This document shows, piece by piece, positions 1 through 64,000 of a stretch of DNA of 64,000 nt; the stretch's first letter is position 1; each line of letters opens with the position of its first letter. The notes beneath the pieces are model-generated. The model was not told the origin of the DNA. It was given only the letters and a program-made list of their open reading frames with translations, and did not search any database. The stretch is taken from the NCBI GenBank assembly GCA_003054495.1, contig CP028514.1:1775501-1839500 (forward strand), in the 5' to 3' direction. The position numbers and the translations under genes are program-made. The DNA is from Carboxydocella thermautotrophica (GTDB lineage: Bacteria > Bacillota > GCA-003054495 > Carboxydocellales > Carboxydocellaceae).

Positions 1-119
1 TCCCGCAAAATGATTTCCGTTGCCCGTAACACCCGTTCATCACTCGTTTCCGGTAGGACAATCTGTTGTTTCTTCTGTCGTGCCTTGTTCCAGATTTTTT
101 CCATCAATTTTACTGCCAT
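1..119 (-). CDS. pta: Phosphate acetyltransferase, N-terminal part (cut by window edge)
   Basis: Only the first 39 codons are inside the window. They read MAVKLMEKIWNKARQKKQ, then QIVLPETSDERVLRATEIIL, which is the usual opening of phosphate acetyltransferase (acetyl-CoA plus phosphate to acetyl-phosphate, cytosolic). An AAAGGGGG ribosome site lies a few bases before the ATG. The gene is divergent from tmcAL, and pta beside ylbM/tmcAL is a common clostridial arrangement, with ackA expected beyond the left edge. Identification rests on a short stretch, so it is good but not absolute. Confidence 0.75.
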   Translation of the reverse strand, partial: MAVKLMEKIWNKARQKKQQIVLPETSDERVLRATEIILR

Positions 120-212
120 ATGTATGCCCCCTTTGCTAGCCTACCAAAAAAATATTATACTACAAAGTAAGGAGATTTTGTAGCCGTAGCTTTTATTTTT
201 AAGGAGGATATT

Positions 213-1418
213 ATGCACGTCGTGGGGCTAATTACCGAATATAATCCCTTTCATAATGGCCATGCCTGGCATCTGCATGAAGCCAAACGTTTATCCGCCG
301 CTGATTTCGTCCTGTGTGTCATGTCCGGTTCTTTTGTGCAGCGAGGGGAACCGGCTGTACTGGATAAATGGACCCGGGCCCAGATGGCCATCGCTGCCGG
401 TGCCGATGTGGTACTGGAATTACCGGTAGCCTTTGTACTGCGTTCTGCCGGTACTTTTGCCAGAGGGGCTGTCCAGGTTTTAGCTGCAACCGGGGTAATC
501 ACTCATCTTTGTTTCGGCTCGGAAAGCGGCCAGCTGCAGCCCTTACAGGAAGTGGCTGATCTTCTGGATGAGGGCTGGTGGGAAAAGGATGTCGGAGAAT
601 TAATCCGTCAGGGCCACAGCTTTCCCAAAGCCCGCTATCTGGCTATGAAACAGCCGGAAGCCCTGGCTACTCCCAACAACATTCTGGGCGTGGAGTACCT
701 GCGGGCCATCAAGAAAATGAATCTGGACTGGGAAGTATTTACCATACCCCGGCGTCAGGCCCATTACCATGATGAAGAACTGCCTGCTGCTACCGAAAGG
801 GAAACCATTGCTTCTGCCACAGCTGTACGCAAAGCCTGGCAGGAAAAGGGAACAGCCCCCCTCGCGTATTTGCCCGTGCCTACCTGGCCTTACCTGCAAG
901 AGGCTGTTGAGCAAGGCCGGGGTCCAGTATTCATGGACAGGCTCTGGCCTTTTCTCTGCTGGCAGCTGCGTCAGGATGGAGCAGAAAGCCGTTTGCTGGC
1001 TACCGTTGATGGAGAAAGGGCCCTGGTCAACCGGATCTTCAATGCCGTCACTGTAGCGGGCAGCTGGCAGGAACTGGTACAACTGACCAAAACCAAAGCC
1101 TATACCTGGACCCGGATTCAAAGGGTATTATGCCAGTTTTTGCTGAATTTTACCCGGGAAGAGGCAAATAACTGGGATGAAACCGGCCCAGCCTACCTCA
1201 GGCTGCTGGCCTATTCCCAGCGGGGGCGGCAATTGTTAAAGCAAATAAAAAAGGCCGGGAGCCTGCCCCTGGTTACTCGTACCACTCCCTGGCGTTACCA
1301 CCGGCAAATGCGCCTGGATAGTCTGGCTACTGATTTGCACTCTCTCCTCTGGCCCCAGCCCTTGCCCCGCCCTGGTCTGGACTGGCGGCGCTGGCCCACC
1401 GGGCCAACAGGTTCCTGA
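213..1418 (+). CDS. tmcAL: tRNA(Met) cytidine acetate ligase (YlbM family)
   Basis: 401 aa, the usual family length. The N-terminus carries the nucleotidyltransferase signature EYNPFHNGH (about residues 9-17), followed by SGSFVQRGEPA and DKWTRAQMA, typical of TmcAL/YlbM. The family activates acetate with ATP and acetylates the wobble cytidine (C34) of elongator tRNA-Met in the cytosol. AAGGAGG precedes the ATG. Its last 92 bases overlap the end of the convergent patatin gene, so the two genes share 3' sequence on opposite strands. Confidence 0.9.
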   Translation: MHVVGLITEYNPFHNGHAWHLHEAKRLSAADFVLCVMSGSFVQRGEPAVLDKWTRAQMAIAAGADVVLELPVAFVLRSAGTFARGAVQVLAATGVITHLCFGSESGQLQPLQEVADLLDEGWWEKDVGELIRQGHSFPKARYLAMKQPEALATPNNILGVEYLRAIKKMNLDWEVFTIPRRQAHYHDEELPAATERETIASATAVRKAWQEKGTAPLAYLPVPTWPYLQEAVEQGRGPVFMDRLWPFLCWQLRQDGAESRLLATVDGERALVNRIFNAVTVAGSWQELVQLTKTKAYTWTRIQRVLCQFLLNFTREEANNWDETGPAYLRLLAYSQRGRQLLKQIKKAGSLPLVTRTTPWRYHRQMRLDSLATDLHSLLWPQPLPRPGLDWRRWPTGPTGS

Positions 1419-2172
1419 TGCCGGGCAGAGCCTGACGGGCTGTTTCTTCTCCCAAACGGATTAATTCTTCATAACAGTGAAAATCCCAGGAACCGATGTG
1501 TCCCAGTTGCGGTGTAATTAGCAAATCCGCTTCTTGTGGCAGGGTCTGACAAATCTGGCGCTCCAGAATCTCAATGCTCTGAATCGCCACTTCCCATAAT
1601 TTCTCCGCCCGGTTATCAGCCAGGCCAAAGCGCACATCCACCCCGATAACCAGGTCTGCTCCCAGCTGACGAGCCATGCGAGCCGGCACCCGGGCGGTCA
1701 AGGCCCCATCCACCAGCCGACGCCCCTGCCAGTTTACCGGCTGGAAGACCACTGGTACAGCCGCTGAAGCCCGCAGAGCCAGGGCCAGTTCCCCCTCCTG
1801 AATAATGTACGGTTCCCCCTGATCCAAATCGGTTGCTACTACCGCCAGCGGTATCCGGGTCTGGGCAAAACTGCGCCCGCCGGTAAGCACTTTGAGAGCC
1901 TGATAAAAATTTTCCCCTTTATATAGCCCCAGCCCCCCCAATCCCAGATCCCGCCAGTTCAACTTACTGAGGGGGCCCACCAGATTAGCCAGCCAGCGGG
2001 GGCTGATGCCAGAGGCATAGAGGCCCCCGATAATCGCACCCATGGAAGTACCGACCAGTAAATCCAGAGGTAATCTTTCCTCTTCCCAGACCTTCAAAAC
2101 CCCGATATGGGCCAATCCCCGGGCTGAGCCAGCCCCCAGGGCCAGAGCTAGCCGTGGCCGCCTCTCCTGCAT
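1327..2172 (-). CDS. Patatin-like phospholipase (RssA/NTE type)
   Basis: 281 aa. The patatin fold is shown by an oxyanion-hole stretch GAGSARGLAH (about 13-22), the nucleophile elbow GTSMG (Ser about 43) and the catalytic Asp motif VDGA (about 154-157). The family hydrolyses acyl esters of lipids; the real substrate is unknown. No signal peptide is visible, so it is probably cytosolic or peripheral at the membrane. The C-terminal 25-30 residues are low-complexity (Ala/Gly/Arg) and lie over the 3' end of tmcAL. Confidence 0.85.
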   Translation of the reverse strand: MQERRPRLALALGAGSARGLAHIGVLKVWEEERLPLDLLVGTSMGAIIGGLYASGISPRWLANLVGPLSKLNWRDLGLGGLGLYKGENFYQALKVLTGGRSFAQTRIPLAVVATDLDQGEPYIIQEGELALALRASAAVPVVFQPVNWQGRRLVDGALTARVPARMARQLGADLVIGVDVRFGLADNRAEKLWEVAIQSIEILERQICQTLPQEADLLITPQLGHIGSWDFHCYEELIRLGEETARQALPGIRNLLARWASAASPDQGGARAGARGESANQ

Positions 2173-2242
2173 GGCCTCACCCCCTGGTCTGATTTCTCCG
2201 CCTCTGCCATATATTTATTCATGGAAAGGCAGGGGATAGGAA

Positions 2243-3445
2243 TTGAACAGGGAAAAACAAAAACTGCATCAGGGCTATTTCATCCTGATTTGTTCTCTCT
2301 TGCTAGTTGTTTCCCTGGCTATCAGCCCCAAAGTTGCTTTTCAAGGGGCCTTGCGTGGCACCAGAGCCTGGTTTGAAATCGTTCTTCCGGCTCTCCTGCC
2401 CTTTTTTATCGGTTCAGCCTTACTGGAACGTTATGGTCTCACCCACTGCCTGGGGGTATTGCTGGAGCCGGTAATGCGCCCCCTCTTTAATCTGCCCGGT
2501 GCCGCCGCTTTCGTCCTGGCCGTAGGCTATACTTCCGGTTATCCCATTGGTGCTGTTATCACAGCCAGTGAAATCAAAGCAGGGCGACTGACGCCGGCAG
2601 AAGGCCAGCGCTTGCTGGCCTTTACCAATAACGCCTCGCCCTTGTTCATGCTGGGAGCAGTAGCCGTTGGCATGCTGGGCCAGCCAGCCCTGGGCTGGAC
2701 CCTGGCTGCCGGCCATTATGCGGCCAATCTGACCCTGGGTATCCTGTTAGCCTGGCGCAGCCGCCAGCATTCATCCCGGCCGCCACTTAAGGCCGGAAAT
2801 CACAAAATCTGGGCAGCAGCTTTGCAAGAATTACGCCAAAAACTGCTGGCCAATGAGCGCCCCCTGGGCAGCCATCTGGCCGAAGCTGTAGGAGAAGCAT
2901 GCAATAAACTGCTGGCTATCGGCGGGTTTATCATTGTTTTTGCTACCATCAGCCAGCTGCTGCTTCATTTTGGCCTGCTGGGAGCCCTGGCCCGTCTACT
3001 GGATTGGCCTTTTCAACTCCTGGGCCTGCCCGAGGGAATTGGTTTGGCTCTCGGCACTGGTTTGCTGGAAATCACCCTGGGCTGTCAGCAGGCCAGTATC
3101 AGCGACCTGCCCTTGCAGGCTAAAGTCCTTACCATCGCCGCTATTTTGGCCTGGAGCGGTTTTTCCGTCATTGCCCAGGTGGCCAGCTTTATCAGTTCCA
3201 CTTCATTGCGCTTGCTGCCTTTTATCAAAGCACGACTGGTTCATATCTTACTGGCCATACCTTATACCTATTTTTTTTATCAGCTGGGCTGGAGTATACC
3301 AGCCGCAGCCTGGCCCCTACCTCAGGCTGCTAATGCCTCCTGGCTGGGGCTTTTGGTTTATTCCGGTCAATTATTTCTTTTCACCCTGCTGGTGCTGACT
3401 CTGCTGGCCATTATCAGCAGCTTACTGCACCGGCTAAAATCCTAA
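2243..3445 (+). CDS. ylbJ: Sporulation integral membrane protein YlbJ
   Basis: 400 aa polytopic membrane protein with about ten hydrophobic segments and the nucleoside-gate-like motif GYTSGYPIGA (about 96-105) seen in YlbJ. In Bacillus subtilis ylbJ is a sporulation gene needed for spore cortex formation; the transported molecule is not known. The start is TTG, preceded by AGGCAGGGGATAGG; no ATG in frame fits better. The stop overlaps the convergent coiled-coil gene by four bases. Confidence 0.85.
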   Translation: MNREKQKLHQGYFILICSLLLVVSLAISPKVAFQGALRGTRAWFEIVLPALLPFFIGSALLERYGLTHCLGVLLEPVMRPLFNLPGAAAFVLAVGYTSGYPIGAVITASEIKAGRLTPAEGQRLLAFTNNASPLFMLGAVAVGMLGQPALGWTLAAGHYAANLTLGILLAWRSRQHSSRPPLKAGNHKIWAAALQELRQKLLANERPLGSHLAEAVGEACNKLLAIGGFIIVFATISQLLLHFGLLGALARLLDWPFQLLGLPEGIGLALGTGLLEITLGCQQASISDLPLQAKVLTIAAILAWSGFSVIAQVASFISSTSLRLLPFIKARLVHILLAIPYTYFFYQLGWSIPAAAWPLPQAANASWLGLLVYSGQLFLFTLLVLTLLAIISSLLHRLKS

Positions 3446-3915
3446 CCCATCTGATTAGCCCGGTTCTTTTGCTGCAAATCCCGTAACTGCTCCTGGCCGG
3501 TCCTCAATTCATCCAGTACGTGACTCAAATTGCTTTCCAGCTTGAGCAAAATATCCAGGGCATAATCAGTAGCCCCTTCCCGAATCTGCCGGGCCATTTC
3601 TTCCGCCTGCCTGATGATATCTTCAGCATGGGCTTGGGCCTCTTTGACCACTTCACTTTCATGGGCCAGTTTGCTTTTCTCATCATGGGCCTGGTCGATA
3701 ATTCTTTTCGCTTGCTGTTCCGCATCTTGCAGAATCCGCTGATATTCCCTGGTAATCATCCGGGCCTGCTTCAACTCGTCCGGTAAAAGCACCCGGATCC
3801 GGTCCAGGATTTCGATAAGATCACCGGCATCCAGCAAGACCTTATTGCTAATGGGTACACGAAAAGCTTCATTCACCATTTCTTCCAGGTTATCCAGTAA
3901 ATCCAGTACTTCCAC
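3442..3915 (-). CDS. Coiled-coil protein, ATP synthase subunit-B/DivIVA-like
   Basis: 157 aa, mostly charged helix rich in Glu, Lys and Gln, predicted as a long coiled coil from about residue 45 onward (KQARMITREYQRILQDAEQQ...). A short N-terminal segment MEVLDLLDNLEEMVNEAFRV precedes it. No catalytic motif and no membrane segment. Similar proteins sit just downstream of coaD in several clostridia and are often labelled ATPase or ATP synthase B-like from coiled-coil similarity alone. Its role is unknown. It is probably the last gene of the rsmD-coaD operon. Confidence 0.75.
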   Translation of the reverse strand: MEVLDLLDNLEEMVNEAFRVPISNKVLLDAGDLIEILDRIRVLLPDELKQARMITREYQRILQDAEQQAKRIIDQAHDEKSKLAHESEVVKEAQAHAEDIIRQAEEMARQIREGATDYALDILLKLESNLSHVLDELRTGQEQLRDLQQKNRANQMG

Positions 3916-3941
3916 TCGCTGCTCCCCTCCAATGGGTAAAT

Positions 3942-4430
3942 TTAGCCCTTGAGCTGGGCCAGTTTTTCCTTGATTTTAATTTCGACAACCTCGGGGACAA
4001 ATCCTTTAATGCAACCACCATAATTTGCAATTTCTTTAATTAAACTGGAACTGATAAAGGAATATTCCGCCCGCGCCATCATAAAAAAGGTCTCCACGGA
4101 AGGCTTGAGCTTGCGGTTGGTTACCGCCATTTGTAATTCATTTTCAAAATCGGAAATCGCCCGCAAGCCGCGGATAATTACCCGCGCCTTCTGGGAAACA
4201 ACATAGTCTACTGTCAAACCAGTAAAGCTGTCTACCCTGACATTAGGATAGGGCCGCAAAACTTCCCGTAATAATTCAACTCGTTCTTCCATTGAAAAAA
4301 GAGGTTTCTTAGCAGAATTAACCGAAACAGCGACTATCACCTGATCAAACACATCTGCCGCCCTTTCGATAATATCCAGATGGCCATTGGTGATAGGATC
4401 AAAACTACCCGGGTAAACAGCTATTTTCAC
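3942..4430 (-). CDS. coaD: Phosphopantetheine adenylyltransferase
   Basis: 162 aa, normal length. The motif [16 protein letters not shown] (residues 5-20) contains the TNGH nucleotide-binding signature, and the C-terminal ISSSLIKE matches the ISSTxxR/K motif. The enzyme adds AMP from ATP to 4'-phosphopantetheine to give dephospho-CoA, the penultimate step of coenzyme A synthesis. It overlaps rsmD by ATGA, indicating translational coupling; rsmD-coaD is a widely conserved pair. Confidence 0.95.
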
Positions 4431-4990
4431 TCTGCCTTCTCCTCCTCAATATAGAAATTCAAGGCCGCTTCCCCATATTTTTCCCGCCGTTTCAGCCGGT
4501 AACCTGCTATCTCTTCAATAGCCGGCTCCCGTGACCTGGTCTCTACTATAATCCAGCCCTCCTGCTGAAGCAGCCGGTATTGCGAAAGCAATGGCAACAC
4601 TCGGGACAAATGTCCTTGTTCATAGGGCGGATCGAGAAAGATAAAATCAAATTTTCTCCCTTCCCGTCCCAAACGGGGAATGGCGCGATAGACATCATCC
4701 TTTAATACCTCTGCCCTTTCCTCCAGGCCGGTGCTGGACAAGTTGTCCCTGATGCAGGCCAGGGCTTTCGGGTCCTTTTCCACCAGCACTGCCCGGGTCG
4801 CTCCCCGGCTGAGGGCTTCAATCGCCAGGGCCCCGGTACCGGCAAACAGGTCAAGACAGGTACTATCCCAGATTCGGTTCCCGATAATATTGAACAGAGC
4901 TTCTCTGACCCGGTCCAGAGTCGGCCGGGTGGAAATACCCCTGGGAGCTTTCAGTTTTCGACCTCTGGCCTGTCCAGCTATTACCCGCAA
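4427..4990 (-). CDS. rsmD: 16S rRNA (guanine966-N2)-methyltransferase
   Basis: 187 aa from a TTG start that has GAGGTG seven bases upstream; the encoded [16 protein letters not shown] matches the family's usual first residues, so the longer upstream reading frame is not used. The SAM-binding loop is [18 protein letters not shown] and the catalytic motif LDPPYEQG. It methylates G966 of 16S rRNA. It is followed by coaD with a four-base overlap. Confidence 0.92.
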
Positions 4991-5084
4991 TTTTTTCACC
5001 TCATTTGCATTATAGCATAGAAAAAATTTTTTTCCAGATGTATAAACCTTTTCCCTGCAGGTAATAAATATAAATGAACCAGTC

Positions 5085-5189
5085 AACACTCTCCCTACAA
5101 GCTCTTTCTCCGGTTTCTCCTCTCCCAATGTTACCCGCAAGGGTAACAAATTGGGCCACACCGCAAGGTAGTGGCCTTCTTTTTTTATC
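5085..5189 (+). ncRNA. Candidate small RNA: CU-rich leader with two GCAA-loop hairpins
   Basis: On the plus strand, opposite the flanking genes, a C/U-rich stretch (with CTCTCCCT, TTTCTCC and CTCCTCTCCC) runs into a hairpin at 5124-5155 (13 pairs with an AA bulge, loop GCAA). A second GCAA-loop hairpin at 5154-5176 ends in TTCTTTTTTT. GNRA-type loops occur only in the plus-strand RNA. No promoter could be recognised and no plus-strand gene fits. CU-rich segments resemble the Shine-Dalgarno-pairing seeds of Gram-positive small RNAs, but that role is inferred. Confidence 0.4.
5154..5189 (+). terminator. Intrinsic terminator, plus strand
   Basis: Stem GGCCAC/GTGGCC extended by ACC-GCAA-GGT with one bulged A, followed by a run of seven T. 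It points along the plus strand although neither neighbouring gene does. Its first two G are shared with the preceding hairpin, so the two stems compete slightly. Confidence 0.7.
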
Positions 5190-5853
5190 TAGGATAGAGA
5201 TGCAGTTGTCCTCTGGTATCCAGCAAGGCGAAAAAGATTTGCTGTGGCTGCTGGTACCCCTGTTTTTGCAGCTCTCCAACCAGCCAGTTTTCCGACAGAC
5301 CAATCTGTCCCAGATTATGTTTTTGTACAATCCCATCTTTGATTAAGGGGATAGGTAATCCCTCATAACTCGTAGCTAAACTCAGATCAGCAGGAGTAAC
5401 CGGACGATTCTGGCTTTTGGGGATTACACTTAGCTTTCCGGAAGTCTCCAGTACCGCGAATTCCACTTCCGCCGGTGAGGTAAAACCCTTTTCCCGTAAC
5501 TGAGCCATTAAATCATCCAGGCTATAGCGCAAGCGTTTCATTTCCTCAATTACCGGCTGGCCATTAGCCACAACAATGGAAGGCTGTCCATCCATCAGTT
5601 TACGAAAGACCGGAAATTTTAACGCCAAATAGGAAGTGATAATTTCCAGCAAAACCACTACCAGAATAGGCACCAGGCTGGGCAACAGGGGTTTCTGGTA
5701 ATACTCCATGGGAATAGCCGCCAGTTCTGCCAGCACAATAAAAACCACAATATCAAAAGTGGATAACTGTCCTACTTCTCTTTTTCCCATTAACCTTACC
5801 ATGACCAGAATGAAAATATAAACAAAAATTGCCCGCAACACCACGTTTGCCAT
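5185..5853 (-). CDS. DUF421 (YetF/YrbG-like) membrane protein
   Basis: 222 aa. Three N-terminal membrane segments (roughly 1-75) carry the family signature MVRLMGKREVGQLSTFD. A soluble domain follows with the typical GQPSIVVANGQPV and a second repeat (EVEFAVLETSGKLSVIPK; QIFFALLDTRGQLHLYPR). In spore formers some DUF421 proteins are sporulation membrane proteins, but the biochemical role is not established. The gene is divergent from gpr, with only about 80 bases between them. Confidence 0.85.
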   Translation of the reverse strand: MANVVLRAIFVYIFILVMVRLMGKREVGQLSTFDIVVFIVLAELAAIPMEYYQKPLLPSLVPILVVVLLEIITSYLALKFPVFRKLMDGQPSIVVANGQPVIEEMKRLRYSLDDLMAQLREKGFTSPAEVEFAVLETSGKLSVIPKSQNRPVTPADLSLATSYEGLPIPLIKDGIVQKHNLGQIGLSENWLVGELQKQGYQQPQQIFFALLDTRGQLHLYPR

Positions 5854-5875
5854 ATATTTCCCTCCAAAAAATTAT

Positions 5876-5905
5876 GTATAATTGCGAAAATTGCCGGGTA
5901 CATTA
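5876..5905 (+). promoter_or_regulatory. Sigma-F-type promoter of gpr
   Basis: GTATA (5876-5880), 15 bases, then GGGTACATTA (5896-5905). This fits the forespore sigma-F consensus GYATA-N15-GGNNANANTR at every fixed position. It lies about 30 bases before the gpr start, and gpr is a sigma-F target in Bacillus. Confidence 0.7.
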
Positions 5906-5935
5906 AAGGCAGAAATTTGGAGAGGAAGATAATTC

Positions 5936-6922
5936 ATGGCGCGACCGGAATTGCTTAAGCATTTTTCCATCAATCTCGATCTGGCTCTCGAAGCCCATGA
6001 AGCGATTCGGGGCCAGGTACAACGGGAAATTCCCGGTGTCGCAATGGAAAAACTGCAAAAACCTCATGCCACCGTAACCATCGTTACAGTCCTGGATGCC
6101 CAGGGAGAGCAATTAATGGGTAAACCGCCAGGTAAATATATTACCATCGAAGCACCAGATATCCGGGAAGGTAACCGGTTAGTACAGGCCGAAATCGCCC
6201 GGGTTTTTGCCGACCAGCTTAAATCCCTGCTATCCCTGGGGCCAGATGCCACCGTTCTTCTGGTCGGACTGGGCAACTGGAAGGCTACCCCGGATGCGCT
6301 GGGGCCCAGAGTAATCAATTCCGTCCTGGTAACCCGCCACCTTTTTCATTATGCCCCCCAGGAACTGGCCGGAGGGATGCGCCCGGTTTGCGCTCTGGCC
6401 CCGGGCGTCCTTGGTATAACCGGCATTGAAACCGCTGAAATCATCCGTGGGGTAGTGGACAGAGTCAAGCCCAATGCTGTTATCTGCATTGATGCCCTGG
6501 CCGCTGGCAGTGCCATGCGCATCGGCACTACTATCCAGCTAGCTGACACCGGTATAAGTCCCGGTTCCGGCCTGGGTCATAAACGACAGGGTTTAAATCA
6601 AGAGACTCTGGGGGTTCCTGTGATTGCCATTGGCATCCCCACCGTTTGTCATGCTGCTGTTATTGCCGGCGAGGCTATCGATAAATTACTGGAGCAGTTC
6701 CAGACCAGCCCAACCCTATATCAAATATACAAGAATCTCAATCCGGCTATGATTCAACAAATTATTAATGAAGTGCTGCACCCTTTCGCCGGCAATCTGG
6801 TTATGACTCCCAAGGATATTGATGATTTAATTTCCGAATGTGCCAGGATAGTCGCAGGTGGTCTGAATTTGGCCCTCCACCCCGGTATTCCCGAACAGGA
6901 AGCCTTCAGCTACCTGCACTAG
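5936..6922 (+). CDS. gpr: Germination protease GPR (spore protease, family A25)
   Basis: 328 aa. The opening (KHFSINLDLALEAHEAI) and the conserved blocks LVGLGNWKATPDALGPRV, ICIDALAAGS, TIQLADTGISPGSGLGHKR and GVPVIAIGIPTVCHA identify GPR. It is made as a zymogen in the forespore and, on germination, cuts alpha/beta SASPs within their EIA/EVA-type sites. The substrates are encoded directly downstream on the opposite strand. GGAGAGGAAG precedes the ATG. A GC-rich inverted repeat follows the stop (6929-6959) but lacks a T-run. Confidence 0.95.
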   Translation: MARPELLKHFSINLDLALEAHEAIRGQVQREIPGVAMEKLQKPHATVTIVTVLDAQGEQLMGKPPGKYITIEAPDIREGNRLVQAEIARVFADQLKSLLSLGPDATVLLVGLGNWKATPDALGPRVINSVLVTRHLFHYAPQELAGGMRPVCALAPGVLGITGIETAEIIRGVVDRVKPNAVICIDALAAGSAMRIGTTIQLADTGISPGSGLGHKRQGLNQETLGVPVIAIGIPTVCHAAVIAGEAIDKLLEQFQTSPTLYQIYKNLNPAMIQQIINEVLHPFAGNLVMTPKDIDDLISECARIVAGGLNLALHPGIPEQEAFSYLH

Positions 6923-6968
6923 CCATAGATGGAGAAAGGCGGGACCAAACCCGCCTTCTCCGCCACCC

Positions 6969-7202
6969 TTATTGCTGGGGAGTAGTGGTGCCAGCTTGCC
7001 CGGCCAGAGCTTGTTCAGCCAGCTGCACCATTTTCTTGGTCATCCATCCACCGATGCTGCCACACTCCCGTGAGGTCATATTTTCATAGCCAACAGTCTG
7101 GATTTTTTCCGCTAAACCGATTTCATTAGCGATTTCATATTTGAACTGTTCCAAAGCCCTTTTGGCACCGGGAACCGCAGTTTTGTTCCGATTTCTGGCC
7201 AT
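6969..7202 (-). CDS. Alpha/beta-type small acid-soluble spore protein
   Basis: 77 aa. Contains the GPR cleavage region KYEIANEIG and the DNA-binding signature YENMTSRECGSIGGWMTKKMVQ of alpha/beta SASPs, which saturate and protect spore DNA. The Gln/Thr-rich tail (AGTTTPQQ) is extra. It starts 19 bases after the stop of the upstream SASP and is more than 80% identical to it over the core, so the pair arose by tandem duplication and is probably one transcript. Confidence 0.93.
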   Translation of the reverse strand: MARNRNKTAVPGAKRALEQFKYEIANEIGLAEKIQTVGYENMTSRECGSIGGWMTKKMVQLAEQALAGQAGTTTPQQ

Positions 7203-7221
7203 GATGCCTCAACCTCCTTCG

Positions 7222-7446
7222 TTACTGTTGTACACGACCAGCCAAAGCCTGTTCAGCCAGTTGTACCATTTTCTTGGTCATCCATCCACCGATGCTGCCA
7301 CATTCACGGGAGGTCATGTTTTCATAACCAACAGTCTGAATCTTGCCGGCTAAGCCGATTTCATTGGCCACTTCCATTTTGAACTGCTCCAGGGCCCGTT
7401 TGGCGCCGGGAACAGCCGGTTGATTGGTATTGCGTCCGCCTGGCAT
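7222..7446 (-). CDS. Alpha/beta-type small acid-soluble spore protein
   Basis: 74 aa from an ATG placed seven bases after GGAGGTG (an in-frame GTG three codons earlier sits inside the ribosome site and is rejected). Core motifs are FKMEVANEIG (GPR site) and YENMTSRECGSIGGWMTKKMVQ. Tandem with the next SASP gene. A sigma-G-like promoter is found upstream. Confidence 0.93.
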   Translation of the reverse strand: MPGGRNTNQPAVPGAKRALEQFKMEVANEIGLAGKIQTVGYENMTSRECGSIGGWMTKKMVQLAEQALAGRVQQ

Positions 7447-7476
7447 CTTTATCACCTCCTTTGCTGTTGGTGTTCA

Positions 7477-7506
7477 TAGTATCCATCAAATTCAGTCACC
7501 CTATAC
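7477..7506 (-). promoter_or_regulatory. Sigma-G-type promoter of the SASP pair
   Basis: On the minus strand GTATA, 18 bases, GATACTA. This fits sigma-G (GHATR-N18-CATNHTA) except for one base, and lies about 30 bases before the SASP start. Forespore sigma-G control is expected for SASP genes. Confidence 0.5.
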
Positions 7507-7513
7507 GCAACAG

Positions 7514-7657
7514 TTATTGGCGCGGCTGTTTACCTGTTTCCTCTTTTGTAAAAGGAATGTTGCCAATGCCAGTGATGCCCAGTTCAGAAGCTACTTCATA
7601 CTGAAATTTTTTCAGCTCCGGAGTCAGAGGAAATTCCTTTTTATTTTTTTTCGCCAT
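7514..7657 (-). CDS. Short SASP-like protein lacking the C-terminal DNA-binding half
   Basis: 47 aa (48 if the preceding ATG is used; the second ATG has better spacing from GGAGGTG). It begins MAKKNKKEFPLTPELKKF and has the SASP/GPR block FQYEVASELGI, but then diverges (TGIGNIPFTKEETGKQ) and stops where full SASPs carry the SREAGSxGG motif. It may be a minor SASP-like protein or a truncated gene; the clean start and stop favour a real small protein. It lies 23 bases after the sspF terminator. Confidence 0.7.
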   Translation of the reverse strand: MAKKNKKEFPLTPELKKFQYEVASELGITGIGNIPFTKEETGKQPRQ

Positions 7658-7680
7658 CATCCTCACCTCCTCTCGAGGGT

Positions 7681-7710
7681 GTAAAAAGCCAGGAGAAAAA
7701 TCTCCTGGCT
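7681..7710 (-). terminator. Terminator of sspF
   Basis: Minus-strand stem AGCCAGGAG/CTCCTGGCT with a T-rich loop, followed by TTTTTA. The next SASP-like gene starts only about 20 bases beyond, so it needs read-through or its own promoter. Confidence 0.85.
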
Positions 7711-7723
7711 GGTGCGACTGGAC

Positions 7724-7903
7724 TTACTGTTTTGGTTGGGCCAGACTCCGTTCCGCCATTTCAATGGCTTTGTGCACCATCATGCCACATTGCCGCGAGG
7801 TAACGCCACCGAAACCTTCCCGCTGGACGATGTCCGCCACCCCTAATTCTCTGGCAATTTCCCACTTCAACTGCTCGGACATGATACTGCGCCGTCTGCC
7901 CAT
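7724..7903 (-). CDS. sspF: SspF-type alpha/beta SASP
   Basis: 59 aa from the ATG eight bases after GGAGG. MGRRRSIMSEQLKWEIARELG and FGGVTSRQCGMMVHKAIEMAE closely follow Bacillus SspF (MGRRRGVMSDEFKYELAK...). It contains the GPR site WEIARELG. SspF-type proteins are minor SASPs of the spore core. It lies in the gpr/SASP cluster. Confidence 0.9.
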   Translation of the reverse strand: MGRRRSIMSEQLKWEIARELGVADIVQREGFGGVTSRQCGMMVHKAIEMAERSLAQPKQ

Positions 7904-7975
7904 GGCCACTACCTCCTTCACCATCGCACCATTTATAGTTTGCGTGATTTGCTTAAAACTAACCAGGCAATTTTT

Positions 7976-8006
7976 GCCAAAAACAAAAGCGGGCTAACCC
8001 GCTTTT
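7976..8006 (-). terminator. Terminator of the zinc-ribbon gene
   Basis: Minus-strand AAAAGCGGG-TTAG-CCCGCTTTT followed by GTTTTTGG. The stem starts right at the TAA that ends the UGA-read-through frame of the preceding small gene. Confidence 0.8.
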
Positions 8007-8166
8007 AATACTCCTCATTGGAAAAATAGCCGACCCAACCGGCCAGCAAAGTTTGGCCTCAAACATCGCATTTATTTTCAGGATTGCGAAAGACACTGTT
8101 GCCACACTGGGGACATTTGACTGCTGCTTCGGCATTATCCGGTTGTACAGGTTTTACCATCTTCAT
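8005..8166 (-). CDS. Tiny zinc-ribbon protein with in-frame UGA at the fourth Cys position
   Basis: GGAGGTGAA precedes ATG. The frame encodes 35 residues ending KCPQCGNSVFRNPENKCDV, then UGA (8059-8061), then GQTLLAGWVGYFSNEEY and TAA. A zinc ribbon is normally CPxCG...CxxCG; here the last Cys codon is replaced by UGA, giving CxxC...CDV-UGA-G. The frame stays open for 17 more codons and its TAA abuts the terminator. Either it is a selenoprotein (the window also has a UGA-containing selD), a 35-residue peptide, or a nonsense-mutated gene. The downstream hairpins are weak as a SECIS element. Function unknown. Confidence 0.55.
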
Positions 8167-8504
8167 TTCACCTCCTGCCATAGTTTGCGGCAGGAAGGCG
8201 AAAAAAATACTCTTATCTCAGCAGCCACTTAATAATTAGCATATGCTACCACAATTGCACGAAGAAGGAAGCATGGAAATCAACCGGAACAGCAGTCTAC
8301 AACATCAATTACAACGTGGTCATGGCTGATCACGTACAAGTTTTTCTCTCCGCTCCTCCCAAAATAGCCCCGGCGGTAATCGCCAAAGAGGTGACTCCTG
8401 TGGCACCTGCGGAGAGAGTACGATAGTTATAGCTTCCTACCACCCCCTATAAAAACATACCTGCTTTATCACTTTTTGTCACACTGTAAACAAAAACACA
8501 GCGA
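8167..8504. other. Intergenic region with a possible three-way-junction structure
   Basis: No convincing gene. An 8-bp pairing CTCTCCGC (8346-8353) with GCGGAGAG (8409-8416) encloses two smaller stems, GGCG/CGCC (8372-8384) and AGGTG/CACCT (8389-8408), forming a compact three-way junction. If transcribed on the minus strand it would lie in a roughly 270-base leader of the zinc-ribbon gene, behind a 33-bp element also found before the bacteriocin-like gene. Several short open frames cross it on both strands but lack ribosome sites. Confidence 0.4.
8431..8463 (-). repeat. Leader element, copy 1
   Basis: About 33 bp nearly identical to 11459-11490 (core CTTCCTACCACCCCC, then ATAAA, ACATACCTG on the plus strand). 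Weaker similarity extends on both sides (CGATA on one side, TCAC-containing sequence on the other). Same orientation as copy 2. Confidence 0.7.
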
Positions 8505-8518
8505 TTATTCATCGCTGT
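8491..8518 (-). terminator. Terminator overlapping the regulator stop codon
   Basis: Minus-strand ACAGCGAT-GAATA-ATCGCTGT followed by GTTTTTG. The TAA of the upstream regulator gene lies within the loop and stem. Confidence 0.8.
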
Positions 8519-9350
8519 AACGAACCAAAAACCGGGAGTATTTTTCCTTACACTCCTGAAGACATTTAACCTCTAGTTTTTGATAGGCCCGGCGGACTAT
8601 AGTTTTCACTGTGTTTTTGCTAATTCTCAGCTTCCTAGCCACTGCTTCATAACTATATCCAGCAACCAGGTACTCCAAAACAACCTTTTCCCGCCCGGAC
8701 AGTTCCAAATACTTCAGCCTCTCCTTGTCTGCCGCAACATGAGTCTCCCGGTCAACTTCCCTGGAAATTATTTTTGCCAACATTTCAACTAAAGGAATCA
8801 TCTTTATTAAATCGGTTTCAATATGCGCAGAAATGTCCAAAAAACCCATTATTCCATGATAACTGCTATAAATCGGAACAGCAACACAGTACCAGGATTT
8901 TAAGAAATCACAATAATGCTGTTCTCCTCTAACTACTACCGTTTTTAGTTCTTGCATGGCCAAGCAGATGGCATTGGTTCCGGCACTTTCACAACTAAAA
9001 GATGTACCTCTCCTTATTCCAAGTTCAGCACACATTTTTAACACTTCCGGACTACAGGTAAGCTCCAGGACATACCCTTCCTTATCACAGAGCAGGAATA
9101 ATACATTTTTATCCAGCAAACTGGCATAACTTTCCTGCAGCAGCGGAGCCGCGATCTCTAATAAAATCTTGTTCTGCTTTATTCTAACTAATGTTTTTTG
9201 TTTACTCAAACAAATCCTGGGTCTGTCCTGGTCCGGTTTAATGCCAAGTTGTTTGGATTTTTGCCATGATTCATTGATCCGCACTGAATCAAAAAATAAG
9301 ACACTGGTATCCTGGTGGAGAAAATCAAGTTGTTTCCATTTATCAAACAA
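8505..9350 (-). CDS. GAF-domain regulator with C-terminal LuxR/GerE helix-turn-helix
   Basis: 281 aa. The N-terminal part resembles the signal-sensing region of AcoR-type regulators (VRINESWQKSKQLGIKPDQ, then a GAF-like domain with GTNAICLAM about 137-145 and YHGIMGFLDIS). The C-terminus has a LuxR-type HTH (LSGREKVVLEYLVAGYSYEAVARKLRISKNTVKTIVRRAYQKL). There is no sigma-54 AAA domain, so it acts as an ordinary DNA-binding regulator of unknown signal. TTG start, seven bases after AGGGGGG. It is the only regulator beside the bacteriocin-like genes and could control them, but that is inference from position. Confidence 0.8.
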   Translation of the reverse strand: MFDKWKQLDFLHQDTSVLFFDSVRINESWQKSKQLGIKPDQDRPRICLSKQKTLVRIKQNKILLEIAAPLLQESYASLLDKNVLFLLCDKEGYVLELTCSPEVLKMCAELGIRRGTSFSCESAGTNAICLAMQELKTVVVRGEQHYCDFLKSWYCVAVPIYSSYHGIMGFLDISAHIETDLIKMIPLVEMLAKIISREVDRETHVAADKERLKYLELSGREKVVLEYLVAGYSYEAVARKLRISKNTVKTIVRRAYQKLEVKCLQECKEKYSRFLVRYSDE

Positions 9351-9634
9351 AAAGATTCCCCCCTCTTAATCTCCCCCATTCCTATGTCTATATTTTATCA
9401 TGTGAAACTTTTCCTGAGAAGAAAAAACGGGCCAGCCCCCTGCTTGTCTACGACCGGTGAGCCTGGGAAGGGGCAGGCGGTTAAAACTGTTGACAGTGCT
9501 GCCCTATTTAAAACTCGGGAGTAATCGTTACCGAATGAGGCAACTCTTATACGCCATTACCACAAAATCTCCCAACAGATACTTGTGGAAAAATCCTTAC
9601 AAAAATAACGAATTTCCTCTTGCAAAAAACAATT

Positions 9635-10066
9635 CTAATTTTGTGATACAGGAGGAATAGTAGTTGATGAATTTATTTTCTTCCAGATTGATTTGATTAC
9701 AACTTTATACAATAGGTTACCGAAGATTACATAGAATATTATAGTTGCAGTTAAACAGAAATAACATAAATTCCCAGCCCAAAAAAATTGAGCGAACTGT
9801 AGAAAAGATGCAAAGCTAGCACATAACATCGTAGTTAAAAGTGTCAGATATTTTAGGCTTGAAAAACGCATTGAAAAATGATTCAAAACCGCAAGGGTGA
9901 CAGAAGCAACAACTCCTATCAACGCTATAATTACACCATCTATTGGCAGAAAGAATATTTGGTTACATGAAGAACAGCCTTTAACAGTATATTTGACCCA
10001 AGCCGTATAACTAAGTAAAACTGCGTTAATTAACGATAAACAAGTTGTTGTATTTATCTTCCACAC
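9635..10066 (-). CDS. VKOR-like membrane thiol oxidoreductase
   Basis: 143 aa with four to five membrane segments and two cysteine pairs, GCSSC (31-34) and LCYFC (101-104). The arrangement is that of vitamin-K-epoxide-reductase homologues, which pass electrons from newly formed disulfides to quinone and so drive oxidative folding outside the membrane. GTG start preceded by GAAGGGAAAAG. It ends a three-gene row behind a secreted precursor with a 12-Cys tail, so forming its disulfides is a natural job. No partner thioredoxin-like protein is seen. Confidence 0.75.
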   Translation of the reverse strand: MWKINTTTCLSLINAVLLSYTAWVKYTVKGCSSCNQIFFLPIDGVIIALIGVVASVTLAVLNHFSMRFSSLKYLTLLTTMLCASFASFLQFAQFFWAGNLCYFCLTATIIFYVIFGNLLYKVVIKSIWKKINSSTTIPPVSQN

Positions 10067-10110
10067 CTTTTCCCTTCCCCATTTCTTAATATAGCATTTT
10101 TATTAATCTA

Positions 10111-10503
10111 TTAACGTTTTCTATGCGGAAATGCGCTTCGGGGGTCTCCTATCCAATCTCCTATAACCTTCCATATACCTTTATATTTACTAGCTTTTTT
10201 TTCTTTTAAGTAAAAAGGATACCATAAAAAAGTTGTTGAAAAAATCAAATAATATACTATCATTGAAATAAATCCAAAGGCTCCATTATTTGTATAGCTT
10301 TTAATAATAAAGTTAATTGTAAGTCCCAAAGTAATATTTAAAACTATAAGAGCACCATACCTGTTCCTAAAAAGAGTTCCAATTTCTAGCCAAATTCCCT
10401 TATAGCGCTGCGGTTGTTTGTCACGTAAATAAAATGGATATAAAAGAAAAAATGCATAAACTAAAAGAACTATAATATTTATAAGTAGCCACCAAGAATT
10501 CAT
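10111..10503 (-). CDS. Small membrane protein with internal duplication, possible immunity protein
   Basis: 130 aa, about four membrane segments. The two halves repeat: YPFYLRDKQPQRYKGIW (22-38) and YPFYLKEKKASKYKGIW (95-111), each followed by similar residues (LEIG and KVIG). No known family recognised. It lies between the bacteriocin-like precursor and the VKOR-like gene, with GAGG ahead of the ATG. Immunity or export helper is a guess from context. AT-rich composition matches its neighbours and suggests acquisition with them. Confidence 0.7.
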   Translation of the reverse strand: MNSWWLLINIIVLLVYAFFLLYPFYLRDKQPQRYKGIWLEIGTLFRNRYGALIVLNITLGLTINFIIKSYTNNGAFGFISMIVYYLIFSTTFLWYPFYLKEKKASKYKGIWKVIGDWIGDPRSAFPHRKR

Positions 10504-10532
10504 AGATTTTAACCTCTTTCAACTAATTTAAG

Positions 10533-10566
10533 AATATGGTTGAAGCCACTCGGCTTCAACCATATT
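10533..10566 (-). other. Perfect 15-bp hairpin between precursor and downstream genes
   Basis: AATATGGTTGAAGCC-GAGT-GGCTTCAACCATATT on the minus strand, seven bases after the stop of the bacteriocin-like gene. Only AT-rich sequence without a real T-run follows. In bacteriocin operons such a stem commonly protects or partly terminates the precursor message so that it outnumbers the downstream genes. Confidence 0.75.
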
Positions 10567-10572
10567 AACCCT

Positions 10573-11340
10573 CTATTTACAATAACCTATATCTTGGCAC
10601 AAAGATGGACAAGTAATGTAACTTCCTACTCCACCACAAATAATACTATAGACAACTCCACAAATTATCGGACAGGTGAAGTTTCCAAATGGTGAACAGG
10701 CAATCATACATGCGAAATAACTAGTTAACCCACAACCACCGTTCCAGAGGGTATTACATATTCCAAGACAGATGTCACAACTAGTCCATGCCGCGTTTAT
10801 TTCTTTTTGAGAACCAGTTTTATCTTTTTTATCATACGGAATAAAAGGCCCTTCTTTCCAATTAATTTTAGGTTGATTATTAATAATTTCTATTTTAGAG
10901 GTATTATAGATTTTTCCATTTTTAATGTCGTAAACATCTATTGTTTTTGTACCATTTACGTTTTGAAGAACACCTGCACCTACTTTCACTTTACCATTAA
11001 AATCTGCGTAAACAAGTTGAATATCTTTAGATCCTTTAATTGTTAATATTAATACATTCCCTTGTTTTTTGGAGTATACATAGTTCGCTGCTCTTTTCTC
11101 TGATACCTCATAGCTGCCGCCTGTTAACTTATCCAGTAAAATACGTACATCCTGTTTTTTTAACGCCTCTTCAGCCAAGCTTTCTAGCTCTTTCCCTGTA
11201 ATTTCCGTGTAGTCTAAAGAACTATTCTTTTTTAAAAAGTCAGCAGTTACATACCCAGCCATTGCCGGCGTTGCTAGCAAAATTAAGGATAGAATAACCG
11301 CAATAAACATACTTATCCTTTTATCAACCTTTAATAACAT
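10573..11340 (-). CDS. Secreted precursor with halocin-C8-like Cys-rich C-terminus (putative bacteriocin)
   Basis: 255 aa. A Sec signal peptide (residues 1-29, ending TPAMA|GY) is followed by a roughly 150-residue soluble region and a 70-residue tail with 12 cysteines. The tail opens with SCDIC, alternates hydrophobic and Cys-containing stretches (YFACMIAC, FTCPIICGVVYSIICGG) and ends LCQDIGYCK. Halocin C8 has the same plan: CxxC start, hydrophobic core, CNRAGLC end (same C-x5-C), made as the tail of a precursor whose N-terminal part gives immunity. GGAGG precedes the ATG. Next come a membrane protein and a VKOR-like enzyme. Assignment is from pattern memory, not a search. Confidence 0.7.
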   Translation of the reverse strand: MLLKVDKRISMFIAVILSLILLATPAMAGYVTADFLKKNSSLDYTEITGKELESLAEEALKKQDVRILLDKLTGGSYEVSEKRAANYVYSKKQGNVLILTIKGSKDIQLVYADFNGKVKVGAGVLQNVNGTKTIDVYDIKNGKIYNTSKIEIINNQPKINWKEGPFIPYDKKDKTGSQKEINAAWTSCDICLGICNTLWNGGCGLTSYFACMIACSPFGNFTCPIICGVVYSIICGGVGSYITCPSLCQDIGYCK

Positions 11341-11458
11341 AAATTTTACCTCCTAACTTAGTATACTTTAGTTGTCATCAGGTAGACTTTTATAAATCTA
11401 TTAAAGTTTTTTAAACGAAATAGTCAGCACCATCGGATGACAATGCGATAAAAGTAAG

Positions 11459-11490
11459 AGCTTCCTACCACCCCCATAAACACATACCTG
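11459..11490 (-). repeat. Leader element, copy 2
   Basis: Matches 8431-8463 with one single-base gap and one mismatch. It lies about 120 bases upstream of the bacteriocin-like start, so it is probably part of a promoter or leader shared with the zinc-ribbon transcript. Confidence 0.7.
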
Positions 11491-11541
11491 TTACCCTCAC
11501 TCTTCTGTATATGAATATATCCCATTTTGATTAATTATGGT

Positions 11542-11582
11542 ATCACCCCGTTTGTCACCTTTTTGTCACCTTTTTTGTCACC
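11542..11582 (-). repeat. Four phased direct repeats (GGTGA units)
   Basis: Minus-strand GGTGACAAA units. TCACC on the plus strand begins at 11543, 11555, 11566 and 11578, that is every 11-12 bp, about one helical turn. Such spacing on one DNA face is typical of operator arrays. A two-unit version occurs at 8468-8482 near the other leader copy. Confidence 0.65.
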
Positions 11583-11611
11583 CCATAAACATTACGCAGT
11601 GACCCTCAAAA

Positions 11612-11634
11612 GAAAAAACGGGCCAGTAGCCCGT
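11612..11634 (-). terminator. Terminator of recG
   Basis: Minus-strand ACGGGC-TACTG-GCCCGT followed by TTTTTTC, shortly after the recG stop. Confidence 0.85.
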
Positions 11635-11645
11635 CGTTAAAAATA

Positions 11646-14072
11646 CTACCCGATTTGTGCCAAATCCAGACCATCGGCAAAAGTAGCTTTCAATTCCTCC
11701 TTCAGCAGCCGGTGTTCCGGTCGGGCCAGTTTCGGATCTTCTTCCACAATCCGGAATGCCAGCTGGCGCGCTCCTTCCAGCAGGGGCAAATCCTTGACCA
11801 GGTCGGCCACCTTCAGTTCCGGCAGCCCTGACTGACGGGTACCGAAGAATTCCCCTGGGCCCCGCAGTTTCAAATCCTCCTCCGCCAGCACAAAACCGTC
11901 ATTGGTCTGTTCCATGATGCGCAGGCGGGCCCGCCCTTCAGCCGATTGGGTATCGGAAATCAGGAAACAATAGGACTGATATTCTCCCCGCCCCACCCGG
12001 CCCCGCAGCTGGTGGAGCTGGGCCAGGCCAAAGCGTTCGGCATCAATCACCACCATGATAGTAGCATTGGGCACATTCACCCCCACCTCAATCACGGTAG
12101 TGGAAACCAGGATTTGCAGGCGGTTCTGGCGGAATTCCTCCATTACCCCTTCCTTTTCCTCCTGTTTCATGCGGCCATGCAGCAGCCCGACCCGGAACTG
12201 GGGAAAAATCTGTTCCTGCCACTCCTGGGCCAGTTTGGTAGCCGCCTCCAGATCCATTTTTTCCGATTCCTCTACCAGCGGACAGACTACATAGGCCTGG
12301 CGCCCTTGCTCTAACTGTTCTCGGATAAAAGCATAAAGCTTGTCCAGCCGGCTGCGATTGAGCCAGTGGGTTTTCACCGGCTTGCGCCCCGGCGGCAGTT
12401 CATCGATGACGGAGACATCCAGGTCCCCGTACAGAGTCAGGGCCAGGGTGCGGGGAATGGGGGTGGCTGTCATCACCAGCAAGTCAGGATGGTTGCCTTT
12501 TTCCCGCAAGAGGGCTCGCTGACGCACTCCGAAGCGGTGCTGTTCATCCACTACCGCCAGGCCCAGGCGGGCAAAAACCACATCCTCCTGTAACAGGGCA
12601 TGGGTGCCGATGACAATGGCCAGATGGCCGGAAGCCAGGTCAGCCAGCAGTTGCCGCCGTTCCTTTTTGCTTTTGCTGCTGGTCAAAAGGCCAACCGGCA
12701 AGCCCAGGGGTCGGAACAGCTCCTGCAAATTCCAGTAGTGCTGTTCGGCCAGAATCTCGGTGGGAGCCATCAATGCCCCCTGATAGCCAGAGGCCACTGT
12801 TTTCAACAGGGCCAGGGCAGCCACGATGGTTTTCCCGGAGCCCACATCCCCCTGCACCAGCCGGGTCATGGGCCGGGGTGCGGCCATATCCCGGTAGATT
12901 TCCCCCAGTACCCTTTCCTGGGCTCTGGTTAACTGAAAGGGCAGGCGCTGGCGAAATTCAATTTCCAGCGGCAAGGGTACCGGACTATGAGCTATACCTT
13001 TGGGAGCGGTTTTTTCCGTGCCTTTCAACAGAGCCAGAGCCAGCTGCAGGAGAAAAAGCTCATCAAAAGCCAGACGCCGCCGGGCCAGCTCCCTGCTGGT
13101 CCAGGACTGGGGAAAATGGATTTCCTGTAAAGCCTGGGGCCGGGGCAGGAGGCTGTGTTGCTGACAGTACTGCCCTGGCAAAAATTCGGGGGCGATCTCA
13201 TCCACCTGGTCCAGCAAGCGGTAAATTACGGTGCGGAAAAAGCGGGAATTGAGCTGGCCACTGCCAGGATAGACCGGCACAATCCGGCCGGTGTGAATCA
13301 AGTCCTGGCGGTCCACAATCTCGAATTCCTCCACATTGATCTGGGGAATGCCATAGGCCCGATCGGTTTTGCCCGCCACCACCAGTTCTGTGCCCGCCTT
13401 CAGCTGTTCTTTCAGATAACGCTGATTGAACCAGACAGCATAGACCTGGCTCTCTTCCACCCTGAGCAGAGCTTTTAAGATCACCAGCCCCCGGCGCGGA
13501 CGCAGCTCCTGGACATTGACCACCGTCCCCAGCACCGTTTCCTTTTCCCCGTGTACCAGCTGGGAGGGGTGTTTGAACTGACTGCGGTCCTGGTAATCCC
13601 GGGGCAGGTGAAAGAGCAGATCCCGCAGGGTATTGATACCCATGGCCTGCAAGGCAGTAGCTCTCTTAGGGCCGATATTTTTCACATATTGCAACTGGGC
13701 CGGCAGGCCCTGGCTTTTTTCGGCAGTGCGGGCCGGTGGTGCTTCTGTCTTTTCCTTCGCCTCCAGCTGTGTTTCCAGCTGGGGTTGGGACTGGGCCCTC
13801 CGGGGCGCCGGCCTGCTTACCGGCAAATTGACCAGCCAGTGCCAGAGCTTTTCCAGCTTCTCCTCCCGCTTGCTGCGACTCACCTGGCCATAATCGGCAA
13901 AAAGCCGGATGAAGTCGGCAGTTTCTGCCCTGCCTCCACCACCCGGCTTACCCGCCAGTTTTTCCAGCTGCTGTATGACAAAACGGTCAAAGCCGCCAAA
14001 CACAGCCCCATTATTGCAACCCAGGCGCTTTTCCGCCTGGATGGCTTTTAACAAGAGGGTTTTGCTGTCCAT
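11646..14072 (-). CDS. recG: ATP-dependent DNA helicase RecG
   Basis: 808 aa. An N-terminal extension is followed by the OB-fold wedge domain (about 145-300) and the helicase core with Walker A GDVGSGKT, the DEQHRFG box, TATPIPRTLA and the C-terminal QLHQLRGRVGRGE. RecG remodels stalled replication forks and branch-migrates Holliday junctions. The N-terminal extension of about 120 residues with a Gln/Glu/Ala-rich linker is longer than in E. coli RecG, as usual in Firmicutes. GAGGTGA precedes the ATG. Last gene of the asp23-dak2-degV-recG row. Confidence 0.95.
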   Translation of the reverse strand: MDSKTLLLKAIQAEKRLGCNNGAVFGGFDRFVIQQLEKLAGKPGGGGRAETADFIRLFADYGQVSRSKREEKLEKLWHWLVNLPVSRPAPRRAQSQPQLETQLEAKEKTEAPPARTAEKSQGLPAQLQYVKNIGPKRATALQAMGINTLRDLLFHLPRDYQDRSQFKHPSQLVHGEKETVLGTVVNVQELRPRRGLVILKALLRVEESQVYAVWFNQRYLKEQLKAGTELVVAGKTDRAYGIPQINVEEFEIVDRQDLIHTGRIVPVYPGSGQLNSRFFRTVIYRLLDQVDEIAPEFLPGQYCQQHSLLPRPQALQEIHFPQSWTSRELARRRLAFDELFLLQLALALLKGTEKTAPKGIAHSPVPLPLEIEFRQRLPFQLTRAQERVLGEIYRDMAAPRPMTRLVQGDVGSGKTIVAALALLKTVASGYQGALMAPTEILAEQHYWNLQELFRPLGLPVGLLTSSKSKKERRQLLADLASGHLAIVIGTHALLQEDVVFARLGLAVVDEQHRFGVRQRALLREKGNHPDLLVMTATPIPRTLALTLYGDLDVSVIDELPPGRKPVKTHWLNRSRLDKLYAFIREQLEQGRQAYVVCPLVEESEKMDLEAATKLAQEWQEQIFPQFRVGLLHGRMKQEEKEGVMEEFRQNRLQILVSTTVIEVGVNVPNATIMVVIDAERFGLAQLHQLRGRVGRGEYQSYCFLISDTQSAEGRARLRIMEQTNDGFVLAEEDLKLRGPGEFFGTRQSGLPELKVADLVKDLPLLEGARQLAFRIVEEDPKLARPEHRLLKEELKATFADGLDLAQIG

Positions 14073-14083
14073 TGCCTTTCACC

Positions 14084-14941
14084 TCAAACCGACTCCTCCA
14101 CCGGGAAAAAGGCGATGCCCACTGCGCCTGGACCGGCATAGGTGCCGATAACTGTTCCGACCTCATTGATCATAATCACATCAAAACACTGAAATTCCTG
14201 GACAATGCGCTGATGCAGTTTCATCACACTTTCAAAATCATTGGCATGGAGGAGGGCACAGCGCATAGGCCGTCCCTGCAGACGCTCCCGGACCAGTTCC
14301 ACAATCCGGTCAATGGCCTTATTCCAGCCCCGTACTTTGTCAATGGGGGTAACCACTCCATCCTGCATGGTAAGGATGGGCTTGATATTGAGCAGGCTGC
14401 CGACAAAGGCCTCGGCCTTGCCAATGCGCCCGCCCTTGAAGATATAATCCAGGGTATTGAGTACAAAATAAAGACGGCTTTCCTGTTTCAGCCTCTCCAC
14501 CAGGGCGATAATTTCCTCTTTACTGCGCCCTTCCCGGGCTGCCCGGGCCGCCTCAACCACTATGATGCCAAGGCCAATGCTGAGGCTTTCCGAATCGATT
14601 ACCGTAATATCTGCCCCTTCCGTCATTTCCGCTCCCAGGCGGGCACTTTGCACCGTGCCGCTGGTCTTCTGGCTGAGATGGATGGAAATGACCTGGGTGC
14701 CCTCAGCCGCCAGTTCCCTGTATACTTCAGCAAACTCCAGTGGTGAAGGCTGGGAAGTGGTAGGCAGGTTTTGCAAATGGGGCAAACGCTGATAAAACTC
14801 TTTGGAATTCAGGGTTACGCCATCCAGATAGGTTTCCCCATCCAGAAAAACTTTTAAAGGCACTATCTTGATGCCATATTCCTGCACCACCTCGGCCGGA
14901 ATATCGGCAGTGCTATCAGTCACAATCCTGACTTTTCCCAT
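14084..14941 (-). CDS. DegV family fatty-acid-binding protein
   Basis: 285 aa. Begins KVRIVTDSTADIPAE, then TSQPSPLEF and SIHLSQKTSGTVQSA, the hallmark DegV motifs that grip the fatty-acid carboxylate. FakB/DegV proteins hand fatty acids to the FakA kinase for phosphorylation. Here the FakA-like DAK2 protein is encoded immediately upstream with no gap, so the pair likely works together in fatty-acid activation. Confidence 0.92.
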   Translation of the reverse strand: MGKVRIVTDSTADIPAEVVQEYGIKIVPLKVFLDGETYLDGVTLNSKEFYQRLPHLQNLPTTSQPSPLEFAEVYRELAAEGTQVISIHLSQKTSGTVQSARLGAEMTEGADITVIDSESLSIGLGIIVVEAARAAREGRSKEEIIALVERLKQESRLYFVLNTLDYIFKGGRIGKAEAFVGSLLNIKPILTMQDGVVTPIDKVRGWNKAIDRIVELVRERLQGRPMRCALLHANDFESVMKLHQRIVQEFQCFDVIMINEVGTVIGTYAGPGAVGIAFFPVEESV

Positions 14942-16588
14942 CTATTCCACCCCAAACACATAAGCATAAACGGGTTGGTCTCCCTGGTGCAGCTCAATTT
15001 CCAGCTGCGGATAGGCCGCCTGCAGGCGAGTCAGCATTTCTTGCTGTTCCTCAGGCCCAACCCCTTCCCCGGCAAAAAAGGTCAATAAAGAATGATCTTC
15101 CGTTACTATGTGGGCCAGCATGTTCAAAAACACTTCTTCCCGGGTCTTGCCCACCACCTGTACTTTGTCATCAATTAACCCCAGTATGTCGCCGGCCTTG
15201 ATGGCCAGACCATCGATCTGACTATCCCGGACGGCATAGGTAATTTCCCCGGAAACCACCTGACCCAGGGCTGCCGTCATTGCCTCCACATTGGCCGCCA
15301 GGTCTGCACCCGGATCAAACTGCATTAAAGCTGCCAGCCCCTGCGGAATAGTACGGCTGGGGATAACTACTACCTGCTTGCTGGTCAGCTGCCCTACCTG
15401 TTCAGCCGCCATGATCACATTCCCGTTATTGGGCAGGATCAGGACAGTGCGGGCCGGAACCGCTTCTACTGCAGCCAGCAGATCTGCGGTACTGGGATTA
15501 TTAGTCTGTCCGCCGGCCACCACCTGGTCAACCCCCAGGCTGGTGAAAACCCGGGTTAAGCCGGCTCCCGTTGCCACGGCCACCAGTCCCAGCTCCTTTT
15601 CTTCTTTAACAGGAGCGGCAGCTGGCTTGCTGGCTTCCTGCTGTTGCTTCTCCAGATACTGGTCTAACATGTTGGAGATTTTAATATTATGTAAGCTGCC
15701 GTATTGTACCGCAATTTCCAGGGCCTGACCAGGATGGTTGGTGTGGACATGGATTTTGGCTAGATCAGCCTCGCCCACCACCAGCAGGGAATCTCCCAGG
15801 GGGTCCAGTTTCCCCCGTAACAGGGCCAGAGGCAAATCCTGGCCTTTCAGAATAAATTCCGTACAATAGTGGTATTTGATATCCCCCAGGTCAGCTGGTA
15901 ACTCATCTACTACTTCCACCATTTGAGGAGTGGCCTGGGCTTGCGCCGGTTTGGTCAGTACCCATTGTACATCCTGGTCCTGGAAGGATGCCAGCATGGC
16001 CCGCAAAAGGATAACCAGCCCCTGGCCACCGGCATCCACTACCCCTACCTGCCGCAAAATGGGCAGCAATTCCGGTGTCCGCTGTAATCCTTCTTCAGCA
16101 GCTACCACTGCTGCTTGCCATACTTCAATAGCGGAGCTAGCCTTGCGGACAGCCTTTTCCGCCCCCTGAGCCGCTTCGCGAATCACAGTCAGTATCGTGC
16201 CTTCAACCGGCTTTAGTACCCCTTTGTAAGCCGTATCGGCAGCGCCGCGGAAAGCAGCAGCCACCTCTTTCGGCCCCATTTCCTGTACCTGGTTCAGCTT
16301 CAAGGCAAATCCCCGCAAAATCTGGGAGAGGATCACGCCCGAGTTGCCGCGGGCTCCCATCAAAGAGCCCCGGGCCATAGCCTGGGCCACGGCGGGAATG
16401 GTATCCTCCCGAACCCGGGCCAGTTCCGCTACCGCTCCCTGCCAGGTCAGAGCCATATTGGTCCCGGTATCACCATCAGGAACGGGAAAAACATTTAATG
16501 CATCCACTTGCTCCCGCTGAGCCTGTAATACTTCACCTGCGGTTACAAAAGCCTTTCTCAGCTGACTGCCATCGATAGTCCTAGACAC
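14942..16588 (-). CDS. DAK2-domain fatty acid kinase (FakA/YloV-like)
   Basis: 548 aa. The N-terminal DAK2 (DhaL) domain has NVFPVPDGDTGTNM (Mg-ATP-binding aspartates) and GARGNSGVILSQILRGF. A middle region and a C-terminal EDD-type domain follow (VATGAGLTRVF, GGQTNNPSTADLL, LPNNGNVIMAAEQ). It phosphorylates DegV-bound fatty acids for phospholipid synthesis. It sits in the conserved order rpmB-asp23-dak2-recG. Confidence 0.93.
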   Translation of the reverse strand: MSRTIDGSQLRKAFVTAGEVLQAQREQVDALNVFPVPDGDTGTNMALTWQGAVAELARVREDTIPAVAQAMARGSLMGARGNSGVILSQILRGFALKLNQVQEMGPKEVAAAFRGAADTAYKGVLKPVEGTILTVIREAAQGAEKAVRKASSAIEVWQAAVVAAEEGLQRTPELLPILRQVGVVDAGGQGLVILLRAMLASFQDQDVQWVLTKPAQAQATPQMVEVVDELPADLGDIKYHYCTEFILKGQDLPLALLRGKLDPLGDSLLVVGEADLAKIHVHTNHPGQALEIAVQYGSLHNIKISNMLDQYLEKQQQEASKPAAAPVKEEKELGLVAVATGAGLTRVFTSLGVDQVVAGGQTNNPSTADLLAAVEAVPARTVLILPNNGNVIMAAEQVGQLTSKQVVVIPSRTIPQGLAALMQFDPGADLAANVEAMTAALGQVVSGEITYAVRDSQIDGLAIKAGDILGLIDDKVQVVGKTREEVFLNMLAHIVTEDHSLLTFFAGEGVGPEEQQEMLTRLQAAYPQLEIELHQGDQPVYAYVFGVE

Positions 16589-16609
16589 ACCTGTTCCTCC
16601 TGCTCTAAA

Positions 16610-16951
16610 TTAACTTTCCTGCAAACGTACTCCCTGGACTGTAACATTTACCTGGGCTACCCGCAGCCCGGTGGTGTTTTCCACCAGATACTTGACCCTT
16701 TCCTGAATATTATGGGCAACCTCGGAAATCTTTACCCCATACTGGACGATAATGTAGAGGTCAATGGATACTTCCTGTTCATCAGTGCGGGTGACATACA
16801 CGCCCTTGTGAGCCTGGTCGCCGCGAAAAAGTTCGGCCAGGCCGTCAGTTATCTTGCGAGAAGCCATCCCAACCAGTCCATAACATTCCATGGCTGCATT
16901 GCCAGCTATAACAGCAATCACATCTTCACTGATCTGAATTTTTCCCAGCAT
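16610..16951 (-). CDS. Asp23/Gls24 family protein (YloU-like)
   Basis: 113 aa, typical of the short YloU form. ISEDVIAVIAGNAAMECYGLVGMA and DLYIIVQYGVKISEVAHNIQERV match the family. Asp23 proteins sit at the membrane in several Firmicutes and are linked to envelope stress; the exact role of YloU is not known. First gene of the operon with dak2, 21 bases apart. Confidence 0.92.
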   Translation of the reverse strand: MLGKIQISEDVIAVIAGNAAMECYGLVGMASRKITDGLAELFRGDQAHKGVYVTRTDEQEVSIDLYIIVQYGVKISEVAHNIQERVKYLVENTTGLRVAQVNVTVQGVRLQES

Positions 16952-17002
16952 ATAAAAACCTCCTCCAGCACATCTTTTAATATTATAACCGCTAATTAAT
17001 CA

Positions 17003-17036
17003 CAAAAAAAGGGCCCACCTGCATGCGGGTCACCTG
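17003..17036 (-). terminator. Terminator after the DUF1858 gene
   Basis: Minus-strand GACCCGC-ATGCA-GGTGGGCC stem (one G-T pair) followed by CTTTTTTTG. Confidence 0.7.
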
Positions 17037-17040
17037 CTGC

Positions 17041-17238
17041 TTAATTACTGCTAACAATCTGGTTCAGTTCAGCCAGCAGTTTTTCTAAATCAACACCATG
17101 CATCTTCGCCCCGGCCGCAATGGATTCTGCAGTAGCACCCATACATTCAAGACAGTGCATTCCATACTTTTTAAAAATCTCTCTGGTTTGCGGATAGCGG
17201 GCTATCGTCTCAAAAATGGACATATCTCTGGTAATCAC
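17041..17238 (-). CDS. DUF1858 domain protein
   Basis: 65 aa. The family pattern is complete: MSIFETIARYPQTREIFKKYGMHCLECMGATAESI, with CxxC (29-32) followed by GA. DUF1858 domains occur alone or at the end of redox proteins such as ScdA/RIC; a role in metal or redox chemistry is suspected. GGGGGG ribosome site. Divergent from rpmB. Confidence 0.88.
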   Translation of the reverse strand: MITRDMSIFETIARYPQTREIFKKYGMHCLECMGATAESIAAGAKMHGVDLEKLLAELNQIVSSN

Positions 17239-17370
17239 GGGACATCCCCCCTTAAAATTATATATTCAACGCAGCTTGCACATTTTCCTGCTTGCCAACT
17301 AAGAATGTTTCTGTTAGAATATAGAAGTGATTTTTGCGAGCGGTTGGCTGTAAAGGAGGTGGGTTGTAAA

Positions 17371-17559
17371 ATGGCAAAGTGTGCAGTTTGCGGTAAAGGT
17401 CAAGTGGTAGGCATCCAGCTCAGCCACTCTCACATCCGGACCAAGCGGACCTGGTCTCCCAACCTGCAGCGGGTAAAAGCTCTGGTCAATGGCACTCCCA
17501 GGCGGATCATGGTTTGCACCCGGTGCCTGCGTTCCGGCAAGGTCCAGCGGGCCATCTAA
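17371..17559 (+). CDS. rpmB: Ribosomal protein bL28
   Basis: 62 aa. AKCAVCGKGQVVGIQLSHSH, then RTWSPNLQRV and RIMVCTRCLRSGKV give the bL28 signature with two CxxC pairs (zinc-type bL28). AAAGGAGGTGGG precedes the ATG; the longer upstream frame is not used. Monocistronic, ended by a strong terminator. Confidence 0.96.
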   Translation: MAKCAVCGKGQVVGIQLSHSHIRTKRTWSPNLQRVKALVNGTPRRIMVCTRCLRSGKVQRAI

Positions 17560-17564
17560 TTTAG

Positions 17565-17600
17565 CAAAAAAACCAGCAATAGCGCTGGTTTTTTTATTTT
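17565..17600. terminator. Bidirectional terminator between rpmB and hslO
   Basis: AACCAGC-AATA-GCGCTGGTT (one unpaired C) flanked by AAAAAA on the left and TTTTTTTATTTTT on the right; it serves rpmB and the convergent hslO. Confidence 0.9.
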
Positions 17601-18481
17601 TCCTCCCTTTTATTCAATTCAAACATCAGCTGCTCCAGCTCTGCCTTGCTGAAATGATACTTTTCATTGCAAAAATGGCAGCGCAATTCTGCCCCACCCT
17701 CGGCAGCCATTTCTGCTAGCTCTTTCCAGCCCAGCGCAAGCAAAATGCCACTCATTCTTTCTCTGGAACAGCGGCAGGCAAAGCGCACTTCCTTGCGTTC
17801 CAGGATCTGAAAATCAAAGCCCTGTAAAGCCTGTTGCAACAAGTCCTCCGCCCTTGCTCCTTCGGCTACCTGGGAGGAAACCGGTGGGAGCTGGGCCAAA
17901 TTGGCCTCCAGAGCGTTGATAACCTCCTCGGTCGCACCAGGCATCAGCTGCAGGAGAAAACCACCAGCAGCCTGCACATGGCCCTCTGGAGCCACCAGTA
18001 CCCCCAGCGCCACGACAGAGGGGATCTGTTCCGATTTGGCAAAATAATGGGTCAGATCCTCGGCAATCTCCCCTGATACCAGAGGGGAAGTCCCGGTATA
18101 GGGCTCTTTCAGGCCCAGGTCACGGGTAATGTAGAGCTGGCCCTGTCCCACCGCCCGGCCTACATCCAGTTTTCCGGGACCTTTGGGCGGTAAATCCACA
18201 TGAGGCTCCTGGACATAGCCCCGCAAATTGCCTTCAGCATCTGCCTGAGTAATAATCCCACCAATGGGGCCATCACCAAAAATACGCAAGGTGACGGTTT
18301 CCTCATTTTTCAAAGTCGCTCCCAGCAACGCCACTGCCATCAGACAGCGGCCCAGAGCCGCAGTAGCAGTAGGCCAGGTATCATGCCTTTGTCGTGCTTC
18401 TTCCACAGCCCGGGTTGCCGTCAGGGCCAGGGCCCGGATTTGCCCCCCGGCAGCTATCCCCCGGATCAACTCATTTTGCAT
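17594..18481 (-). CDS. hslO: Redox-regulated chaperone Hsp33
   Basis: 295 aa. The N-terminal domain has LGRCLMAVALLGATLK and FGDGPIGGIITQADAEGN. The C-terminal zinc switch shows ACRCSRERM (CxC) and RCHFCNEKYHF (CxxC). Under oxidising stress the four cysteines form disulfides, zinc is lost and the protein becomes an ATP-independent holdase in the cytosol. All switch cysteines are present. Confidence 0.95.
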   Translation of the reverse strand: MQNELIRGIAAGGQIRALALTATRAVEEARQRHDTWPTATAALGRCLMAVALLGATLKNEETVTLRIFGDGPIGGIITQADAEGNLRGYVQEPHVDLPPKGPGKLDVGRAVGQGQLYITRDLGLKEPYTGTSPLVSGEIAEDLTHYFAKSEQIPSVVALGVLVAPEGHVQAAGGFLLQLMPGATEEVINALEANLAQLPPVSSQVAEGARAEDLLQQALQGFDFQILERKEVRFACRCSRERMSGILLALGWKELAEMAAEGGAELRCHFCNEKYHFSKAELEQLMFELNKREEK

Positions 18482-18496
18482 CTTTTTTCCGCCTTT

Positions 18497-19048
18497 CTAC
18501 CAGTTAATTTCCTTTATCACTGCACCATTCTGAAGATTAAGCAGCTGAATGCCCCGTTCAGTCACTACCGCCAGGGTCGGAGGCCAATCCTCTTTAGGCA
18601 AAGTAGGACTGCCCGGATTTAACAAAAAGGTCCCTTCCTGTTCCAGCAGTACAGGCACATGGGTATGGCCGCTGATCACCACCCGGGCTTTCTGCTGTTT
18701 AGCCAGCTTAATCAGACCAGCGGGGCCATCATATTGATGCCCATGGGTTATAACCAGTAAACCAAAGGAAGTATGTACCTGGGTCAAAGGAGGGAGCTGG
18801 CGAGCCAGCATCATTTCATCCACTTCGGCATCACAATTGCCCCGTACTGCCAGCCAGGGCCGGGTTAAGCTGTTAAGGGCCTCCGCCAGCGCCGGCGGAT
18901 TGTATCCGGCTGTAATCGGGTTACGGGGGCCAGGAGCCAGGATATCCCCGGCATGTAAAATCAAATCACAATCGGCCAGTACCTGCTGCCAGGCCTGTTG
19001 CCAGACCTGAGAATTGCCATGAGTATCAGAAATCACTCCTATCCGCAT
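18497..19048 (-). CDS. YfcE/MJ0936-type metallophosphoesterase
   Basis: 183 aa from the ATG six bases after GAGGTG. Motifs GVISDTHGN, HAGDI, VRGNCD, THGH and SGHTHVPVL supply the usual bimetal ligands. Related enzymes hydrolyse phosphodiesters; the cellular substrate is unknown. It ends 16 bases before hslO begins, so the two are probably cotranscribed. Confidence 0.9.
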   Translation of the reverse strand: MRIGVISDTHGNSQVWQQAWQQVLADCDLILHAGDILAPGPRNPITAGYNPPALAEALNSLTRPWLAVRGNCDAEVDEMMLARQLPPLTQVHTSFGLLVITHGHQYDGPAGLIKLAKQQKARVVISGHTHVPVLLEQEGTFLLNPGSPTLPKEDWPPTLAVVTERGIQLLNLQNGAVIKEINW

Positions 19049-19100
19049 GCCAATCACCTCACCGCCTATTTTACTGCCCCTTCGCTATCAGGTCAAGTAA

Positions 19101-19125
19101 AAGGAAAACGGGCCATGCGGCCCGC
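19101..19125 (-). terminator. Terminator of the cupin gene
   Basis: Minus-strand CGGGCC-GCAT-GGCCCG followed by TTTTCCTTTT. Confidence 0.85.
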
Positions 19126-19138
19126 TCAATCCAGTTCT

Positions 19139-19489
19139 TTATTTGCGCAATTCCATACCAGCTCCGGCTTTGGTAGCCTGGGAAGCGATCATGTCACTAT
19201 TGCCGCTATTGACCAGTTTATGCCAGGTACCTGCCGGTACATAGATAATGGAACCAGCGGCAACAGCGATTTTCTCTTCCCCATTGCCATTATCCAGATA
19301 AAACTCCCCTTCGCCCTGGAAGACAAAGAAAACCTGGTCGCCTTCCGGATGGCGATGGTAATCCAGCACCTGGCCGGGTTTGAAGTAGTAAGTGTCAACC
19401 CCCAGCATGCCGCCGCTGAAGTTGGCGATTTTATTCATAGCTTCTGCTTTAAAAGCGGGATTTTGAATGACATTTACGTGTTGACTCAT
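19139..19489 (-). CDS. Cupin-domain protein
   Basis: 116 aa, single cupin barrel. Motif 1 is DYHRHPEGDQVFFVFQGEGEF (His and Glu metal ligands) and motif 2 AGSIIYVPAGTWHKLVN. No enzyme assignment possible; many such proteins are small metal-dependent enzymes or sensors. GAGG ribosome site. It has its own sigma-A promoter with an operator-like repeat. Confidence 0.85.
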   Translation of the reverse strand: MSQHVNVIQNPAFKAEAMNKIANFSGGMLGVDTYYFKPGQVLDYHRHPEGDQVFFVFQGEGEFYLDNGNGEEKIAVAAGSIIYVPAGTWHKLVNSGNSDMIASQATKAGAGMELRK

Positions 19490-19542
19490 AATTTATACCT
19501 CCTCATCGATTTCAGTATTAGTTTTGCCTTGCTACTGTTAAC

Positions 19543-19571
19543 AATATACCATGTTAATTTTTGTTTGTCAA
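19543..19571 (-). promoter_or_regulatory. Sigma-A promoter of the cupin gene with inverted repeat
   Basis: TTGACA, 17 bases, TATATT on the minus strand. TTAACA and TGTTAA arms flank the -10 box, so a repressor could bind there. An A/T palindrome (about 19570-19587) lies just upstream. Confidence 0.7.
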
Positions 19572-19641
19572 TAATAATTATTATTATCCTTTAATAAAAT
19601 CAGCCATCTCTTTACAAAATAGCTTCTGAGGAGGGTCGCTT

Positions 19642-20439
19642 ATGCGCAGTTTATGGAAAGGGGCCGTTAGCTTCGGCCTGGTTAATATCCCGGTCAAAAT
19701 GTATGTAGCCACCGAAAAAAAGGATATCCGCTTCAATTATCTGCATCAACCCTGTCATACACCGGTACAGTACCGGAAATATTGCCCCACCTGTCAACGG
19801 GAAGTGGAGGCAGAGGAAATAGTGCGCGGTTACGAATACAATAAAGGCCAGTATGTCATCATCTCAGAAGAGGATCTGGAAAATATACCGGCCCCAACGG
19901 CCAGAGCCATTGAAATCCTGGATTTCGTTGAGCTCAGACAGATTGATCCTATCTATTATGACAAGACCTATTATCTGGCTCCAGCCGAAGGAGGGCAAAA
20001 GCCCTATGCCCTGCTGAAAGCAGCCATGGAAAAGACCGGCAAAATCGCCATCGCCAAAGTCACCATCCGCAGCAAGGAGGCCCTGGCAGCAGTGCGCTGT
20101 CATCAGGAATGTCTGGTGCTGGAAACCATGTTCTATCCCGATGAAATTCGCTCTCCCCGCTATATACCGGAACTGGAATTTCAGGCCCAGTTGCAGGAAA
20201 AAGAACTGGAAATGGCGGTTACCCTGATCAATAACCTGGCCGCCCCCTTTGACCCGGAAAAATACACCGACCGCTACCGGGAAGCTCTGCGCCAGGCAAT
20301 CGCAGCCAAAATCGCCGGCCAGGACGTAGTCGCTGTCCCGGCTGCTCAGCCGGCAAAAGTAGTAGATTTGCTGGAGGCCTTAAAAGCCAGTCTGGAACTG
20401 ACCAAACCCCAGGCCAAAGCAGCCGGGGGTGAAGGCTGA
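19642..20439 (+). CDS. ku: Non-homologous end-joining protein Ku
   Basis: 265 aa, standard bacterial Ku. MRSLWKGAVSFGLVNIPVKMY and FNYLHQPCHTPVQYRKYCPTC at the start, core continuing to about 250. It forms a homodimeric ring on DNA ends and recruits LigD. AGGAGGG precedes the ATG. The stop overlaps the ligase start (TGATG), and the three genes form one operon. In Bacillus the equivalent genes act in spores. Confidence 0.95.
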   Translation: MRSLWKGAVSFGLVNIPVKMYVATEKKDIRFNYLHQPCHTPVQYRKYCPTCQREVEAEEIVRGYEYNKGQYVIISEEDLENIPAPTARAIEILDFVELRQIDPIYYDKTYYLAPAEGGQKPYALLKAAMEKTGKIAIAKVTIRSKEALAAVRCHQECLVLETMFYPDEIRSPRYIPELEFQAQLQEKELEMAVTLINNLAAPFDPEKYTDRYREALRQAIAAKIAGQDVVAVPAAQPAKVVDLLEALKASLELTKPQAKAAGGEG

Positions 20440-21308
20440 TGCCCCTCTTTTACCCACCCATGCTGGGAACCCTCTGGCGGGAAGAATGGCCGACAAACTG
20501 GTATTATGAAGTCAAATGGGATGGCATCCGGGCCCTGCTCTATCTGGAAGAAGGAGGCTGGCGACTTTTAAGCCGCCGTGGCCAGTTGCTCAACCACGCT
20601 TTCCCGGCCCTGGAAGACCTGCGTTCAGCTTTTTCCTTTCTGCCAGTGGTTTTAGATGGTGAACTGGTAGCCTTTGACCAGCAGGGCCGTCTCTCCTTTT
20701 CCGCCATCTTAAAGCAAATGCAGGGAAAACAAACCCTGCCCTGGTACTACTGGGTATTTGATTGCCTGCACCTGGGGGAGCCGTTGCTGCATCTTCCCCT
20801 GCGGGAGCGCAAGGAAAAACTGGCCCGTTCTTTCCCTCATCATCCTCTGGCTGGACCGGTGCAGTGGTATCAAGGAGAACAGGCCCGCCTGCTGTGGCAA
20901 AAAGTAAAGGAGCTGGAACTGGAAGGAATGATGGCAAAAGACCCTGAAAGTCCCTACCTGCCAGGAAAACGCAGTCAGCACTGGCTCAAAATCAAGCGGG
21001 AACAGCGGCTTGAACTCTCGATCCTCGGTTTTACCCGGGAAAACCGTCCGGTCAGCTCTCTGCTGGTAGGAGAAATCAGCCCTGCAGGAGAGAAAAAAGT
21101 CAGGGGTAAAGTTAATTGCTCCCTACCCGCTCCCCGTTATCAGGCGCTGGTACAGCTGCTAAGAGCGCTAACCCTGGAGCAGGAAGGCAATATTTTCTGG
21201 GTACAGCCCCTGTTAATTGCTGAAGTCGCCTATTTGGAGTTAACGGCAGAAAACCAGCTGCGCCATCCCCGTTTGCTGGGAATTAGAAAACAGGAGGAGA
21301 AAAAATGA
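20439..21308 (+). CDS. ATP-dependent DNA ligase (LigD ligase module)
   Basis: 289 aa. Motif I KWDGIRALLYL holds the adenylated Lys; LDGELVAFD, LEGMMAKD and HWLKIKRE are motifs III, IV and V. A C-terminal OB-fold domain follows. This is the ligase half of LigD encoded on its own, sealing breaks held by Ku. Coupled to Ku and to the polymerase gene by overlaps of one and four bases. Confidence 0.93.
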   Translation: MPLFYPPMLGTLWREEWPTNWYYEVKWDGIRALLYLEEGGWRLLSRRGQLLNHAFPALEDLRSAFSFLPVVLDGELVAFDQQGRLSFSAILKQMQGKQTLPWYYWVFDCLHLGEPLLHLPLRERKEKLARSFPHHPLAGPVQWYQGEQARLLWQKVKELELEGMMAKDPESPYLPGKRSQHWLKIKREQRLELSILGFTRENRPVSSLLVGEISPAGEKKVRGKVNCSLPAPRYQALVQLLRALTLEQEGNIFWVQPLLIAEVAYLELTAENQLRHPRLLGIRKQEEKK

Positions 21309-22162
21309 ACCTCCAGCTTACTAATCTGGATAAACCCTTTTGGCCGGAAGGCATTACCAAGGGAGATTTGCTGGCCTATTATCAGGCTATGGCCTCTGCC
21401 CTGCTTCCCCTGCTGTGCCAGCGTCCCCTGGTCCTGAAACGTTACCCTGATGGCATTGAGGGTGAATATTTTTATCAAAAACAGGCTCCACCTCACACTC
21501 CGCCAGATTTTCCCCGGGTCCACTGGCATGGCATCGATTATCTCTATGTAAAAACTGTTGAACACCTGCTATGGATCATCAATACCGGTGCCATTGAGAT
21601 CCATGCCTGGCCTTCCCGGGTACCCCGGCTGGACCAGCCCGATATCCTCCTCTTTGACCTGGATCCCGCCCCAGGAGTCCCCTTTTCCCAGGTCTGTCAG
21701 GCTGCCCTGCTGGTCAAGGCTGCGCTGGAAAAGCTGGGTCTGGTGGGATTTGTTAAAACTTCCGGTTCCCGGGGCTTGCACATTTTTGTGCCCATTCAAC
21801 CGGGACCAGCGAGTGGTCAATTGCGGCGGGCCCTGGCCCTGCTCTGCCAGACCCTGGTTCAGGTCTGGCCGACCGGTCTTACTACCGAATTCAGTAAAAG
21901 CAAGCGCCAGGGCAAAGTCTATCTGGATTACCTGCAAAATACCACCGGCAAATCCACTGCCTGGGTCTACAGTGTGCGCCCATTGCCGGGCGCACCCCTC
22001 TCCTGGCCGGTCAGCTGGGATGAAGTCGAGGCAGGCAATTTAAACCCGCAGCAATTTACCTTGCATAATTACCTTCAGTACATTCCTCAGGCCCGGCAGC
22101 TCTGGGGGGATTTTTTTCAACAGGCCCGGTCGGCCGCAGGTTTACTGGCTTTACTATCTTGA
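21305..22162 (+). CDS. LigD polymerase/primase module
   Basis: 285 aa archaeo-eukaryotic primase-type polymerase. LTNLDKPFWPEGITKGDLL opens the domain and LLFDLDPAPG carries the DxD metal site; SGSRGLHIFVPI and TTEFSKSKRQGKVYLDYLQN are further LigD-Pol motifs. It fills gaps with ribonucleotides or deoxynucleotides at broken ends. It is a separate protein here rather than fused to the ligase. No 3'-phosphoesterase module is seen. Confidence 0.93.
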   Translation: MNLQLTNLDKPFWPEGITKGDLLAYYQAMASALLPLLCQRPLVLKRYPDGIEGEYFYQKQAPPHTPPDFPRVHWHGIDYLYVKTVEHLLWIINTGAIEIHAWPSRVPRLDQPDILLFDLDPAPGVPFSQVCQAALLVKAALEKLGLVGFVKTSGSRGLHIFVPIQPGPASGQLRRALALLCQTLVQVWPTGLTTEFSKSKRQGKVYLDYLQNTTGKSTAWVYSVRPLPGAPLSWPVSWDEVEAGNLNPQQFTLHNYLQYIPQARQLWGDFFQQARSAAGLLALLS

Positions 22163-22212
22163 CACGAAGGCCTGGTTTCCCGTAAGATATATTTAGACAG
22201 TTATCTAAATAT
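22159..22212 (+). promoter_or_regulatory. sdpRI promoter with overlapping operator
   Basis: TTGACA (22159-22164, overlapping the polymerase stop codon), 18 bases, TAAGAT, and right behind it a perfect inverted repeat ATATTTAGA-CAGTTA-TCTAAATAT (22189-22212). This is the expected layout for autorepression by an ArsR-type protein. Confidence 0.7.
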
Positions 22213-22230
22213 CTAAATGGAGGTGGGGCT

Positions 22231-22518
22231 ATGTCCTTATCCCTCACATTTAAGGCCCTTTCCGATCCCACCCGGCGCAAAATCCTGGAATTGCTGCGGC
22301 AGGGTGATCTGACCGCCGGCGCCATCGCAGAACACTTCCAGATCAGCAAGCCCAGCATCTCCCACCATTTAAACCTGTTAAAACAGGCGGGACTGGTGGT
22401 GGATGAACGCCAGGGGCAAAATATCCTCTATTCCCTCAATACCTCAGTGCTGGAAGATGTCCTGAGCTGGTTTCTGGAAATGAAAGGAGTGCATGAAGAT
22501 GAGAAGAAAATGGATTGA
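22231..22518 (+). CDS. sdpR: ArsR-family autorepressor SdpR-like
   Basis: 95 aa winged-helix protein: LSDPTRRKILELLRQGDLTAG and HFQISKPSISHHLNLLKQAGLV are the ArsR/SdpR HTH. No metal-binding cysteines. In Bacillus SdpR represses its operon until SdpI captures it at the membrane when SdpC toxin is present. It overlaps sdpI. Confidence 0.88.
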   Translation: MSLSLTFKALSDPTRRKILELLRQGDLTAGAIAEHFQISKPSISHHLNLLKQAGLVVDERQGQNILYSLNTSVLEDVLSWFLEMKGVHEDEKKMD

Positions 22519-23152
22519 AATCGCCATCTGGAGTCTCCTGCTGGGGCAGCTGGCCCTGAGTGTTTACCTCTATCCCCGTTTGCCTGATCCCCTGCCTACC
22601 CACTGGAATATGCAGGGAGAAGTAGATGGCTACATGAGTAAACCTCTGGGAGTCAGTTTCCCGCTGGCCCTCAACCTGGGCATCTATCTGCTGCTGGTCT
22701 CCCTGCCCGCCCTGGACCCCAAGGCCAAAATCGAGAAGTTCCGGCAGGTGCTGGACCTGTTCAGACTTTTTACCCACGGATTGTTAACGGTTATTTTTAT
22801 CATCGCCTTGCTCAACAGTCTGGGCTATGCCATCCCGGTGGATAAAACGGTACCGGCCCTTATCTCCCTGCTGTTCGTTCTGCTCGGCAATTATCTGGGT
22901 AAATTACGCCCCAATTATTTTATCGGCATCCGCACCCCCTGGACCCTGGAAAATGAACAAGTCTGGCAAAAAACCCACCGCGTCAGCGGTCCCGTCTGGA
23001 TGGGGGCCGGACTGGTGGGTCTGATCGGTTCCTTCCGGGGAGGAGCCATTGCCTTTGGTTTTTTCTTTGGCGCGTTAATGGCTGCTACAGCCTTTTCCCT
23101 CTGGTATAGCTGGAAGGTCTATCAGGACCTTAAAGGGTCTGACAAACATTAG
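22499..23152 (+). CDS. sdpI: SdpI-family immunity/signal membrane protein
   Basis: 217 aa from the ATG nine bases after GGAG (another ATG two codons earlier has poor spacing). A DUF1648 segment comes first (PDPLPTHWNMQGEVDGYM), then the SdpI domain (YFIGIRTPWTLENEQVWQKTHR), with about six membrane helices. SdpI gives resistance to the SdpC cannibalism toxin. No sdpABC toxin genes are in the window, so this may be stand-alone immunity. Confidence 0.88.
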   Translation: MRRKWIEIAIWSLLLGQLALSVYLYPRLPDPLPTHWNMQGEVDGYMSKPLGVSFPLALNLGIYLLLVSLPALDPKAKIEKFRQVLDLFRLFTHGLLTVIFIIALLNSLGYAIPVDKTVPALISLLFVLLGNYLGKLRPNYFIGIRTPWTLENEQVWQKTHRVSGPVWMGAGLVGLIGSFRGGAIAFGFFFGALMAATAFSLWYSWKVYQDLKGSDKH

Positions 23153-23432
23153 CTTTATCTTCCCACTCCAGGGAAGTTAATAAGCGCAGTTCAAACATTT
23201 TCAGCAAAAAGCGCACCCTTAATGCCGGGCCCATAATAGCATGCCAGCGATTGCCGGCGAAAGGCAGGAAGGTGACATCCAGGGGATCATCATCATTTTC
23301 AAAATAGGCCTCCACCTGTTGCCAGGCAGGAAGCAAGTTTTCATCCAGGATTTCCACCTGGAAAATGATTTCACCGGGATTTTTCTCTTCAGTCAATTTG
23401 ATCTTGTTCTGGTCAAAGCAATACTTCAGCAT
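23130..23432 (-). CDS. Hypothetical protein, acidic, about 100 aa
   Basis: 100 aa beginning MLKYCFDQNKIKLTEEKN, rich in Glu and Asp, with no membrane segment and no recognised domain. GGGAGGAAAGAGA before the ATG supports translation. Its end overlaps the convergent sdpI by 23 bases. The predicted mix of strands and one helix is compatible with a small folded domain; function unknown. Confidence 0.65.
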   Translation of the reverse strand: MLKYCFDQNKIKLTEEKNPGEIIFQVEILDENLLPAWQQVEAYFENDDDPLDVTFLPFAGNRWHAIMGPALRVRFLLKMFELRLLTSLEWEDKANVCQTL

Positions 23433-23550
23433 TCTCTTTCCTCCCGCTGTTTTTTATCTTTTATTATAACACAAAACCCGTCTTCAGTAGCAGGAATTCC
23501 CTTCTGCTCTGTCGAAAATTTTAGCTACCCAGCGGTGAGGAGGATTTTCT

Positions 23551-23973
23551 GTGTGGCTAAAATTTTTTCAGGTAGTGCGGGAACTGCAAATCCATCGCCA
23601 TATCAATAAACTCAAACCAGAGGAAATCAAGGAAATGCAGCTGATTCATCTGGGTTATCTCTCCGGCCGTCCCCAGCTGATTACCAGAAAAAACTGGCTG
23701 AGCCGGGTGACCTTTGTGGAATTTCCGCTGGCCCTTGAGTGTCAGGCCCAGCCAGGACTCTTCTTTGGTTTTTATCGCCTTTTCAGCAGTCAGGCCAGAG
23801 ATATCTTGCAGGCCAAACTGGGGGACCAGTTTTATGTGCGCAGCATTGCCGTCAATGACCCGGAATTGCGCTGGTATTATGTGCTGGAGTTAGTGCCAGC
23901 CGATAAGCTGACCGATTTCCCCTTGCGCTACAAAGAATACCTTCTACCTCATAAGTTAAACTGTCTGAGATAG
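23551..23973 (+). CDS. Hypothetical protein, 140 aa
   Basis: Begins with GTG seven bases after GAGGAGG. Sequence VWLKFFQVVRELQIHRHINK... with no membrane helix, no cysteine motif and no family I recognise. Composition matches the core genes around it. Function unknown. Confidence 0.65.
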   Translation: MWLKFFQVVRELQIHRHINKLKPEEIKEMQLIHLGYLSGRPQLITRKNWLSRVTFVEFPLALECQAQPGLFFGFYRLFSSQARDILQAKLGDQFYVRSIAVNDPELRWYYVLELVPADKLTDFPLRYKEYLLPHKLNCLR

Positions 23974-24069
23974 AGGTGGTAATTTATACGATGAGCCATT
24001 ACCCTTCCTCAGGATGTACAAAATGCTAGTTTACTCGTTATAACTCTTTCTTTTATGGTAGACAAACAA

Positions 24070-25512
24070 TCAAATGTTCAGACTATTGGCTGGAATCTGG
24101 AATACGGACTTACACCTATTGAGCCTTTTGCAAAAATCTAAAACTAAGTGTTCCACGAAATAATCATCATTCAACACCAGTACTTCATCGGCTATCTTGA
24201 TAGTTGAAAGACGATGTGCGATCACAATAACAGTAGATGTTTGCTTTAAATCAAGGATGGCTTGGTGAATATCCTTTTCTGTTTTTTGATCAATAAATGA
24301 AGTAGGTTCGTCAAGAATCACTACACGGTGTTTCATTAAAAAAGAACGAGCTAAAGCAATACGTTGGGCTTCACCAGCAGAGAGATAGAATCCTCCTTCC
24401 CCTACCTTAGTCTGAAAATTATTGGGTAGACTCATGATGAAATCATATATACAAGCTTTTCGACAAGCCTCTATTACTTCCTCTTCCGTGGCAGAATCTG
24501 ATCCGTAAAGTATGTTATCCCAAATTGTCCCGCTAAATAAGAACTCTCCTTGAATTAAATAACCAATATTATTACGCAAAGATTTTAAAGTCACTTCACG
24601 AATATCTGTATTATCAATGATTATACTACCCTCAAGCGGATCGAACATTCGAATAAGTAATCTAGCCAATGTGCTTTTCCCAACCCCGTTCCGTCCGACT
24701 ATAGCTGTTATACTTCTAGGCTTAAAAACTGCAGTTACTCCCTTTAATATCAAATTATTTGAACTATAACCAAATGTTACATTATTAAAAATTACTTCTC
24801 CATTGTTAACAACTAATGTTTTTGCGTTTGGTAGTTCAGAAACTATGGGCTTCAAATTGTAGTATTCCAAAAATCTATGTAAGCTAGCTCGAACATCTTG
24901 AAACGAAAAAACTATTGTTGTTAAAGCCTCGAGGTTAGGAAACAACATGCCAGCAATCATCATAAAAGCCGTCAGCGTTCCAAGAGTAATCTGCCCTTCT
25001 AAAACAAGCCCTCCTCCGTACCAAAGAATTCCAAAAGACCATAAGTTGTTTAGTACACTAATAAGGAGTTGGGAAACACGAGTACGCATATTAAGAGCAT
25101 TATTAAAAAATGATTCAATAGTCTCACTATCCCCGAAGATCCGATAATTCATCTCGCCGCTTGTACTATCCATAATATAATGGGCAGGGCTTGTTATCAG
25201 CTTCGAAAAAAGGTCATTACGCATATTAATCTTGGCTTGTTCAAATGAGTTAGCCAAGAAGTAATCAGATATTACACGTGTTAAAGACATGACTAGTACT
25301 ATAACACTACACAAAATTATAAAGTTAAACAGTAAATCTTGTCTCTTTTGCACGAACACTACATCAATCAGGTATCAGATAAGGTAGGGTGTAGCGAGTG
25401 ATACCAGCGAAAACATCGTCGCAGTCACAAATCCCAAGACTATGGTATACCATTGACCGACCAGGTAAGTCTTCACTATGTGGCATAATATTCTTAAATC
25501 TCTCCACATCAT
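24070..25512 (-). pseudogene. ABC exporter (permease-ATPase fusion), inactivated
   Basis: The frame runs from ATG at 25512 (GAGGG ahead) and is intact except for TGA at codon 46 (25375-25377), between ATPYLI and YLIDVV where exporters usually have Arg; CGA to TGA is the likely change. The membrane domain is about 100 residues short: SFFNNAL is followed almost at once by LLISVLNNLWSFGILWYGG, so two helices are missing. The ATPase is complete (Walker A GRNGVGKST, signature LSAGEAQRIAL, Walker B VVILDEP, H-loop IAHRLST) but the tail is abnormal. Probably once exported a peptide. Confidence 0.8.
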
Positions 25513-25534
25513 TCTATCCCTCGTAGACCTAAAA

Positions 25535-26074
25535 TTATTTCCTTTTAGCGTGAATTAGCAGATTATACAGGTCTTCAACACCTGGATGTTGTATAACATA
25601 TATACAATCTTTAGTTGTCACAACAACCATTTTCAAAGATCCAATATGCCGGAAGACAACCGCATCTTTACCATTACGTAACCTGTACCAGCCAGTAGCC
25701 AGGCCGGATACTGCGAATCCGTTTTTTCGATAAACTGGTTGCCAGGAACTATTACTATCTTCTAAAGAGATGGTGGCCGTAGCTAAATCTATAGTCGATA
25801 ACACTGGAGGCGATTTAATTATTAAGTAATTATTCTTTAAAACCCATCCGCTACCAGCATACTGACGAGTCGGAATCAGTATCAGCAGCGTCAATAATAT
25901 AATAAAGACGGTGATAACCTGTAGGTACTGATTACGTCCGAATTTTTTTCGACCTAAAAATAAAAATATGGCAATTCCTCCTACCGGAAGCCCAATAAAT
26001 AAGAACAAGAAACGTATATCTAAAGGTAATATTATTGATTTTAAGACTGAATAATAATCAACCTGGTACTGCAT
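25535..26074 (-). CDS. Membrane protein with PH-like C-terminal domain
   Basis: 179 aa: two membrane helices (about 20-65) and an extracytoplasmic or cytoplasmic beta-rich domain (GWVLKNNYLIIKSPPVLSTIDL ... VVVTTKDCIYVIQHPG) that looks like a bacterial PH domain. GGAG seven bases before ATG. It lies between a similar gene and the broken exporter. Role unknown; such proteins often accompany peptide-export or immunity genes. Confidence 0.6.
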   Translation of the reverse strand: MQYQVDYYSVLKSIILPLDIRFLFLFIGLPVGGIAIFLFLGRKKFGRNQYLQVITVFIILLTLLILIPTRQYAGSGWVLKNNYLIIKSPPVLSTIDLATATISLEDSNSSWQPVYRKNGFAVSGLATGWYRLRNGKDAVVFRHIGSLKMVVVTTKDCIYVIQHPGVEDLYNLLIHAKRK

Positions 26075-26093
26075 GAATGATCTCCTTTTCCTC

Positions 26094-26591
26094 TTAATTA
26101 ATATTAATTAATCTTAAATAATGCTTTGCAGCTTCTACAAAACCGTTTGGGTCTTGGGGTGATAAGTAATATGTTTGTTGTTTTGTCTTTATACGAACCA
26201 TCTGATCAAAGCGGGTTGAATAAACCTTTACTTTCTCCCCATTCATTTCGCAAAAAGTTCCATAATAGCTAAAAATCCCTCCATTCCCGATAACCCTTGA
26301 CAGTTGAGCCTTGGGAATAATTTTAATCTCTTCTATTTCTTTGCTCGGAATCAAAATTGACCCACTAGTTTTTTTTATTTCAATCCCATCCGGAGAAATC
26401 GTGTATCCTCTCGGTCCAAGAACATAGATAATTACGTAAATAACGACTGCTCCAAAATAGACAAGATTGAATACCATATCTTCAGCTTCCCCGGTTGACC
26501 AAATTATTAGATAGATGAAAGGTAAGGGGATAACTGAAAGCAAAGTTGAGATGAGTAATTCTTTGCTCCAGGGCGCCATATTAAAATACAA
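26094..26591 (-). CDS. Membrane protein with PH-like domain
   Basis: 165 aa: two N-terminal helices and a beta-rich domain (YTISPDGIEIKKTSGSILIP ... IKTKQQTYYLSPQDPNGFVEA) with the strand-Asp-x-Gly pattern of bacterial PH proteins. A TTG start fits the ribosome site best; an ATG four codons later is possible. Tandem with its paralogue-like neighbour in the AT-rich island. Confidence 0.6.
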   Translation of the reverse strand: MYFNMAPWSKELLISTLLSVIPLPFIYLIIWSTGEAEDMVFNLVYFGAVVIYVIIYVLGPRGYTISPDGIEIKKTSGSILIPSKEIEEIKIIPKAQLSRVIGNGGIFSYYGTFCEMNGEKVKVYSTRFDQMVRIKTKQQTYYLSPQDPNGFVEAAKHYLRLININ

Positions 26592-26751
26592 TCCTCAATC
26601 CCTTCCTTTCCTTTGTTCCCGTTATAAAATATTACTAAAATAATGCGCATGCAAAAGTAGCACCCATACCAAGTATATTATGGTTTTAAACTCCTTTAAG
26701 ACTTTAAATTGTATTTTTTGTAACGTTACTGACCAGATTATATTTAATTAC

Positions 26752-27350
26752 TTAAAAAGATTCCTCAAAAATTATCTGCACGATATATATATATGTCTCA
26801 AATATACTTTCTTTCCGTTCAGCCAACGATAACAATCGGCTCTTGTATTGATTGCCTAATAAATAACAAATTTCACAATCACGACACTCCAACTCACCAA
26901 TCCCTAGTTCTTTAATAATTACTTTCGGACCATGTACATGTAACCACCAGTAAAGGACATTCCGTTGCATCCCATCAATCATTTCAGATAAAGTCATATC
27001 TTCATTTAACTTACCTAATGTGATCAACGATTGAGCCTCAGTATTTAGTATATGTCCGCAACAAAAAGTAATTTCTCCGGTTGGTAAAATAACAATAACC
27101 CTGCCCGCATCTCGACAGCCCTTGCCTTTTTTTTCCTCAGTATCCAGGTAAAATGCACCTTTAGGCAGTCTTCTCCTTGCCCGTCCCAAGGGGAAAAGAA
27201 AGTCCTCCAAGTATTTTACTTCTCCTGAAATACCGGCTTTTTTTATTACTTGTCGCAAATAGCTAGTCCTTATCTTTGCTGTTGGGTGAATCACAGCACC
27301 AATCAACACTTCTATCCCTAATTCTTTAGCAGCTCGAACAATATTTATTA
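26752..27350 (-). pseudogene. Radical-SAM/SPASM protein, C-terminal fragment
   Basis: The open part encodes about 190 residues: RAAKELGIEVLIGAVIHP, then a SPASM-like region with GCRDAGRVIVILPTGEITFCCG and ELECRDCEICYLLGN, whose cysteines would hold auxiliary iron-sulfur clusters. The catalytic CxxxCxxC of radical-SAM enzymes is absent; the frame is broken by stops just upstream (about 27345) and only vague similarity remains beyond. SPASM enzymes modify peptides, which fits the exporter next door. No precursor peptide could be recognised. Confidence 0.65.
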
Positions 27351-27554
27351 TATTCTTTCAAAGTTATTTTTTCATCGGTTTTAAATGCTATATTAGATTT
27401 TTATTCCATCCCTGTGTGCCCCCTACTATTTTATTACTTACTAATTTGCTAATTCTACTTTTTGCTTTTCTTTCCTTCTATAAAAACAAAAAATTTTCCA
27501 ATTATTTCTGCGTTTTTCGACAAAAATTGATAAATTATCTGCCGTATATATACC

Positions 27555-27811
27555 GGAAACACAACCGATCGAATAGAAGGAGTGTTTAACCTCCGACCTA
27601 TCACACCACCTAGCATGGGTACGCATTAAGCGGTTCCAAAAAGGTTAACGAAGTTCCAAATAACGAACAAGCAAACTTTTCAGCCCTCACGCTTCCTCAA
27701 TAGGAAGTGTTAAAGCCTCACGCTGGAAACCCTTGCCTTTGGCTAACGGTAAACGCTCACCAGCCCTCGTTGCAGACTTTCACCTGAAGATGAAGCCCAT
27801 GCCGGGCGCAC
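27555..27811 (-). ncRNA. Group II intron (class C-like), 5' part only
   Basis: Reading the minus strand from 27811, the sequence begins GTGCGCCCGGCATGGGC, then AGGTGAAAGTC, GGCAAGGGTTTCC and later GCGTACCCATGCTAGG. This matches the start of bacterial class IIC introns such as the Oceanobacillus one (GTGTGCCCGGCATGGG). It starts directly after the T-run of the cysK terminator, the preferred landing place of class C introns. No reverse transcriptase gene or domain V follows; the copy is truncated at about 27555. Confidence 0.8.
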
Positions 27812-27848
27812 CAAAAAAGACCAGCGCCAGAAGCGCCGGTCCCTTTTT
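27812..27848 (-). terminator. Terminator of cysK (intron insertion site)
   Basis: Minus-strand GGACCGGCGC-TTCTG-GCGCTGGTC (small mismatch) followed by TTTTTT and then the first base of the intron fragment. Confidence 0.85.
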
Positions 27849-27851
27849 ATT

Positions 27852-28769
27852 TTACTGGAACAGCTCAGTACTGAGATAACGTTCACCGGTATCGGGAGCC
27901 ACCACAACCACTCTTTTGCCTGCCCCCAGTTCTTTCGCTACCTTCAGGGCAGCCCAGACGGCAGCACCAGAGGAAATACCTACCAGAATCCCCTCTTTGC
28001 GGGCCAGGTTACGGGCAGTTTCCATCGCATCTTCATTGGTCACCTGAATGACCTGGTCATAAATCTTTGTATTCAGCACGTCAGGCACGAATCCAGCGCC
28101 AATGCCCTGGATTTTGTGAGGTCCGGGATTGCCGCCACTCAACACCGGGCTGGCAGCAGGTTCCACAGCTACTATTTTGACACCGGGGATTTTTTCTTTC
28201 AAAACCTCACCAACCCCGGTTATGGTACCGCCGGTGCCGACCCCGCCGACAAAGGCATCCAGCTGACCGCCGGTCTGCTCCAGAATTTCCAGCGCGGTAG
28301 TCTTGCGATGGATTTCCGGGTTGGCCGGGTTTTTAAATTGCTGGGGCAGGAAATAATCGGGATTCTGGGCCAGCAGTTCTTCCGCCCGGCGCACGGCCCC
28401 TTTCATTCCCTCACTGCCAGGGGTGAGAATCAGCTCGGCACCATAGGCTTTCAACAAATTGCGCCGCTCTATGCTCATGGTTTCCGGCATCACCAGGATC
28501 AGCTTATAACCCTTGGAAGCTGCCACCATGGCCAGACCAATACCGGTATTGCCACTGGTGGGCTCTACGATGGTAGCTCCCGGCTTCAGAATACCGGCTT
28601 GTTCAGCAGCTTCGATCATGGACAGAGCAATCCGGTCTTTAACACTGCTGCCCGGGTTGAATGACTCCAGTTTTACATAAACCTCAGCCATATTCTCATC
28701 TACCAGTTTGTTCAACCGCACCAGGGGGGTTTGGCCGATCAATTCAGCAATATTGTTGGCTACACGCAT
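27852..28769 (-). CDS. cysK: Cysteine synthase (O-acetylserine sulfhydrylase)
   Basis: 305 aa. [19 protein letters not shown] contains the PLP-binding Lys (about 42); [14 protein letters not shown] binds substrate and [14 protein letters not shown] the PLP phosphate. It makes cysteine from O-acetylserine and sulfide. GAGGTAATTTGC before ATG. It has a sigma-A promoter. CysM differs mainly in loops and cannot be excluded, but the motifs favour CysK. Confidence 0.92.
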
Positions 28770-28824
28770 GCAAATTACCTCCTCTTTATTCCGAGTATTT
28801 CGCTCTGTTTTTATGCTTATCTAA

Positions 28825-28853
28825 AGCATAACAGACATTATTATTTTTGTCAA
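28825..28853 (-). promoter_or_regulatory. Sigma-A promoter of cysK
   Basis: TTGACA, 17 bases, TATGCT on the minus strand, about 55 bases before the cysK start. Confidence 0.8.
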
Positions 28854-28862
28854 TAAAAATCG

Positions 28863-28897
28863 AAAAAACCCATTGGGCATTTTTTGCTCAATGGGTT
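28863..28897 (-). terminator. Terminator of the PAS kinase gene
   Basis: Minus-strand CCCATTG...CAATGGG stem with an A-rich loop followed by TTTTTTCG. The stem includes the kinase stop codon. Confidence 0.8.
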
Positions 28898-29949
28898 CTG
28901 CTCAGTTTAGGCAAGTACAGGGTTGCGACAGCACCCCCGGTAGGCCGATTGCCCAGCTCGATCCGGCCCCCGTGGGTTTCAGCTATTTGTTTGGAAACCA
29001 CCAGTCCCAGGCCCATTCCTTCTTCCTTGGTAGTAAAAAAGGGCTCAAAGACTTTGTTTAAAACCTCAGGAGGCAACCCCGGGCCATCATCCATCACCAG
29101 TACAGCCCATTCCTGCTCCCGGCTCTCCACTTCGACTACCACTTTGCCACGGCTACCACAGGCATCCACCGCGTTTTTGATAAAATTGACCAGCACCTGC
29201 TTGATTTGTTCCCGGTCAGCCCGCACATAGGCCTGACCATATGTAACCCCTTCTAAGGCAACCCCTTTCAGGTTGGCTTCACTGACCATTACCGCCAGAG
29301 TTTCCCGCACCAGGTTGATCAGATCCACATCCCGAAAATTGGGGGCACTGGGTTTGGTGAGCAAGAGAATTTCGCTCACCAAACCCTTGATGCGCCGTAA
29401 TTCTTCATTGACCAGGGCTGCATACTCCCGGGCCTTCCCTTCCGGCAGCAGCGGATTTAGCAGCTGCATGAAACCCATCACCGTCGTCAGGGGGTTACGG
29501 ATTTCATGGGCCAGCCCGGCAGCCAGCTGCCCGACAACCGCCAGTTTTTCCTGGCGGATGAGTTTATCCTGCATCTCCCGTTCCCTGGTCACATCCCTGA
29601 CCATCATGATTAGTCCCAGGAAACGGTTTTTGCTGTCCCGGAGCGGGGTCATAAAAACATCCAGCAAGCGTTGATTGACTTTGATATTCCTCTTTTCATA
29701 AGCTTCTTTATTTCCGGAACGGAATTCCTCCATTAATTCTAAAACCTGAGCCTGGAACAGCGGTGAATGACATTCCACCACATTCTGCCCGATGAAGTGT
29801 TCAGGATTAACAGCAAAAATATCCGCTGCTGCTTGATTAATCTGTACACAACAGGCATCAGGATCGAGAATCATAATCCCATCAACCAGACTGTTAAACA
29901 AAGGGCTTTTGCCGATCTTGATTAGCTCTTTCCCTTTCCCCGCACTCAT
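28888..29949 (-). CDS. PAS-domain sensor histidine kinase, NtrB-like
   Basis: 353 aa from the ATG after GGGAGG (longer upstream frame overlaps ileS and is rejected). One PAS domain (about 20-125), HisKA with LAAGLAHEIRNPLTTVMGF (His phosphorylated) and HATPase with NFIKNAVDACG, DDGPGLPPEVL and GMGLGLVVSKQI. No membrane segment, so a soluble sensor like KinE/NtrB types; in spore formers such orphan kinases often feed Spo0A, but that is inference. No response regulator is adjacent. Twenty-three bases after ileS. Confidence 0.85.
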   Translation of the reverse strand: MSAGKGKELIKIGKSPLFNSLVDGIMILDPDACCVQINQAAADIFAVNPEHFIGQNVVECHSPLFQAQVLELMEEFRSGNKEAYEKRNIKVNQRLLDVFMTPLRDSKNRFLGLIMMVRDVTREREMQDKLIRQEKLAVVGQLAAGLAHEIRNPLTTVMGFMQLLNPLLPEGKAREYAALVNEELRRIKGLVSEILLLTKPSAPNFRDVDLINLVRETLAVMVSEANLKGVALEGVTYGQAYVRADREQIKQVLVNFIKNAVDACGSRGKVVVEVESREQEWAVLVMDDGPGLPPEVLNKVFEPFFTTKEEGMGLGLVVSKQIAETHGGRIELGNRPTGGAVATLYLPKLSRTH

Positions 29950-29972
29950 ACAAACCTCCCAAACTCCACTCT

Positions 29973-32714
29973 TTATAATTGTTTTATAACTGCGGCACAG
30001 CGGGGACAAAGGTCTGGATGTTCTGCATCCTGGCCTGTTTCGGTGCTATAAATCCAGCATCTTTCGCACTTGCTTCCAGCTGCGGCAGTGACTTCTACCT
30101 CCAGTTCCCCGGTACCGCTGGCCAGTTCCACCTGGGAGACGATGAAAATGGGGGCCAGCTGCTCCAGGTATTGTTGTAACAGTTCCAGCTCTGCGCCACT
30201 GGCAGTCAGCTTCACCCGGGCATCCAGAGAATGCCCGATCACCTTCTGCTGTCGGGCCACTTCCAGGGCCTTGGTTACTTTTTCCCGTACTTCCAGCAGT
30301 TTCTCCCAGCGTTCTGCCAGTGCCTCATCCAGGTAGCGCTGCTCCACCCCGGGCATGTCGGTCAGCTGAACACTCCGGGGTCTTTCCCCCGGCAGGTAGC
30401 GCCAGATTTCCTCAGTGGTAAAGGCCAGTACCGGTGCCAGCAGGCGCACCAGGGCATCAATGATGTAGTACATCACCGTCTGAGCCGCCCGCCGTTCCCG
30501 GGATGCAGGCAGGGAAACATACAGCCGGTCCTTGGAAATATCGAAATAGATGGCACTTAAGTCCACAGCACAGAAGTTGTGAATAGCATGGTAGACAATA
30601 TGGAATTCATAGTTTTCATAGCCGGCCCGTACCCGTTCGATTAACCGCTGCAATCGGTAGAGGGCCCATTTGTCCAGCTCCGGCATCTCGTAATAATCCA
30701 CCAGATCGGTAGCCGGATTGAAATCATAAAGGTTGCCCAGTAAATAGCGGCAGGTATTGCGGATCTTTTTGTAAGCCTCGGCAATCTGCTTCAGAATATT
30801 GGGGCTGGCCGCTACATCGGAACGATAATCAGCAGAAGCCACCCAGAGCCGCAGGATATCCGCCCCCATCTGGTTGATGACCTCCAGGGGATCAACCCCG
30901 TTACCCAGGGACTTGGACATCTTTCTGCCTTTTTCATCCACCAGGAAGCCGTGGGTCAGCACTGCCCTGTAAGGTGCCTGCCCGCGGGTGGCCACTGCAG
31001 TCAGCAGGGAGGAGTTGAACCAGCCCCGGTGCTGGTCACTACCCTCCAGATAGAGGTCAGCGGGCCAGCTCAGTTCCGGCCAGTATTCGGGCTGATCGCA
31101 AACCGCCGCATGGCTGGAGCCACTGTCAAACCAGACATCCATGATATCAGTTTCCTTGCGGAAGCGGTCATGGCCACACCTGGGGCAGGTTAGACCGGGA
31201 GGCACCAGCTCGGCAGTTTCCCGGGCAAACCAGATGTCGGAACCATGTTCTTTGAACAGGTTTTTAATATGCTTGATGGTCTGGTCATTGATGATTTCCT
31301 GACCGCATTGTTCACAGTAGAAAATGGGAATAGGCACGCCCCAGAGGCGTTGCCGGGAAATACACCAGTCTCCCCGCTCTGCCACCATGTTGTAGATACG
31401 GTCACGGCCCCAGGCCGGGATCCATTGCACCTCGTCAATGGCCTTTAAGGCCTGCTGACGAAAACCATCGATGGAAGCAAACCATTGCTCGGTAGCCCGG
31501 AAGACAATGGGATTTTTACAGCGCCAGCAATGGGGGTACTGGTGAGAAATCCTGCCGCTTTTCAGCAAATAGCCATGTTCATCCAGCCACTGGATTACCT
31601 TCAGGTTCCCGTCATTGATATGCAGCCCGGCAAAAGGTCCAGCTTCCTGGGTGAAATAGCCGCTGTCATCCACCGGGTTAACAACTGGCAAGCCATATTT
31701 CTGACCCACTTCAAAGTCCTCCGCCCCGTGGCCTGGTGCAGTATGGACCGCACCGGTACCGGCTTCCAGAGTGACATGGTCACCGAGGATGAGGGGACTC
31801 TCCCGATCCATGAAAGGATGGCGGCAAACTACTCCTTCCAGTTCCTGGCCTTTGAACCGGGCCGCAATCCCCTGTTCCGTCAGGCCGGTAGCTTCCAGGA
31901 ACTGTTTTAGCAATTCCCGGGCCACCAGCAACTGCCCTTTTTCCGTTTGCACCAGCACATAATCGAAATCCGGATGCAGACAAATGGCCAGGTTGGCGGG
32001 CAGGGTCCAGGGGGTTGTGGTCCAGATTACCACCCCGGCCTCCTGCGGCAGTTTCCCTTTGCCATCCTGGACCGGAAAGCGGACATAAATGGAATGGGAG
32101 GTCTTGTCTTTGTATTCCACCTCCGCTTCCGCCAGGGCGGTTTCGCAGCTGGCACACCAGTACACCGGCTTCAGACCTTTGTAAATATAGCCCCGTTTGG
32201 CCATTTCCCCGAAAATCTCAATCTGTTTGGCCTCAAAATGCGGCATCAGGGTAAGATAGGGGTTTTCCCAGTCTCCCCTCACCCCCAGGCGTTTAAACTG
32301 TTCTTTTTGTATACCGGCATATTTTCTGGCATATTCCGCACAGCGCTGGCGGAATTCCACCGGGCTTACCGCCTTGCGGTTAAGACCCAGGTCCTTGATC
32401 GCCCGCTGTTCAATGGGCAGGCCATGGGTATCCCAGCCCGGTACATAGGGGGCATCATAGCCGGTCATGGATTTATACTTGACGATAATATCCTTTAATA
32501 CTTTGTTCAGGGTATGGCCCAGATGAATATCCCCATTGGCATAAGGCGGGCCATCATGCAGGATAAACTTGGGCCGGCCCTGGTTTTTCTGTTGTACCTG
32601 CCGGTAGATATCCATTTCTTCCCAGAACCTGAGAATTTCCGGCTCCCGTTGCGGCAAATTGCCCCGCATGGGAAAATCGGTTTTGATCATATTGAGAGTT
32701 TTGCTGTAATCCAT
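29973..32714 (-). CDS. ileS: Isoleucyl-tRNA synthetase
   Basis: 913 aa from the ATG behind AGGAGG. Class I motifs: HDGPPYANGDIHLGH (HIGH region) and KMSKSLGNG (KMSKS). The editing domain is in the middle (WTTTPWTLPANLA; GTGAVHTAPGHG), and the C-terminal zinc site is CERCW...CPRC. Charges tRNA-Ile in the cytosol. Controlled by a T-box leader. divIVA-ileS is the usual order, here separated by an inserted mobile element and two lipid-CoA genes. Confidence 0.96.
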   Translation of the reverse strand: MDYSKTLNMIKTDFPMRGNLPQREPEILRFWEEMDIYRQVQQKNQGRPKFILHDGPPYANGDIHLGHTLNKVLKDIIVKYKSMTGYDAPYVPGWDTHGLPIEQRAIKDLGLNRKAVSPVEFRQRCAEYARKYAGIQKEQFKRLGVRGDWENPYLTLMPHFEAKQIEIFGEMAKRGYIYKGLKPVYWCASCETALAEAEVEYKDKTSHSIYVRFPVQDGKGKLPQEAGVVIWTTTPWTLPANLAICLHPDFDYVLVQTEKGQLLVARELLKQFLEATGLTEQGIAARFKGQELEGVVCRHPFMDRESPLILGDHVTLEAGTGAVHTAPGHGAEDFEVGQKYGLPVVNPVDDSGYFTQEAGPFAGLHINDGNLKVIQWLDEHGYLLKSGRISHQYPHCWRCKNPIVFRATEQWFASIDGFRQQALKAIDEVQWIPAWGRDRIYNMVAERGDWCISRQRLWGVPIPIFYCEQCGQEIINDQTIKHIKNLFKEHGSDIWFARETAELVPPGLTCPRCGHDRFRKETDIMDVWFDSGSSHAAVCDQPEYWPELSWPADLYLEGSDQHRGWFNSSLLTAVATRGQAPYRAVLTHGFLVDEKGRKMSKSLGNGVDPLEVINQMGADILRLWVASADYRSDVAASPNILKQIAEAYKKIRNTCRYLLGNLYDFNPATDLVDYYEMPELDKWALYRLQRLIERVRAGYENYEFHIVYHAIHNFCAVDLSAIYFDISKDRLYVSLPASRERRAAQTVMYYIIDALVRLLAPVLAFTTEEIWRYLPGERPRSVQLTDMPGVEQRYLDEALAERWEKLLEVREKVTKALEVARQQKVIGHSLDARVKLTASGAELELLQQYLEQLAPIFIVSQVELASGTGELEVEVTAAAGSKCERCWIYSTETGQDAEHPDLCPRCAAVIKQL

Positions 32715-32744
32715 TGCCTTTCCTCCTAAACTGAAAATGTTTAC

Positions 32745-32990
32745 CGCAAAAAATATACTCCCGCCCCCTATGGGACGGGAGTTATACCCGTGGTACCACC
32801 CAACTTGCCGGCATAAACCGGCCACTCCTTGTGCAGGTAACGGTTGCACCGGGCCAGCCTACTCCGCCTGTAAGCCTTTCAGCCGCCAGCTCCCGGGGGA
32901 TCCGCCGTACTGCCCGGGCTCCGGCTTCCACCCTCCCGGAGTCGCTGTTCCCTGCCTCCCTACGGCCTGTCCCGTTCATCGCCATTAGAC
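32745..32990 (-). promoter_or_regulatory. T-box leader of ileS
   Basis: On the minus strand the T-box antiterminator sequence GGGTGGTACCACGGG lies at about 32787-32801, followed by the terminator stem ACTCCCGTCCC...GGGCGGGAGT (32757-32782) and a T-rich run. Upstream are GC-rich stem-I-like helices; an ATC at 32899-32901 could be the specifier. Uncharged tRNA-Ile would bind and allow read-through into ileS. Confidence 0.9.
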
Positions 32991-33113
32991 AAATAGCTCA
33001 TTTTGTCAATTATTGTATACTTTTCGTACGGTTTTTGTCAAGGGCTATCTTTTCATGCCAGAAAATACTATAATATTGAATAAGCGTTCATTCAGTTATG
33101 GGAGGTAGAGAGC

Positions 33114-33875
33114 ATGGCCGAAAAAACCTTAATTCTGGAGTATCTGGACAATCTGGCCCTGATTACCCTCAATCGTCCTGCTGCCCTCAATACCATTAAT
33201 CTGGATCTGCTGCAGGAAATGGAAGAAATCCAGCAGAAACTGGCTCAGGACCCCAACCTGCGGGCCGTAGTGGTGCAGGCGGCCGGTCCCCATTTTTCTG
33301 CCGGTATCGATCTCAGCCTGCTGGCTCAGGTGGATGCCAGCTTTGTGCTGCAGCAGGTCCAGAGATTACAGCAGATTTTTCAGCGCTGGCAGCAATTAAC
33401 CGTTCCTGTCATTGCCGCCATTCAGGGAGTCTGTTTTGGTTCCGGCCTGGAGCTGGTTCTGGCCTGTGACCTCCGGATCGCAGCCGCTAATGCCCGTTTT
33501 GCCTTGCCGGAAGTGCGTTTTGGTCTTGCCCCTGACCTGGGGGGCACCAGTCGCCTGACCAAACTGGTCGGGGCCGGTCAGGCCAAACGCCTGCTGCTCA
33601 CCTGTGAGGAAATCGATGCCCAGGAAGCTAAAACCATCGGTTTGGTGGAAAAGGTGGTACCCGAAGCAGAGCTGGAAAAGGCTGCTCTGGGCTGGGCGCA
33701 AGCTATCGCTTCCTTCCCGCCGGCCGGGCTACGCTTTGCCAAACAGGGCGTGCAGGTGGCCCAGGAAGCCAGTCTCGCTGCGGCCCTTCTGTTCGAGCAG
33801 GCCCAATCCGTATATTGTTGTGGTACCCAGGAACAAAAAGAAGCCATCGCCGCCTTTTTCCGCAAACAGAAGTAA
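33114..33875 (+). CDS. Enoyl-CoA hydratase/isomerase family protein
   Basis: 253 aa crotonase fold. The oxyanion-hole segments are AAGPHFSAGIDLSLL and GVCFGSGLELVLACDL; Glu in GLELV and Glu in LPEVRFGLAPDLGG correspond to the two catalytic glutamates of hydratases. It may hydrate or isomerise enoyl-CoA esters. GGGAGG before ATG. A CoA-transferase is convergent to it, but no complete beta-oxidation set is nearby. Confidence 0.88.
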   Translation: MAEKTLILEYLDNLALITLNRPAALNTINLDLLQEMEEIQQKLAQDPNLRAVVVQAAGPHFSAGIDLSLLAQVDASFVLQQVQRLQQIFQRWQQLTVPVIAAIQGVCFGSGLELVLACDLRIAAANARFALPEVRFGLAPDLGGTSRLTKLVGAGQAKRLLLTCEEIDAQEAKTIGLVEKVVPEAELEKAALGWAQAIASFPPAGLRFAKQGVQVAQEASLAAALLFEQAQSVYCCGTQEQKEAIAAFFRKQK

Positions 33876-33903
33876 CCCGGTCCGCGCCGGGTTTTCCTTT
33901 TCT
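33873..33903 (+). terminator. Terminator of the crotonase gene
   Basis: AACCCGG-TCCGCG-CCGGGTT followed by TTCCTTTTC. Confidence 0.8.
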
Positions 33904-34913
33904 TAGCGGACAAAACCGGTAATCCTTTCCCGGTGTTCCGTTTCCGAATCAGGTACCAGCTCCTTGAGCTCCAGCACCGGACTGAGGCAACAATCCTTAT
34001 CCCCCAGTTCGGCCAGAATCTCTTCCCTCCGGCGCCGGGCAAAATACTGGCTCACTTCCTCATAGACCGGTTGTCCCGGCAAGGCCGGGGCAAATTGCTG
34101 GGACAGCCAGTGTTCTTTGCCGGTGGCCCGGCAAAAATTGGCCCAGAATTTTTCTTCCAGGGCAGCCAGCACCACATATCCGTCCAGACAGCGGTAGAGG
34201 TTATAACAGACTATGCCTCCGGCTACCACACCCTGGCCGGGTAAGGGGTAACGGCCTTTGTCCTGGCCATAAAAGGCACCGGTAACATTGGCCCAGCTCT
34301 GGACCACCTCGGCAATACCAATAGTATGGCGTCCCCCCTGTCCGCTCACTGCCTGCTTGTAAAGGGCTGCGGCAGCCACTGCAAACAATGCCATGCCCCC
34401 GGCCAGATCGCCCAGCAATAACCCGGGAATGGCCCGTTCCTGTTTGCCGGTACTGCCGATGCTTCCTCCTACCGCCTGGTAGTTGAGGTCATGGCCTGCA
34501 TCTTTAGCCCAGGGGGAATCCGGCTGATAGCCCCCTATAGTGATGTAAGCCAGGCGCGGATTTAACGTTTGCAGAAAATCATAACCCAGGCCCAGTCGTT
34601 CCATTACCCCGGGCCGAAAACTTTCAATCAACAAATCAGCCTCTTTCACCAGCTGCAGGAACTCCTCCCGGTCCACTGCATGTTTCAAATCCAGATAACG
34701 GATTTCCTTGCAGCTGTTGAGCAGGCGGTAAATATAGGCATCCTCCCCTTCCCGTTCAGGAAAGAGGCTTTTCAGATAATCTCCCTTGCCTTTGTCTTCA
34801 ATTTTCACCACCCGGGCCCCAAACTGGGCCAGCAAGAAAGTGCCATATGGTCCCGGCAGCAGCCGGGTCAGGTCTACAATCAGCGGTTGATTCACAAAAA
34901 ACATTGGCTGCAT
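33903..34913 (-). CDS. CaiB/BaiF family (type III) CoA-transferase
   Basis: 336 aa, at the short end of the family. VDLTRLLPGPYGTFLLAQFGARVVKIE opens the domain; LLIESFRPGVMERLGLGY and GLLLGDLAGGM follow, the Asp in GDLAGG being the catalytic residue that forms the CoA anhydride. Substrate unknown; alpha-methylacyl-CoA racemases share these motifs. The start is uncertain (two ATGs three codons apart). Confidence 0.85.
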   Translation of the reverse strand: MQPMFFVNQPLIVDLTRLLPGPYGTFLLAQFGARVVKIEDKGKGDYLKSLFPEREGEDAYIYRLLNSCKEIRYLDLKHAVDREEFLQLVKEADLLIESFRPGVMERLGLGYDFLQTLNPRLAYITIGGYQPDSPWAKDAGHDLNYQAVGGSIGSTGKQERAIPGLLLGDLAGGMALFAVAAAALYKQAVSGQGGRHTIGIAEVVQSWANVTGAFYGQDKGRYPLPGQGVVAGGIVCYNLYRCLDGYVVLAALEEKFWANFCRATGKEHWLSQQFAPALPGQPVYEEVSQYFARRRREEILAELGDKDCCLSPVLELKELVPDSETEHRERITGFVR

Positions 34914-34989
34914 ACCTGGTTCAAAAAACTTGACTGTTTTTATTTTTAGCCAAGTTGGCCCCCAGACCAGGATTTCGCCTCCTTCCGAA

Positions 34990-35157
34990 TACTTGATTTG
35001 CCCCCGCGGGGCAGGGCGACAGGGGACCTCGGCCCGGGAGTTCCACCCGGACGGGAGTACTGCACCGGTTTATGCTGACCTCCCGGTGGGAGTATAACTC
35101 CGCCTCCCGCGTCCTGTTAGGACGCCTACCGGTTTCTCCGATACCGGCTAAACGGGG
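34990..35157 (-). ncRNA. Candidate omega/reRNA tail of the TnpB-type gene
   Basis: Directly after the TnpB stop the minus strand is GC-rich and full of short stems: 35129-35147 (CCGGT/ACCGG), 35109-35125 (GCGTCC/GGACGC), 35080-35092 (CTCCC/GGGAG) and 35000-35012 (GCCCC/GGGGC). TnpB nucleases use a guide RNA made from exactly this 3' region. No gene fits. The RNA role is inferred from family knowledge. Confidence 0.5.
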
Positions 35158-36846
35158 TCACCGTACGGACAGGGCCAATAACTTCAGGTCAGGCCAGACG
35201 GAGTTATACGCCTCCTGTTCACACGGAGCAAGCCCGTTATGCACAGAAAGCCTCTCCTCCAGCCGCCTCAAGCAGGCCCTGACCCCACGGGTCATCCCTT
35301 TTCCTTCCTCAGGTCTATCAGGATTAACCTTCCGGGTCAGGTTTTGCTTGATTTGCGATACCAGTTGCCTGAGTTCTTCAGTCACCCGTTCCCTGAGGCC
35401 CATTGCCCGGCGTCCTGTAACCAGGGCCGCCGCGCAATGCACCGGAACGGCGTAACGTTTCATATACTTCCAGTAACCTATGGTGGACGTGTGCCGGGGT
35501 GATACTAACTTGAAAGGCACCCCTTCTTTTACCGCTCTCCGATACATTGCTCCTACCATTTTCGCAAATGGAAAATTGGAAGCCATTCGGTTAAACTTTT
35601 TATTAGTGTCCAGCCTGTCTTTGCTAAAGTTCAGATTTTCTAAAACAATTGGTTTACCTAATAAGAAAGCTATATCTACCACTACTCTGGCTAAAACGCC
35701 TATCAGGTAGCTGCGTCGGAAGCTGGAAGCATGGGCTAAGTCTGGTATTCTGATATAAAGAAAACCATTCGGGTAAGGGATAACCTGAAACTCTCCTTCG
35801 TACTTGCCCAGGTTGCCGGGATAAGGAATATTAAAACCCTCCGGCCACGGCTCCGGCTGGCCGGAAGCGCTAATGTTACACAGGGCTACCCCATCAGGGT
35901 TTGTGTCTATAGCCAGACAACCTTTAGCAAAGTCCGGTTCCTGCACCCTGACCACTTCAAATGTCAAATGTACCAAGTAGCGTCCTTCCAGGGTGCGGAT
36001 CAGTTCTACCGCATAGGGTAACTTCATGGTCAGCCATATCTGCACCAGTTCCCGGTGTTTTTCCGGCAGCCACAACTTACCCTCAACCCTCGGAGCGCAG
36101 CTCATCCTGGGGCGACCAAGTTTATCCGTGCCTGTCTGTTGGGAAAGGTGAGAGAGGGAAACCGCCAGGCGGAAGTCCTGTCCGTCATAAAATATCTTAA
36201 TGTTGGGGTTGCCTCCCTTGCTCTCATCTCCCCGGGAGTAGAGGCGGTTTTTGCGGGCTGCCCGCCACTCTTCCCGCGTGGCCCGGCCCTGGCAGACCTT
36301 TTCCCACAGTTTCTTGCCGCCAAAGACTACCTTCGGTATCGTGCCCTTCTCCCGGTGGGCTTCAAGCTCAGCCAGCTTCTTTTTCAGAGAAGTAACCCTG
36401 TTGTTCCGCCCCTTGACCGCCAGGCGGAGCTTTTCAATAACTTCTGAAGCAGCCCCCTTTTCCTCTGCCTTCGCCAGCTTTCTCATAGCCAGGCTGAGCT
36501 TCTTTCTGGCCCGGCCCAGTTTCTTTTCTGTTTCTTCATTTTCTAACTTCAGCAGTTCTGTTTGGGAGTCCAGCAGGGCCTGTGCTTTAAGTCTGGCATC
36601 ATCCGCATAGCGGGAGTTCAGCCCGAAAAGTTCTTGTCCTGACTTCTTGATTTCATGGCGGGAAACACCTTCCAGGAGCCGGTTAAAGGCCCACCGCATA
36701 CAGGCACAGAAGAGACGCATCTCCGTAGTCAGCGGGTCTTCTTCGCCCCGGCTCCATTTCGAAGACCGGTGAGCCGGGTAAATCTCCGGAAAAAACTCCC
36801 CGCACACAGTTATGCTAAATTTGTTCTTCTCGTGTTTCTCTGGCAT
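35158..36846 (-). CDS. TnpB-related RuvC-fold protein without zinc finger
   Basis: 562 aa, larger than classic TnpB (about 400). A Lys/Glu-rich coiled-coil region (95-170) precedes the core. RuvC-I is CLAIDTNPDGVAL (Asp) and RuvC-II IVLENLNFSKDRL (Glu). Where TnpB has a four-Cys finger and the last Asp, this protein has SPRHTSTIGYWKYMKRYAVPVHCAAALVTGRR: no cysteine pairs, and His where the Asp is expected. I recall the same pattern in other TnpB-related proteins. Cleavage activity is therefore uncertain. GGGGAGC and AGGA precede the ATG. Confidence 0.85.
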   Translation of the reverse strand: MPEKHEKNKFSITVCGEFFPEIYPAHRSSKWSRGEEDPLTTEMRLFCACMRWAFNRLLEGVSRHEIKKSGQELFGLNSRYADDARLKAQALLDSQTELLKLENEETEKKLGRARKKLSLAMRKLAKAEEKGAASEVIEKLRLAVKGRNNRVTSLKKKLAELEAHREKGTIPKVVFGGKKLWEKVCQGRATREEWRAARKNRLYSRGDESKGGNPNIKIFYDGQDFRLAVSLSHLSQQTGTDKLGRPRMSCAPRVEGKLWLPEKHRELVQIWLTMKLPYAVELIRTLEGRYLVHLTFEVVRVQEPDFAKGCLAIDTNPDGVALCNISASGQPEPWPEGFNIPYPGNLGKYEGEFQVIPYPNGFLYIRIPDLAHASSFRRSYLIGVLARVVVDIAFLLGKPIVLENLNFSKDRLDTNKKFNRMASNFPFAKMVGAMYRRAVKEGVPFKLVSPRHTSTIGYWKYMKRYAVPVHCAAALVTGRRAMGLRERVTEELRQLVSQIKQNLTRKVNPDRPEEGKGMTRGVRACLRRLEERLSVHNGLAPCEQEAYNSVWPDLKLLALSVR

Positions 36847-36852
36847 TCCTGA

Positions 36853-36909
36853 TCAGCTCCCCGAAACCCTGCCGGACTTTGCTGCTTTACCAATGGATAA
36901 TAGTTCCAT
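36853..36909 (-). pseudogene. Remnant of IS607-type TnpA (first residues)
   Basis: AAAGGT precedes ATG, and the 18 codons read MELLSIGKAAKSGRVSGS. The first eleven residues match the MerR-like start of IS607 serine recombinases (LLSIGKAAK...). The frame then runs into the TnpB ribosome site and stops, so nearly all of tnpA has been deleted precisely up to tnpB. Confidence 0.55.
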
Positions 36910-37034
36910 ACCTTTAATGTAGCAAAACAGTTAAATACAATCAATTATAGTCTAGTTTTCTGAAGCTGCTGCATACCTCCCCAAAATAAGTAACGGCAGA
37001 AATGCCCGATTCCTGCCGCTTCTCTTTCTATGGA

Positions 37035-37511
37035 TTATTCTTGTTTAGTCTCTGTTGCAAAGTAGGTTCCCTTTTCCAGCAAGTCCAGATAAGCCTGTAA
37101 CATGGCTTTCAGTTCCGTACGCAGCTTATGATTGAGTTTCAGCAGTTCTTCCTGCTCCTGCAAGATATATTTTACCCGCTCTTTGGCCTGACTGATCAGC
37201 TGGCTGGCATCCTTTTCTGCCGCCGCCCGGATAGCTGTAGCTTCTGTTTCCGCTGCCCGGCGCAGGTCATCGGCAGTGCGGCGAGCCAGCACCAGGGCCT
37301 CCTTGATATCATCCTCCAGGCGCTTGTAATGGCTGAGGGATAATTCTCTGGAGGCCAGCTGTTCTTTCAGCTCCAGGTTTTCCTTATAGATCTTCTCATA
37401 GTCAGCCAGCAACTCGGCTACATATTTGTCCACCGCTTCCGGACTATAACCCCGAAAACCCCGTTCAAAATCGGGGTTTTTGTAATCCAGGGGCGTTTTG
37501 ACCTGTGCCAT
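37035..37511 (-). CDS. divIVA: Cell-division protein DivIVA
   Basis: 158 aa. The N-terminal membrane-curvature motif is KTPLDYKNPDFERGFRGYSPEAVDKYV, followed by coiled coils to about 145. DivIVA marks negatively curved membrane at septa and poles and positions division and sporulation proteins. It ends the ylm operon, three bases after ylmH, as in Bacillus. Confidence 0.93.
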   Translation of the reverse strand: MAQVKTPLDYKNPDFERGFRGYSPEAVDKYVAELLADYEKIYKENLELKEQLASRELSLSHYKRLEDDIKEALVLARRTADDLRRAAETEATAIRAAAEKDASQLISQAKERVKYILQEQEELLKLNHKLRTELKAMLQAYLDLLEKGTYFATETKQE

Positions 37512-37514
37512 CGC

Positions 37515-38324
37515 TCATCCTCCTCTGCCGGTTTTGCTCCAGATTTCCACTTTGAACAATAATCTTCCTTTTTTGCTGCTGCCTTTCTGTTCTTTAACCA
37601 GAACCCGGCCAAACCCCTGTACAGATAACCAGTCACCCGGACGAATTTCCGCATCCGGCTTGAGACATTCTCTCCAGTTTAAGCGTACCAGTCCGCTTTC
37701 TATCCATTGTACAGCCTGCTGGCGGCCAACTCCCACACTCTGGGCCAGCAGGGCATCCATACGCGGGGAAGCCAGACTGACCAGCCTTTCCTCTCCCTGT
37801 GGCCGCTGGATCAGGGGCGGTTCTGCTTCTGGCAGCAGTTCGATGGGTACAGGTCCTACCCTTGTCCACTGACTCTGGATGGCAGAGACAATTTCTTGAG
37901 CCACAGCCACCCAGATTCCCGTTTCGGTACAGAGAATGTCACCCACCAGTTCGCGCTTAATGCCACTGGCCAGTAAGGAGCCGAGAATATCCCGGTGACC
38001 GGGCTGAAAGAACTGGAAGCGGCCCTGCACCCGCAAAACTGTAACACCCGGCTGGTCGAAGTCAAATTCGGCCCAGGCCGCCGGGAACAAAAGCAAGCGA
38101 CAGCGTTCCGGCTCCCCGGCAAAACCGCCCTGACAGCGATAGGCAACCGTCTGCCGCCATGATTCCAGCATACTCCGGGCTAACGCCTGCTGGCCAGGGT
38201 CGAGAAAAAAAGTGAAACCGGGCATTTCTCTGGTCTCCACCTGGACCAGCAGGTCCCAGAGCCTCTCCACCAGAGCCTTGTCCTCCGCTTTCCCTGCCTG
38301 GCGTAGCCAGTAATCTCGCATCAA
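37515..38324 (-). CDS. ylmH: YlmH, S4-domain RNA-binding protein
   Basis: 269 aa. A YlmH N-terminal domain (FTFFLDPGQQALARSML, ...FLLFPAAWAEFDF) is followed by an S4 domain (SPRMDALLAQSVGVGRQQAVQWIESGLVRLN and DAEIRPGDWLSVQGFGRV). YlmH binds ribosomal RNA and acts in rescue of stalled ribosomes in Bacillus. Overlaps yggT by four bases. Confidence 0.92.
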   Translation of the reverse strand: MMRDYWLRQAGKAEDKALVERLWDLLVQVETREMPGFTFFLDPGQQALARSMLESWRQTVAYRCQGGFAGEPERCRLLLFPAAWAEFDFDQPGVTVLRVQGRFQFFQPGHRDILGSLLASGIKRELVGDILCTETGIWVAVAQEIVSAIQSQWTRVGPVPIELLPEAEPPLIQRPQGEERLVSLASPRMDALLAQSVGVGRQQAVQWIESGLVRLNWRECLKPDAEIRPGDWLSVQGFGRVLVKEQKGSSKKGRLLFKVEIWSKTGRGG

Positions 38325-38587
38325 TATCCCCCCAGCAAGCGGTAGAGTAAAGATACCACTCCGCGCCGGATCAGATCGAGGACAAAGATAGCGACGATGG
38401 GTGAAACATCAACCATTCCAATAGGTGGAATCAACCGTCGAAAGAGCTCCAGATAGGGTTCTGTCATATCCCGCAAGAAACGAACTGCAGGATTATAACG
38501 GTTAACCGGAAACCAGGACAAGAGGATATGGATGATCAACATCCAGTAATAAACCATAAAAAGGGTATTAATCAGGTTGATCAGCAA
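38321..38587 (-). CDS. YggT family membrane protein (YlmG)
   Basis: 88 aa, two membrane helices with the conserved LSWFPVNRYNPAVRFLRDMTEPYLELFRRLIPPIG between them. YlmG/YggT proteins are implicated in nucleoid or envelope organisation; mechanism unknown. Thirteen bases from proC. Confidence 0.92.
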   Translation of the reverse strand: MLINLINTLFMVYYWMLIIHILLSWFPVNRYNPAVRFLRDMTEPYLELFRRLIPPIGMVDVSPIVAIFVLDLIRRGVVSLLYRLLGGY

Positions 38588-38599
38588 GCTACTACCTCC

Positions 38600-39421
38600 C
38601 TATTTTTGCCCGGCACTCATTTCCTGGGCCCGCCGGGTGGCCGCCATCACCGCATTCATCAAGGTTACCCTGAGACCACCTTCTTCCAGGGCGTAAATAC
38701 CGGCGGTGGTGGTGCCCCCGGGAGTAGTAACCATGTCCTTCAGGCGACCGGGATGCTCTCCTGTTTCCAGCACCATTTTGGCCGCCCCCAGCATGGTCTG
38801 GGCCGCCAGGGTCATGGCGATATCCCGCTGGATGCCCACCCGCACCCCGGCATCGGCCAGAGCCTCCAGCATAATGTAGACATAAGCGGGCCCGGAACCG
38901 GATAAACCGGTAACGGCATCCATCAGATTTTCCTTGACGGTAACAGCTGTGCCAACAGCACCAAAAATAGCGGCTGCCATAGTTTCATGGGCTGTAGTAG
39001 CATATTTGCCCAGACACATAGCCGTAGCCCCGGCCCCTACCAGACAGGGAGTGTTGGGCATGGCCCTGATTACCGGCACGCCGGGCAGAAAAGTTTCAAT
39101 CAGAGTAGTGGTAATTCCAGCAGCAATAGAGATTATCAGTTTATCTCCATTGACCCTTTCCCGAATCTCCTCCAGCACTTCTTCCATGGCCTGCGGTTTT
39201 ACCGCCAGCACCAGGATATCGGCGGCAGCAGCGGCTTCGCCATTATCAGCACAGGCATGGATGCCCATTTTTTCCTGCCAGGCCAGCAGTCGCTCCCGGT
39301 GGATGTCGGCGGCATAAATCTGGTCAGGGGTAACCAGTCCGGCTTTCAGCAAACCATTGATCAAGGCCGAACCCATGGCCCCGGCACCAATAAAACCGAT
39401 ACGCTTATCCGTTAAAGCCAT
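38600..39421 (-). CDS. proC: Pyrroline-5-carboxylate reductase
   Basis: 273 aa. N-terminal Rossmann motif IGFIGAGAMGSALINGLL; LVLAVKPQAMEEVL; the C-terminal signature LRVTLMNAVMAATRRAQEM region and GLSGSGPAYVYIMLEALADAGVRVG identify ProC. It makes proline from pyrroline-5-carboxylate with NAD(P)H. Often placed in the ylm cluster of clostridia. Confidence 0.95.
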   Translation of the reverse strand: MALTDKRIGFIGAGAMGSALINGLLKAGLVTPDQIYAADIHRERLLAWQEKMGIHACADNGEAAAAADILVLAVKPQAMEEVLEEIRERVNGDKLIISIAAGITTTLIETFLPGVPVIRAMPNTPCLVGAGATAMCLGKYATTAHETMAAAIFGAVGTAVTVKENLMDAVTGLSGSGPAYVYIMLEALADAGVRVGIQRDIAMTLAAQTMLGAAKMVLETGEHPGRLKDMVTTPGGTTTAGIYALEEGGLRVTLMNAVMAATRRAQEMSAGQK

Positions 39422-39422
39422 C

Positions 39423-39863
39423 TTACTTCACCCAGGTAAAAATGCCTCGATCCCGCTGCTCATCCCGGCTGTCCAGCATGGAGGAAATGTCCACTCCATT
39501 GGGAACGAAAAGATAAATACCGGTGCCAACCTTTTGCAGACTGCCACCCAGAGCATAAACTGTGCCGGAAACAAAATCTACAATGCGCTGGGCCACACTG
39601 GGATCGGTTTTTTCCAGGTTTACCACTACACTGCGACGGTTTTTCAGATTATCGGCAATGGACTGGACTTCATCAAAGGCGCGCGGTTCAATTACTACCA
39701 CTTTCATGCCTTTTTGCTGCGGCAGGGCTACCACAGGCGCCTTTTTGCCCCGACGAAACTGCTCTTCCCGTTCTTCCATGAACTCATCCTGTTCTTCCAG
39801 CAGTTCTTCTTCCTCATCGGCCAGACCGATCATACCCATTACCTTATCCATAATTTTTGCCAT
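39423..39863 (-). CDS. sepF: Cell-division protein SepF
   Basis: 146 aa. An N-terminal amphipathic membrane anchor (MAKIMDKVMGMIGL), an acidic linker, and the core domain with RRSVVVNLEKTDPSVAQRIVDFVSGTVYALGG. SepF anchors FtsZ to the membrane and shapes the septum. One base from proC, six from yggS. Confidence 0.94.
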   Translation of the reverse strand: MAKIMDKVMGMIGLADEEEELLEEQDEFMEEREEQFRRGKKAPVVALPQQKGMKVVVIEPRAFDEVQSIADNLKNRRSVVVNLEKTDPSVAQRIVDFVSGTVYALGGSLQKVGTGIYLFVPNGVDISSMLDSRDEQRDRGIFTWVK

Positions 39864-39869
39864 TTTAGT

Positions 39870-40556
39870 TTACCTCCTTGCACCAAATATATCACTACCA
39901 ATGCGTACCAGGGTAGCCCCTTCTTCAATGGCCACCTGATAATCATTGGACATACCCATGGATAAATGTTTTAGTCCCAGCTCCCGGGCCAATTCCCGCA
40001 ACTGACGAAAATAAGGGCGGGCCTGTTCAGCGTCAGCCACAAAAGGCGCCATAGTCATCAGCCCTTCAATCTGTAAACCCGGCAGTTCCTGGACTTCCCG
40101 GTAAAAAACCGGGACATCGCCAGGAGCCAGGCCATGTTTGGTTTCTTCTCCCGATACATTCACCTGAATCAGGGCTTTTAGGATCAGCCCCCGAGCACTA
40201 GCCCGCTTGCTGATCTCCCGGGCCAGTTCCCAGCGGTCCAGAGAGTGCAACAGATGAATGCGGTCGATAATATATTTTACTTTATTGGTTTGGAGCGTGC
40301 CAATCAAATGCCAGCGCAGTCCAGGAGGCAATTCCGGCTGCTTGGCCAGCAGTTCCTGTACCCGGTTTTCCCCCAGGTCAGTCACCCCGGCAGCCAGAGC
40401 TGCCTGAATCCCCTCCGGTGGCACAGTCTTGGACACCGCCACCAGGGTGATCTCCTCCGGCCGCCGGCCAGCCCGCAAGGCTGCTGTCCTGATTTCCTCC
40501 CTGACTCTGGCCAGATTCACTGCAATCTCAGCCCAGCTATCAGCCATACTTCTCAC
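39870..40556 (-). CDS. PLP homeostasis protein (YggS/YlmE)
   Basis: 228 aa. ITLVAVSKTVPPEGIQAAL contains the PLP-binding Lys; LGENRVQEL, WHLIGTLQTNK and LSMGMSNDYQVAIEEGATLVRIGSDIFG are family motifs. It buffers free pyridoxal phosphate. Overlaps the HlyD-like gene by four bases. Confidence 0.94.
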   Translation of the reverse strand: MRSMADSWAEIAVNLARVREEIRTAALRAGRRPEEITLVAVSKTVPPEGIQAALAAGVTDLGENRVQELLAKQPELPPGLRWHLIGTLQTNKVKYIIDRIHLLHSLDRWELAREISKRASARGLILKALIQVNVSGEETKHGLAPGDVPVFYREVQELPGLQIEGLMTMAPFVADAEQARPYFRQLRELARELGLKHLSMGMSNDYQVAIEEGATLVRIGSDIFGARR

Positions 40557-41512
40557 CTCATCACCCTTTGCCCATCGGTGACCAGGGCCGGTGTGACCAC
40601 CACCCGCGCACCTGGGCCCAGCAAGGGCGCTTTGTTTTCCGGTGCTATTTCCTCCACAGCCGCCATTTCCCCTACCTGGCCGTTGACTTTCACCGGCCTG
40701 AAATAGGCGATTTCTTTGTAGACCACATACAGACCCTTTTTCCCCCCTGTCTCGGTCAGGGCAGAGGCAGGGACCAGATAGCCGCGGTAGGTCCTTTCCA
40801 CCAGTTCCAAATTGTTCCGGCGCTCATGGGCCAGATCCCCCACCTCATTGAGAGCGGTCAGGATTACCCAGGTCTCACCACCGCGTTGTTTCAGCTTTTT
40901 CACCAGCAGGCTGGTATCCTTACCTCTCAGTTTAAGCACTGTTTTTCCCGCCTGCCAGTGTACTGTTGAGTTGAGATGGAGCAAAAAAGCCGGGTTCTGC
41001 AGATTGTCGAGGAGCTTTACCCCCTGGACCGGGGGTTTTTCTTTGCCCAGTTCCTGTTGTAAAGCCTGCCAGAGCTGGTCCGGTTCAACGGTATCGATCA
41101 GCTCAGGCAGGAGAACGCTTTCCAGCCCATCCACATGATAGCAAACCTGGCCGGGCTCAGGAGCAACTACCCGTTCGTCCCAGCGACCAGCAGCACCATC
41201 CAGTTGCCCCTGTTGCAAGCGAGCGATCACTTCTCCCCGGCGTACCCGCTGCCCCTCGGGAACCACTGGCTCCAGTTTAGCCCCGGCTGGAACGGGTAAA
41301 ATCTTCTCCCGGCGGATGGTCCAGGCCTCAGCCTGTTCCACCTCTTCTAGTTTCCCCCATTGTACCGGCTGAATATCTATAACCCTGGCCACAATCCGGT
41401 TGGCCATAAAGCGAATTCCCCACCAGAGGACAGACGCCCCGATCAGCAGCAAGACAATACTGGCTAACACGAACAACCTGTACTCTTTCTTTCTCCGCTT
41501 TTGCTTGTTCAT
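40553..41512 (-). CDS. HlyD-like membrane-anchored protein
   Basis: 319 aa. A Lys/Arg-rich start, one membrane helix (about 13-34), then a biotinyl-lipoyl-like segment (ILPVPAGAKLEPVVPEGQRVRRGEVIARLQ) and a beta-rich body. Such HlyD-like proteins occur in the clostridial ylm cluster and may brace a transport or cell-wall complex; function unknown. It follows the histidine kinase gene by about 65 bases. Confidence 0.75.
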   Translation of the reverse strand: MNKQKRRKKEYRLFVLASIVLLLIGASVLWWGIRFMANRIVARVIDIQPVQWGKLEEVEQAEAWTIRREKILPVPAGAKLEPVVPEGQRVRRGEVIARLQQGQLDGAAGRWDERVVAPEPGQVCYHVDGLESVLLPELIDTVEPDQLWQALQQELGKEKPPVQGVKLLDNLQNPAFLLHLNSTVHWQAGKTVLKLRGKDTSLLVKKLKQRGGETWVILTALNEVGDLAHERRNNLELVERTYRGYLVPASALTETGGKKGLYVVYKEIAYFRPVKVNGQVGEMAAVEEIAPENKAPLLGPGARVVVTPALVTDGQRVMR

Positions 41513-41577
41513 TCTTTCACCTCGTTCGTGTCTTAACTAAGTTATATTCTACAAAAACCAGCCACTTCCTGCTTGCT

Positions 41578-43008
41578 TCAGGAATAAACCGGGAGTGTAA
41601 AGGAAAAAACCGAGCCTTTGCCCAGTTCTGACTTGACTTCAATAGTCTGGCCATACCGTTCCAGAATGTGTTTGACAATGGACAGGCCCAGGCCTGTCCC
41701 GCCCAGATCCCGGGAACGGGCCTTGTCCACCCGGTAAAAGCGCTCGAACAGCCGCGGTAAAGACTCAGGGGGAATGCCGATACCGGTATCGGCTACCTCC
41801 ACCCGGATCTGATTGGCTTCCGCCCAGACTCTGACGGAAACAGATCCCGCCGGTGTATATTTAATGGCATTATCAATCAGGTTCAACAGCACCTGTTCCA
41901 GCAAATCCCCGGACATAGCCGCCGGCGGCAAAGGCTGCTGAATCTCCTGGAGCAAACCCAGACCCTTGTTTTCTGCCAGGGGTTGTAAAATTTCCACCAC
42001 TTTCTGCACCTTTTCCGCCACATCCACCGGCTGGCGTACCACTTCCGCCCTCGGTGCCTCAATCCGGCTCAGGCTGAGCAAGTCATCGATCAGACGCTGT
42101 AGCCGTTCTGCTTCTGACTGGATGATGGTAAGGAAACGTTCTGTCAGCACCCGGTCTTCCATGGCCCCATCCAGCAAAGTCTCTACAAAACCTCGAATGG
42201 AGGTCAGTGGGGTACGCAATTCGTGGGAAACATTGGCCACAAACTCGGTGCGCAATTGTTCCAGTTTGCGCAATTCGGTGATATCCTGCATCAGCACTAC
42301 CGCCCCCTGATGGTGGGCATCCTGGCCCAGGGGCGCAGCGGTAAGGCGCAGAAAGATTTCCTTCTCGCCAGCCAGGCGAATTTCGGATTTTTGCACCTCT
42401 TTCAGTCGAACGGTTTTGCGGATCAGCTCTTCCACTTCCGGATGGCGCACCAGGCTCAGCACCGTTCGGCCGGAGACATCCTTGGCCTCTACTCCGAACA
42501 TCTTGCAGGCCGCCCGGTTGATCAGCATGATCCGCCCCAGGCGATCAACCGCGATCAGCCCTTCCGCCATGGAAGCCAGAATGGTTTGCAGGCGCTGTTT
42601 TTCCCATTCCGCCAGCTCGATCTGCTGCTGTAACCGTTCACTCATACGGTTAAAAGCCACCGCCAGATAGGCCAGTTCATCATCGCCCCGCACCGGCAAA
42701 CGGTAATTTAAATCCCCTTTGGCCAGCGCCATTGCCCCTTCCGCCAGCTCCTGAACCGGCTTGGTAAAGCGCACGGCCAGCAGGTAACTGCCTCCAGCTG
42801 CCAGCACCAGGGTACCCAGCAGAGCTTCAAACAAAAGGCGACGCAGGTAGGTCACTTCTGCCTGCAAATCCGCTTTTTCCTGCCAGTGGGCCTGGCGGGC
42901 CAGCCGGGCCTCCCAGCGACTGACCAGCACCTGATCTACCAGAATAAAAGCACCGGTTAAGACTACCAGGGATAAAATAATAATCTTCCAGTGAAATTTT
43001 CTCTTCAC
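41578..43008 (-). CDS. PhoR/PnpS-type sensor histidine kinase
   Basis: 476 aa. Two membrane helices (about 9-27 and 58-80) with a short outside loop, HAMP (FTKPVQELAEGAMALAKGDL), PAS (about 130-235), HisKA NVSHELRTPLTSIRGFVET and HATPase NLIDNAIKYTPAG, DTGIGIPPESL, GTGLGLSIVKHI. The short sensor loop is like PhoR/PnpS of phosphate control, but the signal cannot be read from sequence. Overlaps the regulator gene by four bases. Confidence 0.88.
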   Translation of the reverse strand: MKRKFHWKIIILSLVVLTGAFILVDQVLVSRWEARLARQAHWQEKADLQAEVTYLRRLLFEALLGTLVLAAGGSYLLAVRFTKPVQELAEGAMALAKGDLNYRLPVRGDDELAYLAVAFNRMSERLQQQIELAEWEKQRLQTILASMAEGLIAVDRLGRIMLINRAACKMFGVEAKDVSGRTVLSLVRHPEVEELIRKTVRLKEVQKSEIRLAGEKEIFLRLTAAPLGQDAHHQGAVVLMQDITELRKLEQLRTEFVANVSHELRTPLTSIRGFVETLLDGAMEDRVLTERFLTIIQSEAERLQRLIDDLLSLSRIEAPRAEVVRQPVDVAEKVQKVVEILQPLAENKGLGLLQEIQQPLPPAAMSGDLLEQVLLNLIDNAIKYTPAGSVSVRVWAEANQIRVEVADTGIGIPPESLPRLFERFYRVDKARSRDLGGTGLGLSIVKHILERYGQTIEVKSELGKGSVFSFTLPVYS

Positions 43009-43718
43009 TGCTCCAACTCCCTCATGCGGTAGCCAGCCCCACGTACTGTTTCCAGATAGCGGGGATTGGCCGGGTCAGCTTCTATTTTCATGCGCAAATG
43101 GCGGATATGCACATCCACAGTGCGAGTATCACCGGCATAGTCATAGCCCCAGATTTTCTCCAGCAGATAATCCCTGGAAAACACCCGGCCCGGATGGGTC
43201 ATCAGGAGCTGTAACAGCTCACACTCCTTGGGGGTCAGGCTCTGCTTCCTGCCCCGTACTTCCACCTGGTATTTTTCGGGAAACAACATGATTTCCCCTT
43301 CCCCATAGCTGATCCCTTTTTCTCCCGTTTCCTTGCCTTCTTCGGCCGGACTTAGCCGCCGCAAGCGAGCCTTGATACGGGCCAGCAGTTCCCGGGGACT
43401 GAAGGGCTTGGTCATATAGTCATCAGCCCCCAGCTCCAAACCCAGCACTTTGTCGGTTTCCTCACCCCGGGCCGTCAGCATGATAATCGGTATATTGCGG
43501 GTAGCCGGGTCATCATGCAGACGGCGGCAAACTTCTAGGCCGTCAATTACCGGTAACATCAGGTCCAGAATCACCAGATCCGGTTTTTCATTACGGGCCA
43601 GTTTCAGGGCCTCCTGCCCATCTCTGGCCACCAGCACCTGGTAACCCCATTTTTCCAGATTGAACTGTACCAGTTCTACGATCAGCGGGTCATCATCAAC
43701 CAGCAAAATGGTGGCCAT
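43005..43718 (-). CDS. OmpR/PhoP-type response regulator
   Basis: 237 aa. Receiver with VDDDPLIVEL and the phosphorylated Asp in LVILDLMLPVIDGLE (about 51), KPFSPRELLARI; DNA-binding winged helix with SLTPKECELLQLLMTHPGRVFSRDYLLEKIWGYDYAGDTRTVDVHIRHLRMKIE region. Forms a pair with the kinase immediately downstream; target genes unknown. Confidence 0.9.
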   Translation of the reverse strand: MATILLVDDDPLIVELVQFNLEKWGYQVLVARDGQEALKLARNEKPDLVILDLMLPVIDGLEVCRRLHDDPATRNIPIIMLTARGEETDKVLGLELGADDYMTKPFSPRELLARIKARLRRLSPAEEGKETGEKGISYGEGEIMLFPEKYQVEVRGRKQSLTPKECELLQLLMTHPGRVFSRDYLLEKIWGYDYAGDTRTVDVHIRHLRMKIEADPANPRYLETVRGAGYRMRELEQ

Positions 43719-43734
43719 AATCTACCTCCCCATT

Positions 43735-44562
43735 TTATTTCAGCATTATCAAGGCTCCCATCCTGCCCGTTTTGCCCCCGGACTTGCGATGGGAGAAAAA
43801 CAAATCCGAATGGCAGGCAGTACAATAGCGGCTTTGCCAGACATTTTCCGGCTTGATCCCGGCCTGCAGCAAAAGCTGGCGGTTGGTCTCTCCCAGATCC
43901 AGCTGCCAGTGGCCTTCCCGTCCCGGGGTAAGCCCTCCGACCCCCAGAGCCTCGATCTTGAGGGCCACCCGTTCATCCACTTCATAACAGCAGGGTCCGA
44001 TATGAGGACCGATCGCAACCCAGATTTGCTCCGGAGCAAGTTCCAGTTGCTGACATAACTCCCGCACTACCAGGGGGCCAATCTGCTGCACCGTTCCCTG
44101 CCAGCCGGCATGGGCCATAGCGACTACTCCGCCTTCCGGAGCCAGAAAATACAAAGGCACACAATCAGCATAAAAAGTGATCAGGGGCAAGCCCCGTTCC
44201 GTTGTGGCCAGGGCATCCGCTGCCTGCAGACTTTCATCCCAGCTAAATGCCCCCTGGCCACGGCGGGCAGCTCCAGCCCAAACCAGATGGCAGCCGTGAA
44301 CCTGCCGTACACTGACCAGGGCATCGGCTTCCAGTCCCAAACTCTGGGCAAAGCGTTTACGGTTGACAATCACCCGCCCGCTTTCATCTCCTACATGCAG
44401 CCCCAGATTCAAGGTATTGTACGGTGGCTTGCTTGTCCCCCCGATGCGCGTTGAAAAAGCCACCAGTGCCCACGGTTCCCAGTCCGGTAAGGCCAGATGG
44501 ACAACTCCCCCTTTATCGCGTAGCTGAAAAGGTTCCAAAGGCTGTCCCCTCCTCTCGTGCAA
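43735..44562 (-). CDS. pgeF: Peptidoglycan editing factor / purine nucleoside phosphorylase (PgeF, YlmD)
   Basis: 275 aa. VAFSTRIGGTSKPPYNTLNLGLHVGDE opens the domain; PLITFYADCVPLYFLAPE and VAMAHAGWQGTVQ supply the His/Cys metal and substrate site, and AIGPHIGPCCYEV completes it. Members cleave purine nucleosides; E. coli YfiH acts in peptidoglycan quality control. Normal place in the ylm cluster, preceded by ylmC. Confidence 0.93.
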   Translation of the reverse strand: MHERRGQPLEPFQLRDKGGVVHLALPDWEPWALVAFSTRIGGTSKPPYNTLNLGLHVGDESGRVIVNRKRFAQSLGLEADALVSVRQVHGCHLVWAGAARRGQGAFSWDESLQAADALATTERGLPLITFYADCVPLYFLAPEGGVVAMAHAGWQGTVQQIGPLVVRELCQQLELAPEQIWVAIGPHIGPCCYEVDERVALKIEALGVGGLTPGREGHWQLDLGETNRQLLLQAGIKPENVWQSRYCTACHSDLFFSHRKSGGKTGRMGALIMLK

Positions 44563-44582
44563 AAAACCGCCCTAAGGGCTGG

Positions 44583-44849
44583 TTATTCGTAATTATAGGC
44601 GATTTGCTCCAATTCTACCAGTATAACATCAATGCCGATCTTGTTGATATTTTCCCAGGGGATCACTATATCCTCCTGGCGCCCGAACATGCGAAACATG
44701 CGCCCACCTTCCGGGTTCAGTACCAGGGCCCGAATGGTGCCATTTTCCACATCAATATCGATATCCTTGATGGGGCCCAAACGCCGCCCGTCCACCACAT
44801 TGATGACTTCCCGCAGCCGTAAGTCCGACACCTTGAGCACGGCTTTCAC
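44583..44849 (-). CDS. PRC-barrel sporulation protein YlmC/YmxH
   Basis: 88 aa. SDLRLREVINVVDGRRLGPIKDIDIDVENGTIRAL is the YlmC/YmxH PRC-barrel pattern. These small proteins are found only in spore formers; role not known. GGAGG before ATG. Confidence 0.9.
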   Translation of the reverse strand: MKAVLKVSDLRLREVINVVDGRRLGPIKDIDIDVENGTIRALVLNPEGGRMFRMFGRQEDIVIPWENINKIGIDVILVELEQIAYNYE

Positions 44850-44892
44850 CTCCTGTCTACCTACATTATATGTAGACGAGGCTGAAAGTGTG

Positions 44893-46053
44893 TCAGCTTA
44901 CTGCCAGTTCCTGTCCCTCATTTTCTTCTTCCACAGTATAGCGGGAGACATTGAGGATAATCCCGGCAGCAATCAGTTTAAACAATAGAGAAGACCCGCC
45001 ATAGCTGATAAAAGGCAGGGTTACCCCTACTACCGGGAAAACATCCAGCACCATGGCCAGATTGACCAGAGCCTCTACCAGCAATACCGCCCCCATGCCC
45101 GTAACCAGCAAGCGGCCGAAGGTATCTGGAGCTTTCTTGCTGATTTCATAGACCCGGTAAAGGACAATGGCAAACAGAGTAAAGACGATTATACCCCCGA
45201 TAAAGCCCATCTCCTCGGCCAGTACGGCGAAAATAAAGTCATTGTGCTGTTCGGGTAACCAGAGATACTTGGACTTGCCGTCCCCTAATCCCACGCCCAG
45301 CAGCCCACCGGAGCCGATGGCCAGCAAAGCCTGGGCCTGCTGAAAACCGTAACCAAGAGGATCCTGAAAGGGGTCGAGAAAAACAGTAAACCGTTTCAGC
45401 CGGTAGCCAACCGTGGTTACAGCCAGTACCGCTACCGGTACCAGCACTGCCGCCAGAGCTCCAATCCAGGCCCAGGGGATACCAGCAGCAAACAATACCA
45501 CCGCTGCAATCAGACAAATAACCCCTGCGGAACCGGCATCTCCTTCCAGCCCCACCAGGACAAGGATAAGTACTACTTGTATAATTGCGGGCACATAGCT
45601 GATTTTGCGTTTTTTACCCCGTTTCACCAAACGTTCTTCCCGCTCAAAATAGGCAGCCAGCATAATTACCAGAGAGAGCTTGGCCATCTCCGATGGCTGG
45701 AGGGAAAAACCACCCGCTCCCAGCCAGGCCTTGTTACCATTGCGAGATTCTCCCGCAATCAGAACCAGCACCAGTAAAATGATGGTGGCAGAAAAAATGA
45801 TTTTTTTCCAGCCGATCAACTTGCGATAATCCTGCCGCAGTATGGCAAACATTAAGACCAGTCCAATACCAGCCGCTACACTCTGGCGATAAAAAAAGGC
45901 CAGGGGATTGCCAAACTCGCCGGGATTCCCGTTTTTGGGCAACATCGCTTCAATGGAACTGGCACTGAAGACCATCAATAGACCGATAGTCAGCAGCACC
46001 AGGATAGCCCCAAGCAGCATCAAGTCCGCTCCATGTCGCTTCCTTTTACCCAT
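44893..46053 (-). CDS. SEDS-family glycan polymerase, FtsW/SpoVE type
   Basis: 386 aa with ten membrane helices. Signature segments: LLMVFSASSIEA, KAWLGAGGFSLQPSEMAKL, LEGDAGSAGVI (catalytic-type Asp), LPEQHNDFIFAVLAEEMGFIGG and GVTLPFISYGGSSLLF. SEDS proteins polymerise lipid II during division or cortex synthesis. Position next to sigma-G hints at a sporulation role (SpoVE-like), but FtsW cannot be excluded. Confidence 0.9.
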   Translation of the reverse strand: MGKRKRHGADLMLLGAILVLLTIGLLMVFSASSIEAMLPKNGNPGEFGNPLAFFYRQSVAAGIGLVLMFAILRQDYRKLIGWKKIIFSATIILLVLVLIAGESRNGNKAWLGAGGFSLQPSEMAKLSLVIMLAAYFEREERLVKRGKKRKISYVPAIIQVVLILVLVGLEGDAGSAGVICLIAAVVLFAAGIPWAWIGALAAVLVPVAVLAVTTVGYRLKRFTVFLDPFQDPLGYGFQQAQALLAIGSGGLLGVGLGDGKSKYLWLPEQHNDFIFAVLAEEMGFIGGIIVFTLFAIVLYRVYEISKKAPDTFGRLLVTGMGAVLLVEALVNLAMVLDVFPVVGVTLPFISYGGSSLLFKLIAAGIILNVSRYTVEEENEGQELAVS

Positions 46054-46111
46054 AATAGTACGACCTCCGTTTCCCTAAAAGGTATTCAACACCGGCGGCC
46101 GTTTTTCCTGC

Positions 46112-46157
46112 TAAAAAAACCGCCTGTCCGGAACATCTCTGTTCCGCAGGCGGTTTG
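46112..46157 (-). terminator. Terminator of sigG
   Basis: Minus-strand AACCGCCTG...CAGGCGGTT outer stem with inner CGGAACA/TGTTCCG, followed by TTTTTTAG. Confidence 0.9.
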
Positions 46158-46160
46158 TGT

Positions 46161-46940
46161 TCAAGTTCCGACGTGTTTGCGCATATGGTTTAAGGCAGCT
46201 TTTTCCAGCCGGGAGACCTGGGCCTGGGAAATCCCGATTTCCTCTGCCACCTCCATCTGGGTTTTACCGTGAAAAAAGCGCAAGGTGAGAATCTGTTTTT
46301 CCCTTTCTCCCAGGCGGGCCAGGGCCTCTTTGACGGAGATGTTTTCCAGCCAGCCAACATCCTGGTTTTTCTCATCCTTAATCTGGTCCATGACGAAAAT
46401 GGGATCTCCCCCATCATGGTAGATTGGTTCAAAGAGAGAAATGGGTTCCTGGATGGCATCCAGAGCAAATACCACTTCTTCCCGGGGTAATTTCAACTCC
46501 TCGGCGATTTCATTAACCGAGGGCTCCCGGTTCAGTTTGTTGACCAGGTTGTCCCGCACCTGCAGGGCCCGATAGGCGATATCCCGCAGGGAGCGGCTGA
46601 CGCGAATGGGGTTGTTGTCCCGCAGGTAGCGGCGAATCTCCCCGATAATCATAGGGACGGCATAGGTGGAAAACTTGACATTCTGACTTAAGTCGAAGTT
46701 GTCGATGGCTTTCATCAAGCCAATACAGCCGACCTGGAAAAGGTCGTCCACATATTCGCCGCGGTTAACAAAACGCTGAATTACACTGAGGACCAGCCGC
46801 AAGTTGCCTTCAATCAGTTTTTCCCTGGCAGCCTGATCGCCTTGCTGCATGGCGGCAAACAGCTGCCGCATCTGTTCATTGGTCAGCACCGGCAGCTTGG
46901 CGGTATTGACACCGCAGATTTCCACCTTATTGATCAGCAT
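46161..46940 (-). CDS. sigG: Late forespore sigma factor G
   Basis: 259 aa from the ATG giving MLINKVEICGVNTAKLPVL, the diagnostic sigma-G N-terminus. Region 2 has NLRLVLSVIQRFVNRGEYVDDLFQVGCIGLMKAIDNFD, region 4 LGEREKQILTLRFFHGKTQMEVAEEIGISQAQVSRLEK. It directs forespore genes such as the SASPs at 7 kb. A GTG three codons upstream is an alternative start. Separated from the next operon by a terminator. Confidence 0.95.
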   Translation of the reverse strand: MLINKVEICGVNTAKLPVLTNEQMRQLFAAMQQGDQAAREKLIEGNLRLVLSVIQRFVNRGEYVDDLFQVGCIGLMKAIDNFDLSQNVKFSTYAVPMIIGEIRRYLRDNNPIRVSRSLRDIAYRALQVRDNLVNKLNREPSVNEIAEELKLPREEVVFALDAIQEPISLFEPIYHDGGDPIFVMDQIKDEKNQDVGWLENISVKEALARLGEREKQILTLRFFHGKTQMEVAEEIGISQAQVSRLEKAALNHMRKHVGT

Positions 46941-47068
46941 TGGCTCCACCCCGTCCTTGTAGTTTCAGTTACATTATTGACGGAATGGAGCCTGCTTATA
47001 CTGAATTTTGTTGGCCTGCTCAGGCTTCTTGAGTGATTTCGATTATTTCTAATGCCAGACCATCTTTA

Positions 47069-48196
47069 TTAGCGTTTTGTAAATACATACCAAGTTAAGG
47101 CAGATAAGAATGCGAGCAGAGCAGATAACTTAAACAATGTAAATAGCCCAAAAGCTGTGTAGATAATTCCCCCGCTATAACTGCCGGCAGCAGCACCTAA
47201 TGACCAGGCAATCGCAGTAAAAATAGTTTGAGCTGAGGCTTTTACTTCTTGAGAGGTAGTTTCATTTAATAGTTGAATAGCAGATAAGTAGAAAAGCCCG
47301 AAACTAAGACCCTGGCTCAGCTGTAGTAATAGTATCAGCCAGAGGTATGGAAAATAGGCATAGACAAACCAGCGCACTGCGTAGATGATACCGGCGATGG
47401 TGAGGATTTGATATAAATTTAAAGATTTGCGCAGGACATTAAACAAATAAAAGACAGGGATCTCGCTGCTGGCAGCCAAGGCCCAGGCTAATCCGACCAT
47501 TGTTGTAGTAGCCCCAAGGCTGGAAAAATAGATACTGAAAAAGGTATTATAGGCACTAAAAGGCATTTGGATTATGAAAGCATAAACGACTAGCAAGATA
47601 AAAAATGGATTTTTTATAAGCTGAAAAATTTCTGAAATGTTTTGTTTTATAGGCACAACTGGAGTTTTAGGTAAAGAAAAACTAAGAATCCAGACAATAA
47701 AAAAAAGAATACTGCTGAGAGGGAAAATAAACTTAATATTGGATTTAGTTAGAAATGCTGATGTAATCAGTACTATCACAGCAAAGCCCAGCGAACCCCA
47801 TAAGCGATATTTACCGAATTCCCGGGAACGTTGATTATCACTTAGCATTAGAGTATCAGTAAGTGGCATAGACGCTGTTTGTACCATTGTGTATAATAGC
47901 ATTGTCAGCATCCACCAAATTTTATTGTTATATAAAGGGACTAATAAAATAAAAACACCTGAAGAAAACAATAATACTTGGATTATGAATTTAAGCCGCT
48001 GGGTTTTATCAGCAATGATTCCCCAAAATGGTTGCATAAATAAGCCAACAAAAGGCCCTAAAGCAGAAATTAGACCGATAAAATTTCCGTTGGCACCTGC
48101 TTCCTTAAAATATAAAGGTAAGTAGGGAATTTGCAGCGCAATAATCGCATAAAGCAAAAAGTAATATAATTTGTTAAGAGATGACTGGTACTGCAT
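47069..48196 (-). CDS. MFS transporter, nucleoside-H+ symporter/HcaT-like
   Basis: 375 aa with about 12 membrane helices. The start YYFLLYAIIALQIPYLPLYFKEAGANGNFIGLI and FWGIIADKTQRLKF place it in the MFS_1-like/HcaT group. Substrate unknown. It is AT-richer than the ylm genes beside it, so possibly acquired. No partner genes. Confidence 0.85.
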   Translation of the reverse strand: MQYQSSLNKLYYFLLYAIIALQIPYLPLYFKEAGANGNFIGLISALGPFVGLFMQPFWGIIADKTQRLKFIIQVLLFSSGVFILLVPLYNNKIWWMLTMLLYTMVQTASMPLTDTLMLSDNQRSREFGKYRLWGSLGFAVIVLITSAFLTKSNIKFIFPLSSILFFIVWILSFSLPKTPVVPIKQNISEIFQLIKNPFFILLVVYAFIIQMPFSAYNTFFSIYFSSLGATTTMVGLAWALAASSEIPVFYLFNVLRKSLNLYQILTIAGIIYAVRWFVYAYFPYLWLILLLQLSQGLSFGLFYLSAIQLLNETTSQEVKASAQTIFTAIAWSLGAAAGSYSGGIIYTAFGLFTLFKLSALLAFLSALTWYVFTKR

Positions 48197-48293
48197 AGTA
48201 ACCTCCGGTTGCTAGTATGTACTCAGGTTATTATAACAAGAATTTTGCGGGAAATAAATAAGGGTTGCTGAACAGATTTTTAAGACAATAAAA

Positions 48294-48322
48294 TAAAGGA
48301 AGGGCTTGCTCCCTTCCTTTCA
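48294..48322 (-). terminator. Terminator after the tusA-like gene
   Basis: Minus-strand AAAGGAAGGG-AGCAAG-CCCTTCCTTT followed by ATTTTATT. Confidence 0.8.
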
Positions 48323-48324
48323 AT

Positions 48325-48579
48325 TTATTTTTTATCCGGCACCTTAAAGAAGAACCTGATAAGCGGCCCTTCTTTAATCGGCTCATGCATCATAATATAT
48401 CCGTGTTTCACAGCCTCTTCCGGAACTGAACGGAAAGATTGAGGACAGTCGGCCAGCACTTCCAGGGTCTGCCCTGGCTGGAGCTTACTGAGGGTTTCCA
48501 GGCTGTAGATCAACGGATAAGGACAAGGTTCACCCCGTAAATCAAGTACAAAATCAACCTCTAAGGAACGATCTCCCAC
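48325..48579 (-). CDS. TusA-like sulfur carrier protein
   Basis: 84 aa. LDLRGEPCPYPLIYSLETL contains the CPxP sulfur-carrying cysteine (about 19). TusA-family proteins pass persulfide sulfur between enzymes. Paired with the YeeE-type channel 14 bases upstream, the usual YeeD-YeeE combination. A selenium-linked YedF role is possible but those proteins are longer. Confidence 0.9.
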   Translation of the reverse strand: MGDRSLEVDFVLDLRGEPCPYPLIYSLETLSKLQPGQTLEVLADCPQSFRSVPEEAVKHGYIMMHEPIKEGPLIRFFFKVPDKK

Positions 48580-48593
48580 AGTCTTCTCCTCCC

Positions 48594-49823
48594 CTATTTG
48601 CTCTCTGCCACAGCTGTATTGATTTCAACTGGCAAATGAATTTCCGATTTATATTTGCGGCGCTTCTCCATCCAGGTAGCCCAAACGTAGATCAGCGCTA
48701 AGAAAAGATAGGTTGCGGCTAAAGCCCCTGCCGGACCGAGAATTTTCACCAGGTCCACCTTCGGATAGGGTGCTACCAGAGAGGTGAAAATACCTTTATC
48801 CCAGCCTATCGCCAGCAAAGTAGCACCGATGATGTTCCCTATACCTACTACCCAAAAATTTAATTGCCCCTCCATAGCCCGATACATCCAGCCGGTCTCA
48901 CACCCACCGGCAATGACAATGCCAAAGCCAAATAGCAGTCCACCGAGAACTGCCCCAGCTCCCGCCCACATCACCTTGGCCGGAGTTCCGTGAACAATAA
49001 AATAAATAGTACCCAAAGACTGGATAGCCATCCCTACAATAATCGCCCTGGTTATCGTCGTTCTTCCCACCAGCCACAAGTCACGAAAAGCAGAGGTGAA
49101 GCAGATTTGGCCCCGTTCGATCACAGCTCCAAAGGCCAGACCAAATAATCCTGCCAGGGCCAGCTTCCCGTTACCATTCTGCCAGGCCAGTACAGCCAAA
49201 ACAATGGCCACTGCCGCTAACAAAAAACCCAATACCGGCTGATGACTGTTATATTTTTTTGCCATTTGTACTGTTCCACCTGGCAAAATCACCGGTTTAC
49301 CCAAAAAGAAAGGCATCAAAGTTATTTTAAGACCAAGATAGGTACCGGCTATGGTCGCCAGAGTAAAGAGCCAGGTATGTAAAGAAAACTGCGGTATTCC
49401 CGTAAACATGGCTGCCAGATTGCAACCCATAGCTAATCTAGTGCCGAAGCCAGCAATTATACCGCCTAACAATCCCTGCACCAGCCGGCGTCTTTGCACC
49501 GGCACCCGTATCTTGAAATTACCTCCCAGGAGGGCAGCAATCAGGGCGCCGGCAAACATGCCGAAGACCACCCAGCCATCAACCCGGTCCCATGGCATTC
49601 CTTTGAGCTTAATAATTTTAAAATAACTCATTTCCCCGGTGTCATAACCGAATAACTGAAGCAGATGACCGCCCCAGCGGGTGAATTCCCCTGTTACCGC
49701 CCAAACTGTTTGCAGTGTACCAAAATAGAGCGCACTTAAGATACCCAGCACTCCAACTGCTATCATTGGACTCCAGTGTTCCTGCACTGCCTTCCGGTAA
49801 ACCCTGGACCAAAAAGTACCCAT
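48594..49823 (-). CDS. YeeE/YedE family transporter (TsuA-like, thiosulfate uptake)
   Basis: 409 aa from the ATG after GGGGGAGG. Two Sulf_transp repeats with the conserved cysteine sites GTRLAMGCNLAAMFTG, ERGQICFTSAFRDLW and IAGGCETGWMYRA. TsuA proteins move thiosulfate by successive contacts with these cysteines. A YedE role in selenium metabolism is the alternative. Works with the TusA-like carrier encoded next. Confidence 0.88.
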   Translation of the reverse strand: MGTFWSRVYRKAVQEHWSPMIAVGVLGILSALYFGTLQTVWAVTGEFTRWGGHLLQLFGYDTGEMSYFKIIKLKGMPWDRVDGWVVFGMFAGALIAALLGGNFKIRVPVQRRRLVQGLLGGIIAGFGTRLAMGCNLAAMFTGIPQFSLHTWLFTLATIAGTYLGLKITLMPFFLGKPVILPGGTVQMAKKYNSHQPVLGFLLAAVAIVLAVLAWQNGNGKLALAGLFGLAFGAVIERGQICFTSAFRDLWLVGRTTITRAIIVGMAIQSLGTIYFIVHGTPAKVMWAGAGAVLGGLLFGFGIVIAGGCETGWMYRAMEGQLNFWVVGIGNIIGATLLAIGWDKGIFTSLVAPYPKVDLVKILGPAGALAATYLFLALIYVWATWMEKRRKYKSEIHLPVEINTAVAESK

Positions 49824-49948
49824 AATCCTCCCCCTTTCTCTCAATTTCGGTCTAATTGTAACATAACCATATTTTATCTGTCTAATAAATTATATTTATT
49901 ATAAATGGGGATCGATAAGAAATTTTTATCACTCAATAATTTAATAGA

Positions 49949-49984
49949 AAAAGCAGGCCCGTTGGTGCCACGGAAACCTGCAGA
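49949..49984 (-). terminator. Terminator of the yeiH-like gene
   Basis: Minus-strand GCAGG-TTT-CCGT...ACGG-G-CCTGC followed by TTTTTCTATT. Confidence 0.8.
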
Positions 49985-49990
49985 CTCAAC

Positions 49991-51070
49991 TTAGTCTAAT
50001 ATAACTCCGATTACAGCAGCACTGAGGATGGAAATAAACACCGAAGAAACAGCACCTAAAATAACAGCACGGGTACCAATTTTAGCCATTGCTTTGAAGG
50101 AGAGATCGAGACCTAACCCCGCCATAGCCGCAGTCATAATCCAGTTATCAAAAGTTATAAGCCCGGCGACAACATTTTGTGGCAGTCCGGCGAATGAGTT
50201 AATCAGCACCATAACAAAAAAGAGGATAGCAAACCACGGGATAGTAATTTTGCTCTTCTGTGGAGGGATAACAGGATTTTTGTCCTCTTCTGTTACATTG
50301 TCGTTCCACGGGATAAAAGTCAGGATAAGGGTAAGTGGAATAATAAAGAGCACCCTGATCATTTTTACGGTAGAGGCCATGGCTTTGAATTGACCGCTGG
50401 CCACAACGCTTGCTGCCGCTACCTGTGCAACCTCATGTATCGAGCTTCCTGCCCACAATGCGTAAAACAGATCAGGTATGTTTAAAAGACCATGCAGGGC
50501 CGGATAAAGAAACATGAATATAGTGCCGAACAGTGTCACTGCACCAATAGCAAATGCAGTGTCTTCCTCCTCGGATTTAATTACGGCATCAACTGCTGCT
50601 ACCGCCGCTGCGCCGCAGATAGATACACCGCTACCGAGCAACAGGGCACGCTTAAGCGGAACATCCATGATGCGGCCAAGCCATAAAGTGAAAAGGATAG
50701 CTGAAGTAGTAGCAATCAGGATAGATATAAGGGCGGAGGGGCCTACCTCTAAGACCTGTGATATACTGAGTCTGAAACCAAGAAAAATAATAGCAAGTCT
50801 TAAGATTTTTTTAGCACTGAAACTTATACCCTTTTGTGTGCTTGTTGGCAAAGAAATGACGTTCTTTATAGTCATACCTATAATTATTGCGATAATGAGC
50901 GAGCTTAATGGTAGGACCTCTGAAAAAAGCCTTGTCGACTGAAGCTTTATTGCTATGAAAGTAACTGCAGTTACAAGTAAAAAGCCTGGTAGATGTTCGG
51001 CAATCCAGACTGTTGCATCTTTGATTCGCTCATTAATCCCGGTCTTTACCTGATCTTTAGTATTTTCCAT
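49991..51070 (-). CDS. YeiH/UPF0324 family membrane transporter (putative sulfate exporter)
   Basis: 359 aa, ten to eleven helices. LPLSSLIIAIIIGMTIKN, LLLGSGVSICGAAAVAAVDAVIKSEEEDTAFAIG and LWAGSSIHEVAQVAAA are the family hallmarks. Members are labelled putative sulfate exporters; in some bacteria they are controlled by CysL/YeiE-type LysR proteins, and here a divergent LysR gene is adjacent. Confidence 0.88.
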   Translation of the reverse strand: MENTKDQVKTGINERIKDATVWIAEHLPGFLLVTAVTFIAIKLQSTRLFSEVLPLSSLIIAIIIGMTIKNVISLPTSTQKGISFSAKKILRLAIIFLGFRLSISQVLEVGPSALISILIATTSAILFTLWLGRIMDVPLKRALLLGSGVSICGAAAVAAVDAVIKSEEEDTAFAIGAVTLFGTIFMFLYPALHGLLNIPDLFYALWAGSSIHEVAQVAAASVVASGQFKAMASTVKMIRVLFIIPLTLILTFIPWNDNVTEEDKNPVIPPQKSKITIPWFAILFFVMVLINSFAGLPQNVVAGLITFDNWIMTAAMAGLGLDLSFKAMAKIGTRAVILGAVSSVFISILSAAVIGVILD

Positions 51071-51161
51071 TTAATATCTCCTCCTATCCTTCAGTTTGTT
51101 TCCATAAGCTATTATACTCTTGACTTATATAAACGTAAAATATTAAAATAAAATGAAAAAG

Positions 51162-51177
51162 ATATGTAAATACATAT
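51162..51177. promoter_or_regulatory. LysR-type operator
   Basis: ATATGTA-AA-TACATAT inverted repeat (T-N11-A form) in the 120-base gap between yeiH and the lysR gene, just before the lysR ribosome site. Confidence 0.6.
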
Positions 51178-51193
51178 AGATTGAGGTGTGAAC

Positions 51194-52078
51194 ATGACTC
51201 TGCGACATTTACGAATATTCCTCGCAGTGTGCGAAACAGGCAGTATGACGGCCGCAGCAAAACAGCTACATATGACCCAACCACCAGTTAGCCAGGCCAT
51301 TGTAGAACTGGAACGGTACTATGGTATAAAGCTTTTTGAACGGATTGGCCGTAAGATTTATCTTACGAAGGCTGGAGAGGAGCTCTACTCTTACGCCTCG
51401 CACATATTAAGCCTATCAAATGAAGCTGAAAAACGGTTATCAGATCTGTCAAAAGGCGGCATTTTGCGCGTAGGTGCCAGCAAAACCATAGGCTCAGCAA
51501 TCCTGCCCTTTCTCATCAGGGAATTTTCCGCTGCTCATCCAACTGTTCAGATAAATGCTGTAATTGATAATACGGCCACCATTATAAACATGCTGTATGT
51601 GGCCAAGCTTGACATCGGACTGGTAGAGGGCATAGGCAACTGGCCAGACATAGTTAAGATACCAGTTTATGAAGATGAGCTTGTGCTTGTCTGCCCACCA
51701 ATGCATGAATGGGCGAAAGCAGGGAGCATTGACACTGCACAGCTTGAAGATCAGAGCTTTATTGTACGAGAGGAGGGCAGCGGCACTCGTGAAGTATTCG
51801 AAGCCGCCATGAAATCCCACGGAATAAAATGGAAAGCAGTTGGAGTGTTTAACAGTGTCGAAGCTATAATCAATGCTGTTCATTGTGGTTTTGGACTATC
51901 CTTCATGTCCCGGCTTGCGGTACAGAATGCGGTAGCAACCGGTAAAGTTTCAGTTGTAAAGGTTGTCGGATTAAATATTAAGCGTAAATTCAACCTTGTT
52001 TATCATAAAAACAAATTTTTTAACACAGCAATTAATGAGTTTAAAACTTACTGTTTCAGGTTTTGCAAACAGACATAA
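51194..52078 (+). CDS. LysR-family regulator (CysL/YeiE-like)
   Basis: 294 aa from the ATG five bases after GAGGTG. N-terminal HTH: MTLRHLRIFLAVCETGSMTAAAKQLHMTQPPVSQAIVELERYYG region; the effector domain follows (LRVGASKTIGSAILP, FIVREEGSGTREVFE). Binds the divergent promoter region and probably controls yeiH. The ligand is unknown. Confidence 0.9.
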   Translation: MTLRHLRIFLAVCETGSMTAAAKQLHMTQPPVSQAIVELERYYGIKLFERIGRKIYLTKAGEELYSYASHILSLSNEAEKRLSDLSKGGILRVGASKTIGSAILPFLIREFSAAHPTVQINAVIDNTATIINMLYVAKLDIGLVEGIGNWPDIVKIPVYEDELVLVCPPMHEWAKAGSIDTAQLEDQSFIVREEGSGTREVFEAAMKSHGIKWKAVGVFNSVEAIINAVHCGFGLSFMSRLAVQNAVATGKVSVVKVVGLNIKRKFNLVYHKNKFFNTAINEFKTYCFRFCKQT

Positions 52079-52082
52079 AAAT

Positions 52083-52110
52083 TGAGCCCCTGAATGCTTC
52101 AGGGGCTAGA
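52083..52110. terminator. Bidirectional terminator between lysR and the molybdoenzyme gene
   Basis: AGCCCCTGAA-TGC-TTCAGGGGCT, with TTTT following on the plus strand and CAATTTTTA on the minus strand. Confidence 0.85.
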
Positions 52111-52113
52111 CTT

Positions 52114-55100
52114 TTATAAGGCTTTGACTATTTCCACTCTAGTATCCAATTGACTGGCTCCGCCGCCTATAGGATCGGACAGACAAGCGTTTTTCAATGT
52201 GACATCCACCAGTTGAACTGCATTGGCAGCAAAACCAGTACCTCTTCCTAAGGCAAAACCGGTATCATTATCTCCTGCCACCCATTGGGTATGGCCATAG
52301 GGCTGCACAACTTTGGTCTTTTTACCGTCTATTTGTACCGAGGATGCGCCATAGGCGAAATGGCCGTAATTATAACTGCATCCTACAACGCCGGGTTTAA
52401 TGCCATTAGTTACCAGCACCTTGCCTTTCGCTTCAAAATCTGGAGATTTAATTATAATGGAATCTCCGGTATTAAGCCCGCGTTTCCTGGCATCAACCGG
52501 ATTCATCCATACATAATTTTCTGCCTCGATCTCCCGCAGCCAGGCATCGCTGATATTGCGATGAGTACCGATATGTCTTGCTTTCCAGTTAATGAAAATT
52601 AGGGGATAATCCTTAATATCTACCTTTTTGCAATTGTAGTAAGTGATTTCTTCAATTCTGGGCAAGCCGTCAAAGGGTTTACCGGTATATGGGTGTTTCC
52701 CTTTGGCTACTTTTTCGGAGTAAAAATTAACCTCAGAAGCTAATTTATACTTAAGGTACGGACCATCATATTCATTGCCCTGTTTTTCAAATCTTCCCCC
52801 TCTATTTAGAACATAGACAACCCTGCGCCACTCTTCCGGCTTAACCGCTCTTTTCCATGCCTGAAGATCGAAGAACTTTCCTAAAGCTTTTTGTCTTGAC
52901 TTTTCAAAGATTAACAGTTCTTTGTCATCAGCTTCCGGTACAGGTTCTTTTCCATCATAAGCAATGTTGGCCACCAGTTTCAGATAAAAGTCCTCGGCCC
53001 GATCCAGTGAACTGCCATCCGGGAAAGCTCCGGGACCAACTCCCGGCAACTTCAGTTCCTTGGCCAGATCAATGAAGAAGTCTTCCATCTGCCGGGCTTC
53101 AGGATAAACCCGGGTTACCGGCTGCTGAATATGGGTTTCTTTCAACGGGAAATTGGGATAGATTGTTTCAAAACCCCAGCGTTCCAGGTAAGTTAAATCA
53201 GGTAAAATATAATCAGCATAAGTTCCTGTTTCACTGATGACCACATCGGATACCACCAGAAGGGGTATAGCTTTCTGATCTTTTAAAATCTCCTTGTGGG
53301 CCATGCCAACCGGTACTGATAACAAGGGGGAAATCCGGTGAATAAACAGGGCCTTGATGGGATAAGGATAACCTTCAGCAGCGCTGGGTAAAGCCTCTTG
53401 AATATTATTGCCGGAATACTGGAACCAGGGACGTTTAGCCGGATAGCCATCCCGCTCAAAGAGAGTAGTCTTTTCATAGACAACCTTATTGCGTACCAGC
53501 GGAATACCCCAGGCTTTATTGGCTTTGGGCACTTTCATTAGATCATACCTGCCCTCTAAAGGCTTAAACTTGGCCCCGGTGCTCATGCTGCCCCCTTTCC
53601 AGTCATAATTGCCGATCAAGTGGTTAAGGCAGTTAATTGCCCGCAAATTATAGAAACCATTAACATGCATTGCCGGGCCCCGATAAGAGGTAATGGCAGC
53701 TTTTTTACCATGGGAAGTGAACTCCCGGGCCAGTTCGATAATCTGCTGCGGTTCGATTTCACAGATCCTGGCATATTCCTCAATGGTATGTTCCATAACC
53801 CGTTCCTTAAACAGGGTAAATACCGACTTGACCTGGATACCGTTAATAACCGTATCCACTTCTAATTGTCCTTCTGTAGCCTGATCATGGGGTACGGGTT
53901 TCCCATTCTGAATTACCACAAACTGTTCTTCCGTTCCGATCCCGAGGTCACTGGCCCGGAGTTTGGGCTTGCCTTTGGCGCTGAGATTGACCAAATAGGT
54001 TGCATCTGACCAGGTCGGTTCCCCGTCAGCATTTGCTGCTGCCTGGTTGGGATTGGTCAAATACCTGAGATCATAACGCCCGTTTTCAATAATCCAGCGG
54101 GCCATTCCCAGCGCTAAAGCCGCGTCGGTTCCTGGTTTTATGGGCACCCAGATATGTGCCTTCTCAGCAATCCGGCTCAATCTCGGGTCCACCACTGCCA
54201 GCTTCATCCCTCTTTTGAGAGCATTCATGAATTTGGGCGCCAGCCAGGTCGGTCCCTTGTTGGCTACCAGCGGGTCAGTTCCCCAGACAATGACAAACTC
54301 AGCATTGTCCACATCAGCATACATACGCTTTTTCGGTTTATCAGTATTAAAGGACTGTACATTCCCGATTACACCATTGACACCACAAATACCGCCATGG
54401 TCAAGGCTGTTAATGCTGCCAATAGTCTGGCTCCAGTATCTGTCCTTGAAGAACTCCCGCCGGTCCCCGAAAAAGCCTACAATCTGGTTAGCCCTGGGTC
54501 CCAAATCCGGATGTTTGGTATCGATCAGTACATCCTTGTATTTCGCATCAAATTCCTCCTGGGACAGCTCCCCTTTCTTCACCTTTTCCCAATCAGACAT
54601 AACCTCTTCTTGGGGGACAAAGGCCCAGATGCTTTTCAACCCCGGAGTTCCCAAATCGGGGCTGCCATAAACAATTTCCTTCAGCGCCTGTTCCCAGCTA
54701 ATACTCTGCCATTGCCCGCTTCCCCTGGGCCCAACCCTTTTCAGCGGCTTTTGCACTCTTAACGCATCATATGCAGTCTGGATACCAGCCTGGCCCTTGA
54801 GACAGGTCCGTCCACCCCGAAAGCCTCGTCCCTCCCTGGCCAAATCACCATTGCCTTTGGCCGCTTTATCCACAGGAGTCTTGTAAGGTATCTGACCAAA
54901 AGGTTGCATATTGAGTGGACTATATGGGTTGCCGGCTAACTTTCTGATGTAAGAAGTAGGACCGTTGCCTTGAGCAGGAGTTATCACAGCTTTCAGAGTA
55001 CAATGGGTATTACACTGTTCACAGGTTGTATAGATGACATCCTCAGCGCCATAATTCAGGGTCTCTTTTCCCGTTCCATGGGGATCATCCAGGAACCAGT

Positions 55101-55224
55101 TTTCAACCATTGACTGCTCAGACCCCAGGGCAGCAGGAGCCACCATTCCTACTCCCGCCAGGACTGCACCAGTTTTAATAAAACTTCTTCTGCTAATTTT
55201 AATAGACTTCTTTAGTTGCGCCAT
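52114..55224 (-). CDS. Molybdopterin oxidoreductase catalytic subunit (TtrA/PhsA-like)
   Basis: 1036 aa. Tat signal SRRSFIKTGAVLAGVGMV (11-28). A 4Fe-4S site C68-x2-C71-x3-C75...C141 (TCEQCNTHC, GGRTCLKG) leads into the molybdopterin domain; the metal ligand is probably Cys280 in DHGGICGVNG. WGTDPLVANKGPTW and the C-terminal cofactor-binding domain (INWKARHIGTHRNISDAW) follow. With its NrfD and ferredoxin partners it reduces an external sulfur compound; tetrathionate, thiosulfate or polysulfide are all possible. Exported folded by Tat. Confidence 0.85.
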   Translation of the reverse strand: MAQLKKSIKISRRSFIKTGAVLAGVGMVAPAALGSEQSMVENWFLDDPHGTGKETLNYGAEDVIYTTCEQCNTHCTLKAVITPAQGNGPTSYIRKLAGNPYSPLNMQPFGQIPYKTPVDKAAKGNGDLAREGRGFRGGRTCLKGQAGIQTAYDALRVQKPLKRVGPRGSGQWQSISWEQALKEIVYGSPDLGTPGLKSIWAFVPQEEVMSDWEKVKKGELSQEEFDAKYKDVLIDTKHPDLGPRANQIVGFFGDRREFFKDRYWSQTIGSINSLDHGGICGVNGVIGNVQSFNTDKPKKRMYADVDNAEFVIVWGTDPLVANKGPTWLAPKFMNALKRGMKLAVVDPRLSRIAEKAHIWVPIKPGTDAALALGMARWIIENGRYDLRYLTNPNQAAANADGEPTWSDATYLVNLSAKGKPKLRASDLGIGTEEQFVVIQNGKPVPHDQATEGQLEVDTVINGIQVKSVFTLFKERVMEHTIEEYARICEIEPQQIIELAREFTSHGKKAAITSYRGPAMHVNGFYNLRAINCLNHLIGNYDWKGGSMSTGAKFKPLEGRYDLMKVPKANKAWGIPLVRNKVVYEKTTLFERDGYPAKRPWFQYSGNNIQEALPSAAEGYPYPIKALFIHRISPLLSVPVGMAHKEILKDQKAIPLLVVSDVVISETGTYADYILPDLTYLERWGFETIYPNFPLKETHIQQPVTRVYPEARQMEDFFIDLAKELKLPGVGPGAFPDGSSLDRAEDFYLKLVANIAYDGKEPVPEADDKELLIFEKSRQKALGKFFDLQAWKRAVKPEEWRRVVYVLNRGGRFEKQGNEYDGPYLKYKLASEVNFYSEKVAKGKHPYTGKPFDGLPRIEEITYYNCKKVDIKDYPLIFINWKARHIGTHRNISDAWLREIEAENYVWMNPVDARKRGLNTGDSIIIKSPDFEAKGKVLVTNGIKPGVVGCSYNYGHFAYGASSVQIDGKKTKVVQPYGHTQWVAGDNDTGFALGRGTGFAANAVQLVDVTLKNACLSDPIGGGASQLDTRVEIVKAL

Positions 55225-56476
55225 ATAGTTTTCCCTCCTTAATATCTTCGATGTCTTCTATTGCATCAATCGGTAAAGCCTTGATTGCTACCGAGTATAA
55301 AAAGAGACCGAAAGCTATAATTCCAATACTGCTGACCCATTCGATTAAAGTCGGATAGTAATAGCCCCAGGGCAATCCGTGTAAAACAGGTACAATTAAA
55401 GCAGGGACTACAATGTTAAACCGCACACCCAGAATACCTATCACTACCAGAACAGCTCCCACGGTAATGGCCTTAACTGATTCTTTTAGCTTGCTGTTAA
55501 AGAAAATGAATAACGGAACAACTACTCCCAAAAACATTTGTATCCACCAGAATGACCAGGAAAAAGGACTCTCGAAGATAGTTTCAATAGTAGCCAGTTC
55601 CGCATGTTCCAGCCCATAGGCGCCAACAAAGAATTCATAGAATTCCAGACCTACATCCACAAGCAGGAACAGGCTTAAAAGTCCGGCCAGAGATTTGACC
55701 ATATCCTTATCGACTTCACGACCCATTACCTTGGTCCGGATTACATAAAAGGCCAGCAACAGAGCGGTACCGGAAACCAGAGCAGAGACAACAAAGATTA
55801 CCGGGAAAAGGCCGCTATTCCAGAAAGCCCGGGCTTTGGCCACTGCAAACAGCGTTCCTGTACCACCGTGAACTCCGAATATAGCGATGGGAATCCCGAT
55901 TGAGCCTAAAATTTTCAACCATCTATGATCCCGTTGTTTCGATTCTTCGCTCAGGTCAGTACTGCCAAAGGTAAGGAAGCGAGCCAGAGACGCTTGCCAC
56001 CCTGTGCCTTGAGCAACCCGAATCAGATCCTGGCGCATGGAGAAGTAAAGTTCAGCAGTTAATAAGCCAACATAGATTACATAAAAACGAACTTCCCAGG
56101 CCAGCACACTGGTAAAATTCCAGTAACGGAGAGTATGCCAGAACCGTTCCATCCTCCCCAAATCCAGTAAGATAAAGCACATGGCCAAAACCATACTGAG
56201 AATGGCCACCAGCAAGGCATCCCGACCAATTTTTTCATACTGTTCCATCTTGAAAACGAAGATCATGGTAGACAGGAGAAAAGAACCGGCACTTAAACCC
56301 ACAAAAAAGATATAGAAAGCTACCCAGGCTCCCCAGGGTGTAGCACTGGTCAAATTGGTAACGGCCAATCCGGCGTTAATTCTTTCGATAATCGCCCAGC
56401 CGCCGAGCGCCATTAACAAAACAAGTACCCCATACCAGGCTTTAGTCAACTGTTCGCTGCTTTTCACCGTACTCAC
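55199..56476 (-). CDS. NrfD/PsrC-type membrane subunit
   Basis: 425 aa with about ten helices: GGWAIIERINAGLAVTNLTSATPWG and FVGLSAGSFLLSTMIFVF mark the NrfD family. It anchors the reductase and takes electrons from the quinone pool. Overlaps the catalytic subunit by 26 bases and ends the ferredoxin-subunit gene by 22. Confidence 0.9.
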   Translation of the reverse strand: MSTVKSSEQLTKAWYGVLVLLMALGGWAIIERINAGLAVTNLTSATPWGAWVAFYIFFVGLSAGSFLLSTMIFVFKMEQYEKIGRDALLVAILSMVLAMCFILLDLGRMERFWHTLRYWNFTSVLAWEVRFYVIYVGLLTAELYFSMRQDLIRVAQGTGWQASLARFLTFGSTDLSEESKQRDHRWLKILGSIGIPIAIFGVHGGTGTLFAVAKARAFWNSGLFPVIFVVSALVSGTALLLAFYVIRTKVMGREVDKDMVKSLAGLLSLFLLVDVGLEFYEFFVGAYGLEHAELATIETIFESPFSWSFWWIQMFLGVVVPLFIFFNSKLKESVKAITVGAVLVVIGILGVRFNIVVPALIVPVLHGLPWGYYYPTLIEWVSSIGIIAFGLFLYSVAIKALPIDAIEDIEDIKEGKLYGATKEVY

Positions 56477-56498
56477 ATCCTCCTCTTATTATTGAACA

Positions 56499-57140
56499 TT
56501 ATTTCAAGTAGATGACCCTGGGCTTAGTTCCCATTTCTTCCTGCAGAACAAAAGCCCTTGGACTTGCTGCCAATTTTGAGACCACACTTTCCGGATCATT
56601 GAGATCGCCAAAATAACGGGCATCTCCCAGGCAAACCTCAACACAGGCCGGTTCTTCTCCGCGCTGTAAACGGTGATAACAGAACATGCATTTACGAACA
56701 TTCCCTATCGGAGACTTGCCTTTTTCCCGCTTACCTCTGTCAATACCGTATTCGGGGGCCTGTACCTCGTTACATCCAACCATCTCCTGGCTATAATCCA
56801 GCCCGAAGTCAAAATACCTGGCTCCATAAGGACAGTTTATAATACAGTAGCGGCAGCCGATACAGCGATCATAGTCAATGGCGGTGATCCCGTTTTCCAG
56901 TTTATAGGTTGCTTTGACCGGGCAAACCTGGACACAGGCGGGCCGGTCACACTGCATACAGGGCCTGGGCACATGAACCTTGCTGACATTGGGATAAGTT
57001 CCCCGTTCCTCCTCAATAACTACATTGTAGGTTACTCCAGGCGGAGTGCGGTTTTCTGCTTTACAGGCCACTGTGCAAGTATCACAACCAATACATTTCT
57101 GCAAATCGATTACCATCGCCCATTTTTTTTCAGTGCTCAC
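56499..57140 (-). CDS. Four-cluster ferredoxin subunit (TtrB/PhsB/NrfC-like)
   Basis: 213 aa with four Cys groups: [53 protein letters not shown] and [20 protein letters not shown]. They ferry electrons from the membrane subunit to the molybdenum centre. No signal peptide; it is likely carried out with the Tat-tagged partner. Confidence 0.92.
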
Positions 57141-57155
57141 TGCTTATTCTCCTTT

Positions 57156-57365
57156 CTATTCACTAAGTAAAATGTTGCCATTATAACCCCTGGTCCCTGT
57201 CTTGCTGATGAGCTCTCTGAAAACCCTGGGCGTAACAGTAGGAACGTGGATCATTTTACCGCAATGCTTGCATATAAAACTGATTCTGCCTGTAATACTG
57301 TTACGCCTTTTGTTCAGAGTCTTTGTCGTAATGTGTGTGTAACCGCATTTGCAAACTAGATTCAT
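57156..57365 (-). CDS. Small zinc-ribbon protein
   Basis: 69 aa from the ATG after GGGGAGGAG (the longer frame overlapping the polyferredoxin is not used). VCKCGYTHITTK and FICKHCGKMIHV form a CxC...CxxC metal knot, rest basic. It lies within the reductase operon, 15 bases from each neighbour. Function unknown; possibly a maturation or regulatory helper. Confidence 0.75.
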   Translation of the reverse strand: MNLVCKCGYTHITTKTLNKRRNSITGRISFICKHCGKMIHVPTVTPRVFRELISKTGTRGYNGNILLSE

Positions 57366-57381
57366 TCTACTCCTCCCCTTT

Positions 57382-58398
57382 TTAGAATTTAAGTAAAAGC
57401 TTTTTAGCTTTTGACCGGTGTAAAAATTCAGGTTCACATTCCTGCCAAAACCTTTTTTGATGTATTTTCCTGAGCGGAAAACTGGTTGCAGCAACCACCT
57501 TGCCCAGGTCCACCTTATCCCCCTGGCTTACCGCCTGCTGCGGGCAATAGTCTGCACAAGCCCCGCAATTTAGACATAAGGCTGGAGTATGCCGCAACTC
57601 CTTTTCTTCATCATCATCATTTATCTGCAAGGCACCAGTAGGACAAATTTGTGTACAAACCTGACAGCCTGTACAGCGCTCATCCACTTCTATCTGGGCA
57701 AAAGGCCAATTACCGCCTGATAGCATAAGCTGTGATCCAGGCTTTAAACTTTGACCTGTGCTGTTCAGGAGAAACTCCCTGGCAGCAGGCAGCAACTTTT
57801 TGCCTTTGCGGGCTCTTTTATCTTCCCAGCCAGAATAGGTTAAAGTTACTATCCGGTCTTTGAGAAAAGAGAAGAATTCCCGTTTCGTCAAAACTTCTTC
57901 TTCCTCTCCATTATCAACAAGCAAGACTCCCTCTTTTCCCAGCCTGGAAGCCATCGCTTGCACCCGAATCAGTCTCTCTTCAATCAATGCCCCTGCTTGC
58001 CTGTTACAAGAAGCACATTTTTCGGCAGCAAAAACCAATCGGATCCGGTTACAGTTTAAAACCAGGCCTATCAGTAAAGTTTCAGACAAATAACCTAAAC
58101 AGGGAAGATTAATAACCCCTAGCAATGGATTCTGTTCACAGGTAAAGGCAATCTTCCGCTTTTCCCTGGCCCGACCAATCAATTGATGATAAGAATGCTG
58201 GTCCAGCATAAGGGCTTCTGTCGGACAGGTTCCGGCACAAAGGCCACAAGTATCACATTTTTCCTTATCAATTCTGAACCCATTACTAATCTCTATCGCC
58301 TGTGACGGACAGACTTTAACACAGTTATCACAAATATTAGCAGCAGTCCGTACCCTGAGGCATTTATCGGGTTCAAGCTGCAGCTCCATTTTTTTCAC
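57382..58398 (-). CDS. Polyferredoxin-like protein
   Basis: 338 aa. An N-terminal pair of 4Fe-4S motifs (CDNCVKVCPSQAIEI, CDTCGLCAGTCPTEALML), a middle domain with CASCNRQAG resembling the beta/delta part of heterodisulfide- or hydrogenase-linked proteins, and a C-terminal pair (CTGCQVCTQICPTGALQI, CLNCGACADYCPQQAV). First gene of the operon behind the sigma-54 promoter. Probably an electron carrier to or from the reductase. Confidence 0.85.
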   Translation of the reverse strand: MKKMELQLEPDKCLRVRTAANICDNCVKVCPSQAIEISNGFRIDKEKCDTCGLCAGTCPTEALMLDQHSYHQLIGRAREKRKIAFTCEQNPLLGVINLPCLGYLSETLLIGLVLNCNRIRLVFAAEKCASCNRQAGALIEERLIRVQAMASRLGKEGVLLVDNGEEEEVLTKREFFSFLKDRIVTLTYSGWEDKRARKGKKLLPAAREFLLNSTGQSLKPGSQLMLSGGNWPFAQIEVDERCTGCQVCTQICPTGALQINDDDEEKELRHTPALCLNCGACADYCPQQAVSQGDKVDLGKVVAATSFPLRKIHQKRFWQECEPEFLHRSKAKKLLLKF

Positions 58399-58452
58399 CT
58401 CCCCCGAGTGCTCCAGTTTTGTCTGCCTTCATTTACGCGCCGCTAACATAAG

Positions 58453-58468
58453 AGCAAAAACCATACCA
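58453..58468 (-). promoter_or_regulatory. Sigma-54 promoter of the molybdoenzyme operon
   Basis: Minus-strand TGGTATGGTTTTTGCT: GG and GC elements ten bases apart, as in TGGCAYR-N4-TTGCW. It lies about 55 bases before the polyferredoxin start. Confidence 0.85.
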
Positions 58469-58470
58469 GC

Positions 58471-58496
58471 CTAAAAAGGCCTGAAAATAGGCCTTT
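58471..58496 (-). terminator. Terminator of the regulator operon
   Basis: Minus-strand AAAGGCCT-ATTTTC-AGGCCTTT followed by TTAG. It separates the regulator genes from the sigma-54 promoter. Confidence 0.75.
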
Positions 58497-58505
58497 CATA
58501 AAAAA

Positions 58506-58549
58506 ATCCATGACATTTTGTCATTCCGGTGTGACAAAATGTCATGGAT
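58506..58549. promoter_or_regulatory. Paired enhancer sites for the NtrC-type activator
   Basis: Two 13-bp palindromes, TGACATTTTGTCA (58511-58523) and TGACAAAATGTCA (58532-58544), centres 21 bp apart. They also form one perfect 18-bp inverted repeat with ATCCA/TGGAT flanks. They lie about 85 bases upstream of the expected start of the sigma-54 promoter. As RNA the repeat would fold into a stem followed by T-rich sequence, so it may also help terminate the regulator gene. Confidence 0.75.
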
Positions 58550-58553
58550 GAAA

Positions 58554-59882
58554 TTATTTCTTTAATTGATATTCTTCAATTTTGCGATAAAGATTACGGA
58601 CACTGATTCCCAGTAGTTCTGCCGCTTTGGTTTTATTCCATTGAACTGCCTCTAAAACCTGTTTAATATATCTCTTTTCCATTTCCTCAAGGGTACATAG
58701 CTTCGGTTCATCTTCCCTGGCAAAACAGCCAAAAAGGTCCTCCTTCTGAATTTTAGCACCGGTGCTGAGCAGTATGCCGCGTTCCAGAATATTAAACAGC
58801 TCCCGGACATTCCCCGGATAGTCATAACTCATGAGTGCCTCCAGGGCATCGGAAGCAAGTTGTTTAGGTGCTCCATTACCAGCTTTTTGCAAAAAATACT
58901 CTGCCAGCAAGGGAATATCTTCTTTTCGCTCCCGCAGAGGCGGAACCCGAATCTTAATGACATTCAGCCGGTAATATAAGTCTTCCCGGAAATTACCTTT
59001 AACCACTTCTTCTTCCAAATTCCGGTTGGTAGCCGCTATCACCCGAACATCCACTTTACGCAAACGCACGTCACCAACTCTCCGGAACTCACCAGTTTCC
59101 AAAAACCGCAACAGTTTTACCTGTAATCCTAATTCCATTTCCCCAATTTCATCTAAAAAAAGGGTTCCGCGGTGAGCACTTTCAATTAAACCTTTTTTTG
59201 TAGTTAATGCTCCTGTAAAAGCCCCTTTTTCATGACCGAAGAGCTCGCTTTCCAACAGTTGGGCCGGCAGAGCTCCGGAATTGACAGCTACTAATGGTTG
59301 TTGGGCTCTGCTGCTCCAGTGGTGGATAGCATTAACAATCAGTTCCTTGCCGGTACCGCTTTCTCCCTCAATCAGTACCGGTGAATCGGAAGCAGCCACC
59401 TTTTTAGCCAACTCCAGCACTCTGGTAATGGCCTGGCTTTTACCTACAATTACTTTGGAACTCCTGTCCCTCCGCAAGACTTCTTTCATCCCCAAATTTT
59501 CTTCCAGTAACTGTTTTTTCTCATAAGCTTTTTGGAGAGTGATTTCCAGTTCCGCCAGGTTGCAGGGCTTGGTTAAATAATCATAAGCACCCATCTTCAT
59601 CGCCTCAATAGCAGACTCTATGGTCCCGTGCCCCGTAAGGATAATCACCTGGAGATTCTCTTCTATTTGTCTGGCCTGTTGCAGCAGTTCTATTCCATCC
59701 ATCCCCGGCAGTTTGATATCAAAAATTGCTACCTGAAAGGTTTCCTCTTTTAAAAAATGCAGAGCCTCTTCGCCCGTCGCTGCCCCCTTGACCCAATAAC
59801 CTTTTCTGCTCAAACGTTGAATCAACAAATCCCGGAAATTTTCTTCATCATCAACTATTAAAACTTTAATCTGTTCCCTCAT
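58554..59882 (-). CDS. Sigma-54-dependent response regulator (NtrC family)
   Basis: 442 aa from the ATG eight bases after AGAAGG. Receiver domain (LIVDDEENFRDLL, FDIKLPGMDG with the Asp about 55), AAA+ domain with GESGTGKE, ESELFGHEKGAFTGA (the GAFTGA loop that touches sigma-54) and LFLDEIGEME, then a Fis-type HTH (WNKTKAAELLGISVRNLYRKIEEY). Overlaps the kinase gene by 17 bases. Probable activator of the reductase operon next door. Confidence 0.93.
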   Translation of the reverse strand: MREQIKVLIVDDEENFRDLLIQRLSRKGYWVKGAATGEEALHFLKEETFQVAIFDIKLPGMDGIELLQQARQIEENLQVIILTGHGTIESAIEAMKMGAYDYLTKPCNLAELEITLQKAYEKKQLLEENLGMKEVLRRDRSSKVIVGKSQAITRVLELAKKVAASDSPVLIEGESGTGKELIVNAIHHWSSRAQQPLVAVNSGALPAQLLESELFGHEKGAFTGALTTKKGLIESAHRGTLFLDEIGEMELGLQVKLLRFLETGEFRRVGDVRLRKVDVRVIAATNRNLEEEVVKGNFREDLYYRLNVIKIRVPPLRERKEDIPLLAEYFLQKAGNGAPKQLASDALEALMSYDYPGNVRELFNILERGILLSTGAKIQKEDLFGCFAREDEPKLCTLEEMEKRYIKQVLEAVQWNKTKAAELLGISVRNLYRKIEEYQLKK

Positions 59883-61686
59883 GTTCATCACCTTCTTTCC
59901 AGCCAGTCATATTATCAATTGGTAATATCACAGTAACCGTTGTTCCTCTGCCCAATTCACTGCTAATTTGAATGTCTCCCTTCATTTCTTTGACAATACC
60001 GTAACAAATGGACAGTCCCAGGCCAGTACCTTTACCCAGTGGTTTTGTTGTATAAAAAGGATCAAAAACTTTCTTCAGCTCCTCCCTGGCAATACCGGTT
60101 CCGGTGTCAATAATTTTAACTACTATGCTTTTTTGTCCTTTTTCCGTAATCAGTTTAAGCCGTCCTCCCGTTGTTTCCATAGCATCCAGAGCATTGCAGA
60201 TAAGATTGAGTAAAACCTGTTGCAGCTGGGAAAGGTCCCCTTTAACTACAGGCAAATTTACAGCCAATTTTTTATCTATTTGGATACCAAGTTGCTTAAT
60301 CCGGTGATTAACCAGGGCCAAAGTATCTTCCAGCAATTCGTTAAGATTTATATCCATCATATGACCGGCAGGTTGTCTGGCAAAATTCAATAAGCTTCCT
60401 GTAATTTTTTTGCCCCTTTCGGTCTGTTTACATATTACCTGTAAGTATTTTGCCAATTCACCAGAACGGTAAAGTTCCTCAATATCTTCTTGATCGATCC
60501 GCTCTAACAGGTCCTCAGCATAAGCGGAAACCGTAGCTAAGGGATTATTGACTTCATGGGCTACCCCCGCAGCCAATAAACCCAAAGCCGCCATTTTTTC
60601 CGTCTGAATAAGTTCAGCAGATTTGCTCTTGATCTGTTGAGTCATAAAGTTAAAAGCATCTACCAACTGACCGATTTCATCATCTGTAGTTTTGGGCAAG
60701 ACCAGGTTCAATTCGCCTGCAGCCACCCGTTTAGCTCCTTGTTCCAGGGTCTCAATGGGTTTAGTAAAACGCAAAGCAAAAAGAATACTGATGATAACAA
60801 CCAGCACTACCACCAGAATTGTCCCGATCAGAAACTTGACACTCAAGGCAGCAACAGGGCGATAAGCCTCACGGACCGGTATTTCCACCACTGCCGCCCA
60901 GCCTAACTGTTTAATGGGAGCATAAACCCCTAATACTTCCTCCCCGGTAAATGAGACATATCTTAACGGTATCCTGCCTGCATTCTCTTTCCCCTCCATA
61001 AACTGGCGAACAGCAAGGCTGGAGCTTACCGGAGTTTGTCTTAAAACTTGACTGAAATCTTCATGGGCAATCAATTTTCCATCTCGGTTAACTACAAAAA
61101 TAGCACCTTTCTGGTTACCATATCTGGTAATAATTCTGTTCATAATTGACCTTAAATTAACCTGAACATAAAAACCACCTTTAATTTCCCAGGTTAACCT
61201 ATTTTTAATGGGGATAATCAAGCTTACCATAGTTCGCTGGTCAGCAGTAAGATAATGTTTAACCATGCCTTTTTGGGTCAACAGTTTCGGGTCCACTTGT
61301 GACAACTTTTGAGGAGTAATTACTTCCCGCTTGGAAACCCGCATGACCTCAATTCCCCGGGAATTCAACAGACTTAGATCCTCGACAGCCGGTATATCCC
61401 GTAAAAAAATATACAGGAATTTTTCCTGGCTTTCCCGGTCCTGTTGCAAAAGGGTTTCCCCGTAAATATTACCAGCTGTAGATATCTTATCTTCGATTCC
61501 AGTAATTAACTGACCTAGATCTGTGGCTATTCCTTTTACGAGGTCAGTATTCCGTTGCTGGATGGACATCAACAAATCCTGTTCGGCAGTCCGAACATTG
61601 AGATAACCCAATGATGCCAGCGGTAGAATAGACATTGTAATGCCAAAGGCTAAAACCTTTACTTTTATGCGATTCCAGATTTTCAT
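59866..61686 (-). CDS. Cache-domain sensor histidine kinase
   Basis: 606 aa. First helix 12-30, an extracellular double-Cache domain (about 35-280), second helix about 285-310, HAMP (RFTKPIETLEQGAKRVAAGEL), HisKA LLAAGVAHEVNNPLATVSAY and HATPase NLICNALDAMETTGG, DTGTGIAREEL, GTGLGLSICYGI. It reads an outside signal and phosphorylates the NtrC-type regulator. Confidence 0.92.
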   Translation of the reverse strand: MKIWNRIKVKVLAFGITMSILPLASLGYLNVRTAEQDLLMSIQQRNTDLVKGIATDLGQLITGIEDKISTAGNIYGETLLQQDRESQEKFLYIFLRDIPAVEDLSLLNSRGIEVMRVSKREVITPQKLSQVDPKLLTQKGMVKHYLTADQRTMVSLIIPIKNRLTWEIKGGFYVQVNLRSIMNRIITRYGNQKGAIFVVNRDGKLIAHEDFSQVLRQTPVSSSLAVRQFMEGKENAGRIPLRYVSFTGEEVLGVYAPIKQLGWAAVVEIPVREAYRPVAALSVKFLIGTILVVVLVVIISILFALRFTKPIETLEQGAKRVAAGELNLVLPKTTDDEIGQLVDAFNFMTQQIKSKSAELIQTEKMAALGLLAAGVAHEVNNPLATVSAYAEDLLERIDQEDIEELYRSGELAKYLQVICKQTERGKKITGSLLNFARQPAGHMMDINLNELLEDTLALVNHRIKQLGIQIDKKLAVNLPVVKGDLSQLQQVLLNLICNALDAMETTGGRLKLITEKGQKSIVVKIIDTGTGIAREELKKVFDPFYTTKPLGKGTGLGLSICYGIVKEMKGDIQISSELGRGTTVTVILPIDNMTGWKEGDEHEGTD

Positions 61687-61705
61687 TCCTGATCGCCTCA
61701 GTTTC

Positions 61706-62695
61706 TTATTTTATAATTATTCTGGCAAAATTTAATCCAGTTTCATTTAGTTTAAGTCCCAGTCTCTCCACTGTGCGCAGATTTACCACCAATTCCAGAT
61801 TATCCGGTGTTTCCACAGGTATCTGTTTCGGCTGCTGTCCCTGTAAAACTTTAGCTACTATTCTGGCTCCCTGGTATCCCTGATTATACATAGAAACGCC
61901 GTAAGCGGCGAAATAACCCCGGTCCGCTTCCTGTTCAATGATGCCCATAACCGGAATCTTGTTTTGCCAGGAAAAGGCAAGCAAGTCCTGGGTTAAAGTT
62001 TCAATCAAAAAACTTGACAAAGGAAGAATAGCATCATAGTTCTGCACCGATTGCCGATTTAGTTTTGTTTTAAAGTCTGTTCTGGAACTTACCGCTATGG
62101 TTTTTATTACTATCCCTAAATCTTTAGCCGTATTTTGAACTATTTTCAAACTGGTATAACCGGGAGGAACGTTAGGATCGTAGATAACAATAACTTTCTG
62201 CACATAAGGTAACAGTTTCTTTAATAATTCCAATCTTTTCCCGGCCAGCTCAGCATGATAATTATCCACACCGGTAATTTGTGCTCCCGGGTCAATAAAG
62301 CTTTTTACTATACCTCGTTGTACCGTAGAAGCAGCTCCAATAAAAACAATGGGAATGTTCTGATTCTCAGCTGCTATTTTCAGGGCATCAGCTTCCACAC
62401 CCCCGGTTGCTACCAGCACATCCGGCTTCTCATGTACTAACTTCCGGGCCAAAGGCAAGAGCTGTTCCCGCTCACCCTGAGCATTTAAAATTATATAGGT
62501 AACGTCTTTTCCCTCGGTAATTCCCAGGTCAGCTAAACCTTGCTTAAAGCCAACGATTTTTTCCGCTTTAGCATTGCTGGCAGCCAGGATACCGACAGAC
62601 CATTTGGTCGGCTCAGTTTTTGAAGCAATTTGACAGCCCAAAATAACAATAATTCCTGTTAGCAACATCAAAATATAAATAGCCTTTTTTCCCAT
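61706..62695 (-). CDS. ABC-type substrate-binding lipoprotein (TrpX-like)
   Basis: 329 aa from the ATG behind GAGGTG. Lipoprotein signal with LGCQ at about 21-24. The body matches the ABC_sub_bind family (VGILAASNAKAEKIVGFKQGLADLGI, VLVATGGVEADALKIA, YDPNVPPGYTSLKIV). No permease or ATPase genes are near. It precedes the kinase gene by 20 bases, so it may serve as the ligand-binding partner of the kinase. Salmonella TtrS has a binding-protein-like sensor fused to its kinase. Confidence 0.88.
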   Translation of the reverse strand: MGKKAIYILMLLTGIIVILGCQIASKTEPTKWSVGILAASNAKAEKIVGFKQGLADLGITEGKDVTYIILNAQGEREQLLPLARKLVHEKPDVLVATGGVEADALKIAAENQNIPIVFIGAASTVQRGIVKSFIDPGAQITGVDNYHAELAGKRLELLKKLLPYVQKVIVIYDPNVPPGYTSLKIVQNTAKDLGIVIKTIAVSSRTDFKTKLNRQSVQNYDAILPLSSFLIETLTQDLLAFSWQNKIPVMGIIEQEADRGYFAAYGVSMYNQGYQGARIVAKVLQGQQPKQIPVETPDNLELVVNLRTVERLGLKLNETGLNFARIIIK

Positions 62696-62880
62696 TTTAT
62701 ACACCTCAATCTAAGAAATTCCATTTTTTAAATAGCGCTGACTGCCCTTATTGTTTCCAGAAAAAGATTTTCTACATTATTATTAAAAATCCTTTAAAAT
62801 CAGTGATTCAATATAACTTTGACTAATATCAGCTAAAAGATTACAATATAACTTAAGAATTCCGGAAAGGAGTGATCGTA

Positions 62881-63927
62881 ATGTCCGCAGAAACAGTTAA
62901 GCTGACCAAACTGGCTGCCTGCGCCGGCTGAGCGGCCAAGCTCAGTCCTCAGGACCTGGCGCAGGTACTGCGCCATTTACCGCAAATAAATGACCCCAAT
63001 GTCCTGGTTGGCACCAATACCGCCGATGATGCCGCTGTTTATCGTATCAATGAGGAGCTGGCGATAGTCCAGACTGTCGACTTTTTCACACCCGTAGTGG
63101 ATGACCCCTATACTTTCGGTCTGATTGCCGCAGCCAATTCCCTCAGTGACATCTATGCCATGGGCGGTCAGCCTCTCTTTGCCCTGAATGTGGTAGGCTT
63201 CCCGGAAAAAAGGTTGCCTATGGAAGTCCTGGGCGATATCCTGCGCGGCGGTGCAGATAAAGCCGCTGAAGCAGGTATTAGCATTGTAGGCGGCCACACT
63301 GTTTCGGACCAGGAGCCCAAATACGGTCTGGTTGTCACCGGGATAATTCATCCCGACCGGACTGTTACCAATGCCGGCGCCCGACCAGGAGATGTTCTCT
63401 ATCTCACCAAACCCCTCGGCCTTGGTATTATCACCACTGCCCACAAGCGGGATCTGGTTCCTCCCCCCATCCTCGCTGAAGCCGTAGAAGTGATGGGGAC
63501 TTTGAATAAGGCTGCCGCAGACGCAATGGTGAAAGTAGGAGTCCACGCCTGTACTGACATCACCGGCTTCGGTTTCCTCGGCCACCTCTTTGAAATGATG
63601 GCAGGCAGTGGCACAGGAGCCGAAATCGAAGTCAGCCAGGTTCCAGTTTTGGAAGCTGCCTGGGCTTTTGCCAGCCAGGGAGTAGTACCGGGTGGCACCC
63701 GTAAAAATCTGGCCTACTTGCAGGATAATTTACAGCTGGATGGAGATTTCAGCGAAGATACCCTGCTGGTGCTGGCCGATGCTCAGACTTCGGGCGGACT
63801 GCTCATCGCTGTAGCCCCGGAAAAAGCTGAACAGCTGGAGCAGGAACTGGCTGCCGCCGGAGTAGCCACAATCGCTCGTATTGGCGAGGTAATAGAAGCA
63901 GAAGCGGGAACCATCATTTTGCGGTAA
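62881..63927 (+). CDS. selD: Selenophosphate synthase, selenocysteine-containing
   Basis: 348 aa when UGA (62929-62931, codon 17) is read as selenocysteine: KLAACAGUAAKLSPQDL, where SelD normally has CxxGC or CxxGU at the active site. AAAGGAG precedes the ATG at 62881. Further motifs: TADDAAVYRI, DIYAMGGQPLFALNVVGFP, GGHTVSDQEPKYGLVVTG, ACTDITGFGFLGHL. A GTCC-TCA-GGAC hairpin begins about 12 bases after UGA, fitting a bacterial SECIS. The enzyme makes selenophosphate from selenide and ATP. Confidence 0.95.
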
Positions 63928-63954
63928 AAAAAGGAGGGGCTTTCGCCCTTCCTT
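63928..63954. terminator. Terminator after selD
   Basis: AAGGAGGGGC-TTTC-GCCCTTCCTTTT with A-rich left and T-rich right flanks; it can serve the convergent gene at the window edge too. Confidence 0.75.
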
Positions 63955-64000
63955 TTACATTAACTCCAGTAGCAGCTGGTTTTCCCGTAACCATTGCTTT
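63955..64000 (-). CDS. C-terminal end of an unidentified gene (cut by window edge)
   Basis: The minus strand reads KQWLRENQLLLELM then TAA, directly before the shared terminator. Fourteen codons are too few to name the gene. Confidence 0.4.
   Translation of the reverse strand, partial: KQWLRENQLLLELM

Follow-up and report, generated by a model that had tools for sequence, protein, structure and literature searches.

A homologue of the sporulation small RNA CsfG very probably lies beside rsmD in Carboxydocella thermautotrophica, on the strand opposite the Rfam ylbH leader

CsfG is a small RNA of Bacillus subtilis sporulation, reportedly described by Marchais et al. in 2011, and is made by spore formers within the forespore. 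Rfam holds the same bases as family RF00516, the ylbH leader, but treats them as a cis-regulatory leader encoded by the complementary strand; ylbH is rsmD. The RF00516 motif goes back to Barrick et al. 2004, as cited in PMC3574147, and in that paper a northern blot of B. subtilis found the ylbH strand silent and a strong signal from the opposite strand, whose RNA was named CsfG. The label ylbH leader is repeated in a later transcriptome paper (PMC4342826). According to PMC8216469, CsfG is under sigF and sigG control, has C-rich regions like those of RoxS and FsrA, and is without a known target; the C-rich class and the sigF/G control are also documented in PMC4409812. RoxS/RsaE and FsrA, both of Firmicutes, resemble CsfG in their multiple unpaired C-rich stretches, which can pair with Shine-Dalgarno sequences, whereas they differ in their regulators, ResDE and Fur, and in their loci (PMC8216469, PMC4409812).

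We have analysed a 64-kb stretch of C. thermautotrophica DNA (hereafter the window), in which positions 5038-5187 of the plus strand are, with a probability that we put at roughly 0.93, a csfG gene consisting of a forespore sigma F/G promoter and an untranslated RNA of about 110 nt with its own terminator and probable Shine-Dalgarno pairing. The assignment draws on sequence, namely on the type and strand of the apparent promoter, the core and its predicted accessibility, the terminator, the synteny, and the distribution among spore formers; we infer that the gene is expressed in C. thermautotrophica. Like B. subtilis CsfG, the window copy sits beside rsmD/ylbH and is directed away from it, with a sigF/sigG-type promoter, a conserved C/U-rich core, a terminal hairpin, and a length of about 110 nt. 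Unlike CsfG of B. subtilis, it has a weaker -10 element and two GCAA-loop hairpins 3' of the core, and is without the 5' stem predicted for Bacillus copies. The original prediction had been of an undescribed small RNA on the plus strand with its own terminator; the RNA and its terminator stand, but RF00516, our core model R1 and the B. subtilis northern blot of PMC3574147 identify it as a new homologue of a known family, and the claim of novelty fails. The features of the locus are shown in Table 1.

Table 1. Features of the csfG locus and its neighbours, in window coordinates
Feature	Position	Strand	Basis or remark
ylbJ	2243-3445	+	upstream of csfG
rsmD (ylbH)	4427-4999	-	PF03602, E 9e-60; start 4999 or 4990; divergent neighbour of csfG
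-35-like element ATGTATAA, sigF/sigG-type promoter	5038-5045	+	weight matrix
-10-like element GTAATAAATA, spacer 15	5061-5070	+	weight matrix
Rfam RF00516 'ylbH leader' match	5072-5184	-	33 bits, cut-off 50, E 8.3e-5; same bases, complementary strand
Predicted csfG transcript, ~110 nt	5077-5187	+	start placed from promoter, end from terminator
C-rich region 1, CUCUCCC	5089-5095	+	sequence
Conserved CsfG core AGCUCUUUCUCCGGUUUCUCCUCUCCC	5100-5126	+	alignment A1 and model R1
Accessible C/U run UUUCUCCUCUCCC	5114-5126	+	likely pairing seed
Hairpin 1, GCAA loop	5129-5148	+	MFE fold
Intrinsic terminator	5154-5186	+	GCAA-loop hairpin, then T-run
Terminator hairpin GGCCACACC-GCAA-GGUAGUGGCC	5154-5176	+	
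T-run TTCTTTTTTT	5177-5186	+	
DUF421/YetF gene	5185-5853	-	flanks csfG, between csfG and gpr
gpr, germination protease	5936-6922	+	PF03418, E 1e-95; downstream, csfG strand

Alignment of 29 loci (A1) shows 16 invariant columns in the core, every locus having been taken with the motif and 11 of the 29 being named loci selected by an exact part of it. Three rows were dropped, one as a duplicate of the window copy (L019) and two that had no motif at one mismatch, of which L013 has a variant core and L025 is an apparent chance match. The core model R1, built on 29 sequences and using sequence only, scores E 9.3e-11 in the window's own genome, although the window copy was itself among the sequences of the model; RF00516, which does not depend on R1, recognizes the same bases with an E of 8e-5. 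As a cis leader, the window copy does not reach the gathering cut-off of RF00516 (33 against 50 bits), and among the 61 genomes of the window's relatives the family matches in 36, in only one of them above the cut-off. Other Rfam matches on the plus strand (BjrC68, suhB/mmgR, and IsrM) were rejected, being far under their cut-offs and reflecting no more than a terminator-like hairpin.

The minimum free energy fold of 5085-5189 on the plus strand consists of two GCAA-loop hairpins at -30.0 kcal/mol, where shuffles average -18.2 (z -4.77; none of 200 shuffles equals it). The site is as it had been described, with twin GCAA hairpins, a C/U run, minus-strand flanking genes, and two G (5154-5155) common to an outer CCCAAU/AUUGGG stem and the terminator stem. 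Its T-run, said to be on the plus strand only, is so in degree but not absolutely, since a weak T-rich stretch, barely enough for a lenient criterion of 5 T in 8, also follows the terminator hairpin when the minus strand is read. A generic terminator scan of the window did not list the terminator at 5154-5186, probably on account of a bulge in the stem. Once near-identical loci had been dropped, 89 of 133 loci yielded a terminator call on the csfG strand and 59 yielded one on the opposite strand, compared to 6 to 11 after shuffling.

The same RNA, letter for letter, occurs in a second genome of the species (G061), and a relative of the same order (G002) keeps the promoter, 5' end, core, and terminator, albeit with a single terminator hairpin and no GCAA twin; a second relative of that order (G001) likewise has one hairpin without the twin, and hairpin 1 is conserved in neither. 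The suggestion that the two stems sharing two G may alternate is energetically possible but not conserved, and because these same-order relatives have a single terminator hairpin without a GCAA twin, the twin hairpins and any alternation of stems are details at the level of the species and not a feature of the family. Relatives had been proposed as a check on both the loops and the CU-rich segment, and of these two the C/U-rich core is conserved among them and the twin GCAA loops are not.

The sigF/G-like promoter at 5038-5070 starts 39 nt upstream of the predicted RNA start and scores 11.4 with a weight matrix trained on the csfG strand of relatives, the window copy being excluded; four of 1000 dinucleotide shuffles reach this score, the opposite strand scores 1.4, and the window holds 11 further sites that equal or exceed it. 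Of the 124 loci left after near-identical ones were again dropped, the matrix fits 122 on the csfG strand and five on the opposite one, a result that is partly by construction since the matrix was trained on that strand of the relatives. A cleaner control is an untrained scan with the sigF/sigG consensus, which without mismatch occurs in 75 of 137 regions upstream of the core when the csfG strand is read and in none when the opposite strand is read (shuffles mean 1.15), and with up to one mismatch in 128 and 19 of 137, respectively (shuffles mean 22.6). The window promoter is found by the weight matrix but is not among these 128, its -10 element being off consensus. At the equivalent position, G002 has GGTATA followed by GGAAACAATA, with a -10 that fits the sigF consensus.

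A scan of named sequences for YTCCGGTTTCTCCTCTCCC yielded at least 117 stretches, and among the matches listed all titles read as Bacillota except for two metagenome-assembled genomes, labelled Acetobacteraceae (L092) and Desulfovibrio (L093), which are probably misbinned or mislabelled Bacillota contigs. Within the phylum, R1 matches 87 of 149 genomes at E≤0.01 and 84 at E≤1e-4, while gpr is present in 129. csfG occurs in 83 of 129 gpr-positive versus one of 20 gpr-negative genomes (Fisher p 3e-7, uncorrected for shared ancestry), such that 83 of the 84 csfG genomes carry gpr; the sole exception (G145) is a genome in about 240 contigs. No strong csfG match was obtained in 46 of the 129 gpr-positive genomes. 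The genome of C. thermautotrophica itself has gpr beside csfG and ORFs that by reading are SASP-like, consistent with an endospore former.

How CsfG would act is suggested by its C-rich regions. In the forespore, a sigma F/G promoter at 5038-5070 would drive an untranslated RNA of about 110 nt ending at its own terminator, and single-stranded CUCUCCC and UUUCUCCUCUCCC would probably base-pair in trans with the Shine-Dalgarno regions of forespore mRNAs, lowering their translation or stability as RoxS and FsrA do. We infer such pairing of the C-rich runs with mRNAs and regard it as rather probable. The UUUCUCCUCUCCC run is complementary to strong Shine-Dalgarno sequences, and over 84 predicted RNAs its mean probability of being unpaired is 0.38-0.45 at the first two U and 0.68-0.92 in the remainder; the position of C-rich region 1 is occupied by UCCCC(C) in most relatives. 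The proposal of a plus-strand RNA with C/U-rich elements complementary to ribosome sites was right, and UUUCUCCUCUCCC is mostly unpaired in these predictions.

A search of the genome for near-perfect complements of the seed, with the pattern GGGAGAGGAGAAA at one mismatch, gave 13 sites besides csfG, compared to nine for the reversed control, and no convincing target among them. Five of the 13 are plausibly placed for ribosome binding (L151, L152, L156, L161, and L162); by reading, L156 is metK-like and L161 and L162 resemble ECF-transporter genes. The ribosome site of gpr, GGAGAGGA (5910-5936, plus strand), could form eight contiguous pairs with the CsfG core and seed and ranks fourth of 65 predicted genes in the window. 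As a conserved trans target gpr was rejected; 75 of the 83 genomes with both csfG and gpr were used, and the 66 usable loci of the 75 fetched, set against 344 neighbouring genes, gave p values of 0.08 before and 0.44 after allowing for Shine-Dalgarno strength.

The position of csfG with respect to gpr is steady. The two genes lie no more than 20 kb apart on one contig in 37 of the 84 csfG genomes, and in 36 of these gpr is downstream on the same strand, at up to 1.5 kb in 21 genomes and up to 600 nt in 12. One family (f23) has csfG in all eight of its genomes, and in six only 49-60 nt, with a single hairpin, separate the end of the core from the gpr start codon (csfG-gpr loci of the family are L206, L207, L211, L242-L245, L247, and L248); there the RNA would therefore be a gpr leader sharing its promoter. 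The hairpin is followed by a T-rich stretch in some of these genomes, which is weak in others. What is new here is the shared orientation, with csfG upstream of gpr in 36 of the 37 genomes that have both within 20 kb, and the place of csfG in the gpr leader in six genomes of this family. In the full texts searched, csfG, gpr, and sporulation were not found together. The steadiness of this linkage, including a family with an apparent fusion, offers a concrete lead to the role of CsfG in the forespore, although it may reflect no more than inherited gene order.

A possible explanation is that csfG and gpr form one old forespore unit (sigF/G promoter, C-rich RNA, hairpin or terminator, and gpr) in which the f23 RNA would still be the gpr leader, as an attenuator or a mask of the Shine-Dalgarno sequence, while elsewhere, including in the window, insertion of genes or relocation of the cassette would have left the RNA to act alone; we think this unlikely. 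That CsfG is mainly cis-acting, now or formerly, as a leader or attenuator of gpr from which the stand-alone RNA was derived, is quite unlikely in our estimation. The downstream, same-strand position of gpr in 36 of 37 genomes and the short core-to-gpr distance in six of the eight f23 genomes speak for it, but in the window an opposite-strand DUF421 gene intervenes, in G001, a member of the same order, csfG and gpr are oppositely oriented, and in 47 of the 84 csfG genomes the contig carries no gpr within 20 kb of csfG, contig ends hiding some. Neither of the tests for pairing of csfG to gpr lent support, in that the complementarity of the gpr ribosome site is no better than that of its neighbours, and masking of the Shine-Dalgarno sequence by a fused csfG leader was rejected for the six f23 leaders, which do no better than shuffled upstream sequence that is itself C-rich by composition (fraction of shuffles at least as masked 0.14 to 0.92).

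The reading of the locus as csfG also has to be weighed against the Rfam label itself, by which the element would belong to the minus strand and serve rsmD/ylbH as a genuine, riboswitch-like 5' leader. Rfam's family and type label favour this, as does the conserved position, with rsmD divergent beside csfG in 24 of 27 relatives' loci and in 103 of 117 named loci among the matches listed (counts not de-duplicated, with L014 and L134, for example, being one contig), and a hairpin with a weak T-rich stretch can be read on the minus strand too. Against it, the sigF/G-like promoter sits on the csfG strand and not on the other, and the promoter-like TATAAT with TG on the minus strand (5036-5009) is downstream of the element, just before rsmD. 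The promoter-core-terminator cassette as a whole is moreover turned round with respect to rsmD both in L014/L134 (G001, a genome of the window's order) and in L032, which is hard to reconcile with either an rsmD leader or the tail of a ylbJ transcript, and in the northern blot of B. subtilis by others no RNA was seen from the ylbH strand (PMC3574147). A leader of rsmD is thus very unlikely, and RF00516, labelled as the ylbH leader, is very probably filed on the wrong strand. For this locus, the analysis settles a strand ambiguity that has persisted in Rfam, and it adds CsfG to the lineage of C. thermautotrophica.

The other suggestion made for this site, that it terminates a long antisense transcript which would cross coaD and rsmD from ylbJ, is highly improbable and finds no support, as ylbJ does lie upstream on the plus strand (a relation kept in 78 of 117 named loci among the matches listed) but csfG has its own conserved sigF/G-like promoter directly upstream, its conserved core far exceeds a terminator, and the cassette survives in two lineages in which its orientation to rsmD is reversed.

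We note that the three SASP-like ORFs (by reading) near gpr and csfG lie on the minus strand at 6969-7202, 7222-7455, and 7724-7924. One of the 11 other window sites scoring at least as high as the csfG promoter, at 7508 on the minus strand, is immediately upstream of the ORF at 7222-7455, as expected for a sigG promoter.
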